A stretch of 50,338 nucleotides of DNA from Myxococcaceae bacterium (GTDB lineage Bacteria; Myxococcota; Myxococcia; Myxococcales; Myxococcaceae), in NCBI GenBank assembly GCA_016793095.1, contig JAEUJQ010000055.1, positions 1 through 50,338 of the forward strand, written 5' to 3'. Below the pieces are notes generated by a model, which was not told the DNA's origin, made no database searches, and saw only the letters and a program-made list of their open reading frames with translations. A program made the position numbers and the translations under genes. Position 1 is the stretch's first letter. Each line of letters opens with the position of its first letter. Below, in pieces: positions 1 through 50,338 of this stretch.

Positions 1-1662
1 GCAGGCGTTGGTGCACGCGCCGTTGCAGTCGCCGTTGAGGCACTCGTTGTCGTTCATGCACGACTGGCCGTTCGGCTTCTGCGCCACGCAGCTCTGCATG
101 CCCGTGCCCGGGCAGTACGTGAGGTTCGTGCACTGCGGGAACTGGGTCGTGCTGCACATCTGACCGAGCGTCGCGAGGAACGGCTGGCAGGTGCCCATCG
201 TCGTCATCGTCGCGCCCGCGCAGTACAGCAGCGCCCTGCACTGGTCGCTGTTGGCGCACATGGCGCCGACGTCGCCGTACGCCGTGCAGATGCCGCCCGT
301 GCAGCGCGAGCCCCACTGGCAGACCTCGGGGTTGGTGCCGCAGGGCTGGCCGGGCGCCCGCCGGGGCTCGCACAGGCCGTTGTTGCAGTACTCGGTGTCG
401 AGGCAGTTGGGCCCGTTCGGCACGTTGTTGCCCGTCTCGGCCGTGTTGCAGAAGCCGCCAGGCATCGTATTGAAGCGCTTCACGCAGCGGTCCGCGCCGC
501 CGTCCATGACGCCCGGCTGCGTCGCGCAGATGAGCTCGAAGTCCGTCGGCGTACTGCGGAAGCACTCAGAGCGGCCCTTCACGCAGACCTCGCCCTCGAG
601 CTTGCCCAGGGTGCAGTTGCGCGTCACCGTGCCCGTGTTCGGGCAGACGTAGCCGGTCAGGCACTGCGCCGTGCTGGTGCAGCCCGCGTCGGCGCCGCCG
701 AGCGGGAGGCAGACGTCAGTGCCGGGGCCCTGACGGCAGAACGTGCCGGGAGCGCACTCCTCGGGGCCGTTGCAGGGCACGCTGCCGCCGTCGGGGTTCA
801 CGTAGCGCGCACACTGGCCGCAGCCGCCGCCGCCGATGTTGTTGCAGAAGCCCGCCGCGCACTCGACGTCCGAGGTGCAGATGCTCCCCGGCGGGGCCAG
901 GGGCGTGGTGAAGGCCGTCTCGTCACAGGCCGACAGGGCGACGTTGCGGTCGCGGACGCAGCTGTTGGCGGGGTAGATGGCGTCGAGGCAGCTCCGCAGC
1001 GCCGTCAGGTTGATCGCCCGGCGCATGCGCTCGGCCCCGGCCTGCTCGATGCGGCACTCGTCCCGGCGAATCGCCTCGCAGTTCGCGCGCTGCGCCGCGG
1101 AGGCGATGTTGTTCTGGCGTCCGGTGACGGTGCCGCCGAGCAGGTTCCCGGTCGCCGCGCAGCGGATGTAGAAGTCGCACTCACGCGAGGCGACCTCGGC
1201 GCAGTAGTCGTAGACGCCGCCGTCCGAGGTGGTACCCCCGCCCATCGCCGAGCCGCCCGCCGTCGAACCACCCGCCGTGGAGCCGCCTGCCGTCGAGCCA
1301 CCGGCCGTCGACCCACCCGCCGTCGAACCGCCGGCCGTCGAGCCACCCGCCGTCGAGCCACCTGCCGTCGAGCCACCTGCCGTCGAGCCGCCCGCCGTCG
1401 AGCCACCCGCCGTCGAGCCGCCCGCCGTCGAGCCGCCCGCCGTCGAGCCGCCCGCGTCACCGCCCGCGGCGCCGCCCGCCGTCGAGCCGCCACCCATGGC
1501 CGAGCCTCCCGCGTCGCCTCCGCCCATGCCGGCAGAGCCTCCCGCGCCGCCATCGGGACAAGGCGCTCCGTTGCAGTCATCCACCGGCGCGAAGTTGCCG
1601 CAGCTACAGCCGGTGGTGGAGAACAGGACGACGATTCCGAGGGCAAGCAGGGGTCGAGACAT
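1..1662 (-). CDS. Cysteine-rich lipoprotein with GGSTA-repeat linker (partial, C-terminus beyond left edge)
   Basis: The frame is open from an ATG at 1662 to the window edge, giving at least 554 residues without a stop. The N-terminus is a lipoprotein signal (MSRPLLALGIVV followed by FSTTGC, lipid Cys19), so the protein should be anchored on the cell surface or in the periplasm. Residues about 36-140 are a low-complexity Gly/Ser/Thr/Ala linker built of GGSTA units. The rest is cysteine-rich: first a YCAEVASRECDFYIRC segment with regularly spaced cysteines, then a series of C-x-N-x-E-C or G-x-C-x-x-x-C modules such as NECLNGDCNG near the edge. This architecture is common among myxobacterial surface lipoproteins of unknown function. 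A TAGGTC hexamer lies 8 bases before the start and there is no clear Shine-Dalgarno sequence. I cannot assign a biochemical role. A long proline-rich frame on the other strand is a shadow of the linker. Confidence 0.85.
   Translation of the reverse strand, partial: MSRPLLALGIVVLFSTTGCSCGNFAPVDDCNGAPCPDGGAGGSAGMGGGDAGGSAMGGGSTAGGAAGGDAGGSTAGGSTAGGSTAGGSTAGGSTAGGSTAGGSTAGGSTAGGSTAGGSTAGGSTAGGSTAGGSTAGGSAMGGGTTSDGGVYDYCAEVASRECDFYIRCAATGNLLGGTVTGRQNNIASAAQRANCEAIRRDECRIEQAGAERMRRAINLTALRSCLDAIYPANSCVRDRNVALSACDETAFTTPLAPPGSICTSDVECAAGFCNNIGGGGCGQCARYVNPDGGSVPCNGPEECAPGTFCRQGPGTDVCLPLGGADAGCTSTAQCLTGYVCPNTGTVTRNCTLGKLEGEVCVKGRSECFRSTPTDFELICATQPGVMDGGADRCVKRFNTMPGGFCNTAETGNNVPNGPNCLDTEYCNNGLCEPRRAPGQPCGTNPEVCQWGSRCTGGICTAYGDVGAMCANSDQCRALLYCAGATMTTMGTCQPFLATLGQMCSTTQFPQCTNLTYCPGTGMQSCVAQKPNGQSCMNDNECLNGDCNGACTNAC
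1253..1447 (-). repeat. 15-bp tandem repeat encoding GGSTA linker
   Basis: Thirteen consecutive, nearly identical 15-bp units (plus-strand unit CCGCCCGCCGTCGAG, with single-base variants) lie inside the lipoprotein gene and encode the pentapeptide GGSTA. Because the unit is a multiple of three, copy-number changes would alter linker length without breaking the frame. Confidence 0.85.
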
Positions 1663-1670
1663 GGTGCGGC

Positions 1671-1676
1671 GACCTA
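1671..1676 (-). promoter_or_regulatory. -10-like hexamer TAGGTC
   Basis: On the minus strand TAGGTC ends 8 bases before the ATG at 1662. It belongs to a set of similar hexamers before start codons in this window, placed so that transcription would begin at or next to the start codon. No convincing -35 is visible. Confidence 0.35.
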
Positions 1677-1738
1677 GCGGAAGCTGGGCGGGGACGGAAG
1701 AGGCACTCGGCAAAACAGGCGACCCGGGCTGATCCGGC

Positions 1739-1744
1739 TAGAGT
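1739..1744 (+). promoter_or_regulatory. -10-like hexamer TAGAGT
   Basis: TAGAGT ends 6 bases before the ATG at 1751, with no Shine-Dalgarno between. A -10 element here would put the transcript start at about the A of the ATG, which implies a leaderless mRNA. No clear -35 is visible. Confidence 0.45.
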
Positions 1745-1750
1745 CGGGCC

Positions 1751-2521
1751 ATGGCGAACACCCGATCGCTTTCCCGCCTCAAGGACCTCCTGCTCAAGGG
1801 CGGGCTGATCGACGAGCTGCAGCTTCGCTCCGCCAACGCGCGCATGGAGCAGTGGGGCGGCCGCCTGCCGGCGGTCCTCGTCGAGATGGGCTTCGTTGAC
1901 GAGGAGCAGCTCGTCGAGGTGATCGGCAAGGCGCTCAAGATGCCCGTCACGCACCTCGGCACGGTGGTGAAAGACCCGGCTGCCCTGTCGCGCCTCGACG
2001 TGAAGTTCTGCGAGGAGAACGCGGTCTTCCCCGTCCTCCTCAAGGAGCGCTCGCTCACTCTAGCGATGGCTGACCCGACCGAGCTGGGCGTCATCGACGC
2101 CGTCTCAGCGAAGGCGAACGCGCGCGTGACGCCGGTGCTTGCTTCGGAGAGCGAGATCGCCGCCGCCATCGCCCGGCACTACCGCGGCCAGCACGTCGAG
2201 CCGAAGTCGTACTCGATGCGAAAGCGCGTCACCCACGAGGTGCCCGTCGCCGACGGGGGCAACCTGCCAGAGTCCGTCTTCCAGCTCGACACCAGCCCGC
2301 CCCCGAAGCCCGGAGGCCCGACCGGCTTCATGGCGAAGGCTCCCAGCGCCAACACCATGCTCGACGAGATCCTCGGCGACGATCCGACCGAGGCCACCAA
2401 CGAGGGCTTCACGGAAGAGGAGCTCGTTCGCCTCGATGCCTGCCGCCTCAACCAGGAGAAGGCGTCCACCATCATCCGCGCGCTCACCGAGCTGCTGACG
2501 GAGAAGGGGCATCTCGGTTGA
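1751..2521 (+). CDS. Stand-alone GspE/PilB N-terminal domain (MshEN-type) protein
   Basis: 256 residues. Residues about 5-150 match the N-terminal domain of type II secretion/type IV pilus ATPases (GspE, PilB, MshE): a helical start (LKDLLLKGGLIDELQL), the phrase VLVEMGFVDEEQLVEVIGKA, then LTLAMADPTELGVIDAV. In MshE-type proteins this domain can bind cyclic di-GMP; whether it does here is not shown by the sequence. The Walker-motif ATPase half is absent, and a Pro-rich linker leads to a short acidic and helical C-terminus (EELVRLDACRLNQEKA). It is therefore probably an adaptor or nucleotide sensor, not a motor. The neighbours do not encode other secretion components. A TAGAGT box 6 bases before the ATG supports this start. 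Confidence 0.8.
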   Translation: MANTRSLSRLKDLLLKGGLIDELQLRSANARMEQWGGRLPAVLVEMGFVDEEQLVEVIGKALKMPVTHLGTVVKDPAALSRLDVKFCEENAVFPVLLKERSLTLAMADPTELGVIDAVSAKANARVTPVLASESEIAAAIARHYRGQHVEPKSYSMRKRVTHEVPVADGGNLPESVFQLDTSPPPKPGGPTGFMAKAPSANTMLDEILGDDPTEATNEGFTEEELVRLDACRLNQEKASTIIRALTELLTEKGHLG

Positions 2522-2667
2522 GGCTTTGTTCATGGTTGCTTCAGAAACGCATTCCTCCCATTTTATTACTAGCAAATCCAAGTATTTATAATCGCCTGAT
2601 GAATTCCTGACGACCTGAGAGAAAAGAAAGCGTGCGCTCAGGCGGGGGCTACGCTATCTCCTGCCTC
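2522..2667 (+). promoter_or_regulatory. AT-rich intergenic promoter island with TATAAT
   Basis: The spacer between the GspE-N gene and the TetR gene is strikingly AT-rich compared with its surroundings, mainly from 2525 to 2632. It contains a perfect TATAAT at 2587-2592. The best -35 at normal spacing, TATTAC at 2564-2569, is weak. A transcript would begin near 2599. Such a spacer before an autoregulated TetR gene is a plausible site for promoter and operator. Confidence 0.45.
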
Positions 2668-3315
2668 GTGGGACGTTCGACTGGCTCGCTCAACAGGGAT
2701 CACGCCGAGACCCGCGCGGAGCTCGCGCGTAAGGTCGCGCAGCTATTGCTGTCCTCGGGCGGCTCGCTCCCCTCACTTCAGAAGCTGGCCGATGGGGCGG
2801 GCGTGGACCCGGGCACCCTTCGCCACTACTTCGCTGATCGCCGCGGAGTCGTGAAGGCCGCGATGGAGACGTTGCTGCCGCTCGGCGACGATCAGAAGGC
2901 CCGCGCCCTCGCGCTGGCGACGCTGCCGGTCCGGGAAGCGCTCGTGACGCTGCTCTCGAGGGTCGCGAACGCCTGGGGCGGGTTGCTGGGCAACATGCAC
3001 GCGACGGGCTTCGTCGAGGGCACCGTCGATGCTGGCCTCGGGCAGACCTACGTCACCACGATGCTCGAGCCGACGCTGGCGACCGTCGAGGTGCTGCTCG
3101 AGCGCTTTGCGTCGCGAAACATGCTCGTGCTCGCCGACGTACGGGTGGGTGCGCTGGCGTTGCTGTCGCCAGTGCTGCTCGCCTGTTTCCACCAGTTCCA
3201 GCTTCAGGGCCGCGCGTGCCGGCCCCTCGATCTCACCGCCTTCGTCGAACAGCACGTCGACGGCTTTCTCCGCGGCTACGCCTCCACGCCTTCACCAGTG
3301 TCGTCCCCCGTCTGA
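2668..3315 (+). CDS. TetR/AcrR-family transcriptional regulator
   Basis: 215 residues from the GTG at 2668. The N-terminal helix-turn-helix is clear: a first helix (AETRAELARKVAQLLL), then SLQKLADGAGVDPGTLRHYF followed by ADRRG, the usual TetR recognition helix and Y-F ending. The C-terminal part is all-helical, as expected for a ligand-binding and dimerisation domain. Its ligand is unknown. An in-frame GTG at 2632 would add 12 residues and has a purine-rich stretch upstream, so the start is uncertain. I prefer 2668 because the HTH then begins at the usual distance from the N-terminus. The lipoprotein gene starts 13 bases downstream and is probably cotranscribed, perhaps also a target. Confidence 0.8.
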   Translation: MGRSTGSLNRDHAETRAELARKVAQLLLSSGGSLPSLQKLADGAGVDPGTLRHYFADRRGVVKAAMETLLPLGDDQKARALALATLPVREALVTLLSRVANAWGGLLGNMHATGFVEGTVDAGLGQTYVTTMLEPTLATVEVLLERFASRNMLVLADVRVGALALLSPVLLACFHQFQLQGRACRPLDLTAFVEQHVDGFLRGYASTPSPVSSPV

Positions 3316-3328
3316 ACAGGAGTCCACG

Positions 3329-4720
3329 ATGTCCCGCTCACTCGTCTTCATCCCCGTCGCGCTGTCGCTCTTCGCTGGTTGCCTCAGGAACGATCCGGTG
3401 CCGACGCTGCCGGAGAAGGTGGTGGGCCACTGCCGGTACACCAACCCGTTCGCGAAGCTCGAGGAGTGCCGGGACTACCTCGGCAACTGGACCGAGAAGC
3501 AGGCCCTGGACGACTGCAACGGGCAGCAGCTCGAGGGCAAGCGGGCGCCCTTCGAGGCGGGCACGAAGTGCTCGTACCCGTCGATCCTCGGCTACTGCAT
3601 CCTCGGCGGAAACGACAAGTTCACCCGCATTCACATGCCGGGCTCGGACGAGTCGAAGTGCGCCGGCACCGAGCGTGGCTGTGAGGTGTTCGGTGGTGGC
3701 CTCTTCGATCCAGCGCCGGTCTGCGGCGGCAAGGTGACGGAAGGCGGCGGGGGTGGCCTGGCCACCTTCCAGCCCCCGGTGCTGGTCTGCAAGGCGCCGA
3801 TGGCGGGCGAGCCGGCCGGGAAGAGCGCGAACGGCGAGGTCTGCACGTGGCAGATGATCAGCGGCGCCACCGAGCCCGGCCGTCACTTCGAGCAGTATGC
3901 CGACTGCTCGGCCGTGCGCACCCAGCGCCCCTACTACGGCGCCCCCACGAACAAGGACGCGACCCGTGACGACCCGCGCATGAACGACCCGGTGTACCGG
4001 GCCGAGGTGGAGTGGATCCAGAAGGAGGTCCGTGCGACGGCGTGCGTGTGCTGCCACATGTCCACCGCTCCGCAGGGCGCGTCGAACTGGTACGTGGACC
4101 AGCCCGGCAATTTCATCAACGGGTTCTACGACCGTGGCCTGGCGATGGGCGCGGGGTGGATCGACACCATCAGCTTCGGCGCCTTCCCCAGCGAGCAGAA
4201 CAACGGCTTCTCGCGAGCCGCGCCCGAGCGCCCGACGGACTCCATCTTCGTCACCACCGACCCGGCGCGCATGAAGCGCTTCTTCGAGGCTGAGCTCGCC
4301 TTCCGCGGCAAGACGAAGGCCGACTTCGCCGGCCAGATCTACGGCGCGGGCCCGCTGGACGACCAGCGTCTCTACGTGCCGAAGGCGTGTGAGAACGGCG
4401 AGGGCGTCGACGAGAACGGGAAGATCACCTGGAGCGGTGGCCGCGCGCGGTACCTCTGGGTGCTCGAGAAGGGCTCCGTCAACCCGGGCGTGCCGCCGAA
4501 CCTGGATCTGCCCATGGGCACGCTGTGGCGCTTCGATGTCGCGCCCACCACGCAGGGGGTCGAGTCGGGCGTGACGTACGGCGTCGCTCCCGAGGGCGCC
4601 ACCCAGAAGTTCCCGGCGTCGGGCGCGCCGACGGCGCTGACCGCGGGCAAGGAGTACTACCTGTACGTGCTGCAGGACATCGCGCTGCCGATGACCCGCT
4701 GCTTCTTCACCAAGCGCTGA
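3329..4720 (+). CDS. Lipoprotein with a CxxCH (cytochrome c-type) motif, function unknown
   Basis: 463 residues. It starts at the ATG at 3329, preceded by CAGGAG. A lipoprotein signal (MSRSLVFIPVALSLFAGC, lipid Cys18) is followed by a cysteine-rich N-terminal half. At residues 239-243 the sequence is C-V-C-C-H within TACVCCHMSTAP, which formally fits the heme-c attachment motif CxxCH with one extra cysteine. The following segment (GNFINGFYDRGLAMGAGWID) and PSEQNNGF contain few other obvious ligands. It could be a monoheme surface electron carrier, or the cysteines could be disulfide-bonded and the match accidental. I do not recognise the family with confidence. It lies directly after a TetR regulator and converges with the next gene, with 3 bases between the stops. 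Confidence 0.7.
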   Translation: MSRSLVFIPVALSLFAGCLRNDPVPTLPEKVVGHCRYTNPFAKLEECRDYLGNWTEKQALDDCNGQQLEGKRAPFEAGTKCSYPSILGYCILGGNDKFTRIHMPGSDESKCAGTERGCEVFGGGLFDPAPVCGGKVTEGGGGGLATFQPPVLVCKAPMAGEPAGKSANGEVCTWQMISGATEPGRHFEQYADCSAVRTQRPYYGAPTNKDATRDDPRMNDPVYRAEVEWIQKEVRATACVCCHMSTAPQGASNWYVDQPGNFINGFYDRGLAMGAGWIDTISFGAFPSEQNNGFSRAAPERPTDSIFVTTDPARMKRFFEAELAFRGKTKADFAGQIYGAGPLDDQRLYVPKACENGEGVDENGKITWSGGRARYLWVLEKGSVNPGVPPNLDLPMGTLWRFDVAPTTQGVESGVTYGVAPEGATQKFPASGAPTALTAGKEYYLYVLQDIALPMTRCFFTKR

Positions 4721-4723
4721 CCG

Positions 4724-6544
4724 CTACAGCTTCCAGTCGAGGTCGCCCGCCACGTCGTCCACGGCGCGGGCGACCAGCAGGGGCACGAGCTTCTCGGGCT
4801 TGCCCTTCGGCGCCTTCACCGACCAGCTGCCCTTGAGCGCCTGCTCCGGGTAGCTGAGCACCATGAGCTGAACCTTGAGGCCGGTCTCGGTCTCACCTGG
4901 CAGGACCTGCAGCTTCACCTGGTAGCCCTTGAGGTGGCGGGCCTTGATCACCGAGACCGCCGCCTTCTTGTCCTCTCCCGCCGGCGCGAGCTCAGCGCCC
5001 AGCGCCTCGAGCTTCGCGCGCAGGGACTGCTCCGCGAGCTGTCCCGTCTCCGGGGTCGGCGCGCCCTGGGACTCGAGCGCGACGTAGAGGGCATTGGCCG
5101 GCAGCGCGGGTGGGGGGGCGGCCGCCTGCGGAGCCGCGGCGATGGAGGCGAGCGCCGGGTCGGGCGTCGCCACCCGGTAGCCCGTCTCGAGGGACTTGCC
5201 GAAGCTCGCCTTCGCGGCGTCCTTCTTCCCCTGCCTCGCTTCACAGACCGCGAGCCCGTACAGCGCGCGGCCCTTCGTCAGGTACGCCTTCGCGCCCGTC
5301 GCCCGCTCGCTCGCCCGCTTGAAGAGCGGCGCCGCCGACGCCACGTCATTCGCGGCGAGGTACGCGAGCGCGAGGTGCAGCATGGCCTCCGCAGGAGGGG
5401 ACGGGAGGTCGACCAGCGGCTGCAGGGTGGCCTTCGCGTCAGGGAGCTTGCCCGCGTCGATGAGGCGCGCGGCGAGCACCAGCCGGGCCTCGCGGCTGGC
5501 GGGCGACTGGCCGAGCCCCTTCTTCGCCGCTGCGAGGGCTGCGTCGTGCTGACCCTGCCGCGCGAGCGAGCGGCTCAACCGGCCCTGCGCGAAGGCCGAC
5601 TGCGGGGCGAACGAGAGGTAGGTGTTCCACGACGCGGCGGCGCGCGCGTGCTCGTTCATCGCCGCCAGCGTGTTGGCCTCGAACGAGCGCAGCATGAGCA
5701 CGTTGGGGTGCTTCGAGAGCACGGCGTTCAGGAAGGTGACGGCCGCCTCGTTCGACTGGTGCCGGGTCGAGAGCCAGAAGCGCCCGAGCACCCACGGCAT
5801 GAGCGCCGGATCCGAATCGGGAGAAGAACCGAGGAGCCGCTCCGCCTCGGCGTCTTCCCTTCCGATGGCGAGGAGCAGGGCCAGGGTGGCCGAGGCGAAG
5901 CGCAGGCTCGCGTCGGCCTTGAGCGCGGCGCGGCAGGCGGTCACGGCAGCGTCGAGCTCCTCGGCGGCAAGGCCCACCGGCGCGTCCACGCCCATCGGCT
6001 GCCTGAGCGCCGTCTCCCAGCAGGCGCCGAGCGCGTCGAGCGCCGCGTCGGACTTCGACTCGGGCTGCGCGCTGACCCCCGGCTTCAACGTTCCCCCGTC
6101 GAGCTCCACCGTCGCGCGCGCGAGGGCCTCGCTCGCCTGTGCCAGCAACGCGCCGCGACCGCCGGTCAGCTTCACCGAGAAGGGCGAAGTCTTCTTCCCG
6201 TCGCGCACGGCGCCCGCCAGGAGCAGGCCCGCACCGTCGATGGTGAGCCGCGCTGCCACGACGCGGTCGGCGCCGAGCAGGCCGAGGGCCCTGTCGGCGT
6301 TGGCGTCTGCGGCGAGCGTCGCGACGTCGAGGCCCTCCTGGGCGGCCATCGCGAGCACCTGCTTCATGTCCATCACCGTCTGGGTGTTGGCGCCGATGAG
6401 GAGCGCCTGCGTGCGCGCCTCGACCAGCCGGGCGAAGCGGGCGGCGTCAGGCGACACCTCGAGGGGCAACAGCGCGACGACGGCGGGCCGCGGGGCAGCG
6501 ACCGCCAGGGACGGCACGAGGGTGAGCAGCAGGAGCCGGAGCAT
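4724..6544 (-). CDS. Secreted TPR-repeat protein
   Basis: 606 residues. A cleavable signal peptide is visible (MLRLLLLTLVPSLAVAAP). Residues about 20-150 form an alpha/beta domain starting PAVVALLPLEVSPDAARF, which resembles the N-terminal region of CsgG/TolB-N-like proteins that precede TPRs in many myxobacterial secreted proteins. Residues about 190-460 are helical tetratricopeptide-like repeats (for example NEHARAAASWNTYLSFAP and QHDAALAAAKKGLGQSP). The C-terminal 120 residues form another alpha/beta domain. The function is probably scaffolding in the periplasm, and no catalytic motif is seen. It lies 39 bases after the next gene upstream on the same strand (6584-10114) and may be cotranscribed with it. 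Confidence 0.75.
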   Translation of the reverse strand: MLRLLLLTLVPSLAVAAPRPAVVALLPLEVSPDAARFARLVEARTQALLIGANTQTVMDMKQVLAMAAQEGLDVATLAADANADRALGLLGADRVVAARLTIDGAGLLLAGAVRDGKKTSPFSVKLTGGRGALLAQASEALARATVELDGGTLKPGVSAQPESKSDAALDALGACWETALRQPMGVDAPVGLAAEELDAAVTACRAALKADASLRFASATLALLLAIGREDAEAERLLGSSPDSDPALMPWVLGRFWLSTRHQSNEAAVTFLNAVLSKHPNVLMLRSFEANTLAAMNEHARAAASWNTYLSFAPQSAFAQGRLSRSLARQGQHDAALAAAKKGLGQSPASREARLVLAARLIDAGKLPDAKATLQPLVDLPSPPAEAMLHLALAYLAANDVASAAPLFKRASERATGAKAYLTKGRALYGLAVCEARQGKKDAAKASFGKSLETGYRVATPDPALASIAAAPQAAAPPPALPANALYVALESQGAPTPETGQLAEQSLRAKLEALGAELAPAGEDKKAAVSVIKARHLKGYQVKLQVLPGETETGLKVQLMVLSYPEQALKGSWSVKAPKGKPEKLVPLLVARAVDDVAGDLDWKL

Positions 6545-6583
6545 GCCGCGCAGCCTCGCACACCTCGGCGGGGCCGAGGCTCG

Positions 6584-9500
6584 TCAGGGCACGAATACGT
6601 ACGCAGCGCCGCTGCCGCTCAACGCGTTGCTGGACTGGTCGCCGTTGATCCCGCTCGCGGCCGAGTCCTCACCGCCGGCTCCACAGACCAGCGTGTTGCC
6701 GTCGCGGCTCACGACCGCCCGCCCCGCGAAGAAGTCGTTGGCATCGGTGTTCGAGGCCTTGACGAAGTGGCGCTGGCTCCACACGCCGGCGACGCGACCG
6801 AAGACGAAGGCCGCGCCGCTGTCGGAGCTCGAGTTGTTTGCCGCGTTTCCGTCCACGCCGGTGGCGTTGCTGTCTTCGCCGAAGGCGCCGATCACGACCA
6901 GGTGCCCATCACGGCTGACGCTCACGGAGTTCCCGAAGCCGTCGCCGCTGGTGAGGGTGCTGATGCTCCCGGAAGTGAACGGGCCCTTGAGGAACGCCTG
7001 CACGGTGTACGAGGTGCTGGTGGGGCTGCGGGTGAACACGTACGCCGCGCCCGACCCATACGCCGAGTACTGCGTCGTCGTGCCGTTGACGCCGGTCGCG
7101 TTGCTGTCGTCTCCCGGCGAGCCCACCACGAGCGTCGTGCCGTCTCCGCTGATGGCGACGGAGGCGCCGAAGCGATCCTCGTCGCGGAAGACCGTGGGGG
7201 AGACTCCAGACGTCAGCGCCCACCCCGGACTCGAGAAGACATCGACGACCCCGCGATCGAACGAGAAGCCGGGCGAGCCCACGGCCAGCGTGGTGCCGTC
7301 TCCGCTGAGCGCAACCGCGGACCCGAAGACGTGGTCCTGGAAGGGCCCGAACGTCTTGAGGTACGCCTGCTGAGTCCACGCTGAACCCAGGCGCCTGAAC
7401 AGGTACGCGGCGCCCGCCTCGAGCGCGCTGTTGTTGGCCTGGGACGAGCCGTTGCCGTCTTCTCCCGGAGCGCCGACCGCGAGCAGGTTCCCGTCGTCGC
7501 TGAGCGAGACGGCCGCGCCGAAGCGATCAAACGCACCCGTGTTCGAGGCCTTCAGGTACGCCTGCTGGCTCCAGGTCGTTCCGGTGCGGGTGAAGACGTA
7601 GACCGCGCCACTCCCGCTCGCCGAGTTGTCCGAGGCGTTCCCGTTGGGGCCCGTCGCGTTGCTGTCTTCTCCGCTGGCCCCGACCGCGAGGGTGTTTCCG
7701 TCGGCGCTCAGGCTGAGCGCGCCTCCGAACCGGTCGTCTGCATCGGGGTTCGACGCCTTGAGGTACGCCTGCTGGGTCCACACGCTGCCGCTGCGCACCA
7801 GCACGTAGACGGCTCCGGAGTTGAGGACCGAGTTGTCGGCCTCAGTCCCGTTGCTGTCTTCGCCCGATGCACCGACGACGAGCGTGGAGCCATCGGCGCT
7901 GAGAGCGAACGAGCTGCCGAAGCCGTCGTCGGCGTCCGGGTTCGAGGCCTTGAGCCAGGCCTGTTGGGACAGGGGGCGGAGGACGACCACCGAGTAGACC
8001 CGCGTCGCCCCGCCCGCGGCTCTCACGTGGACGACGATGGGGGTCGCAGGCCCGGCGAGCGGCACGAGCACCGTGGCCCCCGAGGTGAAGCCAACGCCGT
8101 TCAGGGTGACGGTGACCCCGGCGGGGTTGGGGACTGTGGCGTTCACCGCGACGCTCACCGTCCCCGCGGCGACGGAGGTCGTGTAGCTGAAGGTCCCCGA
8201 CGCGAACGAGATGGTGCCCGGGGTGACGGACAGCGCGCTGAGCGACGCGTCGTCCCACACGCAGCTCGTCACGCCGTTCCCCGTGTAGCCGCTGTTGCAC
8301 GCGCAGGTGCGGCTCCCCGGAGTGTTGGTGCAGGTCGCGTTGGTCGCGCAGCCGCCGTTGCTGGTGAGGCACTCGTTGATGTCCGTGCAGGTGAGGCCGT
8401 CGCCGGTGTAGCCCGAGGTGCAGGTGCAGGTGCGGCTGCCGACCGTGTTGCCGCAGGTCGCGTTCACGCTGCAGCCTCCGTTGTTCGTCAGGCACTCGTT
8501 CACGTCGGCGCAGGTGACGCCGTTGCCGGTGAAGCCCATGTTGCAGGCGCAGGTCCGACTGCCGGGCGTGTTGGTGCACGTCGCGTTGCCGCTGCACCCG
8601 CCGTTGTTCGTGAGGCACTCGTTGACGTCAGCGCAGGTGAGGCCGTCACCGGTGAACCCCATGGTGCAGGTGCAGGTGCGGCTGCCGGGGGTGTTGGCGC
8701 AGGTGGCGTTCGCGCTGCACCCCCCGTTGTTGGTGAGGCACTCGTTGACGTCTGCGCAGGTGACGCCATCACCGGTGAAGCCCGCGTTGCACGCGCACGT
8801 GCGGGCGCCGACGGTGTTGGTGCAGGTCGCGTTGGCGCTGCAGCCCCCGTTGCTCGAGAGGCACTCGTTGACGTCTGCGCAGGTGAGCCCGTTCCCGGCG
8901 TAGCCGGAGCTGCAGGTGCACGTGCGCGAGCCAGGCGTGTTCGTGCAGAGCGCGTTCGCGCTGCACCCCCCGTTGTTCGACAGGCACTCGTTCACGTCCG
9001 TGCAGGCGACACCATCACCGACGAAGCCGGCGTTGCAGGCACAGGTGCGGCTCCCGACGGTGTTGGTGCAGGTCGCGTTCGGGCTGCAGCCGCCGTTGCC
9101 CGTCAGACACTCGTTCACGTCCACGCACGTGCTGCCACTGCGGACGTAGCCTGGGTCACACAGCAGCCCGCAGGTGCTGCCGTTGCAGGTCGCCGTGCCA
9201 TTCGCGGCGGACGGACAGACCCTGCACGAGGTGCCGCAGGAGGTGACGGCGGTGTCCGGCACGCACTGCTGCCCGCACGCGTGCTGCCCTGCAGGACAGC
9301 GGCACTGCCCGGAGGTGCAGGTCGCCCCCATCGGGCAGTCGGTGCTCAAGCGGCAGCCAGCCAGACAGCCCCGCGTGACCGGATCGCAGAAGTAGCCTGG
9401 CCCACAGCCGGGGCCCGTCGTGCAGTCCATCGGCAGGAGCTGACAGCTCCCCCGGTTGCAGACCTCACCGTTGCCGCACACCCAGCCGCACTGGCCGCAG

Positions 9501-10114
9501 TTCTCGACGTCAGCGAGGGTGTCGACGCACATGAGGCTGCACTCCGCGAGGGTGCCGGCGCAGACGCCGCCGGCAGCTCCACCAGCGGCGCCTCCGCCCG
9601 CCCCACCGGCCAGCCCACCGGCGACCCCACCCGCCGTAGCGTTACCACCGCCCGTCGAGCCGCCAGCGCCGCCGCCAGCCGTCGAGCCCCCCGCGATGCC
9701 TCCCGCTTCACCACCGGCAGTCCCTCCACCACCCGTCGAGCCACCCGCGATTCCTCCCGCCTCACCACCGCCGGTCGCTGCGCCGCCGGCCTCACCGCCC
9801 GCCGTCGAACCGCCGGCCTGACCGCCCGCCGTCGAACCACCGCCCTCACCGCCGCCAGCCATGCCGCCCGCCGTCCCGCCGCCGAGGTTCGAACCGGGGA
9901 CACAGGCGCCCAGAGAGCAGGTGAAGCCAAGCGAACAGGCCTCGCAGACCGCGCCTCCGAGCCCGCACTGCGACGCCTCGACGCCGGCGACGCACTGACC
10001 GTTCTGACAACACCCGCCACAGGTGGCAGGTCCACACGCAGGCGCCGGGGGCGAGCTGCAGGAGAAGAGCGAAACCCCGAAGAGGAAGGCGACCGACAGA
10101 ACTGAGCGGAACAT
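6584..10114 (-). CDS. Integrin-like surface lipoprotein: EGF-Ca x7, cadherin-like domain, FG-GAP propeller
   Basis: 1176 residues from the ATG at 10114; GAGGGG upstream supports this start over one 21 codons earlier. Order of parts: lipoprotein signal with Cys19 (GVSLFSC); a cysteine cluster; a Gly-rich linker (about residues 75-185); further cysteine modules; seven tandem calcium-binding EGF domains (about 332-617), each opening D(V/I)NECL and carrying six cysteines; one cadherin-like beta-sandwich (LSALSVTPGTISFASGTFSY, about 620-712); and seven FG-GAP-type repeats to the C-terminus (for example DADDRFGGALSLSADGNTLA and GAVYVF), enough for a seven-bladed propeller. EGF and FG-GAP units usually mediate calcium-dependent adhesion, so an adhesin or matrix role is inferred. 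It is transcribed divergently from the TonB receptor gene, with a palindrome in the shared spacer. Confidence 0.85.
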   Translation of the reverse strand: MFRSVLSVAFLFGVSLFSCSSPPAPACGPATCGGCCQNGQCVAGVEASQCGLGGAVCEACSLGFTCSLGACVPGSNLGGGTAGGMAGGGEGGGSTAGGQAGGSTAGGEAGGAATGGGEAGGIAGGSTGGGGTAGGEAGGIAGGSTAGGGAGGSTGGGNATAGGVAGGLAGGAGGGAAGGAAGGVCAGTLAECSLMCVDTLADVENCGQCGWVCGNGEVCNRGSCQLLPMDCTTGPGCGPGYFCDPVTRGCLAGCRLSTDCPMGATCTSGQCRCPAGQHACGQQCVPDTAVTSCGTSCRVCPSAANGTATCNGSTCGLLCDPGYVRSGSTCVDVNECLTGNGGCSPNATCTNTVGSRTCACNAGFVGDGVACTDVNECLSNNGGCSANALCTNTPGSRTCTCSSGYAGNGLTCADVNECLSSNGGCSANATCTNTVGARTCACNAGFTGDGVTCADVNECLTNNGGCSANATCANTPGSRTCTCTMGFTGDGLTCADVNECLTNNGGCSGNATCTNTPGSRTCACNMGFTGNGVTCADVNECLTNNGGCSVNATCGNTVGSRTCTCTSGYTGDGLTCTDINECLTSNGGCATNATCTNTPGSRTCACNSGYTGNGVTSCVWDDASLSALSVTPGTISFASGTFSYTTSVAAGTVSVAVNATVPNPAGVTVTLNGVGFTSGATVLVPLAGPATPIVVHVRAAGGATRVYSVVVLRPLSQQAWLKASNPDADDGFGSSFALSADGSTLVVGASGEDSNGTEADNSVLNSGAVYVLVRSGSVWTQQAYLKASNPDADDRFGGALSLSADGNTLAVGASGEDSNATGPNGNASDNSASGSGAVYVFTRTGTTWSQQAYLKASNTGAFDRFGAAVSLSDDGNLLAVGAPGEDGNGSSQANNSALEAGAAYLFRRLGSAWTQQAYLKTFGPFQDHVFGSAVALSGDGTTLAVGSPGFSFDRGVVDVFSSPGWALTSGVSPTVFRDEDRFGASVAISGDGTTLVVGSPGDDSNATGVNGTTTQYSAYGSGAAYVFTRSPTSTSYTVQAFLKGPFTSGSISTLTSGDGFGNSVSVSRDGHLVVIGAFGEDSNATGVDGNAANNSSSDSGAAFVFGRVAGVWSQRHFVKASNTDANDFFAGRAVVSRDGNTLVCGAGGEDSAASGINGDQSSNALSGSGAAYVFVP
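8263..9121 (-). repeat. Seven tandem ~123-bp EGF-coding repeats
   Basis: Seven direct repeats of about 123 bp each encode one calcium-binding EGF domain. They are highly similar at the DNA level (for example GAGGCACTCGTT recurs in most units on the plus strand), which suggests recent expansion or homogenisation by recombination. Confidence 0.85.
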
Positions 10115-10173
10115 GATGCAACGTAACCCCTCATGACCGCTCGAGGTGCAGGGAATCGCCAGCCTCCATGTAT

Positions 10174-10202
10174 CCAATGGTCACTTCTGATGTGACCACT
10201 GG
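10174..10202. promoter_or_regulatory. 29-bp near-perfect palindrome, candidate operator
   Basis: CCAATGGTCAC at 10174-10184 and GTGACCACTGG at 10192-10202 are inverted 11-bp arms with one mismatch around a 7-bp centre. The inner 7-bp arms are perfect. It sits in the spacer between the divergent adhesin (start 10114) and TonB-receptor (start 10406) genes, 60 bases before the adhesin start. Its size and symmetry fit a dimeric repressor or activator site. The rest of the spacer shows nothing else I can assign. Confidence 0.5.
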
Positions 10203-10405
10203 AAACACCGTCGGCAACGTGGCCCTGGCAGGCGAGCTCTCACAGCCGGGCGTCGTGCGACTCCGCGAGCCGGGTCCCTTCGCGCCTCGATGACTCGCTG
10301 ACGAAGACGTCCTTGGACTCGCCGCACCCCGGCCCACCGACCCGCGACCCCTGGTCGAATCATCGACCCAAAGACGCCTGACCGGTTCACAGGCATGGTC
10401 CCGGC

Positions 10406-12748
10406 GTGCGCGCCCGCCCCACGCTCCTGCTGCTCCTGGCTGCGCGCACCGCCGCCGCAGAGGGGTCGTTCCACCTCATCGCCGAGCCGCGCGATGCCGG
10501 GCCGCCGGCGGTGCTCGCCGGTCAGGTGCGCGCGATGGGCCGGCGCCTACCGCTCGCCCTCGCGCAGGTGACGGTGGTGGACGGAGGCGTCGCGGCCGAG
10601 ACCGACGCCGAGGGCCGCTTCGTGCTGTCCCTCGAAGGCGGGGCCGTCGAAGTCGAGGTGCGCGCCAGCGGCCATGAGGGCCGCCGCTTCGACGAGCGCC
10701 TCTCACCGGGCCAACGGCTCGAGGTGCTGTACCGCCTCGCGCCCTCTTCGACCGCGTCCTTCGAGACGGTGGTGCGGGCCCGACGGGAGACCGAGGCGCC
10801 GCGCGTCGAGCTGGGCCGCACCGAGCTGACCGAGAGCGCGGGCACCCAGGGCGACCCGTTTCGCGCGGTCATGCTGCTGCCGGGGGTCGCCTCCATCGCC
10901 TCGGGGCTGTCCTACCCGGTCGTCCGCGGCACCCAGCCAGCGGCGACGGGCTTCTTCCTCGACGGCGTGCGGGTGCCGCAGCTCTACCACCTGCTGGCGG
11001 GGCCCTCGGTGTTCGCGCCCGAGCTGGTCGAGCGCATCGACTTCTTCGCAGGCGCCGTGCCCGCCCGCTTCGGGCGCCTCACGGGCGGGGTCGTCGAGGC
11101 ACGACTCGCGAGGCCTCCAACCCGGCTCGAAGCGACGGCGGCGGTGGACCTGCTCAGCGCCCGCGCCTTCGTGGCCGCCCCGATTCCCCAGGCGAAGCTC
11201 GACGTCGCCGTCGCTGGCCGCCTCAGCTACACGGCCCTCATCGCGTCGGCCGTCGCCAGGGTGGCCTTCCCTTCGACCCCCGAGAACCCGCAGCCCACGC
11301 CGGTCGCCAACTTCCAGGACTACCAGGCGCGCGTGGAGTGGAACCCTGGCCCTGGCCGCTTGCGCCTGCTCGCCTTCGGCGCCGCGGACGAGGGCGGGGT
11401 GCGACAGAACGGCCCGCGCACCTCGACCGCGCTCCTCTCGAACGTCTTCCATCGGGTGGACCTCGCGTGGCGCATGCCGCTCGCGGGCGGCCACGCGGAG
11501 GCCGGCGCCACCTGGGGCACCGAGCAGCTGGGGCTCATCGGCACCCGCGACGGGCGCGACGTGGGGCAGTTCGTGATGCGCCGGGGCGTCTGGCAGGGCC
11601 GCCTGCGGTACGGGCGGGACTTCGGCGGAGTCGTGAGCCTCGAGGCCGGCGCGGACGTCGATCGACAGGACCTCAGCCTCGAGATCGACCGCGACCCGGT
11701 GCTGGCCATCGGCGCCGCCTCGAGCCTGCGCGAGCCGAGCACCCGGGGAACGCTCGCCGGCGCCTGGGTGGACGTCGCGTGGTCGCCCGCGCGCCTGGTG
11801 CTGGCGGCCGGCGCGCGCGCAGATGTCTTCGCCCTCGACGGCGTCGCGCCGCTGGTGAGCGCCGAGCCCCGGCTGTCGGCGAGGTGGCTGGCGCGCGACT
11901 GGCTCACGGTGCGGGGCGCCGCGGGGCTCGCGCACCAGGCGCCGACGGTGCTGCTGAACCTGCCGGTGTCCGACCTGAGCGGCCTGCGCGACGGGCTGCA
12001 GCGCGGCGCGCGGTTCGAAGTGGGCGCTGACGCGAGGCTGCCGTGGTTAGGGCTCGAGGCGTCATCGTCGCTCTTCTTCAACCCGCTGTTCCCGGCCGTC
12101 GAGTACACGCTCGAGGATCTGCTCACCAACCGTGCGCGCGCAGGCCAGTCCTCCGCTGGCGTCCCCGGGCGCGCGTACGGGCTCGAGGTGTTGCTGCGCA
12201 GGCGCGCCGAGGGGCGGTGGTTCGGGTGGGTGAGCTACACGCTGCTCCGCTCCGAGCGCCTGCGGCGGGCCATCGCCTTCGATGCCTCGGGCGCCATCGT
12301 CGAGGACGTCACCCGGTGGGTGCCCTTCGAGTTCGACCAGACCCACGTCTTGCGGCTCACCGGCGGCGTCACCCTGCCGCGCGGGTTCCGGGTGAGCGTG
12401 GGCCTGCACGTGAACTCCGGCCGGCCCGAGTCCGGCGCCATCTCGAGCCGTGCGCAGCAGCCCGGAGTCGACCCCATCTCGCTCGAGCCGACGTGGGTCC
12501 CCGTCAGCGCTGCGCGCGAGGTGCGCCTGCCGCCGTTCGCCCGCCTCGACGTGCGCGCCAGCAAGACGTGGACGTTCGACGACTTCGTGCTCGAGGCGTT
12601 CGTTGACGTGCTCAACGCGTCGGCGTCGGCCGAGATCCTCGGCTACACCTACGACGTCGCGACCACCGACGGGAGGACGACCCTGCGCAAGACGCCGTTC
12701 GCGATTCCGCTCGTGCTGCCCACCATCGGGCTCAAGGGGGCGTACTGA
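10406..12748 (+). CDS. TonB-dependent outer-membrane receptor
   Basis: 780 residues from a GTG. A signal peptide (ending AARTAAAEG) is followed by a carboxypeptidase-regulatory-like beta-sandwich (about residues 32-110; VTVVDGGVAAETDAEGRFVL). Next come a plug domain (GDPFRAVMLLPGVASI, VRGTQPAATGFFLDGVRVP, ELVERIDFFAGAVPARFGR) and a 22-strand-type beta-barrel to the C-terminus. The last residues are GLKGAY, so the final aromatic is Tyr where Phe is more usual. This is the CarbopepD_reg/plug/barrel architecture of receptors that import large or scarce substrates with energy from TonB-ExbBD. The substrate is unknown. The stop overlaps the ATG of the next gene by one base, so three genes (to 14945) form an operon with it. 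Confidence 0.88.
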   Translation: MRARPTLLLLLAARTAAAEGSFHLIAEPRDAGPPAVLAGQVRAMGRRLPLALAQVTVVDGGVAAETDAEGRFVLSLEGGAVEVEVRASGHEGRRFDERLSPGQRLEVLYRLAPSSTASFETVVRARRETEAPRVELGRTELTESAGTQGDPFRAVMLLPGVASIASGLSYPVVRGTQPAATGFFLDGVRVPQLYHLLAGPSVFAPELVERIDFFAGAVPARFGRLTGGVVEARLARPPTRLEATAAVDLLSARAFVAAPIPQAKLDVAVAGRLSYTALIASAVARVAFPSTPENPQPTPVANFQDYQARVEWNPGPGRLRLLAFGAADEGGVRQNGPRTSTALLSNVFHRVDLAWRMPLAGGHAEAGATWGTEQLGLIGTRDGRDVGQFVMRRGVWQGRLRYGRDFGGVVSLEAGADVDRQDLSLEIDRDPVLAIGAASSLREPSTRGTLAGAWVDVAWSPARLVLAAGARADVFALDGVAPLVSAEPRLSARWLARDWLTVRGAAGLAHQAPTVLLNLPVSDLSGLRDGLQRGARFEVGADARLPWLGLEASSSLFFNPLFPAVEYTLEDLLTNRARAGQSSAGVPGRAYGLEVLLRRRAEGRWFGWVSYTLLRSERLRRAIAFDASGAIVEDVTRWVPFEFDQTHVLRLTGGVTLPRGFRVSVGLHVNSGRPESGAISSRAQQPGVDPISLEPTWVPVSAAREVRLPPFARLDVRASKTWTFDDFVLEAFVDVLNASASAEILGYTYDVATTDGRTTLRKTPFAIPLVLPTIGLKGAY

Positions 12749-13776
12749 TGCGCGCCCTCCTGCCAGCGGTGGCGCTCGTGTGGTGCGCCTGCCCGTCGCC
12801 CGAGAACGTGTACCGCCTCGAGGGCGAGGTCGTCGATCAGAACGGTCGCGCGGTGCGGGGGCGCGAGGTGCGGCTCTTGCGTGACGCCTCGGACGACGGC
12901 GCGCGCTGCCTGCCGATGGAGCCCTTCGCCGTCACCACCACCGGCCCGAACGGGCGCTTCGCCTTCGACGTCTACCGCTACCAGCAGACGCTCGGCCGGG
13001 TGACGCCGCGCTTCTTCCGCGTCGAGGCGTCGAATGACCCGCTGACCAACGTGCTGACGTCCTGGACCTTCCGCTTCCCCGCCGTCGACGTGACGCTGCC
13101 GCCGCTCCCGATCACCACCTCCACCATCCCGCCCCTTCCCTCGTCCTTCGAGACGTTCTCGGAGGCGTCGCTCGACGGAGTGGTGGCGTGGCGGACCGGC
13201 GGCGGCATCGGGGGCGACGAGGAGCGGCCGATGAAGGCGCTCCAGGTCACGCGCGGCCTCGCCTCCGACGTGCTCGCGGGCACCCCCTTCGGCTCCTGGG
13301 AACAGGTGGGCCTCGAGCTCCGCCTCGAGCAGCCGATCGCCGAAGTGCCTCCCGGGCCCGTCTCCCGCCTGCGGGGCCTGGACTGCGAGCAACTGCGGCC
13401 CGCGCCCTGCCCGCTCACGGACGGGCGCATGCTGCCGGTGGCGCTGCCGCCCGGCACGAAGACGCTCACCATCACCGGGCGCGAGCTCGTCGTCTTCCGC
13501 ACCGTGGTGCTCCGCGGGCTGCGCATCGACGGCGAGGCAGCGCAGGTGACGGTGGAGACGACCGATTCGCTCGAGCTCCCCGACTGGCAGCTCTCGGGGC
13601 GCCTCCTGCGGGGGAAGGAGCTGGTCGCGGCAGCCCGTGGGCACTGCCGAGAGCCCGGCGTCTTCGGCTCCATCGAGGTCGGCGTGCGCGCGGCGAGAGG
13701 CGTGCGTATCCGCGCGGACGACGAGGACGGGAACTCGCTCGACCTCACCTCGGTGCAGGAGGTGTCGGCGCGATGA
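12748..13776 (+). CDS. Lipoprotein partner of the TonB receptor, Ig/carboxypeptidase-regulatory-like N-domain
   Basis: 342 residues. The short lipoprotein signal is MRALLPAVALVWCAC (Cys13 or Cys15). Residues about 20-110 resemble a carboxypeptidase-regulatory/transthyretin-like sandwich (YRLEGEVVDQNGRAVRGREV, GPNGRFAFDV). The remainder is beta-rich with no recognised motif. It overlaps the receptor stop by one base and the next start by four, a sign of translational coupling. A surface-exposed partner of the receptor that helps capture substrate is a reasonable inference but is not shown by the sequence. Confidence 0.75.
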   Translation: MRALLPAVALVWCACPSPENVYRLEGEVVDQNGRAVRGREVRLLRDASDDGARCLPMEPFAVTTTGPNGRFAFDVYRYQQTLGRVTPRFFRVEASNDPLTNVLTSWTFRFPAVDVTLPPLPITTSTIPPLPSSFETFSEASLDGVVAWRTGGGIGGDEERPMKALQVTRGLASDVLAGTPFGSWEQVGLELRLEQPIAEVPPGPVSRLRGLDCEQLRPAPCPLTDGRMLPVALPPGTKTLTITGRELVVFRTVVLRGLRIDGEAAQVTVETTDSLELPDWQLSGRLLRGKELVAAARGHCREPGVFGSIEVGVRAARGVRIRADDEDGNSLDLTSVQEVSAR

Positions 13777-14945
13777 GAGGTCTGCAACTGCTCCTCCTGG
13801 TGACGGCGTGCAGCCCGCCGCCAGCCGCGCCCGCGCCGCCGCCCGCGCCGGCCCTCGAGGTGCCGCCGTCGAGCGCCTCGCAGCCGCTCACGTCGCGCCG
13901 GTTCACCGTCCGCGCCTCGACGAGGAGCGACACCGTCGTGCGCCTCTTCGTGAGCCTCGATTGCTCCGGGCCCGAGCTGCGTCGCGACACGGCGGTCGAG
14001 CTCGAGCGCGGCGTCGAGGTGGAGTCGGTGCACGGGAAGAACGTCTTCTCGGCCGTCGCCGTCGACCCCACCGGCCTGCCGTCGCCGTGTTCGGCCCCGG
14101 TCACTGTCGAGGTGCGCCTGCCGATGCGGGGCTCGTTCAGCGCGCCACAGGTCCTCCGCGTGTCCCCGCCCATGCCGACGAGAGAACGAACGGCCACCTT
14201 GCAGGGGACGACCCAGCAGGGGTGGACCGTGCGCGTGTGGGGCGGCCGCGAGTGCCAGGGGCCGCTGCTGGCGTCGACTGACGCAGCGACCTTTCAGCGC
14301 CAGGGCGTCGAGGTGCCACTGCCGCCCAACCGCAAGCTCGAGGTGACGCTCGACGCCGAGCTGAGCGCCACCCAGACGCTGTGCAACGGGCCGGTGCTGC
14401 TGCTGGAGAACGACGAGGTGCCGCCGCTGGCGCCGCGTGGCCGCTTCTTCCCGCCGCCGCCGTGGCCCAACGCCGAGAAGGCGGTGGTGCTGGAGGACCT
14501 TCAAGACGCGCGGTTCGTGTCGTTGTCCGCAGGCGACACCTGCACGCCGAGCACGTTGGTGCCGGTGCGGACGTTCTGCGGTGGCGGGGTCTGCCAGACC
14601 GTGGTGCTGCCCCTCATCGTCGGCAGCGCCACGACCTGGGGCCTGCAGCTCATCGACGGCGCTGGCAACCGGAGCGCCTGCACCCCGATCAGCAACGACG
14701 TCGACCCCCGGCTCGAGGCGCCCCCGGTGTACCTCGAGGCGCTCGACGCGGGCATCAGCCTGAACCTGCTCGCCATCAGCTCGGTGCCAGGCCCCATCGA
14801 GTTTCACGCAATCCCCGGGTGTCCCGGCACCGGAGTCGTCCCGACCTCCCTGGCCGCGAACCTCGCCGTGCTCACCGAGCAGCTCCGCCAGCGCTGGTTC
14901 GCCTCCGTCGGGCGCGACGCGGGCACCTGCGCCGCGGCCCCGTGA
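13773..14945 (+). CDS. Lipoprotein of the TonB-receptor operon, unknown family
   Basis: 390 residues. The ATG at 13773 sits in an ATGA overlap with the preceding stop. MRGLQLLLLVTAC gives lipid Cys13, followed by a Pro/Ala-rich linker. The body is beta-rich, with pairs of cysteines in similar contexts (LFVSLDCSGPELR, VRVWGGRECQGPLL, PSTLVPVRTFCGGG). This suggests three or four diverged Ig/fibronectin-like modules, each with a disulfide. No enzyme motif is visible. It is the third gene of the receptor operon, and the next gene starts 39 bases downstream behind its own -10-like box. Confidence 0.72.
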   Translation: MRGLQLLLLVTACSPPPAAPAPPPAPALEVPPSSASQPLTSRRFTVRASTRSDTVVRLFVSLDCSGPELRRDTAVELERGVEVESVHGKNVFSAVAVDPTGLPSPCSAPVTVEVRLPMRGSFSAPQVLRVSPPMPTRERTATLQGTTQQGWTVRVWGGRECQGPLLASTDAATFQRQGVEVPLPPNRKLEVTLDAELSATQTLCNGPVLLLENDEVPPLAPRGRFFPPPPWPNAEKAVVLEDLQDARFVSLSAGDTCTPSTLVPVRTFCGGGVCQTVVLPLIVGSATTWGLQLIDGAGNRSACTPISNDVDPRLEAPPVYLEALDAGISLNLLAISSVPGPIEFHAIPGCPGTGVVPTSLAANLAVLTEQLRQRWFASVGRDAGTCAAAP

Positions 14946-14970
14946 GTGTCGCTGCACCGATGACTGCGCA

Positions 14971-14976
14971 TAGACT
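14971..14976 (+). promoter_or_regulatory. -10-like hexamer TAGACT
   Basis: TAGACT ends 8 bases before the GTG at 14985. It has the same spacing as other boxes in the window and would give a leaderless or near-leaderless transcript. No Shine-Dalgarno is present. Confidence 0.4.
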
Positions 14977-14984
14977 TCCGGCCA

Positions 14985-16877
14985 GTGCTCGCGTTCGTTC
15001 TCCACCTCACGCTGGCGGTGCCGTTCGCCCCGGAGCCCCAACAGCCCGGCGCCGGCGACTGGGTGAGCAGCGGCACGTGGATGGAGACCCGCGGCTACTC
15101 CGACGACGCAGGCGTTCCGCTGTCCACCCTGATCGTCCAGCTGCGCCGCGACCCCGGCTCGTGGACCGAGCAGCTCACCGTCGATGCAGGGCCCCGCCAC
15201 GGGCTCTCGTCATGGGTGTCCTTCAGCGAGGACGACGCCGGCTGGTGTTGGCGCGCGCGGTACATCAACACGCGCGACGAGGCGTCCGCGTGGGGCCCCG
15301 AGGCCTGCTTCAACATCGACACCACCCCGCCACCCTGGCCACCGGGCTTCGACGCCGGCCCATCGCTGTCCCCGGGAGCGTTGACCGTCAGCGCGCAGCC
15401 CGTCACCGATGCGCGCTCCGCCACGGCGGGCTACCACCTGCTCGTCGCCCGCGCGCCAGGCGGGCCCTGGTTCGCACAGACCGGCCTCCGCCAGCCGGGG
15501 CTGCCCTTCGGCACGTGGCTCGGCGAGGGGACCTGGTTCGTCGGGATCGAGGCCGTCGATCTCGCGGACAACACGAGCAGCGACACGAGTGATCCACCCG
15601 AGCTCCGCGCGGTCACCATCACCGGTCGCGACAGCGTGCCGGTGCCCCCGGCGCCCGCCTGGGACCAGGCGTACACGAACAACTGGGGCGACCAGCTGGG
15701 CTACGACCCTGGGTGGGCCAGGGACGCAGGCGTGTCGGTGCTGACCTTCACGGTGCGGAACGCCGACGGCGGCCAGTGGCACCACGTGGACACGGCGCAA
15801 GCCGGGCGCGACTGGCCCTACCGGTGGATCTCCACCCACGTCATCCAGCGGGAGGGCGTCTTCGTGGCGCGGGTGGGCGCCATCAGCGGCGACGCCGTCG
15901 GGCGGTGGTCGAGGGAGTCGGCGCCCCTCGTGGTGGACGCGACGGAGCCCGAGACGCCGGGAGGCCTGGCGCTGGCTCCGCTCGAGACGCGCAGCGCCCC
16001 GGTGCAGCTGGCGTGGACAGCCTCGAGGGACAACCTCGCCGGGATCGAGCTCTACAAGGTGCACCTGATGAATGGCACGACCGGCGCAGAGCTCTACGTG
16101 ACGACCCCACTGACGTCGCTCGACGCGGGGACGCTCGAGGAAGGCCGCTGGTCGTTCGAGGTCCGGGCGAAAGACCGCGCCGACAACTGGTCGCCGTACT
16201 CGAGCCCCTCGACCACCGTGGTGGTGGACCGCACCGGGCCGATCGCCAGCGCACCGCAAGTCGAGCCGCTCGATGGCGGCGTGGTGGTGCGGTGGGCTCC
16301 GCCGATCGACGCGCTCTCCTCGCTCGCCAGCGTCGAGCTCGTGCGCGACGAGGCCGGCGGGGCGCAGCAGGTGCTGCCTGCGACCGCGAGTCCCTTCGTC
16401 GATGCGCCGCCTGCAGGCACGTGGACCTGGCGGGTTCGCGGCATCGACCGGCTGGGCAACCAGGGCGCCTTCAGCCCCCCGTCGGCCGTGGTCGTCGTGA
16501 CGCCGTCCGGCCTCGTCGTGGGTCCACGCATCACCGGAGTGCCGACGAGCGTGGGCTGCGGTCAGCTCGAGGAGCCGTTGGCGGCCACGGGCGACGCGCC
16601 GCTGTCCTGGCGCCTCGTCAGCGGGCCGCCGGGCATGACGCTGGACCCACTCACCGGCATCTTGAGGTGGACGGTGGAGGGGACCGGCCCTGTCGAGGTG
16701 ACGGCGGCGGTCAACAACGCGGCCGGCGAGGACCGACGGACCTTCTCCATCGAGCGCACCTGCGCCCAGCCGCGCGGGCCCTGGGACCTGCGCGTCGGGT
16801 GTGAGGCGGGACCGGGAGGGCTGCTCCTCGCGCTCTGCCTCACCCTGCTCCGACCCCGCCTGCGCGTGGTACGGTGA
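14985..16877 (+). CDS. Secreted fibronectin-III/Ig-like surface protein with MYXO-CTERM-like tail
   Basis: 630 residues from a GTG. A short signal peptide (VLAFVLHLTLAVPFAPEP) precedes several repeated beta-sandwich modules with fibronectin-type features (YINTRDEASAWGPEACFNID, RSAPVQLAWTASRDNLAG, RWSFEVRAKDRADNWSPYSS). Near residues 530-595 is a putative-Ig (He_PIG-like) domain with APLSWRLVSGPPGMTLDP and TGILRWTVEGTGPVEV. The C-terminus is Gly-Cys, a hydrophobic helix (GGLLLALCLTLL) and an Arg cluster, which matches the layout of MYXO-CTERM sorting signals. It is therefore probably secreted and tethered at the cell surface. Its function may be adhesion or matrix binding, which is inferred only from domain type. 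Confidence 0.78.
   Translation: MLAFVLHLTLAVPFAPEPQQPGAGDWVSSGTWMETRGYSDDAGVPLSTLIVQLRRDPGSWTEQLTVDAGPRHGLSSWVSFSEDDAGWCWRARYINTRDEASAWGPEACFNIDTTPPPWPPGFDAGPSLSPGALTVSAQPVTDARSATAGYHLLVARAPGGPWFAQTGLRQPGLPFGTWLGEGTWFVGIEAVDLADNTSSDTSDPPELRAVTITGRDSVPVPPAPAWDQAYTNNWGDQLGYDPGWARDAGVSVLTFTVRNADGGQWHHVDTAQAGRDWPYRWISTHVIQREGVFVARVGAISGDAVGRWSRESAPLVVDATEPETPGGLALAPLETRSAPVQLAWTASRDNLAGIELYKVHLMNGTTGAELYVTTPLTSLDAGTLEEGRWSFEVRAKDRADNWSPYSSPSTTVVVDRTGPIASAPQVEPLDGGVVVRWAPPIDALSSLASVELVRDEAGGAQQVLPATASPFVDAPPAGTWTWRVRGIDRLGNQGAFSPPSAVVVVTPSGLVVGPRITGVPTSVGCGQLEEPLAATGDAPLSWRLVSGPPGMTLDPLTGILRWTVEGTGPVEVTAAVNNAAGEDRRTFSIERTCAQPRGPWDLRVGCEAGPGGLLLALCLTLLRPRLRVVR
16870..16875 (+). promoter_or_regulatory. 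-10-like hexamer TACGGT
   Basis: TACGGT ends 8 bases before the ATG at 16884 and overlaps the end of the preceding gene. The spacing agrees with the leaderless-type pattern seen elsewhere in the window. Confidence 0.35.
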
Positions 16878-16883
16878 CGCTCG

Positions 16884-17417
16884 ATGCGCACCGTCTGCTT
16901 CTCTGCACTCCTCGTGGTCGCCTGCGGCCCGGTCGCCACCTCACCACCGAAAGCGCAGTCGGCCGTCGAGCCGGCGGCCCTCTCGCTGGCTGACGTGAAC
17001 CCGGGCTCTCCCATGGCTGGGCAGCAGGTCGGACCGACGAGCTTCCGCGGCAAGGTGAGCGGCTGGTACTTCACCCACACGAGTTGAGGCTACTGCCGGG
17101 GCCAGGCTGGCCTCCTTCAGACGATGCAGGGCGAGCTCGACGCGGTCGCTCCGGGAGCGGTGGTGTTGCTCGCCGTGAACGCCGCTGGCTTCGAGTCGGG
17201 GAACGAGGGCTTCGTCTCGGGCAAGACGATGCCGCTGCTGCAGGACACCGCGCAGGTGAACCTCTGGGCCGCGTGGAGCGTCACGTACCGCGACGTCATC
17301 GTGCTCGACGCCGAGGGGAAACAACGCGCCGTCTACAACCTGACGACGAACGACCTCTCGTCGGCCACGAACTTCGCGGCGCTGAAGCGACTGCTGCTCG
17401 ACGCGCGCGCTCCCTGA
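16884..17417 (+). CDS. Candidate selenocysteine lipoprotein, thioredoxin-fold, UxxC motif (in-frame TGA at 17085-17087)
   Basis: One frame runs from the ATG at 16884 to the TGA at 17415, interrupted only by TGA at codon 68. Read as selenocysteine, the product has 177 residues: lipoprotein signal MRTVCFSALLVVAC (Cys14), a linker, then SLADVNPGSPMAGQQVGP and FRGKVSGWYFTHTS-U-GYC. This places U68-G-Y-C71 at the end of a beta strand, exactly where thioredoxin-like proteins carry CxxC. Beyond the TGA the fold continues (VVLLAVNAAGF, MPLLQDTAQVNLWAAW, RDVIVLDAEGKQRAVYNL). This order of motifs recalls the thioredoxin-like N-terminal domain of selenoprotein P from memory. A hairpin with GG in its loop starts 11 bases after the TGA, as expected for a bacterial SECIS. 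Alternatives are a truncated 67-residue peptide, a pseudogene, or a sequencing error changing TGC or TGT to TGA. No frameshift is needed. Confidence 0.65.
17098..17114 (+). promoter_or_regulatory. Candidate bacterial SECIS hairpin
   Basis: GGGGCCA (17098-17104), loop GGC (17105-17107) and TGGCCTC (17108-17114) form a 7-bp stem with one G-U pair. The loop begins 17 nt after the UGA and starts with GG. Bacterial SECIS elements need an apical loop about 16-37 nt from UGA with a G in the first two loop bases. Opening the top A-U pair gives loop AGGCU, which resembles the E. coli fdhF loop. A 3-nt loop is at the small end of the range. Confidence 0.5.
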
Positions 17418-17427
17418 CGAGGCTCCC

Positions 17428-17952
17428 ATGCTCGCGCTCATCGCTCTGCTGGTGCTGGCAGCTGATCCAACGAGCTGTGCTGCTGACGCGGACTGCGTGC
17501 TGATCAGCGGCTGCGAGTGCAGCTGCTGCCCGCGGCCGCTCAAGGCGGTGACGAAGCCTGAGGCTGAGGCGGTCAGGCGGCGCTGCGCAACGCTCGGCGA
17601 TTGCGGCGACGTCTGCAGGGCGGGCGAGCTGGCGAAGTGTCAGGCCCCCGAAGACCCCGCGGCGGTGAAGGCGGTGTGCCGTGGAGGCCGGTGTGTGAAG
17701 GAGCCGGCGAAGGCCGAGTGCACGACGGACGACGACTGCGCGATGGCGCATGACTGCGGCTGTGAGTGCTGTCCTTCGCCGTGGGTCGCCCTCCCCAGGG
17801 ACCGGGCCGCCAGGCTGAAACAGAAGTGCGCCCGGCTGGGTCCGTGCCGCCCGCCTGACGACCAGTGCCGGGAGGTGAAGTGCCCAGCGCTCACCGAGCG
17901 GACCGCGAGCTGTCGGGAGGGCCGGTGTGAGGCCGTGCCCCGGAAGCGGTAG
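17428..17952 (+). CDS. Secreted cysteine-rich protein of two duplicated modules
   Basis: 174 residues. A signal peptide (MLALIALLVLAADPT) is followed by two homologous modules of about 65-70 residues. Module 1 has ADCVLISGCECSCCPRP and ends CRGGRCVKEP. Module 2 has DDCAMAHDCGCECCPSP and ends CREGRCEAVP. About 26 cysteines suggest a disulfide-rich extracytoplasmic protein. Its start is 10 bases after the stop of the candidate selenoprotein with GAGG before the ATG, so the two are probably cotranscribed. A link between a thioredoxin-like selenoprotein and a disulfide-rich neighbour is attractive but is only inference. No family is recognised. Confidence 0.75.
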   Translation: MLALIALLVLAADPTSCAADADCVLISGCECSCCPRPLKAVTKPEAEAVRRRCATLGDCGDVCRAGELAKCQAPEDPAAVKAVCRGGRCVKEPAKAECTTDDDCAMAHDCGCECCPSPWVALPRDRAARLKQKCARLGPCRPPDDQCREVKCPALTERTASCREGRCEAVPRKR

Positions 17953-18023
17953 ATTTCCGAGCCACTTCAATGAGATACGAGGAGACGACACCTTTTCGCA
18001 CTTCCTGCGAGAATCCCTGAGCC

Positions 18024-18464
18024 ATGACCATCTCCGTCAACCGCAGCGCGCCCACCGCCGTCCGCTCCGCGACCCAGTCCGAGACCGTCGCTCCTGCCGC
18101 GCCGAAGTCACAGGCGCAGGCCTCGACGGGGTACTCGGCAGCCAGCAGCTACTCGTCGGCTTCGACCGCCGAGTCGGGTTCAGCCGCCGACACCAAGAAG
18201 GCCATCGAGATCCTCGGGAAGACCGAGGGTGGCGAGAAGCTGAAGAAGCTCCTGTCGGAGACCTACATGACCTCGAGCGAGGTGAGCGAGGCCATCGAGG
18301 AGTTCGAGAAGATCGGCGGCAAGCTCTCCGAGGGCGATCGCGCCGTGGTCGAGCAGGCGGTGCGCTTCGAGTCAGCGCTCTCGGGCTGCATCAACATGGG
18401 CAAGATGATCATGGACCGGCTGCTCGCCCAGTTGAAAGAGAACAACAAGATGCCGCAGTGGTAG
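18024..18464 (+). CDS. Small hypothetical protein, disordered N-terminus plus helical C-terminus
   Basis: 146 residues. The first 55 or so are Ser/Ala/Thr-rich and probably disordered (no signal peptide). Residues about 58-146 are predicted helical and charged (KKAIEILGKTEGGEKLKKLL, SSEVSEAIEEFEKIGGKL, SALSGCINMGKMIMDRLLAQ). I do not recognise the family. The small acidic helical body with a polar N-terminus would fit a secreted effector or a structural partner, but nothing proves this. The next gene starts 10 bases downstream behind its own -10-like box. Confidence 0.65.
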   Translation: MTISVNRSAPTAVRSATQSETVAPAAPKSQAQASTGYSAASSYSSASTAESGSAADTKKAIEILGKTEGGEKLKKLLSETYMTSSEVSEAIEEFEKIGGKLSEGDRAVVEQAVRFESALSGCINMGKMIMDRLLAQLKENNKMPQW

Positions 18465-18467
18465 CGT
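18462..18467 (+). promoter_or_regulatory. -10-like hexamer TAGCGT
   Basis: TAGCGT overlaps the stop codon of the preceding gene and ends 7 bases before the GTG at 18475. Its spacing agrees with the leaderless-type pattern of this window. Confidence 0.4.
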
Positions 18468-18474
18468 CTGGGTC

Positions 18475-18855
18475 GTGAGCTCGACCGCAGCGACCCGCTT
18501 CGAACACGCACTCAGGGAACGCCTCCGCAGCGACGCTGACCTCGCGAAGCTGGCGTCCGTGCTGGGCATCACCCACGACACCCTCCTCGCGATGATGGCG
18601 CAGGTGGCGATCGACCCCGACTCGACGCCACGCGTCGATCTGGTCTCGCGGTCGAGCAAGAAACCCCTGGTGACGGGTCCCGAGCTCATCGGCTACGTGA
18701 AGAAGGCCGTCGAGCTGGCGCGCGCTGCTGATCCGAAGCTGTTCGCCGACGTGAAGAAGCAGGCCCTCGCGCAGACGCAGCCCGGTGATGGACGCAGCGC
18801 CGACCCCGCACTCAAGGCCGAGCTGGAGAAGCTGCTGAAGCGCGGTGCCCGCTGA
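18475..18855 (+). CDS. Small hypothetical helical protein
   Basis: 126 residues from a GTG that follows a TAGCGT box. It is mostly helical: FEHALRERLRSDADLAKLAS, TGPELIGYVKKAVELARAAD, and a basic C-terminus ending KLLKRGAR. It has no signal peptide or membrane helix. No family is recognised. The location just after another small helical protein of similar size suggests a pair, but their sequences are not obviously related. Confidence 0.62.
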   Translation: MSSTAATRFEHALRERLRSDADLAKLASVLGITHDTLLAMMAQVAIDPDSTPRVDLVSRSSKKPLVTGPELIGYVKKAVELARAADPKLFADVKKQALAQTQPGDGRSADPALKAELEKLLKRGAR

Positions 18856-18942
18856 CCACTGCTCTGGCTCGTCACCAGGAGAATCCGCCGTCGAGCGCCG
18901 TCGCTCCGGCTGCGATGAAGCCCGCGCAGACGGCGGGCGAGG

Positions 18943-18963
18943 ACCGGACAGGGCTGGTCCGGT
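18943..18963 (+). terminator. Hairpin after the 18475-18855 gene, possible terminator
   Basis: ACCGGAC (18943-18949) and GTCCGGT (18957-18963) are perfect 7-bp arms around a 7-nt loop, 88 bases after the stop at 18855. There is no T-tract, so intrinsic termination is uncertain. Confidence 0.3.
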
Positions 18964-19033
18964 TGCGGGTCGTCAGGCGGGTGCGAGGCGCGCCGTCGAG
19001 GAAGTGCTTGACGTGTTCGGCGCAGGGGGGCAG

Positions 19034-19050
19034 AAGCGCCGACGCTTTTT
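19034..19050 (+). terminator. Short hairpin with T-run before tRNA-Phe
   Basis: AAGCG (19034-19038), loop CCGA and CGCTT (19043-19047) are followed by TTT. It is a weak intrinsic-terminator shape 12 bases before the tRNA. It may instead lie in the tRNA leader. A TTGACG at 19008-19013 could be a -35, but no good -10 follows. Confidence 0.25.
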
Positions 19051-19061
19051 CGCAGTGATTC

Positions 19062-19134
19062 GCCCAGGTAGCTCAGTTGGTAGAGCAGGGGACTGAAAAT
19101 CCCCGTGTCGCTGGTTCGATTCCGGCCCTGGGCA
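19062..19134 (+). tRNA. tRNA-Phe (anticodon GAA)
   Basis: 73 nt with a perfect 7-bp acceptor stem (GCCCAGG with CCTGGGC), D-arm AGCTCAGTTGGTAGAGC, anticodon stem GGGGA/TCCCC around loop CTGAAAA (GAA), T-arm with GGTTCGATTCC, and discriminator A. The CCA end is not encoded. It stands alone. No integrase or repeated tRNA 3' end is seen nearby. Confidence 0.97.
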
Positions 19135-19185
19135 CTTCAGCCCTTCCGCAGAGGCAACGGACAGGCGTCCCGCCCCGTTCCCCGC

Positions 19186-19191
19186 TAAGCT
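19186..19191 (+). promoter_or_regulatory. -10-like hexamer TAAGCT
   Basis: TAAGCT ends 7 bases before the GTG at 19199, with no Shine-Dalgarno between. It supports both the GTG start and a leaderless-type transcript for the kinase gene. Confidence 0.4.
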
Positions 19192-19198
19192 GACGTTC

Positions 19199-21034
<1,836 letters not shown>

Positions 21035-21124
21035 ACCCCGGCAGGCCCAACGCGAGAACCATGCCCCCGGTCGCGTCGGCTCCGCTGCCTTGACACCCGT
21101 ACAGCGGCGCGATGGAAGGCCCTC

Positions 21125-22111
21125 ATGAAGCTCGCCACCAGGCGCACCGGCACTCGCGACGGGAGCCTCGTCGTCGTCAACAGAGACCTCTCGGCCTTCG
21201 CCGACGCCTCGGCCATCGCTCCCACGCTGCAGGCCGCGCTCGATGACTGGAGCCGCGTCGAGCCGAAGCTGCAGGCGCTGGCGAAGCAGCTCGAAGACGG
21301 CGCCGTCGGCGGAGAACCGTACGACGCCTCGAAGCTGCACTGCCCCCTGCCCCGCGCCTTCGAGTGGATCGACGGCAGCGCCTACCTGAACCACGTGCGC
21401 CTGGTGCGCAAGGCCCGCAAGGCCGACCCGCCACCGACGCTCGAGACCGACCCGCTCGTCTACCAGGGAGGCTCTGGCCATCTGCTCGGCCCCACCGACG
21501 ACATCGTCATTCGCGACGAGGCGTGGGGCTGTGACTTCGAGTCCGAGGTGGCCGTGGTGTTGGGCGACACCCCGCTGGGTCTCGAGGCCGCCGACGCCGC
21601 CCCGTACGTCAAGCTGGTGATGCTCGTGAACGACGTCAGCCTGCGAAACCTCATCCCCAACGAGCTCGCCAAGGGCTTCGGCTTCTTCCAGGGCAAGCCG
21701 GCGACGGCGTTCTCCCCCGTGGCCTGCACGCCCGACGAGCTGGGGCCGGCCTGGCGCGACGGCCGCGTGCACCTGACGCTGAAGACGTGGCTCAACGGCA
21801 AGCAGGTCGGCGACACGCACGCCGGTCCCGAGATGCACTTCAGCTTCTTCGAGCTGATGGCCCACATCGCGAAGACGCGGCAGTTCTGCGCCGGCACCAT
21901 CCTCGGCTCAGGCACCGTGTCGAACGAGGACCGCGCCCGGGGCATCTCGTGCCTCGCCGAGCAGCGTATGATCGAGACCATCGACACCGGGAGTCCGCGC
22001 ACTCCCTTCCTCAAGGACGGTGACCGTGTGGAGATCGAGATGTTCGGCGTGGACGGGAAGAGCCTGTTCGGCCGCATCGATCAGCACGTCAAGAAGGTGG
22101 GCCCGGGCTGA
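21125..22111 (+). CDS. Fumarylacetoacetate hydrolase family protein (probable fumarylacetoacetase)
   Basis: 328 residues. GGAAGG lies 8 bases before the ATG. The FAH fold is recognisable: AYLNHVRLVRKARKA, DFESEVAVVLGD (metal ligands Glu139 and Glu141 of the ExE motif), YVKLVMLVNDVSLRNLIPNE, FFQGKPATAFSPVACTPDEL and GTILGSGTVSNEDR. FAH-family enzymes hydrolyse C-C bonds of beta-diketo acids using Mg2+ or Ca2+. Members include fumarylacetoacetase and several degradation enzymes, and sequence alone does not separate these surely. The presence of hppD, hmgA and maiA within 12 kb supports the last step of tyrosine breakdown, giving fumarate and acetoacetate. The gene stands between two kinase genes and not in an operon with the other pathway genes. 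Confidence 0.85.
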   Translation: MKLATRRTGTRDGSLVVVNRDLSAFADASAIAPTLQAALDDWSRVEPKLQALAKQLEDGAVGGEPYDASKLHCPLPRAFEWIDGSAYLNHVRLVRKARKADPPPTLETDPLVYQGGSGHLLGPTDDIVIRDEAWGCDFESEVAVVLGDTPLGLEAADAAPYVKLVMLVNDVSLRNLIPNELAKGFGFFQGKPATAFSPVACTPDELGPAWRDGRVHLTLKTWLNGKQVGDTHAGPEMHFSFFELMAHIAKTRQFCAGTILGSGTVSNEDRARGISCLAEQRMIETIDTGSPRTPFLKDGDRVEIEMFGVDGKSLFGRIDQHVKKVGPG

Positions 22112-22130
22112 ACGCCAGCCCGCTTCGCAG

Positions 22131-22136
22131 TAGAGT
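22131..22136 (+). promoter_or_regulatory. -10-like hexamer TAGAGT
   Basis: TAGAGT lies 18 bases before the ATG at 22155 and only 3 bases before an in-frame GTG at 22140. Transcription would begin near 22143, which favours the ATG as the start. Confidence 0.35.
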
Positions 22137-22154
22137 CTGGTGCGTTCACGTCCC

Positions 22155-23501
22155 ATGAGCCTCTCTCTCGTCCCTCAGGACACCGCGACTGTCAGGGCGC
22201 CCGACGCGTTCGGGGCGTACGTCGTCGAGGAGCGGCTCGGCGAAGGCACCATGGGCTGCGTCTACCGCGCGCGGCACCAGACGCTCGGCCGCAGGGTGGC
22301 GGTGAAGAGCCTGCACCAGGCGCTGCTCGGCGATCCCGCGCTGGTGCGCCGCTTCCTGCAGGAAGCGCGGCTCGTCAACACCATCAACCACCCGCACATC
22401 GTCGAGGTGCACGACTTCGTCGAGGAGCCCGGCCAGGTGTACGCGGTGATGGAGCTGCTGGAGGGGGAGACGCTCACCGCGCGCCTGGCCTCGCAGCCGC
22501 TCTCGCTCGAGACGCTGGTGCGCATCGCCACTGAGGTCGCCGAGGCGCTCGCGGCGGCCCACGCCCTCAAGGTGGTGCACCGCGACCTCAAGCCCGACAA
22601 CGTCTTCCTCGCCACCCGCGACGGCCGGGAGTGGGTGAAGGTGCTCGACTTCGGCGTCGCCAAGCTGCTCGTCCAGGACGGCCCGCGCGTCGTCGAGACG
22701 CAGAACGGTGACGTGCTGGGCACCCCGCGGTACATGGCCCCCGAGCAGGCCGCGGGCCTCGAGTGCGACACCCGCACCGACGTCTACGCCTTCGGCACCG
22801 TCCTCTTCGAGATGCTGGCCGGCAGACCACCCTTCGAGGCGACCGTGTTCGGCCAGCTCGCCGCCGACATCATCACGCGGCCGCCGCCACCCGTACCCAC
22901 CCTCACGCGCACGGGAGAGCCGGTGCCCGAAGCGCTGCGCCGCCTCGTCGTCGCCTGCCTCGCCAAGAACGCCGACCACCGGCCACAGACGATGCAGGAC
23001 GTGCTGCGCCAGCTGTCGAACCTCGACGTCGACCTCGGCCTCGGGCCCAGCGTTCCGCGGCCGAGGTGGTACCTGCCCGTCGCGCTCCTCACCGCCGTGA
23101 CCATCGGTGCCGGCGTGGTGTTCGCGGTGAGGAGCGGTGGCACCAGGCCCGCGCCGGTGGTCGAGCCGAGCGCGCCCGTCGTGGCGCAGCCGCCCACGCC
23201 GCCTCCACCAGCGCCTGCCCCCGCCCCCGTCACGCTGGGCATCGAGACGACGCCCGCTGGCGCCACCGTCACGGACGAAGGGACCGGCGAGGTGTTGGGG
23301 ACCACCCCGCTCGCCCTCAAGCGCGAGGCCCGCGCGCAGACGATGAAGGTGCGCATCGAGTTGAAGGGCCATGAGCCGGTCACCCGGGAGTTCTCCACCG
23401 CCGAGAGCCTGCGCGTCGAGCTGCCCCTGAAACGGCTTGCGATCGCGGCGCCGAAGAAGGAGACGAAGGCCGTCACCGATGGCGTCATCGACCCGTTCTA
23501 G
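22155..23501 (+). CDS. Membrane-anchored Ser/Thr protein kinase with C-terminal PEGA-like domain
   Basis: 448 residues from the ATG at 22155 (an upstream in-frame GTG at 22140 is less likely). Kinase domain about residues 22-290: LGEGTMGCVY, Lys51, HRDLKPDN with Asp144, DFG Asp165, GTPRYMAPEQAAG. A single transmembrane helix (YLPVALLTAVTIGAGVVFAV) is followed by a Pro-rich linker. A PEGA-type beta domain comes last (LGIETTPAGATVTDEGTG, then LGTTPLALK). PEGA domains are extracytoplasmic and probably bind surface or cell-wall partners. The stop lies inside the next gene, which starts 23 bases earlier in another frame, so kinase, TPR protein and lipoprotein (to 25712) appear to be one operon. 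Confidence 0.92.
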   Translation: MSLSLVPQDTATVRAPDAFGAYVVEERLGEGTMGCVYRARHQTLGRRVAVKSLHQALLGDPALVRRFLQEARLVNTINHPHIVEVHDFVEEPGQVYAVMELLEGETLTARLASQPLSLETLVRIATEVAEALAAAHALKVVHRDLKPDNVFLATRDGREWVKVLDFGVAKLLVQDGPRVVETQNGDVLGTPRYMAPEQAAGLECDTRTDVYAFGTVLFEMLAGRPPFEATVFGQLAADIITRPPPPVPTLTRTGEPVPEALRRLVVACLAKNADHRPQTMQDVLRQLSNLDVDLGLGPSVPRPRWYLPVALLTAVTIGAGVVFAVRSGGTRPAPVVEPSAPVVAQPPTPPPPAPAPAPVTLGIETTPAGATVTDEGTGEVLGTTPLALKREARAQTMKVRIELKGHEPVTREFSTAESLRVELPLKRLAIAAPKKETKAVTDGVIDPF

Positions 23502-24153
23502 TCTGCTCTCGCTCGTCGTCGCCTTCGCCCCGCTCGCCCTCGCCGGTGAGTCGGTCGAGGCCCAGGCGCGGCGCATCGCGCTCGAGGGCAAGAAGGCCTT
23601 CGACACGGGCGACTTCCCCACCGCCATCGCGCGCTACCAGGAGGCCTACAAGCTGAAGGCCGCGCCAGGGCTGCTCTTCAACCTCGGCCAGTGCCATCGG
23701 AAGACGGGCGCGCTCGAGGAGGCACGGTCGTACTTGAGGCGCTATCTCGAGACGAGCCCGCCAGCAGCGCAGGCGAAGGCGACGGAGCAGGTGCTGGCCG
23801 AGGTCGAGGCGCAGCTCGCCGAGCGACGCCGCGTCGAGGAAGAGCGGGCCGCACAGGCGCGCGACGAGGCGGCCCAACGGCTGGCGGAAGAAGAGGCGGC
23901 GCGCAAAGCGAAGGAGGACGAGCTGCGCGTCGCGGCGGCGCGCGCCGAGGCCGAGGCGGCAGCGAAGAAGCTGCAACTCGAGCTCGTGCGCCGGCAGGAG
24001 CCACCACCCCCACCGCCCACCCCCATCACCAGCCGCTGGTGGTTCTGGGCCGGCATCGCGACCATCGTCGCCGCCGGCGCCACCACCGCCGTCGCCGTCG
24101 GCACTGCGCCCCGGCCCACGCCCACCACCTTCCCGGACATCAACGCGCGATGA
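23479..24153 (+). CDS. TPR/coiled-coil membrane protein coupled to the kinase
   Basis: 224 residues from the ATG at 23479, which overlaps the kinase gene by 23 bases. Signal peptide MASSTRSSLLSLVVAFAPLALAG is followed by TPR-like helices (ALEGKKAFDTGDFPTAIARY, QCHRKTGALEEARSYLRRYL). A long charged coiled coil follows (about residues 110-175, rich in Glu, Arg and Ala), then a proline run and a C-terminal transmembrane helix (WWFWAGIATIVAAGATTAVA). This layout is typical of small TPR proteins that follow Ser/Thr kinases in myxobacteria. Its likely role is to assemble partners in the periplasm at the kinase sensor. It overlaps the next gene by ATGA. Confidence 0.78.
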   Translation: MASSTRSSLLSLVVAFAPLALAGESVEAQARRIALEGKKAFDTGDFPTAIARYQEAYKLKAAPGLLFNLGQCHRKTGALEEARSYLRRYLETSPPAAQAKATEQVLAEVEAQLAERRRVEEERAAQARDEAAQRLAEEEAARKAKEDELRVAAARAEAEAAAKKLQLELVRRQEPPPPPPTPITSRWWFWAGIATIVAAGATTAVAVGTAPRPTPTTFPDINAR

Positions 24154-25712
24154 GGCGCTCGTTCCTCCTCACGCTGCTGGCGCTCAGCTGCCGGGACCCG
24201 GCGACGCTGGTGGGCACCGCGGTGGTGGTGACGGTCGACTCGTCGGACGTGCGCGTCGAGCAGCTGCGCTACTCGGCGTGGATCCTGGACGCTGGCAGCG
24301 TGCTCGAGCCCACGACGCGCCCGGCCACGCCCGCCGGCCTGCTCGCCACCTCCACCACCGTGCGTGTGCTCCTGAAGGACAGCCTGGGCGGCCAGACGCT
24401 CGAGGTGCACGTCGATGGCCTGGTGGACGGCGGCGTCGCCGGCGATGGCCACGGCGAGGTGCGCGTCGACAAGGGCTTCGAGCGGCCGCTCGTGGTGAAG
24501 CTGCTGCCGCCGACGCCGATGTGCCAGGGCTGCATCGGGCCGCAGGGCGACTGCGTCTCCGAGGTGGGCCCGCAGGCGTGTGGGAAGGGTGGCGCGGCGT
24601 GCGTCGTCTGCGACTCCGTCATGGCCGATGGCTGCTCGGCGAGCGGCGCCTGCGGGTGCGGCGATGGGCCCCCATGCAGCGCGGCGCTCGGAGCTGATCG
24701 CTGCGAGGGCGGGAAATGCCGGTGCGGGGCCGGCGCGGTGTGCACGGCCGGTCAGGAGTGCCTCGCCCAGACGTGCCAGTGCACGCCGACCTCGTGCGCC
24801 GGCGGCTGCTGCCAGGGGAACATGTGCGTCACGGCGCCGACGTCGTCCGCCTGTGGGACAGGCGGCCGGGCCTGCCTCGACTGCGGGGGCTCAGCGTGCT
24901 CAGCGGGCCAGTGCGCGATGTCGGCGTGCAACCAGACGACCTGCCCGACCGGCTGCTGCATCGGGAGCTCCTGCGTCACCGCACAGACGAATCTCGCCTG
25001 CGGGAAGGGCGGCATCGCGTGCGAGTCGTGTGGCGCGGGCAGCTGCGACGGCGGGGTCTGCTCGGGGAGTTGCAGCCCCGCGACCTGTCCCAACGGCTGC
25101 TGCCAGGGCGGGGTCTGCCTCGCAGGGACGACGGGGGCGGCGTGCGGAACTGGGGGGGCGGCCTGCAACACCTGCCCTGGCGCCTGCACCAACCAGCGGT
25201 GTGAGTCGTCCTGCGGCCCAGCGACCTGCCCTCAGGGGTGTTGTCAAGCCGGGAGCTGCCGCGCCGGCGACGTCGTCGGCGCCTGCGGTACCGGTGGAGC
25301 GAGCTGCGTCGCCTGTGGCGGCGGCACCAGCTGCTCTGATGCCGGCGTCTGCGTCGTCAGCTCGACCTGCAACGCGATGTCGTGCACGAATGGCTGCTGT
25401 GACGGGACGACCTGCCAGGCCCCGCCAACCGACACGGCGTGCGGGCTCAACGGGACGAGGTGCGTCGCCTGCGTCGGCACGTTGTCCGATCGCTGCCTCA
25501 TCAACGGCACCTGCGGCTGTGGAGCAGGGCCCGCCTGCGTGCCCGGTCAGGTCTGCGACGGAGGGGCGTGCCAGTGTGATCCCGCGACCTGTGGTGGGTG
25601 CTGCGACGGCGCCGTGTGCGCCTCGGGGACCGCGCGACCCAAGTGCGGGCGAGATGGGGGAGTGTGCGTGGCATGTGCCAGCCTGCAGTGCCGCATGGGC
25701 GTCTGCCAGTAA
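24150..25712 (+). CDS. Cysteine-rich lipoprotein, third gene of the kinase operon
   Basis: 520 residues; the ATG at 24150 lies in an ATGA overlap. MRRSFLLTLLALSC gives lipid Cys14. Residues about 15-120 form a beta domain (VGTAVVVTVDSSDVRVEQLR). From about 125 to the end there are roughly ten cysteine modules of 30-40 residues with the pattern C-x-x-x-x-C-x-x-G-C-C-x-x-x-x-C and then ACGTGG or ACGKGG (for example TTCPTGCCIGSSCV and ATCPNGCCQGGVCL). Translational coupling to the TPR protein and kinase suggests that it acts as their extracytoplasmic partner, perhaps as a sensor, but no ligand can be named. The gene converges with the FHA gene, 7 bases between stops. Confidence 0.78.
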   Translation: MRRSFLLTLLALSCRDPATLVGTAVVVTVDSSDVRVEQLRYSAWILDAGSVLEPTTRPATPAGLLATSTTVRVLLKDSLGGQTLEVHVDGLVDGGVAGDGHGEVRVDKGFERPLVVKLLPPTPMCQGCIGPQGDCVSEVGPQACGKGGAACVVCDSVMADGCSASGACGCGDGPPCSAALGADRCEGGKCRCGAGAVCTAGQECLAQTCQCTPTSCAGGCCQGNMCVTAPTSSACGTGGRACLDCGGSACSAGQCAMSACNQTTCPTGCCIGSSCVTAQTNLACGKGGIACESCGAGSCDGGVCSGSCSPATCPNGCCQGGVCLAGTTGAACGTGGAACNTCPGACTNQRCESSCGPATCPQGCCQAGSCRAGDVVGACGTGGASCVACGGGTSCSDAGVCVVSSTCNAMSCTNGCCDGTTCQAPPTDTACGLNGTRCVACVGTLSDRCLINGTCGCGAGPACVPGQVCDGGACQCDPATCGGCCDGAVCASGTARPKCGRDGGVCVACASLQCRMGVCQ

Positions 25713-25719
25713 CGCTCGC

Positions 25720-26220
25720 TCAGGGCGTCGGACGAAAAGCGCCCGCTCTCGCCGCCATCTCCTCGGCCGACACCACGACCAACGCCACGTCACCCAGGAC
25801 GACACGGGAACCCGACTTGAGCTCAACCAGGTCGCTCACCGACTTGCCGTCAACCGTCAACTGGCCCTGCGGGCTGACGAGGAACCACCGACCCTTCTCG
25901 AACCGCAAAGAGAACTGCTCGCGCGACGCCGTGAGATCATTGATGACGACGTCGTTGCTCGTCGCGCGCCCGACTCTGATGAGCCCGCCGTCCTTCGGCG
26001 GCTTGAGCTGAAAACAGATCGCGTCGTTCCCCACAGGCCGGCTCTCCTGGCGTTTCGGAGCCATCGTCGCCTCGAGGTTGCTCTGCAGCGCGGAGCGCGG
26101 CGGCTGCCAGGGCCCGGGCTCCCACACCAGCCAGTCGGTCGGGTAGCGCGCGACGAAGTCCTCCTGCAGCAGCGTCTGCTGGCGGTGGAGGATCGAGAGC
26201 ATGAAAGCCGGAAGGCCCAT
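25720..26220 (-). CDS. FHA-domain protein
   Basis: 166 residues from the ATG at 26220. The C-terminal half (about residues 70-155) is a forkhead-associated fold: LIRVGRATSNDVVIND, LTASREQFSL, WFLVSPQGQLTVDGKSV, LKSGSRVVLGDVALVVV. FHA domains bind phosphothreonine peptides made by Hanks kinases. The GR and SR signature residues are present, but the usual His of SRxH is Gln (SREQ), which may weaken or alter binding. The N-terminal 65 residues (FMLSILHRQQTLLQEDFVAR, DWLVWEPGPW) are not recognised. Location beside two kinase genes suggests, but does not prove, that one of them modifies its ligand. An upstream in-frame GTG at 26280 is possible. Confidence 0.82.
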   Translation of the reverse strand: MGLPAFMLSILHRQQTLLQEDFVARYPTDWLVWEPGPWQPPRSALQSNLEATMAPKRQESRPVGNDAICFQLKPPKDGGLIRVGRATSNDVVINDLTASREQFSLRFEKGRWFLVSPQGQLTVDGKSVSDLVELKSGSRVVLGDVALVVVSAEEMAARAGAFRPTP

Positions 26221-26273
26221 GAGCGTGAGCGAAGTGTAAGGCGTCCCTGACACCTGAGATACAACAACCCGGC

Positions 26274-26279
26274 TTGACA
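26274..26279 (+). promoter_or_regulatory. -35-like TTGACA upstream of maiA
   Basis: A perfect TTGACA lies 29 bases before the maiA start. The best -10 candidates (AACTAC at 17-bp spacing, or TACACG at 20) are poor, so this is only a possible promoter of the maiA-hppD pair. Confidence 0.3.
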
Positions 26280-26308
26280 CTCCGGGTAGGACGAGGAACT
26301 ACACGACG

Positions 26309-26944
26309 ATGAAGCTCTACAACTACTGGCGCTCGAGCTCGAGCTACCGGGTTCGCCTGGCGCTCCACTACAAGCAGCTCGCCTACGAGTACGTGCCGGT
26401 CTCGCTCATCAAGGGCGAGCAGCACCAGGAGCCCCACCGCGCGAAGAGCCCTGCCGGCTATGTGCCGGTGCTCGAGGTCGAGGAGCGCGGCGTCATCGCC
26501 CACGTGAGCCAGTCGATCGCCATCTTCGAGTACCTCGAGGAGCGCTACCCCGAGCGCCCGCTGCTCCCCCGCTCGTTCGTGCAGCGGGGACATGTGCGCG
26601 CGCTCGCCGAGCTCGTCAACTCGGGCATTCAGCCCTTCCACAACCTCTCGACGTTGAACCACGTGAAGAGCATCGGCGGTGACGAGAAGAAGTGGGCCGC
26701 ACACTTCATCGACCAGGGCCTCGCCGCGCTCGAGAAGCAGGCAAAGGCGCACGCCGGCGTCTTCCTCTTCGGAGACACCTTCAGCTGGGCCGATTGTTGT
26801 CTGTTGCCTCAGCTCTTCGGCGCACGCCGCTTCGGCGGCAACGTCGACGCGTTCCCGCTGCTGACCCGCGTCGAGCAGACCTGCCTCGAGCTGCCGTTCG
26901 TGAAGGCGGCCCGCCCCGAGGCGCAGCCCGACGCGCAGCCCTGA
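26309..26944 (+). CDS. maiA: Maleylacetoacetate isomerase (zeta-class GST)
   Basis: 211 residues, the normal length. The thioredoxin-like GST N-domain has KLYNYWRSSSSYRVRLALHY, where the SSSSYRVR segment corresponds to the catalytic Ser/Cys motif of zeta GSTs. It also has SLIKGEQHQEPHRAKSPAGY with VPVLEVEE (cis-Pro) and SQSIAIFEYLEE for glutathione binding. The helical C-domain has SGIQPFHNLSTLNHV and FLFGDTFSWADCCLLPQLF. It converts maleylacetoacetate to fumarylacetoacetate with glutathione as cofactor. hppD follows 41 bases downstream on the same strand, so the two are probably cotranscribed. The FHA gene is divergent upstream. Confidence 0.93.
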   Translation: MKLYNYWRSSSSYRVRLALHYKQLAYEYVPVSLIKGEQHQEPHRAKSPAGYVPVLEVEERGVIAHVSQSIAIFEYLEERYPERPLLPRSFVQRGHVRALAELVNSGIQPFHNLSTLNHVKSIGGDEKKWAAHFIDQGLAALEKQAKAHAGVFLFGDTFSWADCCLLPQLFGARRFGGNVDAFPLLTRVEQTCLELPFVKAARPEAQPDAQP

Positions 26945-26985
26945 CCTTCGTCGTCTCCCGTTTCCCCCCCGCGCGAGGAGCCCCC

Positions 26986-28152
26986 ATGGAGTCGCTGGAC
27001 CTCATCAAGATCGAGTCGGTTCACTGGTACGTGCACGATCTCGCGCGCACGCGCCGGTTCTACGGAGAGCTGATGGACTTCGCCGAGCTGGGCGAGTCGT
27101 CTGCCGAGCTGACGAAGCGCGGCCGGCAGCAGTCGGTCGTCTTCAACGCCGGCGACGTCACGCTCATCTGCTCGGCGCCGGTCGGAGAAGGTGGTCGGGC
27201 GTCGCGGTGGCTGAAGAAGCACCCCGAGGGCGTGGGCACGGTGAACTTCCTCGTGCGCGACGTCGAGAAGGTGTGGCGCCTGATGGAGGAGCGCGGCGGC
27301 ACCATCATCGACGACCAGCTGCAGCGCTTCACCGACGACCAGGGCGGGAAGCTGGCCTTCTTCAGCATCACCACGCCGTTCGGGAACACCACCTTCCGCT
27401 TCGTGCAGCGCGACGGCTACGAGGCCCTCTACCCCGGCTTCGTGAAGCACGCCGCGCCGCGTGGCGGGAAGAACCGCTTCGGCTTCGGGAAGATCGATCA
27501 CCTCACCTCGAACTTCCGCACGCTCAAGCCGATGGTGCTGTGGATGAAGCACGTCATGGGCTTCGAGGAGTTCTGGAACATCCAGTTCCACACCGAGGAG
27601 GAGATCGCGAAGGGCGACCAGCACGGCACCGGGCTCAAGTCGACGGTGATGTGGGATCCGAAGAGCACGGTGAAGTTCGCGAACAACGAGCCCTCCCGGC
27701 CGCGCTTCAAGCAGTCGCAGATCAACGTCTTCGTCGAGGATCAGCGCGGCGAGGGCATTCAGCACCTCGCGCTGCTGGTGAAGGACATCGTGCCGGCGGT
27801 GAAGGCCATGCGCGCGACGAAGGGCCTCGACTTCCTCTCGACGCCGGCGGCCTATTACGACTTCCTGCCCGAGCGCATCGAGAAGAGCGGCATCAAGCGC
27901 ATCGACGAGAACCTCGCCGAGCTGCGCGACCTGCAGATCCTCATCGACGGCCACAAGGAGCACCAGTACCTGCTGCAGATCTTCATGAAGGAGAAGTCGC
28001 AGCTGCTCGAGGACCGCGAGGCCGGGCCGTTCTTCTACGAGATCATCGAGCGCAAGGGCGACAAGGGCTTCGGCGGCGGTAACTTCAAGGCGCTCTTCGA
28101 GAGCATCGAGCGCGCTCAGGTGGCCGAGCGGGCGAAGACCGGCGCGCGCTGA
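26986..28152 (+). CDS. hppD: 4-hydroxyphenylpyruvate dioxygenase
   Basis: 388 residues from the ATG at 26986, preceded by GCGAGGAG. Two vicinal-oxygen-chelate halves are visible: an N-terminal one (SVHWYVHDLARTRRFYGELM) and a catalytic C-terminal one. The probable Fe(II) ligands are His172 (GKIDHLTSN), His260 (IQHLALLVKD) and Glu352 (FFYEIIERKG), followed by the conserved GFGGGNFKALFESIERAQ. The enzyme turns 4-hydroxyphenylpyruvate and O2 into homogentisate and CO2 in tyrosine breakdown. Homogentisate can also be oxidised to brown pyomelanin if hmgA is weak. It follows maiA and abuts the convergent pirin gene with no spacer between the stops. Confidence 0.96.
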   Translation: MESLDLIKIESVHWYVHDLARTRRFYGELMDFAELGESSAELTKRGRQQSVVFNAGDVTLICSAPVGEGGRASRWLKKHPEGVGTVNFLVRDVEKVWRLMEERGGTIIDDQLQRFTDDQGGKLAFFSITTPFGNTTFRFVQRDGYEALYPGFVKHAAPRGGKNRFGFGKIDHLTSNFRTLKPMVLWMKHVMGFEEFWNIQFHTEEEIAKGDQHGTGLKSTVMWDPKSTVKFANNEPSRPRFKQSQINVFVEDQRGEGIQHLALLVKDIVPAVKAMRATKGLDFLSTPAAYYDFLPERIEKSGIKRIDENLAELRDLQILIDGHKEHQYLLQIFMKEKSQLLEDREAGPFFYEIIERKGDKGFGGGNFKALFESIERAQVAERAKTGAR

Positions 28153-29076
28153 TCAGGTGCCCAGCAGGAGGCGACCGCTGCGGTAGTCGTCGAAGGCCTG
28201 GCGCAGCTCGTCCTCGGTGTTCATGACGAAGGGGCCGGCGCGGGCGACCGGCTCGTTGAAGGGGCGGCCCGCGAGCAGCAACACCCGGCCACCCTGCCCT
28301 TCGCCGGTGAGCTCGACGGAAGCACCCTTCTCGAGGATGGCGAGGGAGCCCTTGCTCACCTCACGCCGGGAGGCGCCGAGCCGCACCGTGCCGTCGGTGA
28401 CGAAGGCGAAGGTGGTGTGGCCCTCGGGGACCGGCTGCACGACGCGCGAGCCCTTCTGGATGGCGACGTCGAGGAAGAGCGGCTCGATGTCGATGCCATC
28501 GACGGGGCCGGTGCGACCGAAGGTGGTGCCGGCGACGATGCGAACGCGCGCGCCGTCGATCTCGACCTCGGGGATCCGGGCGGCCGCGATGTCCTGGTAG
28601 CGCGGGGGGATCAGCTTGCGAGCGCGCGGCAGGTTCACCCAGAGCTGGAAGCCCCACATGAGGCCGCGCTCCTGCTTCGGCATCTCAGAGTGGATGATGC
28701 CGTGGCCCGCCGTCATCCACTGCGCGCTGCCGGGGCCGAGGCGCCCCTGATTGCCGAGCACGTCGCGGTGCTCCATGGCGCCGTGGATCATGTACGTGAC
28801 GGTCTCGAAGCCGCGGTGCGGGTGCTCGGGGAACCCGGCGAGGTAGTCGTTCGGGTTCTCGGTGTGGAACTCGTCCAGCAGCAGGAAGGGGTCGAGCACC
28901 GAGAGGTCGCGGTGGCCGAGGGCGCGGTTGAGGCGCACGCCCGCGCCGTCACTGGTCGGCAACGCGGCGAGCACGCGCGAGACGTCGCGCCCGGACGAGG
29001 GCGCGCTCTTCACGGTGCAGCCGAGCAGCGTCAGCGAGGCGCCGGTGAGGACGGTGCGGCGGGGGAGCAACGTCAT
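28153..29076 (-). CDS. Pirin-family protein with export/lipoprotein signal
   Basis: 307 residues from the ATG at 29076. The bicupin pirin fold is clear: DPFLLLDEFHTENPNDYLAG, FPEHPHRGFETVTYM, GAMEHRDVLGN, GPGSAQWMTAGHGIIHSEMP, with the HPHRG and HSE motifs that provide the metal-binding His/His/His/Glu set. Pirins are metal-binding cupins with roles such as quercetinase or stress regulation, and they are usually cytoplasmic. This one begins LLPRRTVLTGASLTLLGC, a twin-arginine-like signal ending in a lipobox (Cys20), so it may be exported and lipid-anchored. A TACATG box directly upstream agrees with this start. A start 3 codons earlier is possible. Confidence 0.85.
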   Translation of the reverse strand: MTLLPRRTVLTGASLTLLGCTVKSAPSSGRDVSRVLAALPTSDGAGVRLNRALGHRDLSVLDPFLLLDEFHTENPNDYLAGFPEHPHRGFETVTYMIHGAMEHRDVLGNQGRLGPGSAQWMTAGHGIIHSEMPKQERGLMWGFQLWVNLPRARKLIPPRYQDIAAARIPEVEIDGARVRIVAGTTFGRTGPVDGIDIEPLFLDVAIQKGSRVVQPVPEGHTTFAFVTDGTVRLGASRREVSKGSLAILEKGASVELTGEGQGGRVLLLAGRPFNEPVARAGPFVMNTEDELRQAFDDYRSGRLLLGT

Positions 29077-29202
29077 GCCTGGCATGTAACCACAGCCGGT
29101 CCCCAGCGCCCGACGCCACCACGCGAACGCCGTGTCCCATGCAGGGGACGCGTCGAGGGCCGCGCTCGCCGGGCTGGGGGCGAAAACCGCCCCTCAAACG
29201 GA

Positions 29203-29208
29203 TAGAGC
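29203..29208 (+). promoter_or_regulatory. -10-like hexamer TAGAGC
   Basis: TAGAGC ends 8 bases before the ATG at 29217, in the same arrangement as other boxes of the window. No strong Shine-Dalgarno is present. Confidence 0.38.
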
Positions 29209-29216
29209 AGCAGGCC

Positions 29217-29957
29217 ATGAACGCGAAGCTGGCGATCACCGGCGTGCTGTCAGCCCTGCTCGGCGTCGCGCTGGGCTACCTGCTGTTCCATGCCGAGCCT
29301 CCGCCGGCGGCGCCGGTCGCGGCGCCCGAGCCGGCCGTGGCCCCGCCCCTGAAGGTCGCTGCGCCCGTCGCCGCCCCACCCGCGCCGTCCCCCGCCGCTG
29401 CCCCCGCCGCGCCTGCCTCCGCTGCGCCGCCCCAGATGCCTCCGCCTGCGCTGGTGGCTCCGCCCCTTCCGGCCCCGCTCCCGCCCGACGTGGCGGCGCT
29501 GGACGAGCGGGTGCGTGACCTCGAGCGCCAGCTGGCCATCGAGCGCGCCATCCGCCGGGGGACCGAGGGGGAGCGCATCGAGCCGCCGGCCAACCTCGCC
29601 CCGCGCTTCCGCGACGAGCAGCAGCTGCTCACCACCTTCAACCAGGCGCTCAAGGCGGCGGGCTTCCCCGGGCAGGTCTCGAACATCGACTGCACCGAGC
29701 ACCCGTGCATCGTCTTCGGCACCGGCTTCGGCGATCGCGGCGACATGGAGAAGCTGAAGGGGCAGCTCGGCCCCTACGAAGAGGACTCGTTCTCGACGTA
29801 CGGCTTCGGCACCGGCGACGGCAAGAAGGAGCACCGCTTCTTCGGCGTCGCCGTCATGCCCTCGTCGAAGGGGCCTCCCGACGAGGCGGTGCAGAAGCGC
29901 GTCGGCTTCCGGGTCAACCAGATGCACGAGGCGTCGAAGCCGCCGAAGACACCCTGA
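29217..29957 (+). CDS. Membrane-anchored hypothetical protein with Pro/Ala linker
   Basis: 246 residues. The N-terminal signal-anchor MNAKLAITGVLSALLGVALG is followed by a long Pro/Ala linker (about residues 25-100) suited to spanning the periplasm, then a short coiled coil (LDERVRDLERQLAIERAIRR). The C-terminal globular part has two cysteines, VSNIDCTEHPCIVFG, likely to form a disulfide, and a glycine-rich KEHRFFGVAV segment. I do not recognise the domain, though the two-Cys motif occurs in other myxobacterial hypothetical proteins of this layout. It converges with the next gene, 8 bases between stops. Confidence 0.72.
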   Translation: MNAKLAITGVLSALLGVALGYLLFHAEPPPAAPVAAPEPAVAPPLKVAAPVAAPPAPSPAAAPAAPASAAPPQMPPPALVAPPLPAPLPPDVAALDERVRDLERQLAIERAIRRGTEGERIEPPANLAPRFRDEQQLLTTFNQALKAAGFPGQVSNIDCTEHPCIVFGTGFGDRGDMEKLKGQLGPYEEDSFSTYGFGTGDGKKEHRFFGVAVMPSSKGPPDEAVQKRVGFRVNQMHEASKPPKTP

Positions 29958-29965
29958 CGACGACG

Positions 29966-32443
29966 TCACTGGCACGTCGTGCCGCTGATGACGCCGCTGC
30001 AGCAGTTGTTCGAGCTGCCGCAGTTGAAGCCCCCGCGCGGAATGCAGCCCGAGAAGCTGCACCGGCACACGCCCGAGCTGCACACGAGCGGCGGGGTCGA
30101 CGAGCAGCACGGCGTCGAGGTGCCGCACGCGCCGAGGAAACCCGCGCACGGGTTGGTCGCCGTCACCGTCGTGCCCGCGTCACCGTAGAGCGCCGACTGC
30201 GCGTTGAGGTCGGCCGCGCCGGGCGTGCCCTTGCGCCAGATGAAGTTCACCGACGAGGCCCCGTTGGGGATGCTCAGGTTCACGCTGTTCGCGAGCGCCG
30301 CGCACATCGCGGTCGCGTTCCCGACGAAGACGCTCCCCGGCAGGTTGCCGAACAGCGTCACCGGTGTCGTCATGGTCGCGGTGGTGACGACGCCAGCGTC
30401 GCTGATGAGCTGGATCGACCCCGAGTAGCAGAAGTTCGTCGTCCCGCTGTAGGCGCCGCTGAAGCGGATGGCGTAGGGAGGCGGGTTGCTGAGCGAGACG
30501 CCCTTCTGGGTGGTGAGCCCGAGCGTCGAGGTGGCGCGCAGGGTGACGCTCGCCGCGGTGTCTTCCCTGAAGACGAAGTCGGCCTGCGAGGCGGTGGCCG
30601 ACAGCGCGAGGCTGCTCGCTCCGGTGCCGCCGCAGCCGCCGTCGGTCCAGAACAGCGCGCCGCTGAAGGTCATCGTCGAGGCGACCCCTGCCACCGTCGG
30701 TGAGCCGGCGTCGTCGAGGAAGCGCACGCTGCCCGGGTAGCAGAGGCCCCGCACGCCCGCGTCGGGCACGCCGACGAACTCGAGCGCGGTCGGCCTCGTC
30801 CCCGTGATGGTGACCGACGACGACGCCATGCCCAGCGACGCCTCGCTCGCGGTGAGCAGGTAGATGCCCGCGTCGGCGGGCACCCGGAGCCCGAAGGCGC
30901 TCGAGGTCGCGCCCGCGGGCGGCGTCAGCTGGGTGATGGGCATGCCCGTGCAGCTGGGCGCGTAGAAGAACGTGTCTGGCGAGCCCGCGAGCAGAATCAC
31001 CTCGCCGCCGTCGAACGTCTCGCCAGCGTCGGCGGCGTCTACCTTGCTCGCGACGAAGGGCCCGATGCACGAGCTCGTGTAGCCCTGCGCGGTGAGCGGG
31101 CTCAGCACCAGGCGGAACGGGGCGACGCGCATGCGGATGAGGTGGCTGTTCGCGTAGCCCGAAGTGGAGAGCACCCCGATGATGGCGTTGTTGCCGGCGG
31201 TCGACGAGCGGTACGAGAACGTCACGCTCGCGCTGTCCGGGTAGGGCACCGAGAGGTTCGGCGACGCGGGCCCCGAGCAGTCGACGGACGTGAAGAACTG
31301 CGCCGAGGCGGCTGTGCTGAGCGTCAACGTCTGGCCGCGGCGGTAGAGCAGGTTGCCAGCCGCGTCGCGCGCGGTGACGGTGCCCGGCACGCAGTCTCCG
31401 AGGTTCGCGATGGGGGCCATCGTGAAGAGGAGCGAGGCCGGCGGGCCCGAGCTGAGCTCCGTCGCGTGCGTCGCGACGCCGAAGGCCGCGTGGCTCGCCG
31501 TCAACACCGCAGGCCCTGGCCGCTGCGCCGTGAGGTACACGTTCGCCGGCACCGTCGCGGGCACCAGCACCGAGTTGACGGTGTTGCCGCAGGTCGCGAG
31601 GGACGAGAGCCGGGCGCCGGCGTCGCTCGACACCGAGACGGAGACGGCCCACGGCGCACCGGCCGTCGAGGGCACACCGCCGTCGCCGCTCACCGCCGCG
31701 AGCGTGTAGCGCGTGCAGACGACCGCCGCGGGGAAAGACAGCTCGTTCCAGGCGAGGCGGTCGGGGATCACCGCCTCGCCGCCGCCTGACGCGCCACCGG
31801 CCATGCCGCCACCGGCGCCGCCTGACGAACCACCCGCAGCACCACCTGCAGCACCACCCGCGGAGCCACCTGCAGCACCACCCGCGGAGCCACCTGCAGC
31901 GCCACCGGCGGAGCCACCTGCCGAACCGCCACCTGCCGAACCGCCACCTGCCGAACCGCCACCTGCCGAACCACCCGCTGCGGAGCCACCCGCGGCCCCG
32001 CCCGCCGCGCCACCGGCGTCCCCTCCAGCGACGCCGCCTGCCGCTCCGCCCGCGACGCCACCCGCGCTCCCGCCAGCGGTGCCGCCCGCGTCTCCGCCTC
32101 CGGACCCTCCCGCCGCGCCACCGGCGTCTCCGCCACCAGCGCCACCGGCCACTCCGCCCCCGGCGCCACCAGCCACTCCGCCCCCGGCGCCGCCAGCGGC
32201 TCCACCTCCAGCGCCGCCCGAGACGCCGCCTGCCGCGCCACCGGCGTCTCCACCTCCGACGCCACCGCCCGCGACGCCCCCACCACCCGCCGCGGAGCCG
32301 CCCGCGACGCCACCCGACGCGCCCGTCACGCCGCCGGCCGCGCCGACGCCTCCACCGGGTCCGCCGTCTTCGGGCTCGAGGGTGACCTGCGGACACGCCG
32401 CGAACGAAAGCCCCACGAGGGCTGCCCATTGCCAGGTCTTCAC
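29966..32443 (-). CDS. Surface lipoprotein with long GGxAGG linker and beta-sandwich repeats
   Basis: 825 residues. It starts at the GTG at 32443 with AGGAGG 5 bases upstream, one of the strongest ribosome sites in the window. Lipoprotein signal MKTWQWAALVGLSFAAC (Cys17). Residues about 28-217 are almost only Gly, Ala, Ser, Val and Asp, in GG(S/D/V)AGG units. Then follow about five diverged Ig-like modules, each with a Cys pair (for example AGNLLYRRGQTLTLSTAASA, LEFVGVPDAGVRGLCYPGSV), and a small cysteine-knot-like C-terminus (CGTSTPCCSSTPPLVCSSGV). It is probably a surface-exposed, multi-domain adhesion or binding protein. Its ligand is unknown. Divergent from hmgA. Confidence 0.8.
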   Translation of the reverse strand: MKTWQWAALVGLSFAACPQVTLEPEDGGPGGGVGAAGGVTGASGGVAGGSAAGGGGVAGGGVGGGDAGGAAGGVSGGAGGGAAGGAGGGVAGGAGGGVAGGAGGGDAGGAAGGSGGGDAGGTAGGSAGGVAGGAAGGVAGGDAGGAAGGAAGGSAAGGSAGGGSAGGGSAGGGSAGGSAGGAAGGSAGGAAGGSAGGAAGGAAGGSSGGAGGGMAGGASGGGEAVIPDRLAWNELSFPAAVVCTRYTLAAVSGDGGVPSTAGAPWAVSVSVSSDAGARLSSLATCGNTVNSVLVPATVPANVYLTAQRPGPAVLTASHAAFGVATHATELSSGPPASLLFTMAPIANLGDCVPGTVTARDAAGNLLYRRGQTLTLSTAASAQFFTSVDCSGPASPNLSVPYPDSASVTFSYRSSTAGNNAIIGVLSTSGYANSHLIRMRVAPFRLVLSPLTAQGYTSSCIGPFVASKVDAADAGETFDGGEVILLAGSPDTFFYAPSCTGMPITQLTPPAGATSSAFGLRVPADAGIYLLTASEASLGMASSSVTITGTRPTALEFVGVPDAGVRGLCYPGSVRFLDDAGSPTVAGVASTMTFSGALFWTDGGCGGTGASSLALSATASQADFVFREDTAASVTLRATSTLGLTTQKGVSLSNPPPYAIRFSGAYSGTTNFCYSGSIQLISDAGVVTTATMTTPVTLFGNLPGSVFVGNATAMCAALANSVNLSIPNGASSVNFIWRKGTPGAADLNAQSALYGDAGTTVTATNPCAGFLGACGTSTPCCSSTPPLVCSSGVCRCSFSGCIPRGGFNCGSSNNCCSGVISGTTCQ
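31790..32330 (-). repeat. Degenerate GGxAGG-coding minisatellite
   Basis: About 540 bp of short, imperfect tandem repeats (plus-strand core GCGGAGCCACC or GCCGAACCGCCACC) encode the Gly/Ala/Ser linker. Blocks of identical 15- to 30-bp units (for example three successive CCACCTGCCGAACCG copies near 31915-31965) show local expansion. Confidence 0.75.
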
Positions 32444-32479
32444 GCGGCCTCCTGTGGGTGGTCTCCCGACGCCGAAGGC

Positions 32480-32510
32480 ATTCTACGGCACAGGGCGCCA
32501 CCTCATTCAA
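32480..32510 (-). promoter_or_regulatory. Promoter of the 29966-32443 lipoprotein gene
   Basis: On the minus strand TAGAAT (32480-32485) is a good -10 and TTGAAT (32505-32510) a possible -35, with a 19-bp spacer. The start would be about 30 bases before the GTG at 32443, which leaves room for the AGGAGG ribosome site. This gene thus uses a leader, unlike many neighbours. Confidence 0.4.
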
Positions 32511-32561
32511 AGCCCCTCGCCGCGGAGCGCCGGGCCGCGCTGCTGTCTCGTGCCGAACGCT

Positions 32562-32574
32562 GGGCTAGAAGCCC
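32562..32574 (+). promoter_or_regulatory. hmgA -10-like box within a small palindrome
   Basis: GGGCT-AGA-AGCCC is a perfect 5-bp dyad that includes the TAGAAG box (32566-32571), 9 bases before the hmgA ATG. It could be an operator overlapping the promoter or simply a fortuitous hairpin. Confidence 0.3.
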
Positions 32575-32580
32575 GGTGCC

Positions 32581-33741
32581 ATGATTCAGCGCCTCGTCCA
32601 GGGCACCGTCCCCCGCAAGCACCACCTTCAGCTGAAGGACGCGTCGGGCCACCTCCACTGGGAGCAGTGCATCACCCAGGAGGGCTTCGAGGCGCCGTAC
32701 ACCATCACCTACCACCGGCACGCGCCGCACCGGCAGTCGCCCTCCACCACCACGCACGGCTTCGCAGGGCCGCGCACCGCCGTCTCGCGCCAGGACCTGC
32801 TCAAGCGGCACTTCCTGTCGCAGAACCTCTCCGCCTCTCCGAAGAGCCCGCTCGACGCGCGCCTGCCGATGCTCTTCAACGCCGACGTCACGCTCTCGGT
32901 GCTGAAGCCCGGAGCCGACGACGCCGCGTACTTCATCAACGCCGACGGCGACGACCTCTTCTACGTGCACGAGGGCGGCGGCACCCTGCGCACGCTGCTG
33001 GGCGATCTCGACTTCGGTCCCGGCGACTACGTGTACGTGCCGCGCGGCCTCCTCCACCGCTTCACGCTCAAGGCCGTCCCGCAGTGGTGGCTGTCCATCG
33101 AGTGCCGTGGTGGCCTGCACCTGCCGAAGCAGTGGCGCAACGGCGTCGGCCAGCTTCGCATGGACGCGCCCTACTGCCACCGGGACTTCAAGCTGCCCAC
33201 CTTCCGCGGCCCGCTCGACGAGGGCCTGCGCGAGCAGGTGGTGAAGCGCGGCGACGCCTTCTACGGCTTCACCACGAAGGAGTCTCCGCTCGACGTCGTC
33301 GGCTGGGACGGGTCGGTCTACCCGTGGGCCTTCCACATCCTCGACTTCCAGCCACGCGTCGGCCTCACCCACCTGCCGCCGACGTGGCACGGCACCTTCG
33401 CGGCCCGCGGGGCGCTCATCTGCTCGTTCGTACCGCGGCCCGTGGACTTCCACCCCGAGGCGATCCCCTGCCCGTACCCGCACTCGTCCGTCGACGTCGA
33501 CGAGTTCATCTTCTACTGCAAGGGCAACTTCACCTCGCGGCGCGGCGTGAGCCCCGGCTCCATGAGCTACCACCCGGCCGGCATTCCCCACGGGCCGCAC
33601 CCGGGCGCGTACGAGGCGTCCATCGGCCACAAGGAGACCAGCGAGCTCGCGGTGATGCTCGACTGCATGCTGCCGCTGCAGATGACGGCCGCCGCCGCGG
33701 GCCTCGAGGACCCGAAGTACCACGCCAGCTTCCTGCCCTGA
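32581..33741 (+). CDS. hmgA: Homogentisate 1,2-dioxygenase
   Basis: 386 residues, matching the shorter bacterial form of the enzyme. Cupin-type barrel segments include LFYVHEGGGTLRTLLGDLDF, GDYVYVPRGLLHRF and WAFHILDFQPRVGLTHLPPT. Probable Fe(II) ligands are His301 and Glu308 in YPHSSVDVDEFIFY and His337 in IPHGPHPG. The enzyme opens the ring of homogentisate with O2 to make maleylacetoacetate, between HppD and MaiA. The gene is separate from maiA-hppD by 4.4 kb. It has its own TAGAAG box and is followed after 2 bases by a small hypothetical gene. The ATG at 32581 lacks a Shine-Dalgarno. Confidence 0.94.
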   Translation: MIQRLVQGTVPRKHHLQLKDASGHLHWEQCITQEGFEAPYTITYHRHAPHRQSPSTTTHGFAGPRTAVSRQDLLKRHFLSQNLSASPKSPLDARLPMLFNADVTLSVLKPGADDAAYFINADGDDLFYVHEGGGTLRTLLGDLDFGPGDYVYVPRGLLHRFTLKAVPQWWLSIECRGGLHLPKQWRNGVGQLRMDAPYCHRDFKLPTFRGPLDEGLREQVVKRGDAFYGFTTKESPLDVVGWDGSVYPWAFHILDFQPRVGLTHLPPTWHGTFAARGALICSFVPRPVDFHPEAIPCPYPHSSVDVDEFIFYCKGNFTSRRGVSPGSMSYHPAGIPHGPHPGAYEASIGHKETSELAVMLDCMLPLQMTAAAAGLEDPKYHASFLP

Positions 33742-33743
33742 CG

Positions 33744-34301
33744 ATGGCCGAGCCCGCGAGCGCGTACATCCTCGAGCTTTCGGTGGGACCCGGTGGAAGC
33801 CGCTGGGCCGAGACCCACACCTGGACCGAGCCGTGGCAGCTCAAGCTCATCCTCGAGGAGTTCTGCGCGAACGACGACAACCTCGCCGCGTACCACTGCA
33901 TCGCCTACGGCGCGACGCTGGGCGTCTGGGTGGTGCAGCGCGGCCACCTCGTCGACTTCGTCGATCTGCACCCGTGGGTGCTCGTCACCCTGCCAACGGG
34001 GAAGCGGCCGCTCGCCGAGTTCCTCGCCGACACCGCGGCGCTCAACGCCTTCCTCGACGGGCGCGAAGACGACTGGCTCGAGGACGTCGAGCTGACGCTG
34101 TTCTGGGACGCCATCGAAGAGCGGCTGCCGAAGCTCGAGGCGCCGCTGCTGGCGCCCGACGAGACCGCGCCCTTCGAGGGCCTGCCGCCGCCCACCGCGC
34201 CCAGGGAGACGTACCTCGACTTCGCGAACCCGATGAAGCTCGGCTCCGTCGAGCAGGAGAGCGGCGAAGAGCTCGACCCGCCCTTTGAGCTGCCGAGCTG
34301 A
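33744..34301 (+). CDS. Hypothetical protein downstream of hmgA
   Basis: 185 residues from the ATG at 33744, 2 bases after the hmgA stop, so very probably cotranscribed. It has no signal peptide. Visible segments are YILELSVGPGGSRWAETHTW, QLKLILEEFCANDDNLAAYH and LVDFVDLHPWVLVTLPTGKR, then an acidic C-terminus ending PPFELPS. It appears to be a soluble, acidic alpha/beta protein. I do not recognise the family. Position suggests a link to aromatic catabolism, but the cheC gene converges with it with no gap, so the association could be incidental. Confidence 0.7.
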   Translation: MAEPASAYILELSVGPGGSRWAETHTWTEPWQLKLILEEFCANDDNLAAYHCIAYGATLGVWVVQRGHLVDFVDLHPWVLVTLPTGKRPLAEFLADTAALNAFLDGREDDWLEDVELTLFWDAIEERLPKLEAPLLAPDETAPFEGLPPPTAPRETYLDFANPMKLGSVEQESGEELDPPFELPS

Positions 34302-34889
34302 CTACGAGAGGCCGAGGCGCCGCAGCAGGTCCTGAACCACCGGGGGCGCGAGCAGCACCACCAGCGTGCCAGAGAACATAGGCCCGCTCGTCGAGACGAA
34401 GCCCGCGAGCACGGCCGTCTCGGGCGGACCCTCAGCGCCGAGGAGCGCCTCGACGGTGGCCGGCGCCATCTTCGGCGTCGAGGGCAACACCTTCGCCCCG
34501 AGCACGGTGCTGAGCGCCGCGCTGAACGCCGACGCGACGATGTTGGCAGCCTCCGCCAGCGCGGCCGTGCGCGACGACGCCAGCGGGCCCGAGACGCCTG
34601 GCCGCCGCAACAGGCGCTGGCCCAGCCGCTCCGCCGAGTCCATCGGCAGCACCCACCACAGCGCTCCCGGCACGTCACCCTCGAGGGCGAACGTCGCCGC
34701 CATCACCGGCACGTCGCGTCCGCCCAGCAGCCAGCCGAGCTGAGGCCGCGTCACCTCGACGACGCGCGGCACCTCGACCAGCACGCCCACGTCACCGACG
34801 AGCCGCGCCAGCATCGACGCCGCCTGGGCGCTCCCCAGGTGCACCACCTCGCGGAGCGCGTCTTCCTGGCGGGCGAGCGGAGCCGTCAC
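34302..34889 (-). CDS. CheC-family chemotaxis phosphatase-like protein
   Basis: 195 residues. It starts at a GTG in a GTGA overlap with the cheA stop. The CheC/FliY repeat is present twice: site 1 is D10-ALR-E14-VV-H17, where the canonical Asn is His; site 2 is A109-ALA-E113-AA-N116, where the canonical Asp/Ser is Ala. Typical CheC proteins dephosphorylate CheY-P through D/S-x3-E-x2-N sites, so activity here may be reduced or shifted to site 2. The C-terminal hydrophobic segment (FSGTLVVLLAPPVVQDLLRR) fits the CheC fold. It should act on the CheY encoded in the same cluster. Confidence 0.8.
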   Translation of the reverse strand: MTAPLARQEDALREVVHLGSAQAASMLARLVGDVGVLVEVPRVVEVTRPQLGWLLGGRDVPVMAATFALEGDVPGALWWVLPMDSAERLGQRLLRRPGVSGPLASSRTAALAEAANIVASAFSAALSTVLGAKVLPSTPKMAPATVEALLGAEGPPETAVLAGFVSTSGPMFSGTLVVLLAPPVVQDLLRRLGLS

Positions 34890-36889
34890 GCGGTCACCAG
34901 CCTCGCCACGTCGAGGATGAAGACCGGCCGGCCGTTGCCCAGAATCGTCACCCCCGCGAGCCCGGGCACGAGGTCGAGCGGTTGCGAGAGCGCCTTCAGC
35001 ACCACTTCTTCCTGCCCCAGCAGGCGATCGACCGCGAGGGCGAGGCGGCCGTCGTCACCGTCCACCACTACGAATGGCGCCTGTCCCTGCGAAGGCGGCC
35101 CCGCTGGCACCTCGAGCAGCGAGGAGAGCTCGTGCACGGGCAGAACGCTCTGGCCGAACTGAAGCACGGGCGCATTCTGACTCATCGGGAGCCGTTCGCG
35201 CGCGGTCTCGATGACGCCGCTCACCTTGCCGAGGGGCAGCCCGTAGACCTCGTCGCCCACCGAGACCAGCAGCAGGTTCACCATCGCGACGGTCAGCGGC
35301 AGCGCGAGGCGAAAGGTGGTGCCGCGCCCGGGCTTCGTCTCGATCTCGAGCGTTCCGCCCACCTGCTCCACGGCGCGCTTCACCGCGTCCATGCCGACCC
35401 CGCGGCCCGAGATGTCCGTGACGTCCGTCGCCGTCGACAGCCCGGGCAGACACACCAGCATCAGCCGCTCGCGCTCGGTGAGGCCGCGCACCTGGTCCAC
35501 CGTCATCAACCCCCGCTCGACGACCGCCTGCTCGAGCCGCGCCACGTCGATGCCCCGACCGTCGTCTGACAGGGCGAGCACGACGCGCTCCCGCTGGCGC
35601 GTCACCGCGAGCGTCACCTTGCCCTTCGGCGGCTTGTTGGCGGCCTTGCGCTCCTCGGGCGGCTCGATGCCGTGATCGATGGCGTTGCGCAGCAGGTGCA
35701 GCACCGGGTCAGCCAGCTCATCGACGATCGCGCGATCGAGCTCGATGTCTTCGCCGGTGATGACGAGCTCGACCTCGCGGTTCCGTCGCCGGGCGATGTC
35801 ACGGGCGGCACGCGGGAGCCGATCGGAGATGACGGCGATGGGCGTCATTCGCGCCGCCATCACGCGGCCGTGCAGCCCCTTCACCAGCAGGTGCAGGTGA
35901 TCGACCGCCTCGTCGAGCGAGGGCCGCAACGCCTCCGGGACCCGACGCGAGAGCGCGCGGACGCGCGAGGTCGCGAGGAGCAGCTCACCGGCCTGATCGA
36001 GGAACTCGTCCATCACCTCGGTGCGCACGCGGATCGTGCGGGCGGGCTCCTGGCCGACGACCCGGCTCGGATCGGCCTCGGGCGCCACCGGCGGCGCCGG
36101 CGGCGTCTTCACCACGGCAGCGATGGACTCGAGCTCGACGTCGCCCACGGTCCGCATCGTGCGCGCCACCGCGTCTTCACTCTGGTCGGTCTCGAGCTCG
36201 AGGGTGATGACGCCCTGGGGCACGCGGCCGGCCTTGATGTCGTCGAGCGGCGGCTTCAGATCGAAGACGTTTCCGAGGGTGCTGAGGCGCTTGTACGCGA
36301 GGAAGCCACGCACGCCGGGCTGGTTGGACGCGGGGTTGATCTTGAGGCGCAGGGAGTAGCGCGGCGGCGTGGTGGGATCGACCACACCGGACGAGCTCGA
36401 GCTGAACGGCGCGGGCGCCTCCAGCTCTGGCGACGAGGGGCTCGACCTCGCAGGCGTCGAGGTGACCGGCGCGGGGGCGGGAACGGGCGTGTCCTTCTTC
36501 GTGAGCACGCGATGCAGCGCAGCCAGCTTCGCGCCCAGCTCCGCGCTGTCAGGCAGGGGTTGGTTCGCGACCGCCGCTTTCACGTGCGTGGACAACGCGT
36601 CAACCGTCTGCAAGATGACGTCGGCCACCTGCGCATCGGCGCGGGCGAGGTCCGCCCGCAGCGCGTCCAGCAGGTCCTCGAGCTGGTGCGCGAGCTTCGC
36701 CGTCGCCTCGAAGGCCATCGACGACGCCATGCCCTTCACCGAGTGGGCGTGGCGGAACATCGAATCGACGACCTCGGGCGTGGCGCCCTTCTCGAACGTC
36801 ACCACGTCCTTGCCGAGCGCCTCGAGGTGCTCCGTCGCCTCGCCCGCGAAGAGCGTGAGGTAGCGCGAGGTGTCCCAGGAGGCAGCCAC
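34886..36889 (-). CDS. cheA: CheA histidine kinase
   Basis: 667 residues from a GTG. Domains: P1/HPt (about 1-110) with phospho-acceptor His49 in HAHSVKG; a flexible linker; a P2-like CheY-binding region (about 178-262); P3 dimerisation (about 285-350); P4 ATPase with N-box HLLRNAIDHGIE near residue 400, G1 DDGRGID near 446 and G2 GRGVGMDAVK near 498; and P5 CheW-like (530-667, ending PVFILDVARL). All key kinase motifs are intact. It receives signals from chemoreceptors via CheW and phosphorylates CheY. No receptor gene lies in the window. It is followed by cheC in an overlapping frame and preceded by cheY, 51 bases away. Confidence 0.95.
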   Translation of the reverse strand: MAASWDTSRYLTLFAGEATEHLEALGKDVVTFEKGATPEVVDSMFRHAHSVKGMASSMAFEATAKLAHQLEDLLDALRADLARADAQVADVILQTVDALSTHVKAAVANQPLPDSAELGAKLAALHRVLTKKDTPVPAPAPVTSTPARSSPSSPELEAPAPFSSSSSGVVDPTTPPRYSLRLKINPASNQPGVRGFLAYKRLSTLGNVFDLKPPLDDIKAGRVPQGVITLELETDQSEDAVARTMRTVGDVELESIAAVVKTPPAPPVAPEADPSRVVGQEPARTIRVRTEVMDEFLDQAGELLLATSRVRALSRRVPEALRPSLDEAVDHLHLLVKGLHGRVMAARMTPIAVISDRLPRAARDIARRRNREVELVITGEDIELDRAIVDELADPVLHLLRNAIDHGIEPPEERKAANKPPKGKVTLAVTRQRERVVLALSDDGRGIDVARLEQAVVERGLMTVDQVRGLTERERLMLVCLPGLSTATDVTDISGRGVGMDAVKRAVEQVGGTLEIETKPGRGTTFRLALPLTVAMVNLLLVSVGDEVYGLPLGKVSGVIETARERLPMSQNAPVLQFGQSVLPVHELSSLLEVPAGPPSQGQAPFVVVDGDDGRLALAVDRLLGQEEVVLKALSQPLDLVPGLAGVTILGNGRPVFILDVARLVTA

Positions 36890-36940
36890 GGAGCGACAAG
36901 CGTGCGGTCAACTCGGGCGGCCCGCAAGTCCGCGCGACGC

Positions 36941-37309
36941 TCAGGCCTCGCCGAGCACCTTCTTGACGACCGCGAGCACGTCTTCGGCGCGGGGCGGCTT
37001 GACGATGAAGTCGACGGCGCCCGCCTCGATGGCCTCCATCACCATCGTCTCCTGGCCGAGGGCGCTGCACATCACGACCAGCGCCTTGTTGTCGCTGCGC
37101 AGGATCTCGCGGGTCGCGTCGATGCCGTTCCGGTACGGCATCACCAGGTCCATGGTGACGAGATCGGGCTTGAGCTCCTTGAACTTCTCGACGGCCTCGA
37201 CGCCGTTGCCAGCCTCGCCGACGACGGTGAACCCGCCCGCGGCGAAGATGTCCTTGATGATGTCCCGCATGAAGACGGAGTCGTCGACCACGAGGACCTT
37301 CTTTGGCAT
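36941..37309 (-). CDS. cheY: CheY-like single-domain response regulator
   Basis: 122 residues from the ATG at 37309, preceded by AGGTGAG at good spacing (a GTG 3 codons earlier is less likely). Receiver motifs are complete: acidic pair in VLVVDDS, phospho-acceptor Asp54 in DLVTMDLVMP, switch Ser in VVMCSALG, and conserved Lys in VDFIVKPP. It has no output domain. It should be phosphorylated by the neighbouring CheA and dephosphorylated by the CheC-like protein. In myxobacteria such regulators can control motility or non-motility outputs, and this cannot be told from sequence. Confidence 0.93.
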   Translation of the reverse strand: MPKKVLVVDDSVFMRDIIKDIFAAGGFTVVGEAGNGVEAVEKFKELKPDLVTMDLVMPYRNGIDATREILRSDNKALVVMCSALGQETMVMEAIEAGAVDFIVKPPRAEDVLAVVKKVLGEA

Positions 37310-37331
37310 CGCGCTCACCTGGACGAGGAAC

Positions 37332-37754
37332 CTACTTGGTTGTGAACGCCCGGGCTACCGTCGCGTCGAGGGCGTCGGGATCGAGCACGGTGACCGGCAG
37401 GGCCCCGAGCCGCGCGAGGCCTTTCACGGCGGCAGAGGCCTTCGGCGCCGGCGGGCCCACCTTCTCGAGCGTCTCGATGCCGTCCACCTCGCCGATGAGG
37501 AGGCCCAGCTCGCGGCGACCGCGATCGAGCAACATGACGCGCGCCTGCCCTGCCCCCGCCGCCGGCCCCACCTCCAGCAGCTCGCGCAGATCGACGACGG
37601 GCACCACGCGCCCCCGCAGGTTCATCACGCCCTTCATGGCCCTGGGGCTCCGGGGCACCCGGGTCCACGTGGTGGGCGCGACGACGACCTCGCGAATCGC
37701 CGCCAGGGGCAGCGCGTAGCGGTCCTTCTCGAGGCGGAAGAGCACGTGGCGCAC
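37332..37754 (-). CDS. cheW: CheW-like coupling protein
   Basis: 140 residues from a GTG. It is a single CheW/SH3-like domain: VLFRLEKDRYALPLAAIREV, MKGVMNLRGRVVPVVDLREL, LGLLIGEVDGIETLEKVGPP. It couples receptors to CheA. It is the first gene of the chemosensory cluster in transcription order, 22 bases before cheY, with TAGCCT 9 bases before its GTG. Confidence 0.9.
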   Translation of the reverse strand: MRHVLFRLEKDRYALPLAAIREVVVAPTTWTRVPRSPRAMKGVMNLRGRVVPVVDLRELLEVGPAAGAGQARVMLLDRGRRELGLLIGEVDGIETLEKVGPPAPKASAAVKGLARLGALPVTVLDPDALDATVARAFTTK

Positions 37755-37763
37755 GGTCTGGCG

Positions 37764-37769
37764 AGGCTA
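37764..37769 (-). promoter_or_regulatory. -10-like hexamer TAGCCT before cheW
   Basis: On the minus strand TAGCCT ends 9 bases before the cheW GTG, with no Shine-Dalgarno. It could drive the whole cheW-cheY-cheA-cheC cluster. Confidence 0.38.
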
Positions 37770-37807
37770 CTCCAGCGCGCCCGGTCCGGAAGCACCGGCG
37801 TCGCTCA

Positions 37808-40800
37808 TCAGGGCTTCGGCTTCGCCGGCACGGGCTTCTTCCCGGCGGGCGTGGCCGCCTTGCCGACGACCAGCTCGTCCTCGAGCAGGCGCATCATCTC
37901 GTCCACCTTCGCGCGGTAGGCGGGGTACTCGGCGGGCGTCACGCGATCGCAGGTCACCCGGAAGACGGCGCGGCTGGTGATGGTGCGGCCCGCCTGGGTG
38001 ACGGTGCGTTCGAGCTTGAGGCAGGTCTGCTCGAGCGCGCCCGAGGCCGGCAGCTTCTTCACCTCGAACCCCTCGGGCAGGGTCACCGACACCCTCGTCT
38101 CGTCCGTGAAGGGAGTGCCGAGCACCAGCGGGTGTCTTCGCGTCGCGAGCGAGAACTGGCCCCGCGGGTTCCAGCCCGTCGGCACCTTGATGCGCAGCGA
38201 CTCGCCTTCGGGCCGGGCGAAGGTGCGCGCCTCGAGCAGCGCCTTCAGCGCCGCGGGCTTTCGCAGGTCCTTCGCCTCGACGACGGCCACGTCGCTGGTG
38301 GTGGCGTTCGGCACCAGGCCCGAGGCGATGCGCTGCACCGCCTGCCCGAACATCTCGGCGTCGCGCGACGCCACGCGGAAGGCCGCCCCGCCCCGGCCCC
38401 GCGCCTCGAGGGTGAAGAGGCCCCGCGCGCTGCCATCGGCCGCGAGGTCGAGCTCGAGCTGGCTGGTGAGCCGGTGCTTGTCAGGGCTCTGCCAGGGGAT
38501 CTCGCGGAACGTGTGCTCGCCCGACACCGGGTCGATCACGAGGCTGGTCGTGCCCACGTCGTCGTGCCGGACGACGTCGAGGTCGAGCAGGTCGGCGGTC
38601 GGGTCGAAGAAGCGGTCCTCGGGCAGCCCCGGCTGCTTCGGCACGTAGACGATGGCGTGGTTGAACTGCTGCATGGGCACGTCCTTCGAGATCTGCCCGG
38701 AGTCGCGCGTGCGCACGTTCGCGAAGTGCACCTCGAGGCCCAGCTTCCGCGCCAGGGTGATGAAGAGCACCGCCTTGTCCTTGCAGTCCCCGTAGCGGCG
38801 CTCGAGCACCATCGGCGCGGCGTGCGGCTTCACCCCGGCGATGAAGCTCTCGTAGTCCTGCTGGTAGCGGATCTCCTCCATCACGAACTGGTGCACGCGC
38901 TCGAGCTTCTCGGTGGCGTCGGGAGCGCCGGCGCCCAGCCTCCGGGCGACCGCGTCGATCTCAGGGCTGTCGCGGAACACCCCGTCGAGCAGCGACTTCT
39001 CCCACGACAGGTACGAGTGCCAGTCGGGCACCGTGGACAGGCGGATGTTGGCGGCCACCTCGAGCAGCGGCGGCATCGCCGGCTCGGACACCAGCGGCGG
39101 GCTCTCGTCGGCGAACCACTCGACGCGCAGCTGCTCGCCCCGCTTCTCCTCGCGGCGCTCGACGGCGCCCACGCGGTGCTCGTTGAGCGTCGTGCCCAGC
39201 GGCATCCACATGACGAAGCGCGCGCGGCGGCGCTGCTCCGCCACCGACTGGAACGACCAGCTCTTCGTCAGGTGACGTGCGAGGTAGCCGCTCGGCGGCA
39301 CGTCGAGCCGGTACTGCAGCACCAGCGTCGAGCCGGGCTGCATGCCGCGGAAGAAGATCTGCCGGCTGCGCTCGCTCGAGGCCTCGCTGCGCACGCCCTT
39401 GTCGTCGATGACCCAGGCGTGCAGCACCCGCAGGCGCCCGGCGGGCACCGTCTGCTTCATGATGCGGTCGCGCCCCTGGGCGTTGAAGGCGTGGATGACG
39501 ACGGTGACGACGTTCGAGGTGCTGCCGTCGGTGTTGAGCAACGTCACCTCGTCGTCGAGCAGCCAGGCCACGTCGGCCCCCGGCGTTTGTCTGAGCTGCC
39601 CGCGCGTCTGCACCAACTCGGCGATGGCCGCCTCGTCGGGCACGTCGGCCTGCCAGGGCCCCCGCGCCTCGGGCGAGAGGAAGTCCACCCGGTTCGCGAG
39701 CGAGTCGTTCTCGGGGTTGCGCTCGAGCGCGCGCTTCCACGCCGCCACCGCGCCGGTGCGATCGCCGCGCTCGTAGGCCAGCTCGCCGCGCTTCACCCAG
39801 GGGTTGGCCGCCTCGGGCGCGAGCCCGGCGGCCTTTTCGAGCGCCGCGCTGGCGCCGTCGAGATCACGGGCGCGCCGCCGCACCTCGGCGAGCAGCATCC
39901 ACGTGCCGAAGTCCGTCGGCCATGACTCGAGCCGGGCCTCGAGCAACGCCTCGGCGCGATCCAGCTCGCCGGCGTCGAGCGACAGGTCGGCGAGCCGGCG
40001 TAGCGCCTCGGGGTGGAAGGGCAGCTCACGCAGCACGGCCTCGAAGGCCTGCTCCGCCTCGCGCCGGCGGCCGAAGCGCAAGAGACTGCGGCCACGCGCG
40101 AGCAGCGAGTCAGCGCCGTCTCCGAAGCGGGCTGACTGCGCACGCTGAGCGTCGAGCTCGTCCTCCGTCCACCCCTCGCCGCGCCAGGCCTCGATGAGCA
40201 GCTCGTGCACCTCGGGCAGGCCGGGGTGCGTCTCGAGCAGCTCGAGCAGGCCCGCGCGCGCCTTCTGCTTGAGGCCCTGCTGCTGCCAGAAGCGCAGCTG
40301 TCGCAGGCGAACGAAGGTGAGCTCACGGCCCAGCGCGGCGTCGAGGGCGGCGAGGGCGTCGCCGGCGCGGCCCCGCTCCTGGTTGAACCACAGCGCGTCG
40401 GCCTGGAGGGTGCGGGCGAGCACCGAGTCCGGGAACTCGCGGACGAAGGCGTCGGCGGTCTTCACGCTCAGCGGGCCTCCGGCAGCGAGGTGGGCCCAGC
40501 GCGCCTCGAGCGCCTTCGTGCGAGCCGCGAGCGGGGGCATCGCGCGGGTGGCGAACTTCACCATCGCCTCCAGGTTGGGCACGGCGAACGGCACCGACGC
40601 GGCGGGGACGAGGCGCGCCGCCAGGCTCCAGGCGCCTTCCCGGTGCGCGGACTTGAAGAGCACCGTATGGGGCCCCTTCGACAGCGACAGGGGCACCACC
40701 ACGTTGTCCCAGACGCTCCGCTCGAGGATGGACGCGGAGAACAGCAGCTTCCCGTCGACCCACACCTTGAGCGGCCCCGAGGTCGCGACGCGCAGCTGGT

Positions 40801-41542
40801 AGAAGCCGTCCTGGGGGGCCTCGACGGTGCCCTGGACGAAGGCCACCGCGAAGCGCGCCGGCGTCATCAGCGACGACAGCTCGAGGCGACCGCGCGGGTC
40901 GAGAGGCGGCCCACGGCGCCACGTCAGCGGGCCGAAGCGCCCCTCGTACTGCTGGTCGAGGCCGGGGCGGACCTCGGGCGCGAGCTGCTGATCGAAGCCC
41001 TTCCCCTGGTCGTTGTCCCAGGTGCCGACGACGGCGAGCGGGAACCGGCCTGGCTGGCTGGCGATCAGCTCGTCACGCTCGCCGAGCTGTCCTTCGGCGG
41101 TCAGCAGGCTCGCGAGGTGAAACGCCGCCAGCGAGCGCACCTCGGGCTTCGGGTGGCGCTCGACGAGGTCGTCGAGCAGCCCACGCACCTGGCGGCGCTG
41201 CGCGAACGAGAGCTCGTTCTGCATGAGCAGGTGGAGGTGCAGCGGCGCGTGCTGATCGGAGGTGTCGAGCAGCGCGAGCTGCAGATGCGCGATCTCTTCG
41301 GGCTCTCGCGCCTCGAGGGCGGCCAGGGCCGCGGCGAGCTCGTGGAAGGTGGCTGAGTCAGGCCCGGCGGCACGCGCAGCCTCGACCGCCTCCTTCAGGG
41401 CCTTCGTCGAGGTGGCCCGGTAGAAGGCCTCGGCCGCCGCGTCGAGCGCCGCGGGGTTCACCGGCGTCACCTCGCGGAGCGAGGGCGCGATCGTCAGGCA
41501 TGAAGAGAAGAGGCAGAGCGCTGCCAGCACCACGGTTCGCAT
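37808..41542 (-). CDS. Giant lipoprotein: TPR repeats plus DUF3857/transglutaminase-like domain
   Basis: 1244 residues. MRTVVLAALCLFSSC gives lipid Cys15. N-terminal helical repeats surround a PA14-like beta region (DGFYQLRVATSGPLKVWVDG). Clear TPRs follow at about residues 400-640. A DUF3857-type beta domain (VLHAWVIDDKGVRSEASSER, STLVLQYRLDVPPSGYLARH) precedes a transglutaminase-like core with triad Cys920 (RRYGDCKDKAVLF), His962 (FNHAIVYV) and Asp980 (FFDPTADLLD). A C-terminal beta domain closes the protein. The intact triad suggests protease or transglutaminase activity in the periplasm or on the surface. Its substrate is unknown. DUF3857-transglutaminase proteins are common in Bacteroidetes and myxobacteria, but this N-terminal TPR extension is unusually long. 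Confidence 0.85.
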   Translation of the reverse strand: MRTVVLAALCLFSSCLTIAPSLREVTPVNPAALDAAAEAFYRATSTKALKEAVEAARAAGPDSATFHELAAALAALEAREPEEIAHLQLALLDTSDQHAPLHLHLLMQNELSFAQRRQVRGLLDDLVERHPKPEVRSLAAFHLASLLTAEGQLGERDELIASQPGRFPLAVVGTWDNDQGKGFDQQLAPEVRPGLDQQYEGRFGPLTWRRGPPLDPRGRLELSSLMTPARFAVAFVQGTVEAPQDGFYQLRVATSGPLKVWVDGKLLFSASILERSVWDNVVVPLSLSKGPHTVLFKSAHREGAWSLAARLVPAASVPFAVPNLEAMVKFATRAMPPLAARTKALEARWAHLAAGGPLSVKTADAFVREFPDSVLARTLQADALWFNQERGRAGDALAALDAALGRELTFVRLRQLRFWQQQGLKQKARAGLLELLETHPGLPEVHELLIEAWRGEGWTEDELDAQRAQSARFGDGADSLLARGRSLLRFGRRREAEQAFEAVLRELPFHPEALRRLADLSLDAGELDRAEALLEARLESWPTDFGTWMLLAEVRRRARDLDGASAALEKAAGLAPEAANPWVKRGELAYERGDRTGAVAAWKRALERNPENDSLANRVDFLSPEARGPWQADVPDEAAIAELVQTRGQLRQTPGADVAWLLDDEVTLLNTDGSTSNVVTVVIHAFNAQGRDRIMKQTVPAGRLRVLHAWVIDDKGVRSEASSERSRQIFFRGMQPGSTLVLQYRLDVPPSGYLARHLTKSWSFQSVAEQRRRARFVMWMPLGTTLNEHRVGAVERREEKRGEQLRVEWFADESPPLVSEPAMPPLLEVAANIRLSTVPDWHSYLSWEKSLLDGVFRDSPEIDAVARRLGAGAPDATEKLERVHQFVMEEIRYQQDYESFIAGVKPHAAPMVLERRYGDCKDKAVLFITLARKLGLEVHFANVRTRDSGQISKDVPMQQFNHAIVYVPKQPGLPEDRFFDPTADLLDLDVVRHDDVGTTSLVIDPVSGEHTFREIPWQSPDKHRLTSQLELDLAADGSARGLFTLEARGRGGAAFRVASRDAEMFGQAVQRIASGLVPNATTSDVAVVEAKDLRKPAALKALLEARTFARPEGESLRIKVPTGWNPRGQFSLATRRHPLVLGTPFTDETRVSVTLPEGFEVKKLPASGALEQTCLKLERTVTQAGRTITSRAVFRVTCDRVTPAEYPAYRAKVDEMMRLLEDELVVGKAATPAGKKPVPAKPKP

Positions 41543-41615
41543 GGGGCGCGCATCGTGTACCAGACGTGCGGTGGTGTCGCGGTCGGCGGAGCGGAGCAGC
41601 GAGGAGACGGCGCCT

Positions 41616-41744
41616 TCAGCGGCGTGGGCGGCGGGCCTTCACGGGCACCGGCACCTTCGCGGGGCGCTGACTGGTGAGCAGCAGGAAGGTCAACGCGAGG
41701 ACACCGGCCAGCGGGAGGAGCGAGAGGGGGAGCGCGTCAACCAT
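41616..41744 (-). CDS. 42-residue single-pass membrane peptide
   Basis: ATG at 41744, stop at 41616-41618. The sequence is a short N-terminus, a hydrophobic helix (LSLLPLAGVLALTFLLL) and a basic tail with KVPVPVKARRPRR, the usual N-out/C-in membrane topology. GAGG lies just upstream of the ATG, and a TAAGTC box ends 6 bases before it, like other genes here. It fills an otherwise empty 300-base gap. Such small inner-membrane proteins often regulate larger partners, but nothing shows a partner. Chance ORF remains possible. Confidence 0.5.
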   Translation of the reverse strand: MVDALPLSLLPLAGVLALTFLLLTSQRPAKVPVPVKARRPRR

Positions 41745-41750
41745 GTCCTC

Positions 41751-41756
41751 GACTTA
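41751..41756 (-). promoter_or_regulatory. -10-like hexamer TAAGTC before the small ORF
   Basis: On the minus strand TAAGTC (or TTAAGT, one base earlier) ends 6 bases before the ATG at 41744. The remainder of 41757-41847 holds only a short GGGG/CCCC hairpin (41785-41797). Confidence 0.33.
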
Positions 41757-41847
41757 ACCACGCCGGCGTCGGCGTCGAGAAGGCGGGGCATTTCCCCACA
41801 TCGCCCCCACCCGGTCAGACGGGCTGATCCCGAGCGGTTGCGCGCGG

Positions 41848-42729
41848 TCACCGCAGCCGGGGGAACTCGAACCCGGCGCCGACGATGGAGGCCGTGAGCG
41901 CCTCCCACGCGTCCTCGCAGTTCAGCTCGGTGTCGCCGGGCCCGCAGATGGCCGCGATGCGCACCGTCCACGACGGCGAGCGCTGATCCCACAGGTGCCA
42001 GCTGACCGGTCGCACCAGCGGTCCGTCGAACACCCGCCCCTCGCCGTGGCCCCCGGACCGGCCGAAGGTGAGCTCGAGCGGCTCGGGCCAGGCCAGCCGC
42101 GTCTTCGCGCCCAGCGCCGCCTCGGCCGTCGAGAGCAGGAACTCCTTCGCCTCGAGCACCGGTCGGCGCCGCAGCACCTCGAGCACGATGGTCGGGTTGA
42201 ACCCCTTCTTCGAGCGGTGGCGCTGCACGACCAGCACCCGCCGCGAGACCGACGGCTCGACGCGCTCCCACGCCGGCGGCAGCCGCGCTGCGAACGAGAG
42301 CACGCGGACGAGGTTCTTCTCGGGCAGGTACTGCCACTCGGGGTGCTCGCGCCAGGCCGCGAGGAGCTCGGCCGTGTACTGCTCGAGCTGATCCCACCGC
42401 GCAGACTCGCCCTCGTCCCCGTCGAGCACCCAGCGCTCGCGCTCGGGCACCGGCACCGCGAGCACCTCCTGCGTGGGCCCCCGCGAGCGCACCGAGACCT
42501 GGTAGCCCGTGCCGTCCCGACGGAGCGCCGCGAGCGTGCCGGCGCGCGGATCCACGTCGCGCACCGACAGGCCCATGCGGGCGAGCGAGAGCACGGTCGC
42601 GTCGAACACCTGGTCGAAGGTGCCGTCATGTCGCCGCGTCGAGAACGCCTCGAGCTGCGCCGTGGTGAGCGCGCGCGGGCCAGACACGCACCCCGCCAGC
42701 AACAGGAAGAGCACGCCGTGCCGGAGCAT
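41848..42729 (-). CDS. Lipoprotein of unknown function, coupled to isocitrate dehydrogenase gene
   Basis: 293 residues. MLRHGVLFLLLAGC gives lipid Cys14. Its ATG shares one base with the stop of the icd gene upstream, so translation is coupled. A globular alpha/beta body begins FDQVFDATVLSLARMGLSVR, a phrase seen in small outer-membrane-type lipoproteins. It continues through RDGTGYQVSVRSRGPTQEVL. A second half contains VVQRHRSKKGFNPTIVLEVL and ends GAGFEFPRLR. One Cys pair near the C-terminus (ICGPGDTELNCED) may form a disulfide. I do not recognise a specific family. Coupling to a central-metabolism gene is odd for a surface lipoprotein. Confidence 0.75.
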   Translation of the reverse strand: MLRHGVLFLLLAGCVSGPRALTTAQLEAFSTRRHDGTFDQVFDATVLSLARMGLSVRDVDPRAGTLAALRRDGTGYQVSVRSRGPTQEVLAVPVPERERWVLDGDEGESARWDQLEQYTAELLAAWREHPEWQYLPEKNLVRVLSFAARLPPAWERVEPSVSRRVLVVQRHRSKKGFNPTIVLEVLRRRPVLEAKEFLLSTAEAALGAKTRLAWPEPLELTFGRSGGHGEGRVFDGPLVRPVSWHLWDQRSPSWTVRIAAICGPGDTELNCEDAWEALTASIVGAGFEFPRLR

Positions 42730-43733
42730 CACGTCATGGCGTCGATGATGGCCTTCGTGAACTCGGCGGTGTTCGCCTGGCCTCCGAGGTCGCGGGTCTT
42801 CACCCGGCCCTCGCGGAACACCTTGTCCAGGGCGCGCTCCACCCGCCGCGCCTCGGTGGTGAGCTCGAGGTGATCGAGCATCATCACCGACGACAGGAGC
42901 AGCGCGGTCGGGTTGGCCAGGCCCTTGCCGGCGATGTCGGGGGCCGTGCCGTGCACCGCCTCGAAGACCGCCGTCGACGCGCCGATGTTCGCGCCGGGCA
43001 CCACGCCCAGGCCCCCCACGAGGCCGGCGCAGAGATCGCTGATGATGTCTCCGTAGAGGTTCTCCATCACCATCACGTCGTACCGCTCGGGGTTGCGCAC
43101 GAGCTGCATGCACAGGTTGTCGACGATGACCTCCTCGGCCTCGAGCCCGGGGAAGTCGCGGGCCACCTTCCGGAAGCAGTCGAGGAACAGCCCGTCGGAC
43201 AGCTTCATGATGTTGGCCTTGTGCACCGCCGACACCTTCTTGCGCCCCGCCCGCTTCGCGTACTCGAAGGCGAAGCGGCAGATGCGGGTCGAGGCCTTCT
43301 CGGTGATGATCTTCAGCGACTCCACGACGCCCGGCACCACGATGTGCTCGAGGCCGGCGTAGAGGTCTTCCGTGTTCTCGCGAACCACCACGAGGTCGAC
43401 GTTCTCGTAGCGCGTCTTCACGCCGGGCACCGACTTCACGGGGCGCAGCGACGCGTAGAGGTCGAGGCGCTTGCGCAGGGCCACGTTCGCCGACTGCTGG
43501 CCTGAGCCGATGCCGGTCGCGGTCGGCCCCTTCATGCCCACGCCGCTCTTCAGCACCGCGTCCACCGTCGAGTCGGGCAGGTTGGTGCCGAAGCGGGCCG
43601 AGGCGTCGGAGCCGGCGTCGGCGTACTCGAACTCGAGCGGCGCCTTCGCGGCCTCGAGGACCTTCCGGGTCGCGTCCATCACCTCGGGGCCGATGCCATC
43701 GCCGTTGATCATGGTGACTTTGCGGGTCGTCAT
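42729..43733 (-). CDS. icd: NAD-dependent isocitrate dehydrogenase (isocitrate/isopropylmalate dehydrogenase family)
   Basis: 334 residues from the ATG at 43733. N-terminal GDGIGPEV is followed by the substrate-binding stretch SANVALRKRLDLYASLRPVK, RENTEDLYAG (decarboxylase-family Arg/Glu), and the family signature NLYGDIISDLCAGLVGGLG. The order S-x-N-V-x-L-R and the short length fit the NAD-type isocitrate dehydrogenase better than 3-isopropylmalate dehydrogenase or homoisocitrate dehydrogenase, although these are close relatives. It oxidises isocitrate to 2-oxoglutarate in the TCA cycle. A perfect 17-bp palindrome lies just before the start codon. A start 19 codons upstream is possible but would read through that palindrome. 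Confidence 0.88.
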   Translation of the reverse strand: MTTRKVTMINGDGIGPEVMDATRKVLEAAKAPLEFEYADAGSDASARFGTNLPDSTVDAVLKSGVGMKGPTATGIGSGQQSANVALRKRLDLYASLRPVKSVPGVKTRYENVDLVVVRENTEDLYAGLEHIVVPGVVESLKIITEKASTRICRFAFEYAKRAGRKKVSAVHKANIMKLSDGLFLDCFRKVARDFPGLEAEEVIVDNLCMQLVRNPERYDVMVMENLYGDIISDLCAGLVGGLGVVPGANIGASTAVFEAVHGTAPDIAGKGLANPTALLLSSVMMLDHLELTTEARRVERALDKVFREGRVKTRDLGGQANTAEFTKAIIDAMT

Positions 43734-43734
43734 G

Positions 43735-43751
43735 CCTGCTTTCAAAGCAGG
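43735..43751. promoter_or_regulatory. Perfect 17-bp palindrome at the icd ribosome site
   Basis: CCTGCTTT-C-AAAGCAGG is an exact 8-bp inverted repeat with a one-base centre, starting 1 base upstream of the icd ATG on the minus strand. It includes the only purine-rich (AGCAGG) segment usable for ribosome binding. It could be a protein operator or, in RNA, a hairpin that hides the ribosome site, but a 1-nt loop would force opening of the inner pairs. Confidence 0.45.
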
Positions 43752-43800
43752 TTGTCGCAGGTGCGTCACGACCTCGTGGAAAGCGCACACCGGGCCTGTC

Positions 43801-43806
43801 TACGAT
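43801..43806 (+). promoter_or_regulatory. -10-like hexamer TACGAT
   Basis: TACGAT ends 11 bases before the GTG at 43818, a little longer than the typical spacing of these boxes. Confidence 0.3.
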
Positions 43807-43817
43807 GCCAGGCCGTC

Positions 43818-45065
43818 GTGGAGCTCGAGCGCATTCAGAAGAAGGTCGAGGCGGGCGAGCGGCTCGAAGACGACGAGCTCGAGGCGCTCAAGCGCGCCGC
43901 CAGCCAGGAAGGCGGGCCGCAGCTGCGCACCGCGGTCGCCCAGGCGCTGCTCAACGCCGACGCGGTGCTCGAGGCCCTGCAGATCCTCGAGCAGGTGAAA
44001 CGGGACTTTCCGAAGAGCGTGCACGTGCACCTCGCGCTTGGCCGCGCCGCGGTGAGCCAGGAGAAGTGGAGCGACGCCGAGGTCGCCTTCCTCGAGGGAC
44101 TCAAGCTGCAGCCCGACGACCCGGAGCTGCTGACGGCCCTCGCGGTGGTGGCCCTGCGCCGGGGCGAGCGCACCCGCGCCCGCGCGTTGATCGACGACGT
44201 GCTGTCGCGCGACCCCTTCCAGGCCGAGGCCCAGCTGCTGGCCGGCGAGCTGCGCCAGACTGCTCCAGCCGCCGAGTACACGCCCTCGAAGGACGACTTC
44301 CACCACGCGCTGCTCGACCAGCTCAAGCGCCAGTCCACTCCGCACCTCGTGCAGAAGGGGCAGCTGCTGGTGCGCCTGTCGCGCAAGGGCATCGCCCGCC
44401 TCGATCTCGAGGCGCTCTACGAAGACTTCGTCGAGTCGGGGCAGCCGCTCGACCAGGGCGTCGCGGCCGTCGGCCGGGAGATCGCCGAGAAGGCGCTGGC
44501 GGTGCCGGGCGGGCGGCTGCAGTTCCTCTCGCGCGTGTTGCCGGTGCTGCGCGACTCGTCGTTCCTCGAGCGCGCGGAAGGAGCCGTGCGCCGAGAAGGC
44601 CCCGCGGGGTTGTGGATCTTCTACGCCGTCGAGGACCCTGAGTCGGTGCTGTACGTCCCGCAGGGCCTGCTCGACGCGCACCGCATGGGGGTCGACCAGC
44701 TCGACGCGGTCGCGTGGAAGAACCTCGACGCGCGCCCGGCCGAGGTGCGCGCCATCGAGCTCGAGGCAGGGGCGCTCAGGCTCTCGTCGACGGCCACGGG
44801 CCTGTGGTGCATCGCGCACGGGGACGGGCACGACGGCGCGCGGCTGCTGACGGCGACCCACCAGGCGGCGATGGAGAAGCAGGTCGGCGCTGGTCCGTAC
44901 CGCGTCTACCTCGGGCTGCGCGAGCTCGTGCTCTTCTGCCTCGAGAACGACCGCGCGACCGCGGCGAAGATCGAGGGCCTCGACGCCGCGCGTGACGGCA
45001 TCGCTGGAGCATGGCGGCTGGTGGACGGCAAGCTGACGGCCATCGACCCATGGGCCGGCCTCTGA
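43818..45065 (+). CDS. TPR-repeat protein of unknown role
   Basis: 415 residues if started at the GTG at 43818. This start is chosen because the helical sequence ELERIQKKVEAGERLEDDEL begins there and a TACGAT box precedes it. A start at 43752 is possible. Residues about 35-150 form tetratricopeptide-type helices (AVLEALQILEQVKRDFPKS, DAEVAFLEGLKLQPDDPELL, RARALIDDVLSRDPFQAEAQ). The C-terminal 250 residues form a mixed fold with LWIFYAVEDPESVLYVPQGL and ATGLWCIAHGDGHDGARLL, not recognised. It has no signal peptide, so it is probably cytoplasmic. It is divergent from icd. Confidence 0.72.
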   Translation: MELERIQKKVEAGERLEDDELEALKRAASQEGGPQLRTAVAQALLNADAVLEALQILEQVKRDFPKSVHVHLALGRAAVSQEKWSDAEVAFLEGLKLQPDDPELLTALAVVALRRGERTRARALIDDVLSRDPFQAEAQLLAGELRQTAPAAEYTPSKDDFHHALLDQLKRQSTPHLVQKGQLLVRLSRKGIARLDLEALYEDFVESGQPLDQGVAAVGREIAEKALAVPGGRLQFLSRVLPVLRDSSFLERAEGAVRREGPAGLWIFYAVEDPESVLYVPQGLLDAHRMGVDQLDAVAWKNLDARPAEVRAIELEAGALRLSSTATGLWCIAHGDGHDGARLLTATHQAAMEKQVGAGPYRVYLGLRELVLFCLENDRATAAKIEGLDAARDGIAGAWRLVDGKLTAIDPWAGL

Positions 45066-45114
45066 GCCAACTTTCGCGCCGAACGCAGCCGGCAGCCGTG
45101 GTTCACTCGCGGCC

Positions 45115-45936
45115 ATGTTGACCCTCGCCCTCTTCACCGCCCTCGGCGCGACGCCGTCCATCGCGGCGCCGGGCTTCACCTGTACCCGCCTCGAGCCGAC
45201 GCTCTGCGACGCCTACCTCGAGCACTTCGTCGCCAACCTCAGCGCCCGCGGGTTGAAGGTGACGACGAAGAACGACATGGCCGAGCTCATCGGTGTCGAG
45301 CGGCAGAAGCAGCTGCTCGGGTGCTCGGCCACGAGCGGGTCGTGCCTGGCAGAGCTCGCGGGAGCGCTGGGCGTCTCGAGCATTCTCTCGGGCACCATCG
45401 CGCGCACCGAGTCAGGGTTCCTCTCGACGCTGAAGGTCATCGACGCGTCCAACGGAGCGACGAAGTGGTCGGCCACCACGCGCGTCGACACCGAGAAGGA
45501 GCTCTTCGGGTTCTTCGACGTCGAGGCCGGTACGTTGGTGAGCACCATCGCCCCCGACGCGCGACCCGTGCGTGGCGGTGTGCCCACCATCGTGAAGTGG
45601 GTCCCCGCCATGGCTGGCGCAGTCGCCGTGGGAGTCGGCATCGGCCTCCTCGGCGCGTCGATGGGAGAAGCGCAGCACCTGAGAGAGCAGATCGCGAACC
45701 CGCAGCCTCTGGGCAAGGTCCTGGTGGACGAGTTCACCGTCGAGCAGGACATCGTCCTGACGGCTGCGGAGGGCCGCGGGCTCCAGCTCGCCGGGTGGAT
45801 CAGCGTGGGGCTGGGCGGAGCCGCAGTCGTCTCTTCGTTCCTGTGGTGGCTGCTGACGCCGTCTTCGACTGTGAGCACGGCGGTGGTGCCGATCCGCGGC
45901 GGCGGGCTGGTCTCGTTCTCGATGGAGCTGCCATGA
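45115..45936 (+). CDS. Membrane protein with CsgG/FlgO-like N-terminal domain
   Basis: 273 residues. Signal peptide MLTLALFTALGATPSIAA is followed by an alpha/beta domain (LEHFVANLSARGLKVTTKND, CLAELAGALGVSSILSGTIA, STLKVIDASNGATKWSATTR). This has the layout of secreted helper domains such as FlgO/CsgG that use a TolB-N/ABD-like fold. Two hydrophobic helices are present: near residue 165 (WVPAMAGAVAVGVGIGLLGA) and near 230 (LAGWISVGLGGAAVVSSFLW). It overlaps the following lipoprotein gene by ATGA, so the two should act together. The domain assignment is tentative. Confidence 0.68.
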   Translation: MLTLALFTALGATPSIAAPGFTCTRLEPTLCDAYLEHFVANLSARGLKVTTKNDMAELIGVERQKQLLGCSATSGSCLAELAGALGVSSILSGTIARTESGFLSTLKVIDASNGATKWSATTRVDTEKELFGFFDVEAGTLVSTIAPDARPVRGGVPTIVKWVPAMAGAVAVGVGIGLLGASMGEAQHLREQIANPQPLGKVLVDEFTVEQDIVLTAAEGRGLQLAGWISVGLGGAAVVSSFLWWLLTPSSTVSTAVVPIRGGGLVSFSMELP

Positions 45937-47270
45937 AGCGACTGGTGCTGGCTGTGGCGCTCTTCGCCGGCTGTGACGACTTCGACGCGCTGGAGGACGC
46001 CGCGCTGGACGCGGGGCGACAGGCGACCGGAGGAGGTCGGGCCGGCGGTGCGGGCGGCGGGGCTGGTGGTTCCGCGGGCGGTGTCAGCGGTGGCTCCGCG
46101 GGCGGCGTCAGCGGCGGCTCCGCGGGCGGTGGCTCCGCGGGCGGTGGCTCCGCGGGTGGTGTCAGCGGTGGCTCCGCGGGCGGCGTTGGCGGCGGCTCCG
46201 CGGGCGGCGTTGGCGGCGGCTCCGCGGGCGGCGGCCTGTGCGCATCGAACTGCCCTCCCGTCGATGCCGGGTGCGTCGCCTCATGCAATACCCTGGCGTT
46301 GACGTCGGGGCTTGCGCTGGGCAGGCGAGGTCTCGCGCTCGGCACGACCGGCAACCAGGTGTTCCTGGTGTTCGAGGAGGCGGTCGACGGAGGCCCGGGC
46401 TTCGCCGTGTACAGCGACGGCGGCCTCGGCACCTTTCCCGGCTTGCTGAAGGACTTCGACGCACGCCTGAATGAGCTCTTCGTCATCACCTCCAGCGGGG
46501 CCCACGTGTTCGGCACCGGCTCGTGGACCAACGTGGGACTCCCGGACGGAGGCCGAGTCTGTCAGACGGGCGCGGTCTACGCGCACCAGGGCCTGACCAG
46601 ACGCGTTGCTTACTGCGCGTCGGCCAGCGAGTTCGACGTCTACTCGCTGAACAACACCATGTGGACTCACGCCGCCGACGTCCGGCCTCCGAACGCGATC
46701 GCTGTGGCTGAGTCACAGGTGCGACCCAACGGCGGTGACGGCGCGCTTGTGCTCCGCCAGGGGAGCACCTGGTGGTTCGGCTTCGTCGATGCGAATGGAA
46801 TGCGGCTCTACCGTGAGCTCACTGATGTGACGGGGGCCCGAGTGGCCTCGACTGAAGACCAGCGAGCGTGGGCTGCGGCTGCAGCAGACGGTGGCCTTCG
46901 GGTGTGGCGTGTGGACGGAGGATTGTCGGCCTTCCCACCTGCGGCCGCGACTCACATTCCGGGGAACTTCGTTCTGCGCGCGCTTGCGGTGAATGGGATC
47001 CGGACCTCGGTACTCGTCAACTCGCCCAATCGCCAGACGGCGACTCTCCCTGGCGGCGGCGCCTTCGAGTTTGCGCCGGGCAACGACTACGTCCTCATGT
47101 TCACCGAGAACCACACGCTCGTGACGCCACTGGGCAGCGGCGTGACCGGGGCCTGGCTGGGCTTCACCGAAGATCGCCTCCATCTGCTCTACAACTGCAG
47201 CGGTTCGGGTGATGGAGGGTGTTTCCAGATCGCGCCCAACATCGCAGTCCTCACCGAACTTCGTCCCTGA
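45933..47270 (+). CDS. Lipoprotein with GGSAGG linker and possible propeller-like body
   Basis: 445 residues; the ATG lies in an ATGA overlap. MKRLVLAVALFAGC gives lipid Cys14. Residues about 33-100 form a Gly/Ser/Ala/Val linker of GGSAGGVS units. Three cysteines follow (LCASNCPPVDAGCVASC), then a body of about 330 residues rich in short beta strands with recurring sequence types (NQVFLVFEEAVDGGPGFAVY, DFDARLNELFVITSSGAHVF, DGALVLRQGSTWWFGFVDAN). This is consistent with a beta-propeller, but no defining motif is seen. Translational coupling to the preceding membrane protein suggests a two-component surface system of unknown purpose. Confidence 0.75.
   Translation: MKRLVLAVALFAGCDDFDALEDAALDAGRQATGGGRAGGAGGGAGGSAGGVSGGSAGGVSGGSAGGGSAGGGSAGGVSGGSAGGVGGGSAGGVGGGSAGGGLCASNCPPVDAGCVASCNTLALTSGLALGRRGLALGTTGNQVFLVFEEAVDGGPGFAVYSDGGLGTFPGLLKDFDARLNELFVITSSGAHVFGTGSWTNVGLPDGGRVCQTGAVYAHQGLTRRVAYCASASEFDVYSLNNTMWTHAADVRPPNAIAVAESQVRPNGGDGALVLRQGSTWWFGFVDANGMRLYRELTDVTGARVASTEDQRAWAAAAADGGLRVWRVDGGLSAFPPAAATHIPGNFVLRALAVNGIRTSVLVNSPNRQTATLPGGGAFEFAPGNDYVLMFTENHTLVTPLGSGVTGAWLGFTEDRLHLLYNCSGSGDGGCFQIAPNIAVLTELRP
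46030..46235 (+). repeat. GGSAGG-coding tandem repeat
   Basis: About 200 bp of tandem units with core GGCTCCGCGGGCGG, in 15-, 24- or 30-bp blocks, encode the lipoprotein linker. Blocks such as GGCGGCTCCGCGGGCGG recur exactly, which shows recent duplication. Confidence 0.8.
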
Positions 47271-47283
47271 TCCTCTCGAAGTT

Positions 47284-47319
47284 CTGAGGCATACCCGCGC
47301 ACACCCTGCGCCGCCTCAG
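47284..47319. terminator. Inverted repeat between the lipoprotein and beta-propeller genes
   Basis: CTGAGGC (47284-47290) and GCCTCAG (47313-47319) are perfect 7-bp arms separated by 22 bases, just after the stop at 47270. There is no T-tract. It may be a Rho-dependent or processing structure or a protein site. The rest of 47271-47437 shows nothing else. Confidence 0.3.
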
Positions 47320-47437
47320 CATTCTGAGGGGTCGCCACTCACGTAACCCCGCGCGTCCCCTGCCCTTTCTGCTGGCCCGGCCCTCGCACAGCTCAGGCCC
47401 GACTTCAGGCCGGACACGACACTCAGTGGGGAAAACC

Positions 47438-49567
47438 ATGAACTCGACTCGATGGTGGAAGTGGTTGGCAGCAGCGGGCGCGGTCAGCGCGTTCGGGATG
47501 GGGTGCGGAGATCAGACGCCGCAGCCACAGCCGGTGCAGAACCGGGTGTCGCTCACGGCCTTCACCGGCGCGAACTCGTGCAAGGACCTCGAGCAGTACC
47601 TCGAAGACACCGCCGTGCTGCAGATGAAGACCCAGCTCGAGGCCTCACGCGACGAGGTGCCGTCGTGGGGCTGGTGGGGCGGCGGCTTCTTCGGCCGTGG
47701 TGGCCCTGAGGCCTTCGCTGGCGCCACGGACGGCAGGGCGAACGCGGCGCCTCCGCAGTCGGCGCCCACCAACTACACCACCACCAACAACCAGGTCGCT
47801 GGCGTGGACGAAGCCGACTTCGTGAAGAACGACGGCACCCGCATCTTCGCCCTCTCGGGTCAGACGTTGTACGCCGCCCGCTCCTGGCCGGCCGCCGATC
47901 TGGCCGTCCGCGGCACGCTGAAGATCGAGGGCTACCCGCGCGAGATGTTCCTCGAGGGCACCGACCGCGCCGTCATCTTCTCCACCATCTACACCTGGTA
48001 CCCGCTCTCGAACTCGGCCGGTGAGCGCTGCGACTCGCTCGACTGCGGCTTCCACTCGTCGAACACGGTGAAGGTCACCGTCGTCGACGTGTCCGACATG
48101 TCGAACCTGCGCGTCACCCACGAGTACAAGCTGCCCGGCCACTACAACTCGGCCCGCAAGGTCGGCTCGTCGGTGCGCCTCGTCATCAGCGACGACTTCA
48201 ACTTCCCGGCGTCGGTGCGCTGGTGGCCCGAGGTCCAGGGCGTGAACCTGTGGGAGCCCCTCAACAAGAGCCGCCGCATCGAGGAGTTCAACAAGCTCAT
48301 CGTCGCCAACGAGAAGGCCATTCGCGCGCAGACGCTCGCCGAGTGGGTGCCCGCCGGGAAGGTGACCGTCAACGGCCAGACCAGCACCGTGCCGCACGAG
48401 TGCACCGCGTTCTCGAAGGTGAACGCCCCCACCCGCCTGGGCACCGTCTCGGTCGCGACGCTCAACCTCGCGAACCCGACGCGCATCGATCGCTCGACCA
48501 TCATCGCCGAGCCCGGTGAGATCTACGCCTCGCAGAAGAACCTCTACATCGCGACGCGGCACTGGTGGTGGTGGCCCGCTCCGGGTCAGCGCGACACGAC
48601 CTACCTCCACAAGTTCGACATCTCGAGCCCCGACGCCGCGCTCTACGTCGCCTCGGGCACCGTGGACGGTCACATCGTCGATCAGTTCTCGATGGACGAG
48701 AACGCTGCCGGCTTCTTCCGCATCGCGACCACGACTCAGTTCCGGGTGCCTGACACGGCCAACCCGACCAACTGGTGGGGCCGCATGGAGACCACCAACC
48801 GCGTGAACGTGCTCGCCGAGAACTCCGGTTCGCTCGACGTCATCGGCCAGAGCGAGGAGCTCGCGAAGGGCGAGCGCGTCACCTCGGCGCGCTTCATCGA
48901 GGACAAGGGCTTCATGGTCACCTTCCGTCAGGTCGACCCTCTGTTCACCTTCGACCTCTCGGACCCGCGCAAGCCCACCAAGCTGGCCGAGCTGAAGATC
49001 CCCGGCTTCTCCACCTACCTGCACCCGATGGGCCCCAACCACCTGCTCACCATCGGCACCTACGTGCCGGAGCCCGTCAACGGCGTGCAGCCAGACTGGC
49101 GGTCACGCGCGCTGCAGCTCACCATCTTCGACGTCACCGACATGAAGAACCCGCGGCAGTCCCACGTGCAGCTGGTCGGCACCTCGAACGGCTACAGCGA
49201 GGCGCAGCACGAGCACAAGGCGTTCAACTACTTCCCGGCGAAGAAGCTGCTCGCGATCCCCTTCATCGACTGGAACTACAGCGCCTCGGGCGCGGCCTAC
49301 TGGTCGTACTTCGTGTCGGACCTGCGGGTGTTCTCGGTTGACCCCGTCACTGGCTTCACGCCGCGCGGCGCCGTCTCGATGCGCGACCTGTACCAGGTGC
49401 ACAGCTACTACAACTGGTCGTACTACTGGACGCCGCAGGTCCGCCGCAGCGTGATGGCCGACGACTTCGTCTACGCCATCAGCGACTCCGGTATCCGCGT
49501 CGCGAACGTGAACAACCTGTCGCTGCCCATCGCGACGGCCCAGTTCAGCCGGTACGTCGGACAGTAA
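47438..49567 (+). CDS. Secreted beta-propeller-domain lipoprotein (PF09826-like)
   Basis: 709 residues from the ATG at 47438, with GGGGA upstream; an in-frame GTG at 47426 is less likely. Lipoprotein signal WLAAAGAVSAFGMGC (Cys23). The hallmark NNQVAGVDEADFVKNDGTRI with FALSG marks the family of secreted C-terminal beta-propeller proteins distantly related to WD-40. Repeated blades follow: VTVVDVSDMSNLRVTHEYKL, RVTSARFIEDKGFMVTFRQ, LFTFDLSDPRKPTKLAELKI, LTIFDVTDMKNPRQSHVQL, then KLLAIPFIDWNY. The family is found in archaea and several bacterial groups and has no established enzymatic role. It is followed by a long non-coding region. Confidence 0.88.
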   Translation: MNSTRWWKWLAAAGAVSAFGMGCGDQTPQPQPVQNRVSLTAFTGANSCKDLEQYLEDTAVLQMKTQLEASRDEVPSWGWWGGGFFGRGGPEAFAGATDGRANAAPPQSAPTNYTTTNNQVAGVDEADFVKNDGTRIFALSGQTLYAARSWPAADLAVRGTLKIEGYPREMFLEGTDRAVIFSTIYTWYPLSNSAGERCDSLDCGFHSSNTVKVTVVDVSDMSNLRVTHEYKLPGHYNSARKVGSSVRLVISDDFNFPASVRWWPEVQGVNLWEPLNKSRRIEEFNKLIVANEKAIRAQTLAEWVPAGKVTVNGQTSTVPHECTAFSKVNAPTRLGTVSVATLNLANPTRIDRSTIIAEPGEIYASQKNLYIATRHWWWWPAPGQRDTTYLHKFDISSPDAALYVASGTVDGHIVDQFSMDENAAGFFRIATTTQFRVPDTANPTNWWGRMETTNRVNVLAENSGSLDVIGQSEELAKGERVTSARFIEDKGFMVTFRQVDPLFTFDLSDPRKPTKLAELKIPGFSTYLHPMGPNHLLTIGTYVPEPVNGVQPDWRSRALQLTIFDVTDMKNPRQSHVQLVGTSNGYSEAQHEHKAFNYFPAKKLLAIPFIDWNYSASGAAYWSYFVSDLRVFSVDPVTGFTPRGAVSMRDLYQVHSYYNWSYYWTPQVRRSVMADDFVYAISDSGIRVANVNNLSLPIATAQFSRYVGQ

Positions 49568-49576
49568 GACAGGGGC

Positions 49577-49611
49577 GAGCCCGGGCGCGTCAGGAGCGTG
49601 GCCCGGGCCTC
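49577..49611 (+). terminator. GC-rich hairpin after the beta-propeller gene
   Basis: GAG-CCCGGGC (49577-49586) pairs with GCCCGGG-CCTC (49601-49611), giving ten pairs with one bulged base and a 14-nt loop, 10 bases after the stop. No T-run follows, so it is at best a T-less intrinsic terminator. Confidence 0.4.
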
Positions 49612-49796
49612 GTCGATCGACCGCGCTTCACCCCGCTGGTTCCAGAGGAATGGCCGGGGGCCTGGCTCACTGAGTGGGCGGGCTGGAAGCGCAGGTCTGA
49701 ACGGGTCGTCGGCCTGGTGCCGGCGGCCCGCTTCGCTTTTTCTGAAGTCCGCCGCGGAGAACGAGAACCGCCCGGCCAACCAGGAGGGCTCGCCGC
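49612..49796. other. Non-coding spacer with a long inverted repeat
   Basis: No supported gene. The inverted repeat GACC-GCGCTTC (49619-49629) with GAAGCGC-AGGTC (49686-49697) has 11 pairs and one bulge, around a GC-rich loop. It might be part of a structured RNA or just the edge of the repeat region that follows. Confidence 0.3.
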
Positions 49797-50290
49797 GAGG
49801 ACAAGTCTAGCCACCGTCCGCGTGGTCAACGTTGTTCTCGCGACTCGGATGCCTGACCGGCGACATCGCCCGCAGCGCCCGACTCCGACCCCTCGCCTTG
49901 CGCGACCAGGAGGCTCGCACCGAGAACAAGTTCAACCACCGTCCGTGGCGTCAACGTTGTTCTTGGGTGCGCAGACCTCGGCCAGTCCGCGCCACCCCGC
50001 GCCCCCGCAGACGCCTCCCGGAGCCCCACGAGAACGAGTTCAACCACCGCCCGCGTGGTCAACGTTGTTCTCGCTGTGAGTTCGGAACATCGCCCCCAAC
50101 ACCCGGCGGCGACCCGACACCTCGCGCGACCCGGAGGCTCGCCGCGAGAACAAGTTCAACCACCGTCCGCGTGGTCAACGTTGTTCTCGCGGTTCGGATG
50201 TCCCTCGACGACATCGCTCCCAACGCCCGGCGGCGACCCGACACCTCGCGCGACCAGGAGGGCTCGCCGCGAGAACGAGTTCAACCACCG
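49797..50290. repeat. Array of 43-bp hairpin repeats (4 full, 1 half copy)
   Basis: Full copies are at 49797-49839, 49922-49964, 50030-50072 and 50146-50188; a left half-copy is at 50271-50290. Spacing is 108-125 bp. Each copy has arms of the type GAGAACAAGTTCAACCAC and GTGGTCAACGTTGTTCTC around a CGTCCGC loop; the arms are imperfectly complementary (about 14 of 18 positions). The sequences between copies are themselves related (for example CCCGACACCTCGCGCGACC before copies 4 and 5), so the array is a degenerate tandem repeat of a larger unit. I see no gene inside it. Short open frames here are repeated translations of the unit. Confidence 0.8.
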
Positions 50291-50338
50291 AGAGCGGAAT
50301 ACAACACGTATTAACTCAAGGCAATACACCCAAAGACG
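50291..50338. other. AT-rich segment that breaks the repeat array
   Basis: After the fifth left half-repeat the sequence changes abruptly to a stretch much richer in A+T (for example ATACAACACGTATTAACTC), which has no counterpart after the other copies. It may be the boundary of an insertion or of the next gene's control region. The window ends before this can be told. Confidence 0.35.

Follow-up and report, generated by a model that had tools for sequence, protein, structure and literature searches.

A probable lipid-anchored thioredoxin-fold selenoprotein of the TUGYCR family from a Myxococcaceae bacterium, with a SECIS hairpin conserved in its TGA relatives

Selenoprotein P (SelP) has a UxxC thioredoxin-like domain within an exported protein and a C-terminal tail rich in selenocysteine (Sec). 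The proline loop that precedes a strand in ResA/TlpA-type oxidoreductases is in the cis form. A family with a U-G-Y-C-R motif is modelled in NCBIfam as NF053656 (redoxin_TUGYCR, "TUGYCR motif thioredoxin fold (seleno)protein"), a name that carries no function. A literature search under TUGYCR or NF053656 found no description. Neither designation appears in the table of prokaryotic selenoprotein families in the available text of a 2026 review (PMC13188914). According to the bSECIS model presented in that text, the RNA element that directs Sec insertion carries a G at loop position 1 or 2, with G or U often coming next, and in most cases the loop lies 16–37 nt from the UGA (PMC13188914). A 17-letter E. 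coli SECIS stretch, incomplete as printed in the available text of PMC3834832, has a similar stem and a loop starting with AGG.

The window analysed here is a stretch of 50,338 nucleotides from a Myxococcaceae bacterium (assembly GCA_016793095.1, contig JAEUJQ010000055.1). It contains a selenoprotein gene that is an added member of the family already in NCBIfam (Table 1). The encoded protein matches NF053656 with 181.2 bits against a cut-off of 100, residues 33–174 lying on profile positions 4–146 of 146, so that this kind of protein has already been modelled by NCBI. The first-pass annotation of the window had supposed that the gene would likely be missed. This is doubtful for annotation with the current NCBIfam, because NF053656 exists and scores well over its cut-off. 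NF053656 was also matched at E 10 or better by all 15 members of a mixed alignment (A1) that includes the sister group described below. The added value of the present work lies in the SECIS evidence and in a bridge to the SelP_N domain. We regard the product as very probably an exported, lipid-anchored thioredoxin-fold selenoprotein.

Table 1. Coordinates of the features discussed (window positions unless a locus label is given).
Feature	Position	Strand	Remarks
Lipoprotein signal peptide, lipobox VVA-C, Cys14	16884..16925	+	Sequence and family lipobox pattern
Selenoprotein gene	16884..17417	+	ATG 16884; 177 aa with Sec68; stop TGA 17415-17417; redoxin_TUGYCR member
UGA codon 68, very probably read as selenocysteine; residue 1 of the U-G-Y-C redox motif	17085..17087	+	TGA in 26/26 rows; TGC in L052
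TGC, Cys71, presumed resolving cysteine of UxxC	17094..17096	+	Invariant 26/26; aligns with second ResA active-site Cys
17-nt putative SECIS hairpin	17098..17114	+	Stem 17098-17103 with 17109-17114; loop 17104-17108 AGGCU
Arg136-Asp137-Val138	17289..17297	+	Invariant 26/26; stands at the ResA proline-containing PTTF loop
Cys-rich protein gene, possibly co-transcribed	17428..17952	+	10 nt downstream of the selenoprotein gene
Ser/Thr protein kinases	19199-21034; 22140-23501	+	Flank a fumarylacetoacetate-hydrolase family gene
Bacterial Cys proteins matching SelP_N	L088:1378-2184; L089:1279-2358		

The reading frame continues across a single in-frame TGA, and the start codon, the U-G-Y-C at codon 68 and the stop are all as the first-pass annotation had claimed. 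The C-terminus lies 109 residues past Sec68 with no further internal TGA. The N-terminus MRTVCFSALLVVAC carries the lipobox VVA-C14, in agreement with the exported lipoprotein that had been proposed. No sigma-70-like promoter was found between positions 14700 and 18100. Taken alone, the frame observation is weak, because the window is GC-rich and such open frames are common in it: 66 of its 1085 TGA codons (six frames) are equally open, with at least 67 codons before and at least 109 after. This would be compatible with a broken gene or a sequencing error, in which translation really ends at the TGA, or the TGA was misread from TGC, TGT or TGG, and the downstream half is a remnant. Such an explanation is extremely improbable given the constraint on the downstream half, the hairpin that appears to be under selection (see below) and the same TGA in 26 of 26 members titled as several phyla. 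Between seven close relatives (21 pairs), codon differences at positions 1, 2 and 3 amount to 143, 127 and 228 before the TGA and to 446, 394 and 767 after it. The third-position excess on both sides, in these seven sequences, points to coding constraint downstream of the TGA too.

The 26 members constitute an alignment (A3) of the window and 25 loci; the labels beginning with L for loci and with G for genomes are our own designations. All 26 rows (the window and 25/25 loci) have TGA in the codon 68 column. Metagenome-assembled genomes (MAGs) titled Myxococcales, Polyangiaceae, Latescibacterota, Planctomycetota, Phycisphaerales, Gemmatimonadetes and Verrucomicrobia are among the sources. As judged from the aligned sequences, this comparison lifts the frame across the TGA far above chance, and UGA68 is evidently a sense codon in the TUGYCR family. 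The loci were collected in two ways. A search of 60 genomes, including that of the window, gave whole-length homologues, 51–69% identical and all with TGA, in nine other genomes; identity across the TGA is 62–69% in six genomes of the genus and 51–53% in the three others. In a scan of named genomes 45 stretches fitted a pattern, and the 25 that were confirmed are the loci counted; nine of these lie on the same contigs as the nine homologues of the first search. Of the two patterns used for the scan, one specified Cys at the Sec position, and the scan should therefore not favour TGA. Six stretches on viral contigs fitted a pattern, none of which was confirmed, and a plasmid search gave no matches. 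Twenty columns of A3 are invariant, 15 of them after the Sec codon.

A search with the NF053656 profile in 195 genomes of the phylum resulted in 15 matches over the cut-off, in 13 genomes. Fourteen have one TGA, and the remaining one, L052, has TGC at the Sec codon. Distinct members with TGA number 30 (the 26 rows of A3 plus L036, L042, L043 and L057), the Cys member being L052. Neither half of the protein is missing from the homologues, which align over both and have TGA or, in L052, Cys (TGC) at codon 68. As to the lipobox, a hydrophobic run followed by the strict pattern is found in 10 of the 26 rows, and 23 fit a loose pattern; the exceptions are L080, in which it was recognized by eye, L087, which lacks it, and L082, which is cut. 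The L087 protein, from a Verrucomicrobia MAG, has the TUGYCR domain without a lipobox by pattern and about 140 extra C-terminal residues.

Several loci stand outside the 26-row counts: L036, L042, L043, L057 and L052, which were told apart; a sister group (L029–L032, L051 and the Cys-containing L034); the distant Cys relatives L048, L049, L050 and L056; the fragment L053; and L028 and L033, which are apparently unrelated. Genome G171 has L043, L052 and L057 on different contigs, i.e. two Sec versions and one Cys version, and would be useful for comparing Sec with Cys chemistry. Genome G190 also has more than one TUGYCR match, L036 and L053, the latter being a fragment without the Sec region. 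The sister group has the motif F/Y-U-T-x-C-R-S-Q-A-G and comprises L029 and L034 (both G004), L031 (G002), L032 (G001), L030 (G007) and L051 (G110). Five of these (L029, L030, L031, L032, L051) have an in-frame TGA and 6/6 stem pairs of the hairpin described below, and L034 has TGC (Cys) and 2/6 pairs. Against the TUGYCR cut-off of 100, L051 scored about 38 bits and L031 and L029 about 40 in the genome search; the sister group probably falls outside the coverage of the NF053656 model.

The putative SECIS element is a hairpin of six stem pairs and a five-base loop that starts 11 nt after the TGA, with 16 nt from UGA to loop. We take the E. coli stretch mentioned above to be the fdhF element, starting 11 nt after its UGA, and the minimal E. 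coli element has nearly the same geometry as the hairpin found here. In the corresponding alignment (A4; 65 nt, 26 rows, no gaps), 155 of 156 cells are paired (99.4%). Changes on both sides are seen for four of the six stem pairs, and the covariation score is 0.505 versus a shuffle mean of 0.175. When the partner was slid by 1–3 columns as a control, pairing was only 26–60%. RNAalifold predicts the same hairpin unaided from the alignment. A seventh stem pair (columns 16-34) was dropped, being unpaired in 21 of 26 rows. Because the hairpin sits in coding sequence, synonymous recoding was used as a control for pairing imposed by the protein. All six pairs are kept in 25 of the 26 rows; 2000 synonymous recodings kept them in 4.2 rows on average and in 11 at most. 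This indicates that the hairpin is kept at the RNA level beyond the demands of the protein. Nine further TGA relatives that had not been used to find the hairpin (L029, L030, L031, L032, L051, L036, L042, L043 and L057) all have six of six pairs; they are not all independent, since L029, L031 and L032 share the same stem letters. Cys relatives have fewer pairs of the six: two in L034, four in L052 and, for the four distant ones, two in L048, one each in L049 and L050 and three in L056. The hairpin is present in UGA members and absent in Cys relatives, which constitutes a clean natural control.

The loop AGGCU and the 16-nt distance agree with the bSECIS rule as set out in the available text of PMC13188914. 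Minimum-energy folding of the 48 nt after the UGA, compared with synonymous recodings, gave a z of −0.16 for the window and a mean z of −1.03 over 26 rows, 12 of which are below −1; for some rows the hairpin is not in the single-sequence folding optimum. The folding-energy signal is thus weak, and it is therefore the short hairpin with its covariation that carries the SECIS claim. When a SECIS covariance model was run against the genome of the window, 22 matches were obtained at E 10, of which this locus alone is strong (79 bits), the next match having E 0.03. Among the seven next-best of the 22, four have a TGA at the expected place, and none of these four is selenoprotein-like as judged by eye. 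The covariance model is biased to this gene, and the result is therefore no proof that the genome lacks other selenoproteins.

The genome of the window (8.8 Mb, 98.65% complete) encodes the whole Sec machinery that the first-pass annotation had proposed to look for: selA (560 bits, cut-off 268), selB (324 bits, cut-off 242), selD (380 bits, cut-off 125) and tRNA-Sec (70.3 bits, gathering score 47), the latter with anticodon TCA according to ARAGORN. Formate dehydrogenase alpha gave nine matches in this genome, none over the cut-off and none with an internal stop. Of the 26 genomes that contribute rows to A3, 21 have a tRNA-Sec scoring above the gathering score (9/10 and 12/16). It is missing from G014 (searched twice), G198, G199, G201 and G204 (45.9 bits, just below the score), perhaps due to incomplete assemblies. 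The complete machinery bears on whether UGA could be read as Trp, or by near-cognate suppression, instead of as Sec. The residue found in place of Sec in L052 and in L034 of the sister group is Cys and not Trp. In addition, UGA also serves as the terminal stop, in the window gene and in 16 of the other 25 genes, the rest ending with TAA or TAG. Reading as Trp or by suppression is thus very improbable, and UGA68 is almost certainly decoded as Sec. SelB and Sec-tRNA(UCA), following established bacterial biology, would bind the hairpin and insert Sec at the UGA. The selenoprotein first proposed for this locus is backed by the machinery, the conserved TGA, a Cys homologue with TGC and the hairpin, single-sequence folding energy being the one weak comparative test. 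Decoding of UGA as Sec is supported by RNA covariation, beyond homology, for a lipoprotein family of Myxococcota and of MAGs titled as several other phyla.

An AlphaFold2 model built from the 26-row alignment has a pLDDT of 91.4, with a helix at residues 69–88 right after residue 68. In structural comparison it comes closest to ResA proteins (2h1b, Z 17.0, rmsd 2.4, 135 residues, 19% identity), followed by DsbE/TlpA-like proteins and peroxiredoxin Q (Z 15.4–15.6). The predicted structure shares with ResA/TlpA the thioredoxin fold and two redox residues in CxxC-type spacing at the start of helix 1, and lacks the cis-Pro loop. The thioredoxin-like nature assigned to the protein at first sight is thus borne out by UxxC and by the ResA-like predicted fold. 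At E 0.01 the 26-row profile found nothing among the PDB sequences, and the mixed 15-row profile did obtain a match. In the hmmsearch alignment of the 15-row profile with ResA (E 0.002, weak), Sec68 and Cys71 fall on the two active-site Cys of ResA, and Tyr-Arg-Asp-Val stands where ResA has Leu-Pro-Thr-Thr-Phe. At residues 133–139, a position taken from this alignment, none of the 26 rows has a Pro. We regard a match of the window protein with DUF2946 (23 bits, cut-off 23.7) as spurious because none of the other 14 of the 15 members has one.

The Cys-rich gene following the selenoprotein gene may be co-transcribed with it. Its product is probably exported and consists of two similar halves (CxxD...CxCxCCP). 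A Pfam search of this protein gave no match, and only weak relatives, located elsewhere, are found in three of the six other genomes of the genus. The idea that it may be a client of the selenoprotein fared poorly: the flanks examined around the other 25 homologues, some of them truncated at contig ends, contain no relative of it. The sole window neighbour recurring at several homologues is the first of the two kinases (19199-21034), with relatives within about 4 kb of six of the 25. The small genes 18024-18464 and 18475-18855 recur 3–4 kb downstream in one homologue, L065. The close relatives L063, L064, L065 and L068 share neighbours among themselves, and two of these shared neighbours, taken from L063, have no Pfam match. 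Further away in the window, gene 6584-10177 on the minus strand encodes a large protein that combines seven EGF-type repeats with a cadherin-like domain and FG-GAP repeats, which is unusual in bacteria.

What could be the function of this protein? U-x-x-C on a thioredoxin fold speaks for redox chemistry and the lipobox for an envelope location. The protein is likely a reductase of peroxides or disulfides that depends on Sec and is anchored in the envelope. In the model Sec68 immediately precedes helix 1, and it would act as the attacking selenolate; Cys71 would then resolve the intermediate by forming a selenenylsulfide, and a dithiol donor of the periplasm would re-reduce the protein. The near-exclusive use of Sec and the replacement of the proline loop by an invariant Arg-Asp lead away from an ordinary disulfide exchanger and tilt towards a peroxide-type role, in which peroxides or oxidised thiols would be reduced at the surface of the envelope. 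This is a guess from anatomy, with an even chance of being right. Against a firm role stands the ranking of the nearest solved structures, with disulfide reductases first and peroxiredoxins after them. The same selenoprotein could indeed be a disulfide reductase of the ResA/TlpA type that keeps the cysteines of exported proteins reduced, and not a peroxidase. ResA (Z 17.0) and DsbE/TlpA-like proteins being the closest solved folds, and UxxC aligning with the CxxC of ResA/DsbE/TlpA, this role is a real if less than even possibility. However, invariant Arg136-Asp137-Val138 takes the place of the ResA proline loop, and no Dsb or cytochrome-maturation partner is seen among recurring neighbours, since the kinase alone recurs beside several homologues.

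The first-pass annotation had also seen a resemblance to the N-terminal domain of SelP. What stands of this claim is a link by way of Cys relatives, L088 above all; SelP_N (PF04592, cut-off 23.2) does not match the window protein itself, even at E 10. Two of the 15 members of A1 have weak SelP_N matches (best E 0.023), and there is none at E 0.01 in the window's own genome. In the 195 genomes SelP_N matched only two loci at E 0.01, L088 and L089, both of which are also matches of the TUGYCR profile below its cut-off of 100. For the Cys relative L088 the best Pfam match is SelP_N (41.5 bits) and the best NCBIfam match is TUGYCR (52.9 bits). L089 is marginal, SelP_N scoring 22.2 bits over the whole protein, below 23.2 and behind AhpC-TSA. 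It has a Kazal-like C-terminal stretch just under the Pfam cut-offs. These matches raise the possibility that the window protein belongs to the selenoprotein P family proper, as a bacterial representative. This is improbable: in addition to the lack of a SelP_N match, a Sec-rich tail was sought in the window sequence and is absent. L088 moreover matches AhpC-TSA over the cut-off (32.4 bits versus 26) and TlpA weakly, and part of the SelP likeness is therefore that of the general thioredoxin fold.

A distant SelP kinship, short of membership and seemingly more specific than the general thioredoxin fold, is plausible from these profile matches. The word "selp" does not occur in the available text of PMC13188914 and PMC9312934. 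As a bolder proposal, which we consider rather unlikely, the TUGYCR lipoproteins, the F-U-T-x-C-R sister group and the SelP_N-matching bacterial Cys proteins would constitute one exported redox family, the closest prokaryotic kin of the SelP redox domain. If this were true, the thioredoxin-like domain of the animal selenium carrier would descend from a bacterial envelope selenoperoxidase, or share a recent ancestor with it. With the L088 link, the search for a prokaryotic relative of the SelP redox domain has a concrete route that can be tested.

Compared with the known systems, the window protein is a member of NF053656, with the same U-G-Y-C-R motif, a near full-length domain match and no substantive difference. 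The resemblance to ResA/TlpA/CcmG lies in the predicted fold and in the position of both redox residues, whereas Sec replaces the first Cys and invariant Arg-Asp-Val the proline loop. AhpC-TSA (PF00578) and Redoxin (PF08534) match 12/15 and 11/15 members of A1, respectively, at E 10 or better (best E-values 3.2e-7 and 6.1e-6), but the window protein reaches only 13.3 bits with AhpC-TSA, below the cut-off of 26, and has no Redoxin match. Finally, unlike proteins with SelP_N, the window protein has no match to that profile, has no Sec-rich C-terminal region and is predicted to be lipid-anchored; like them, it would be an exported protein with a UxxC thioredoxin-like domain, and it is connected to them via the Cys relative L088.
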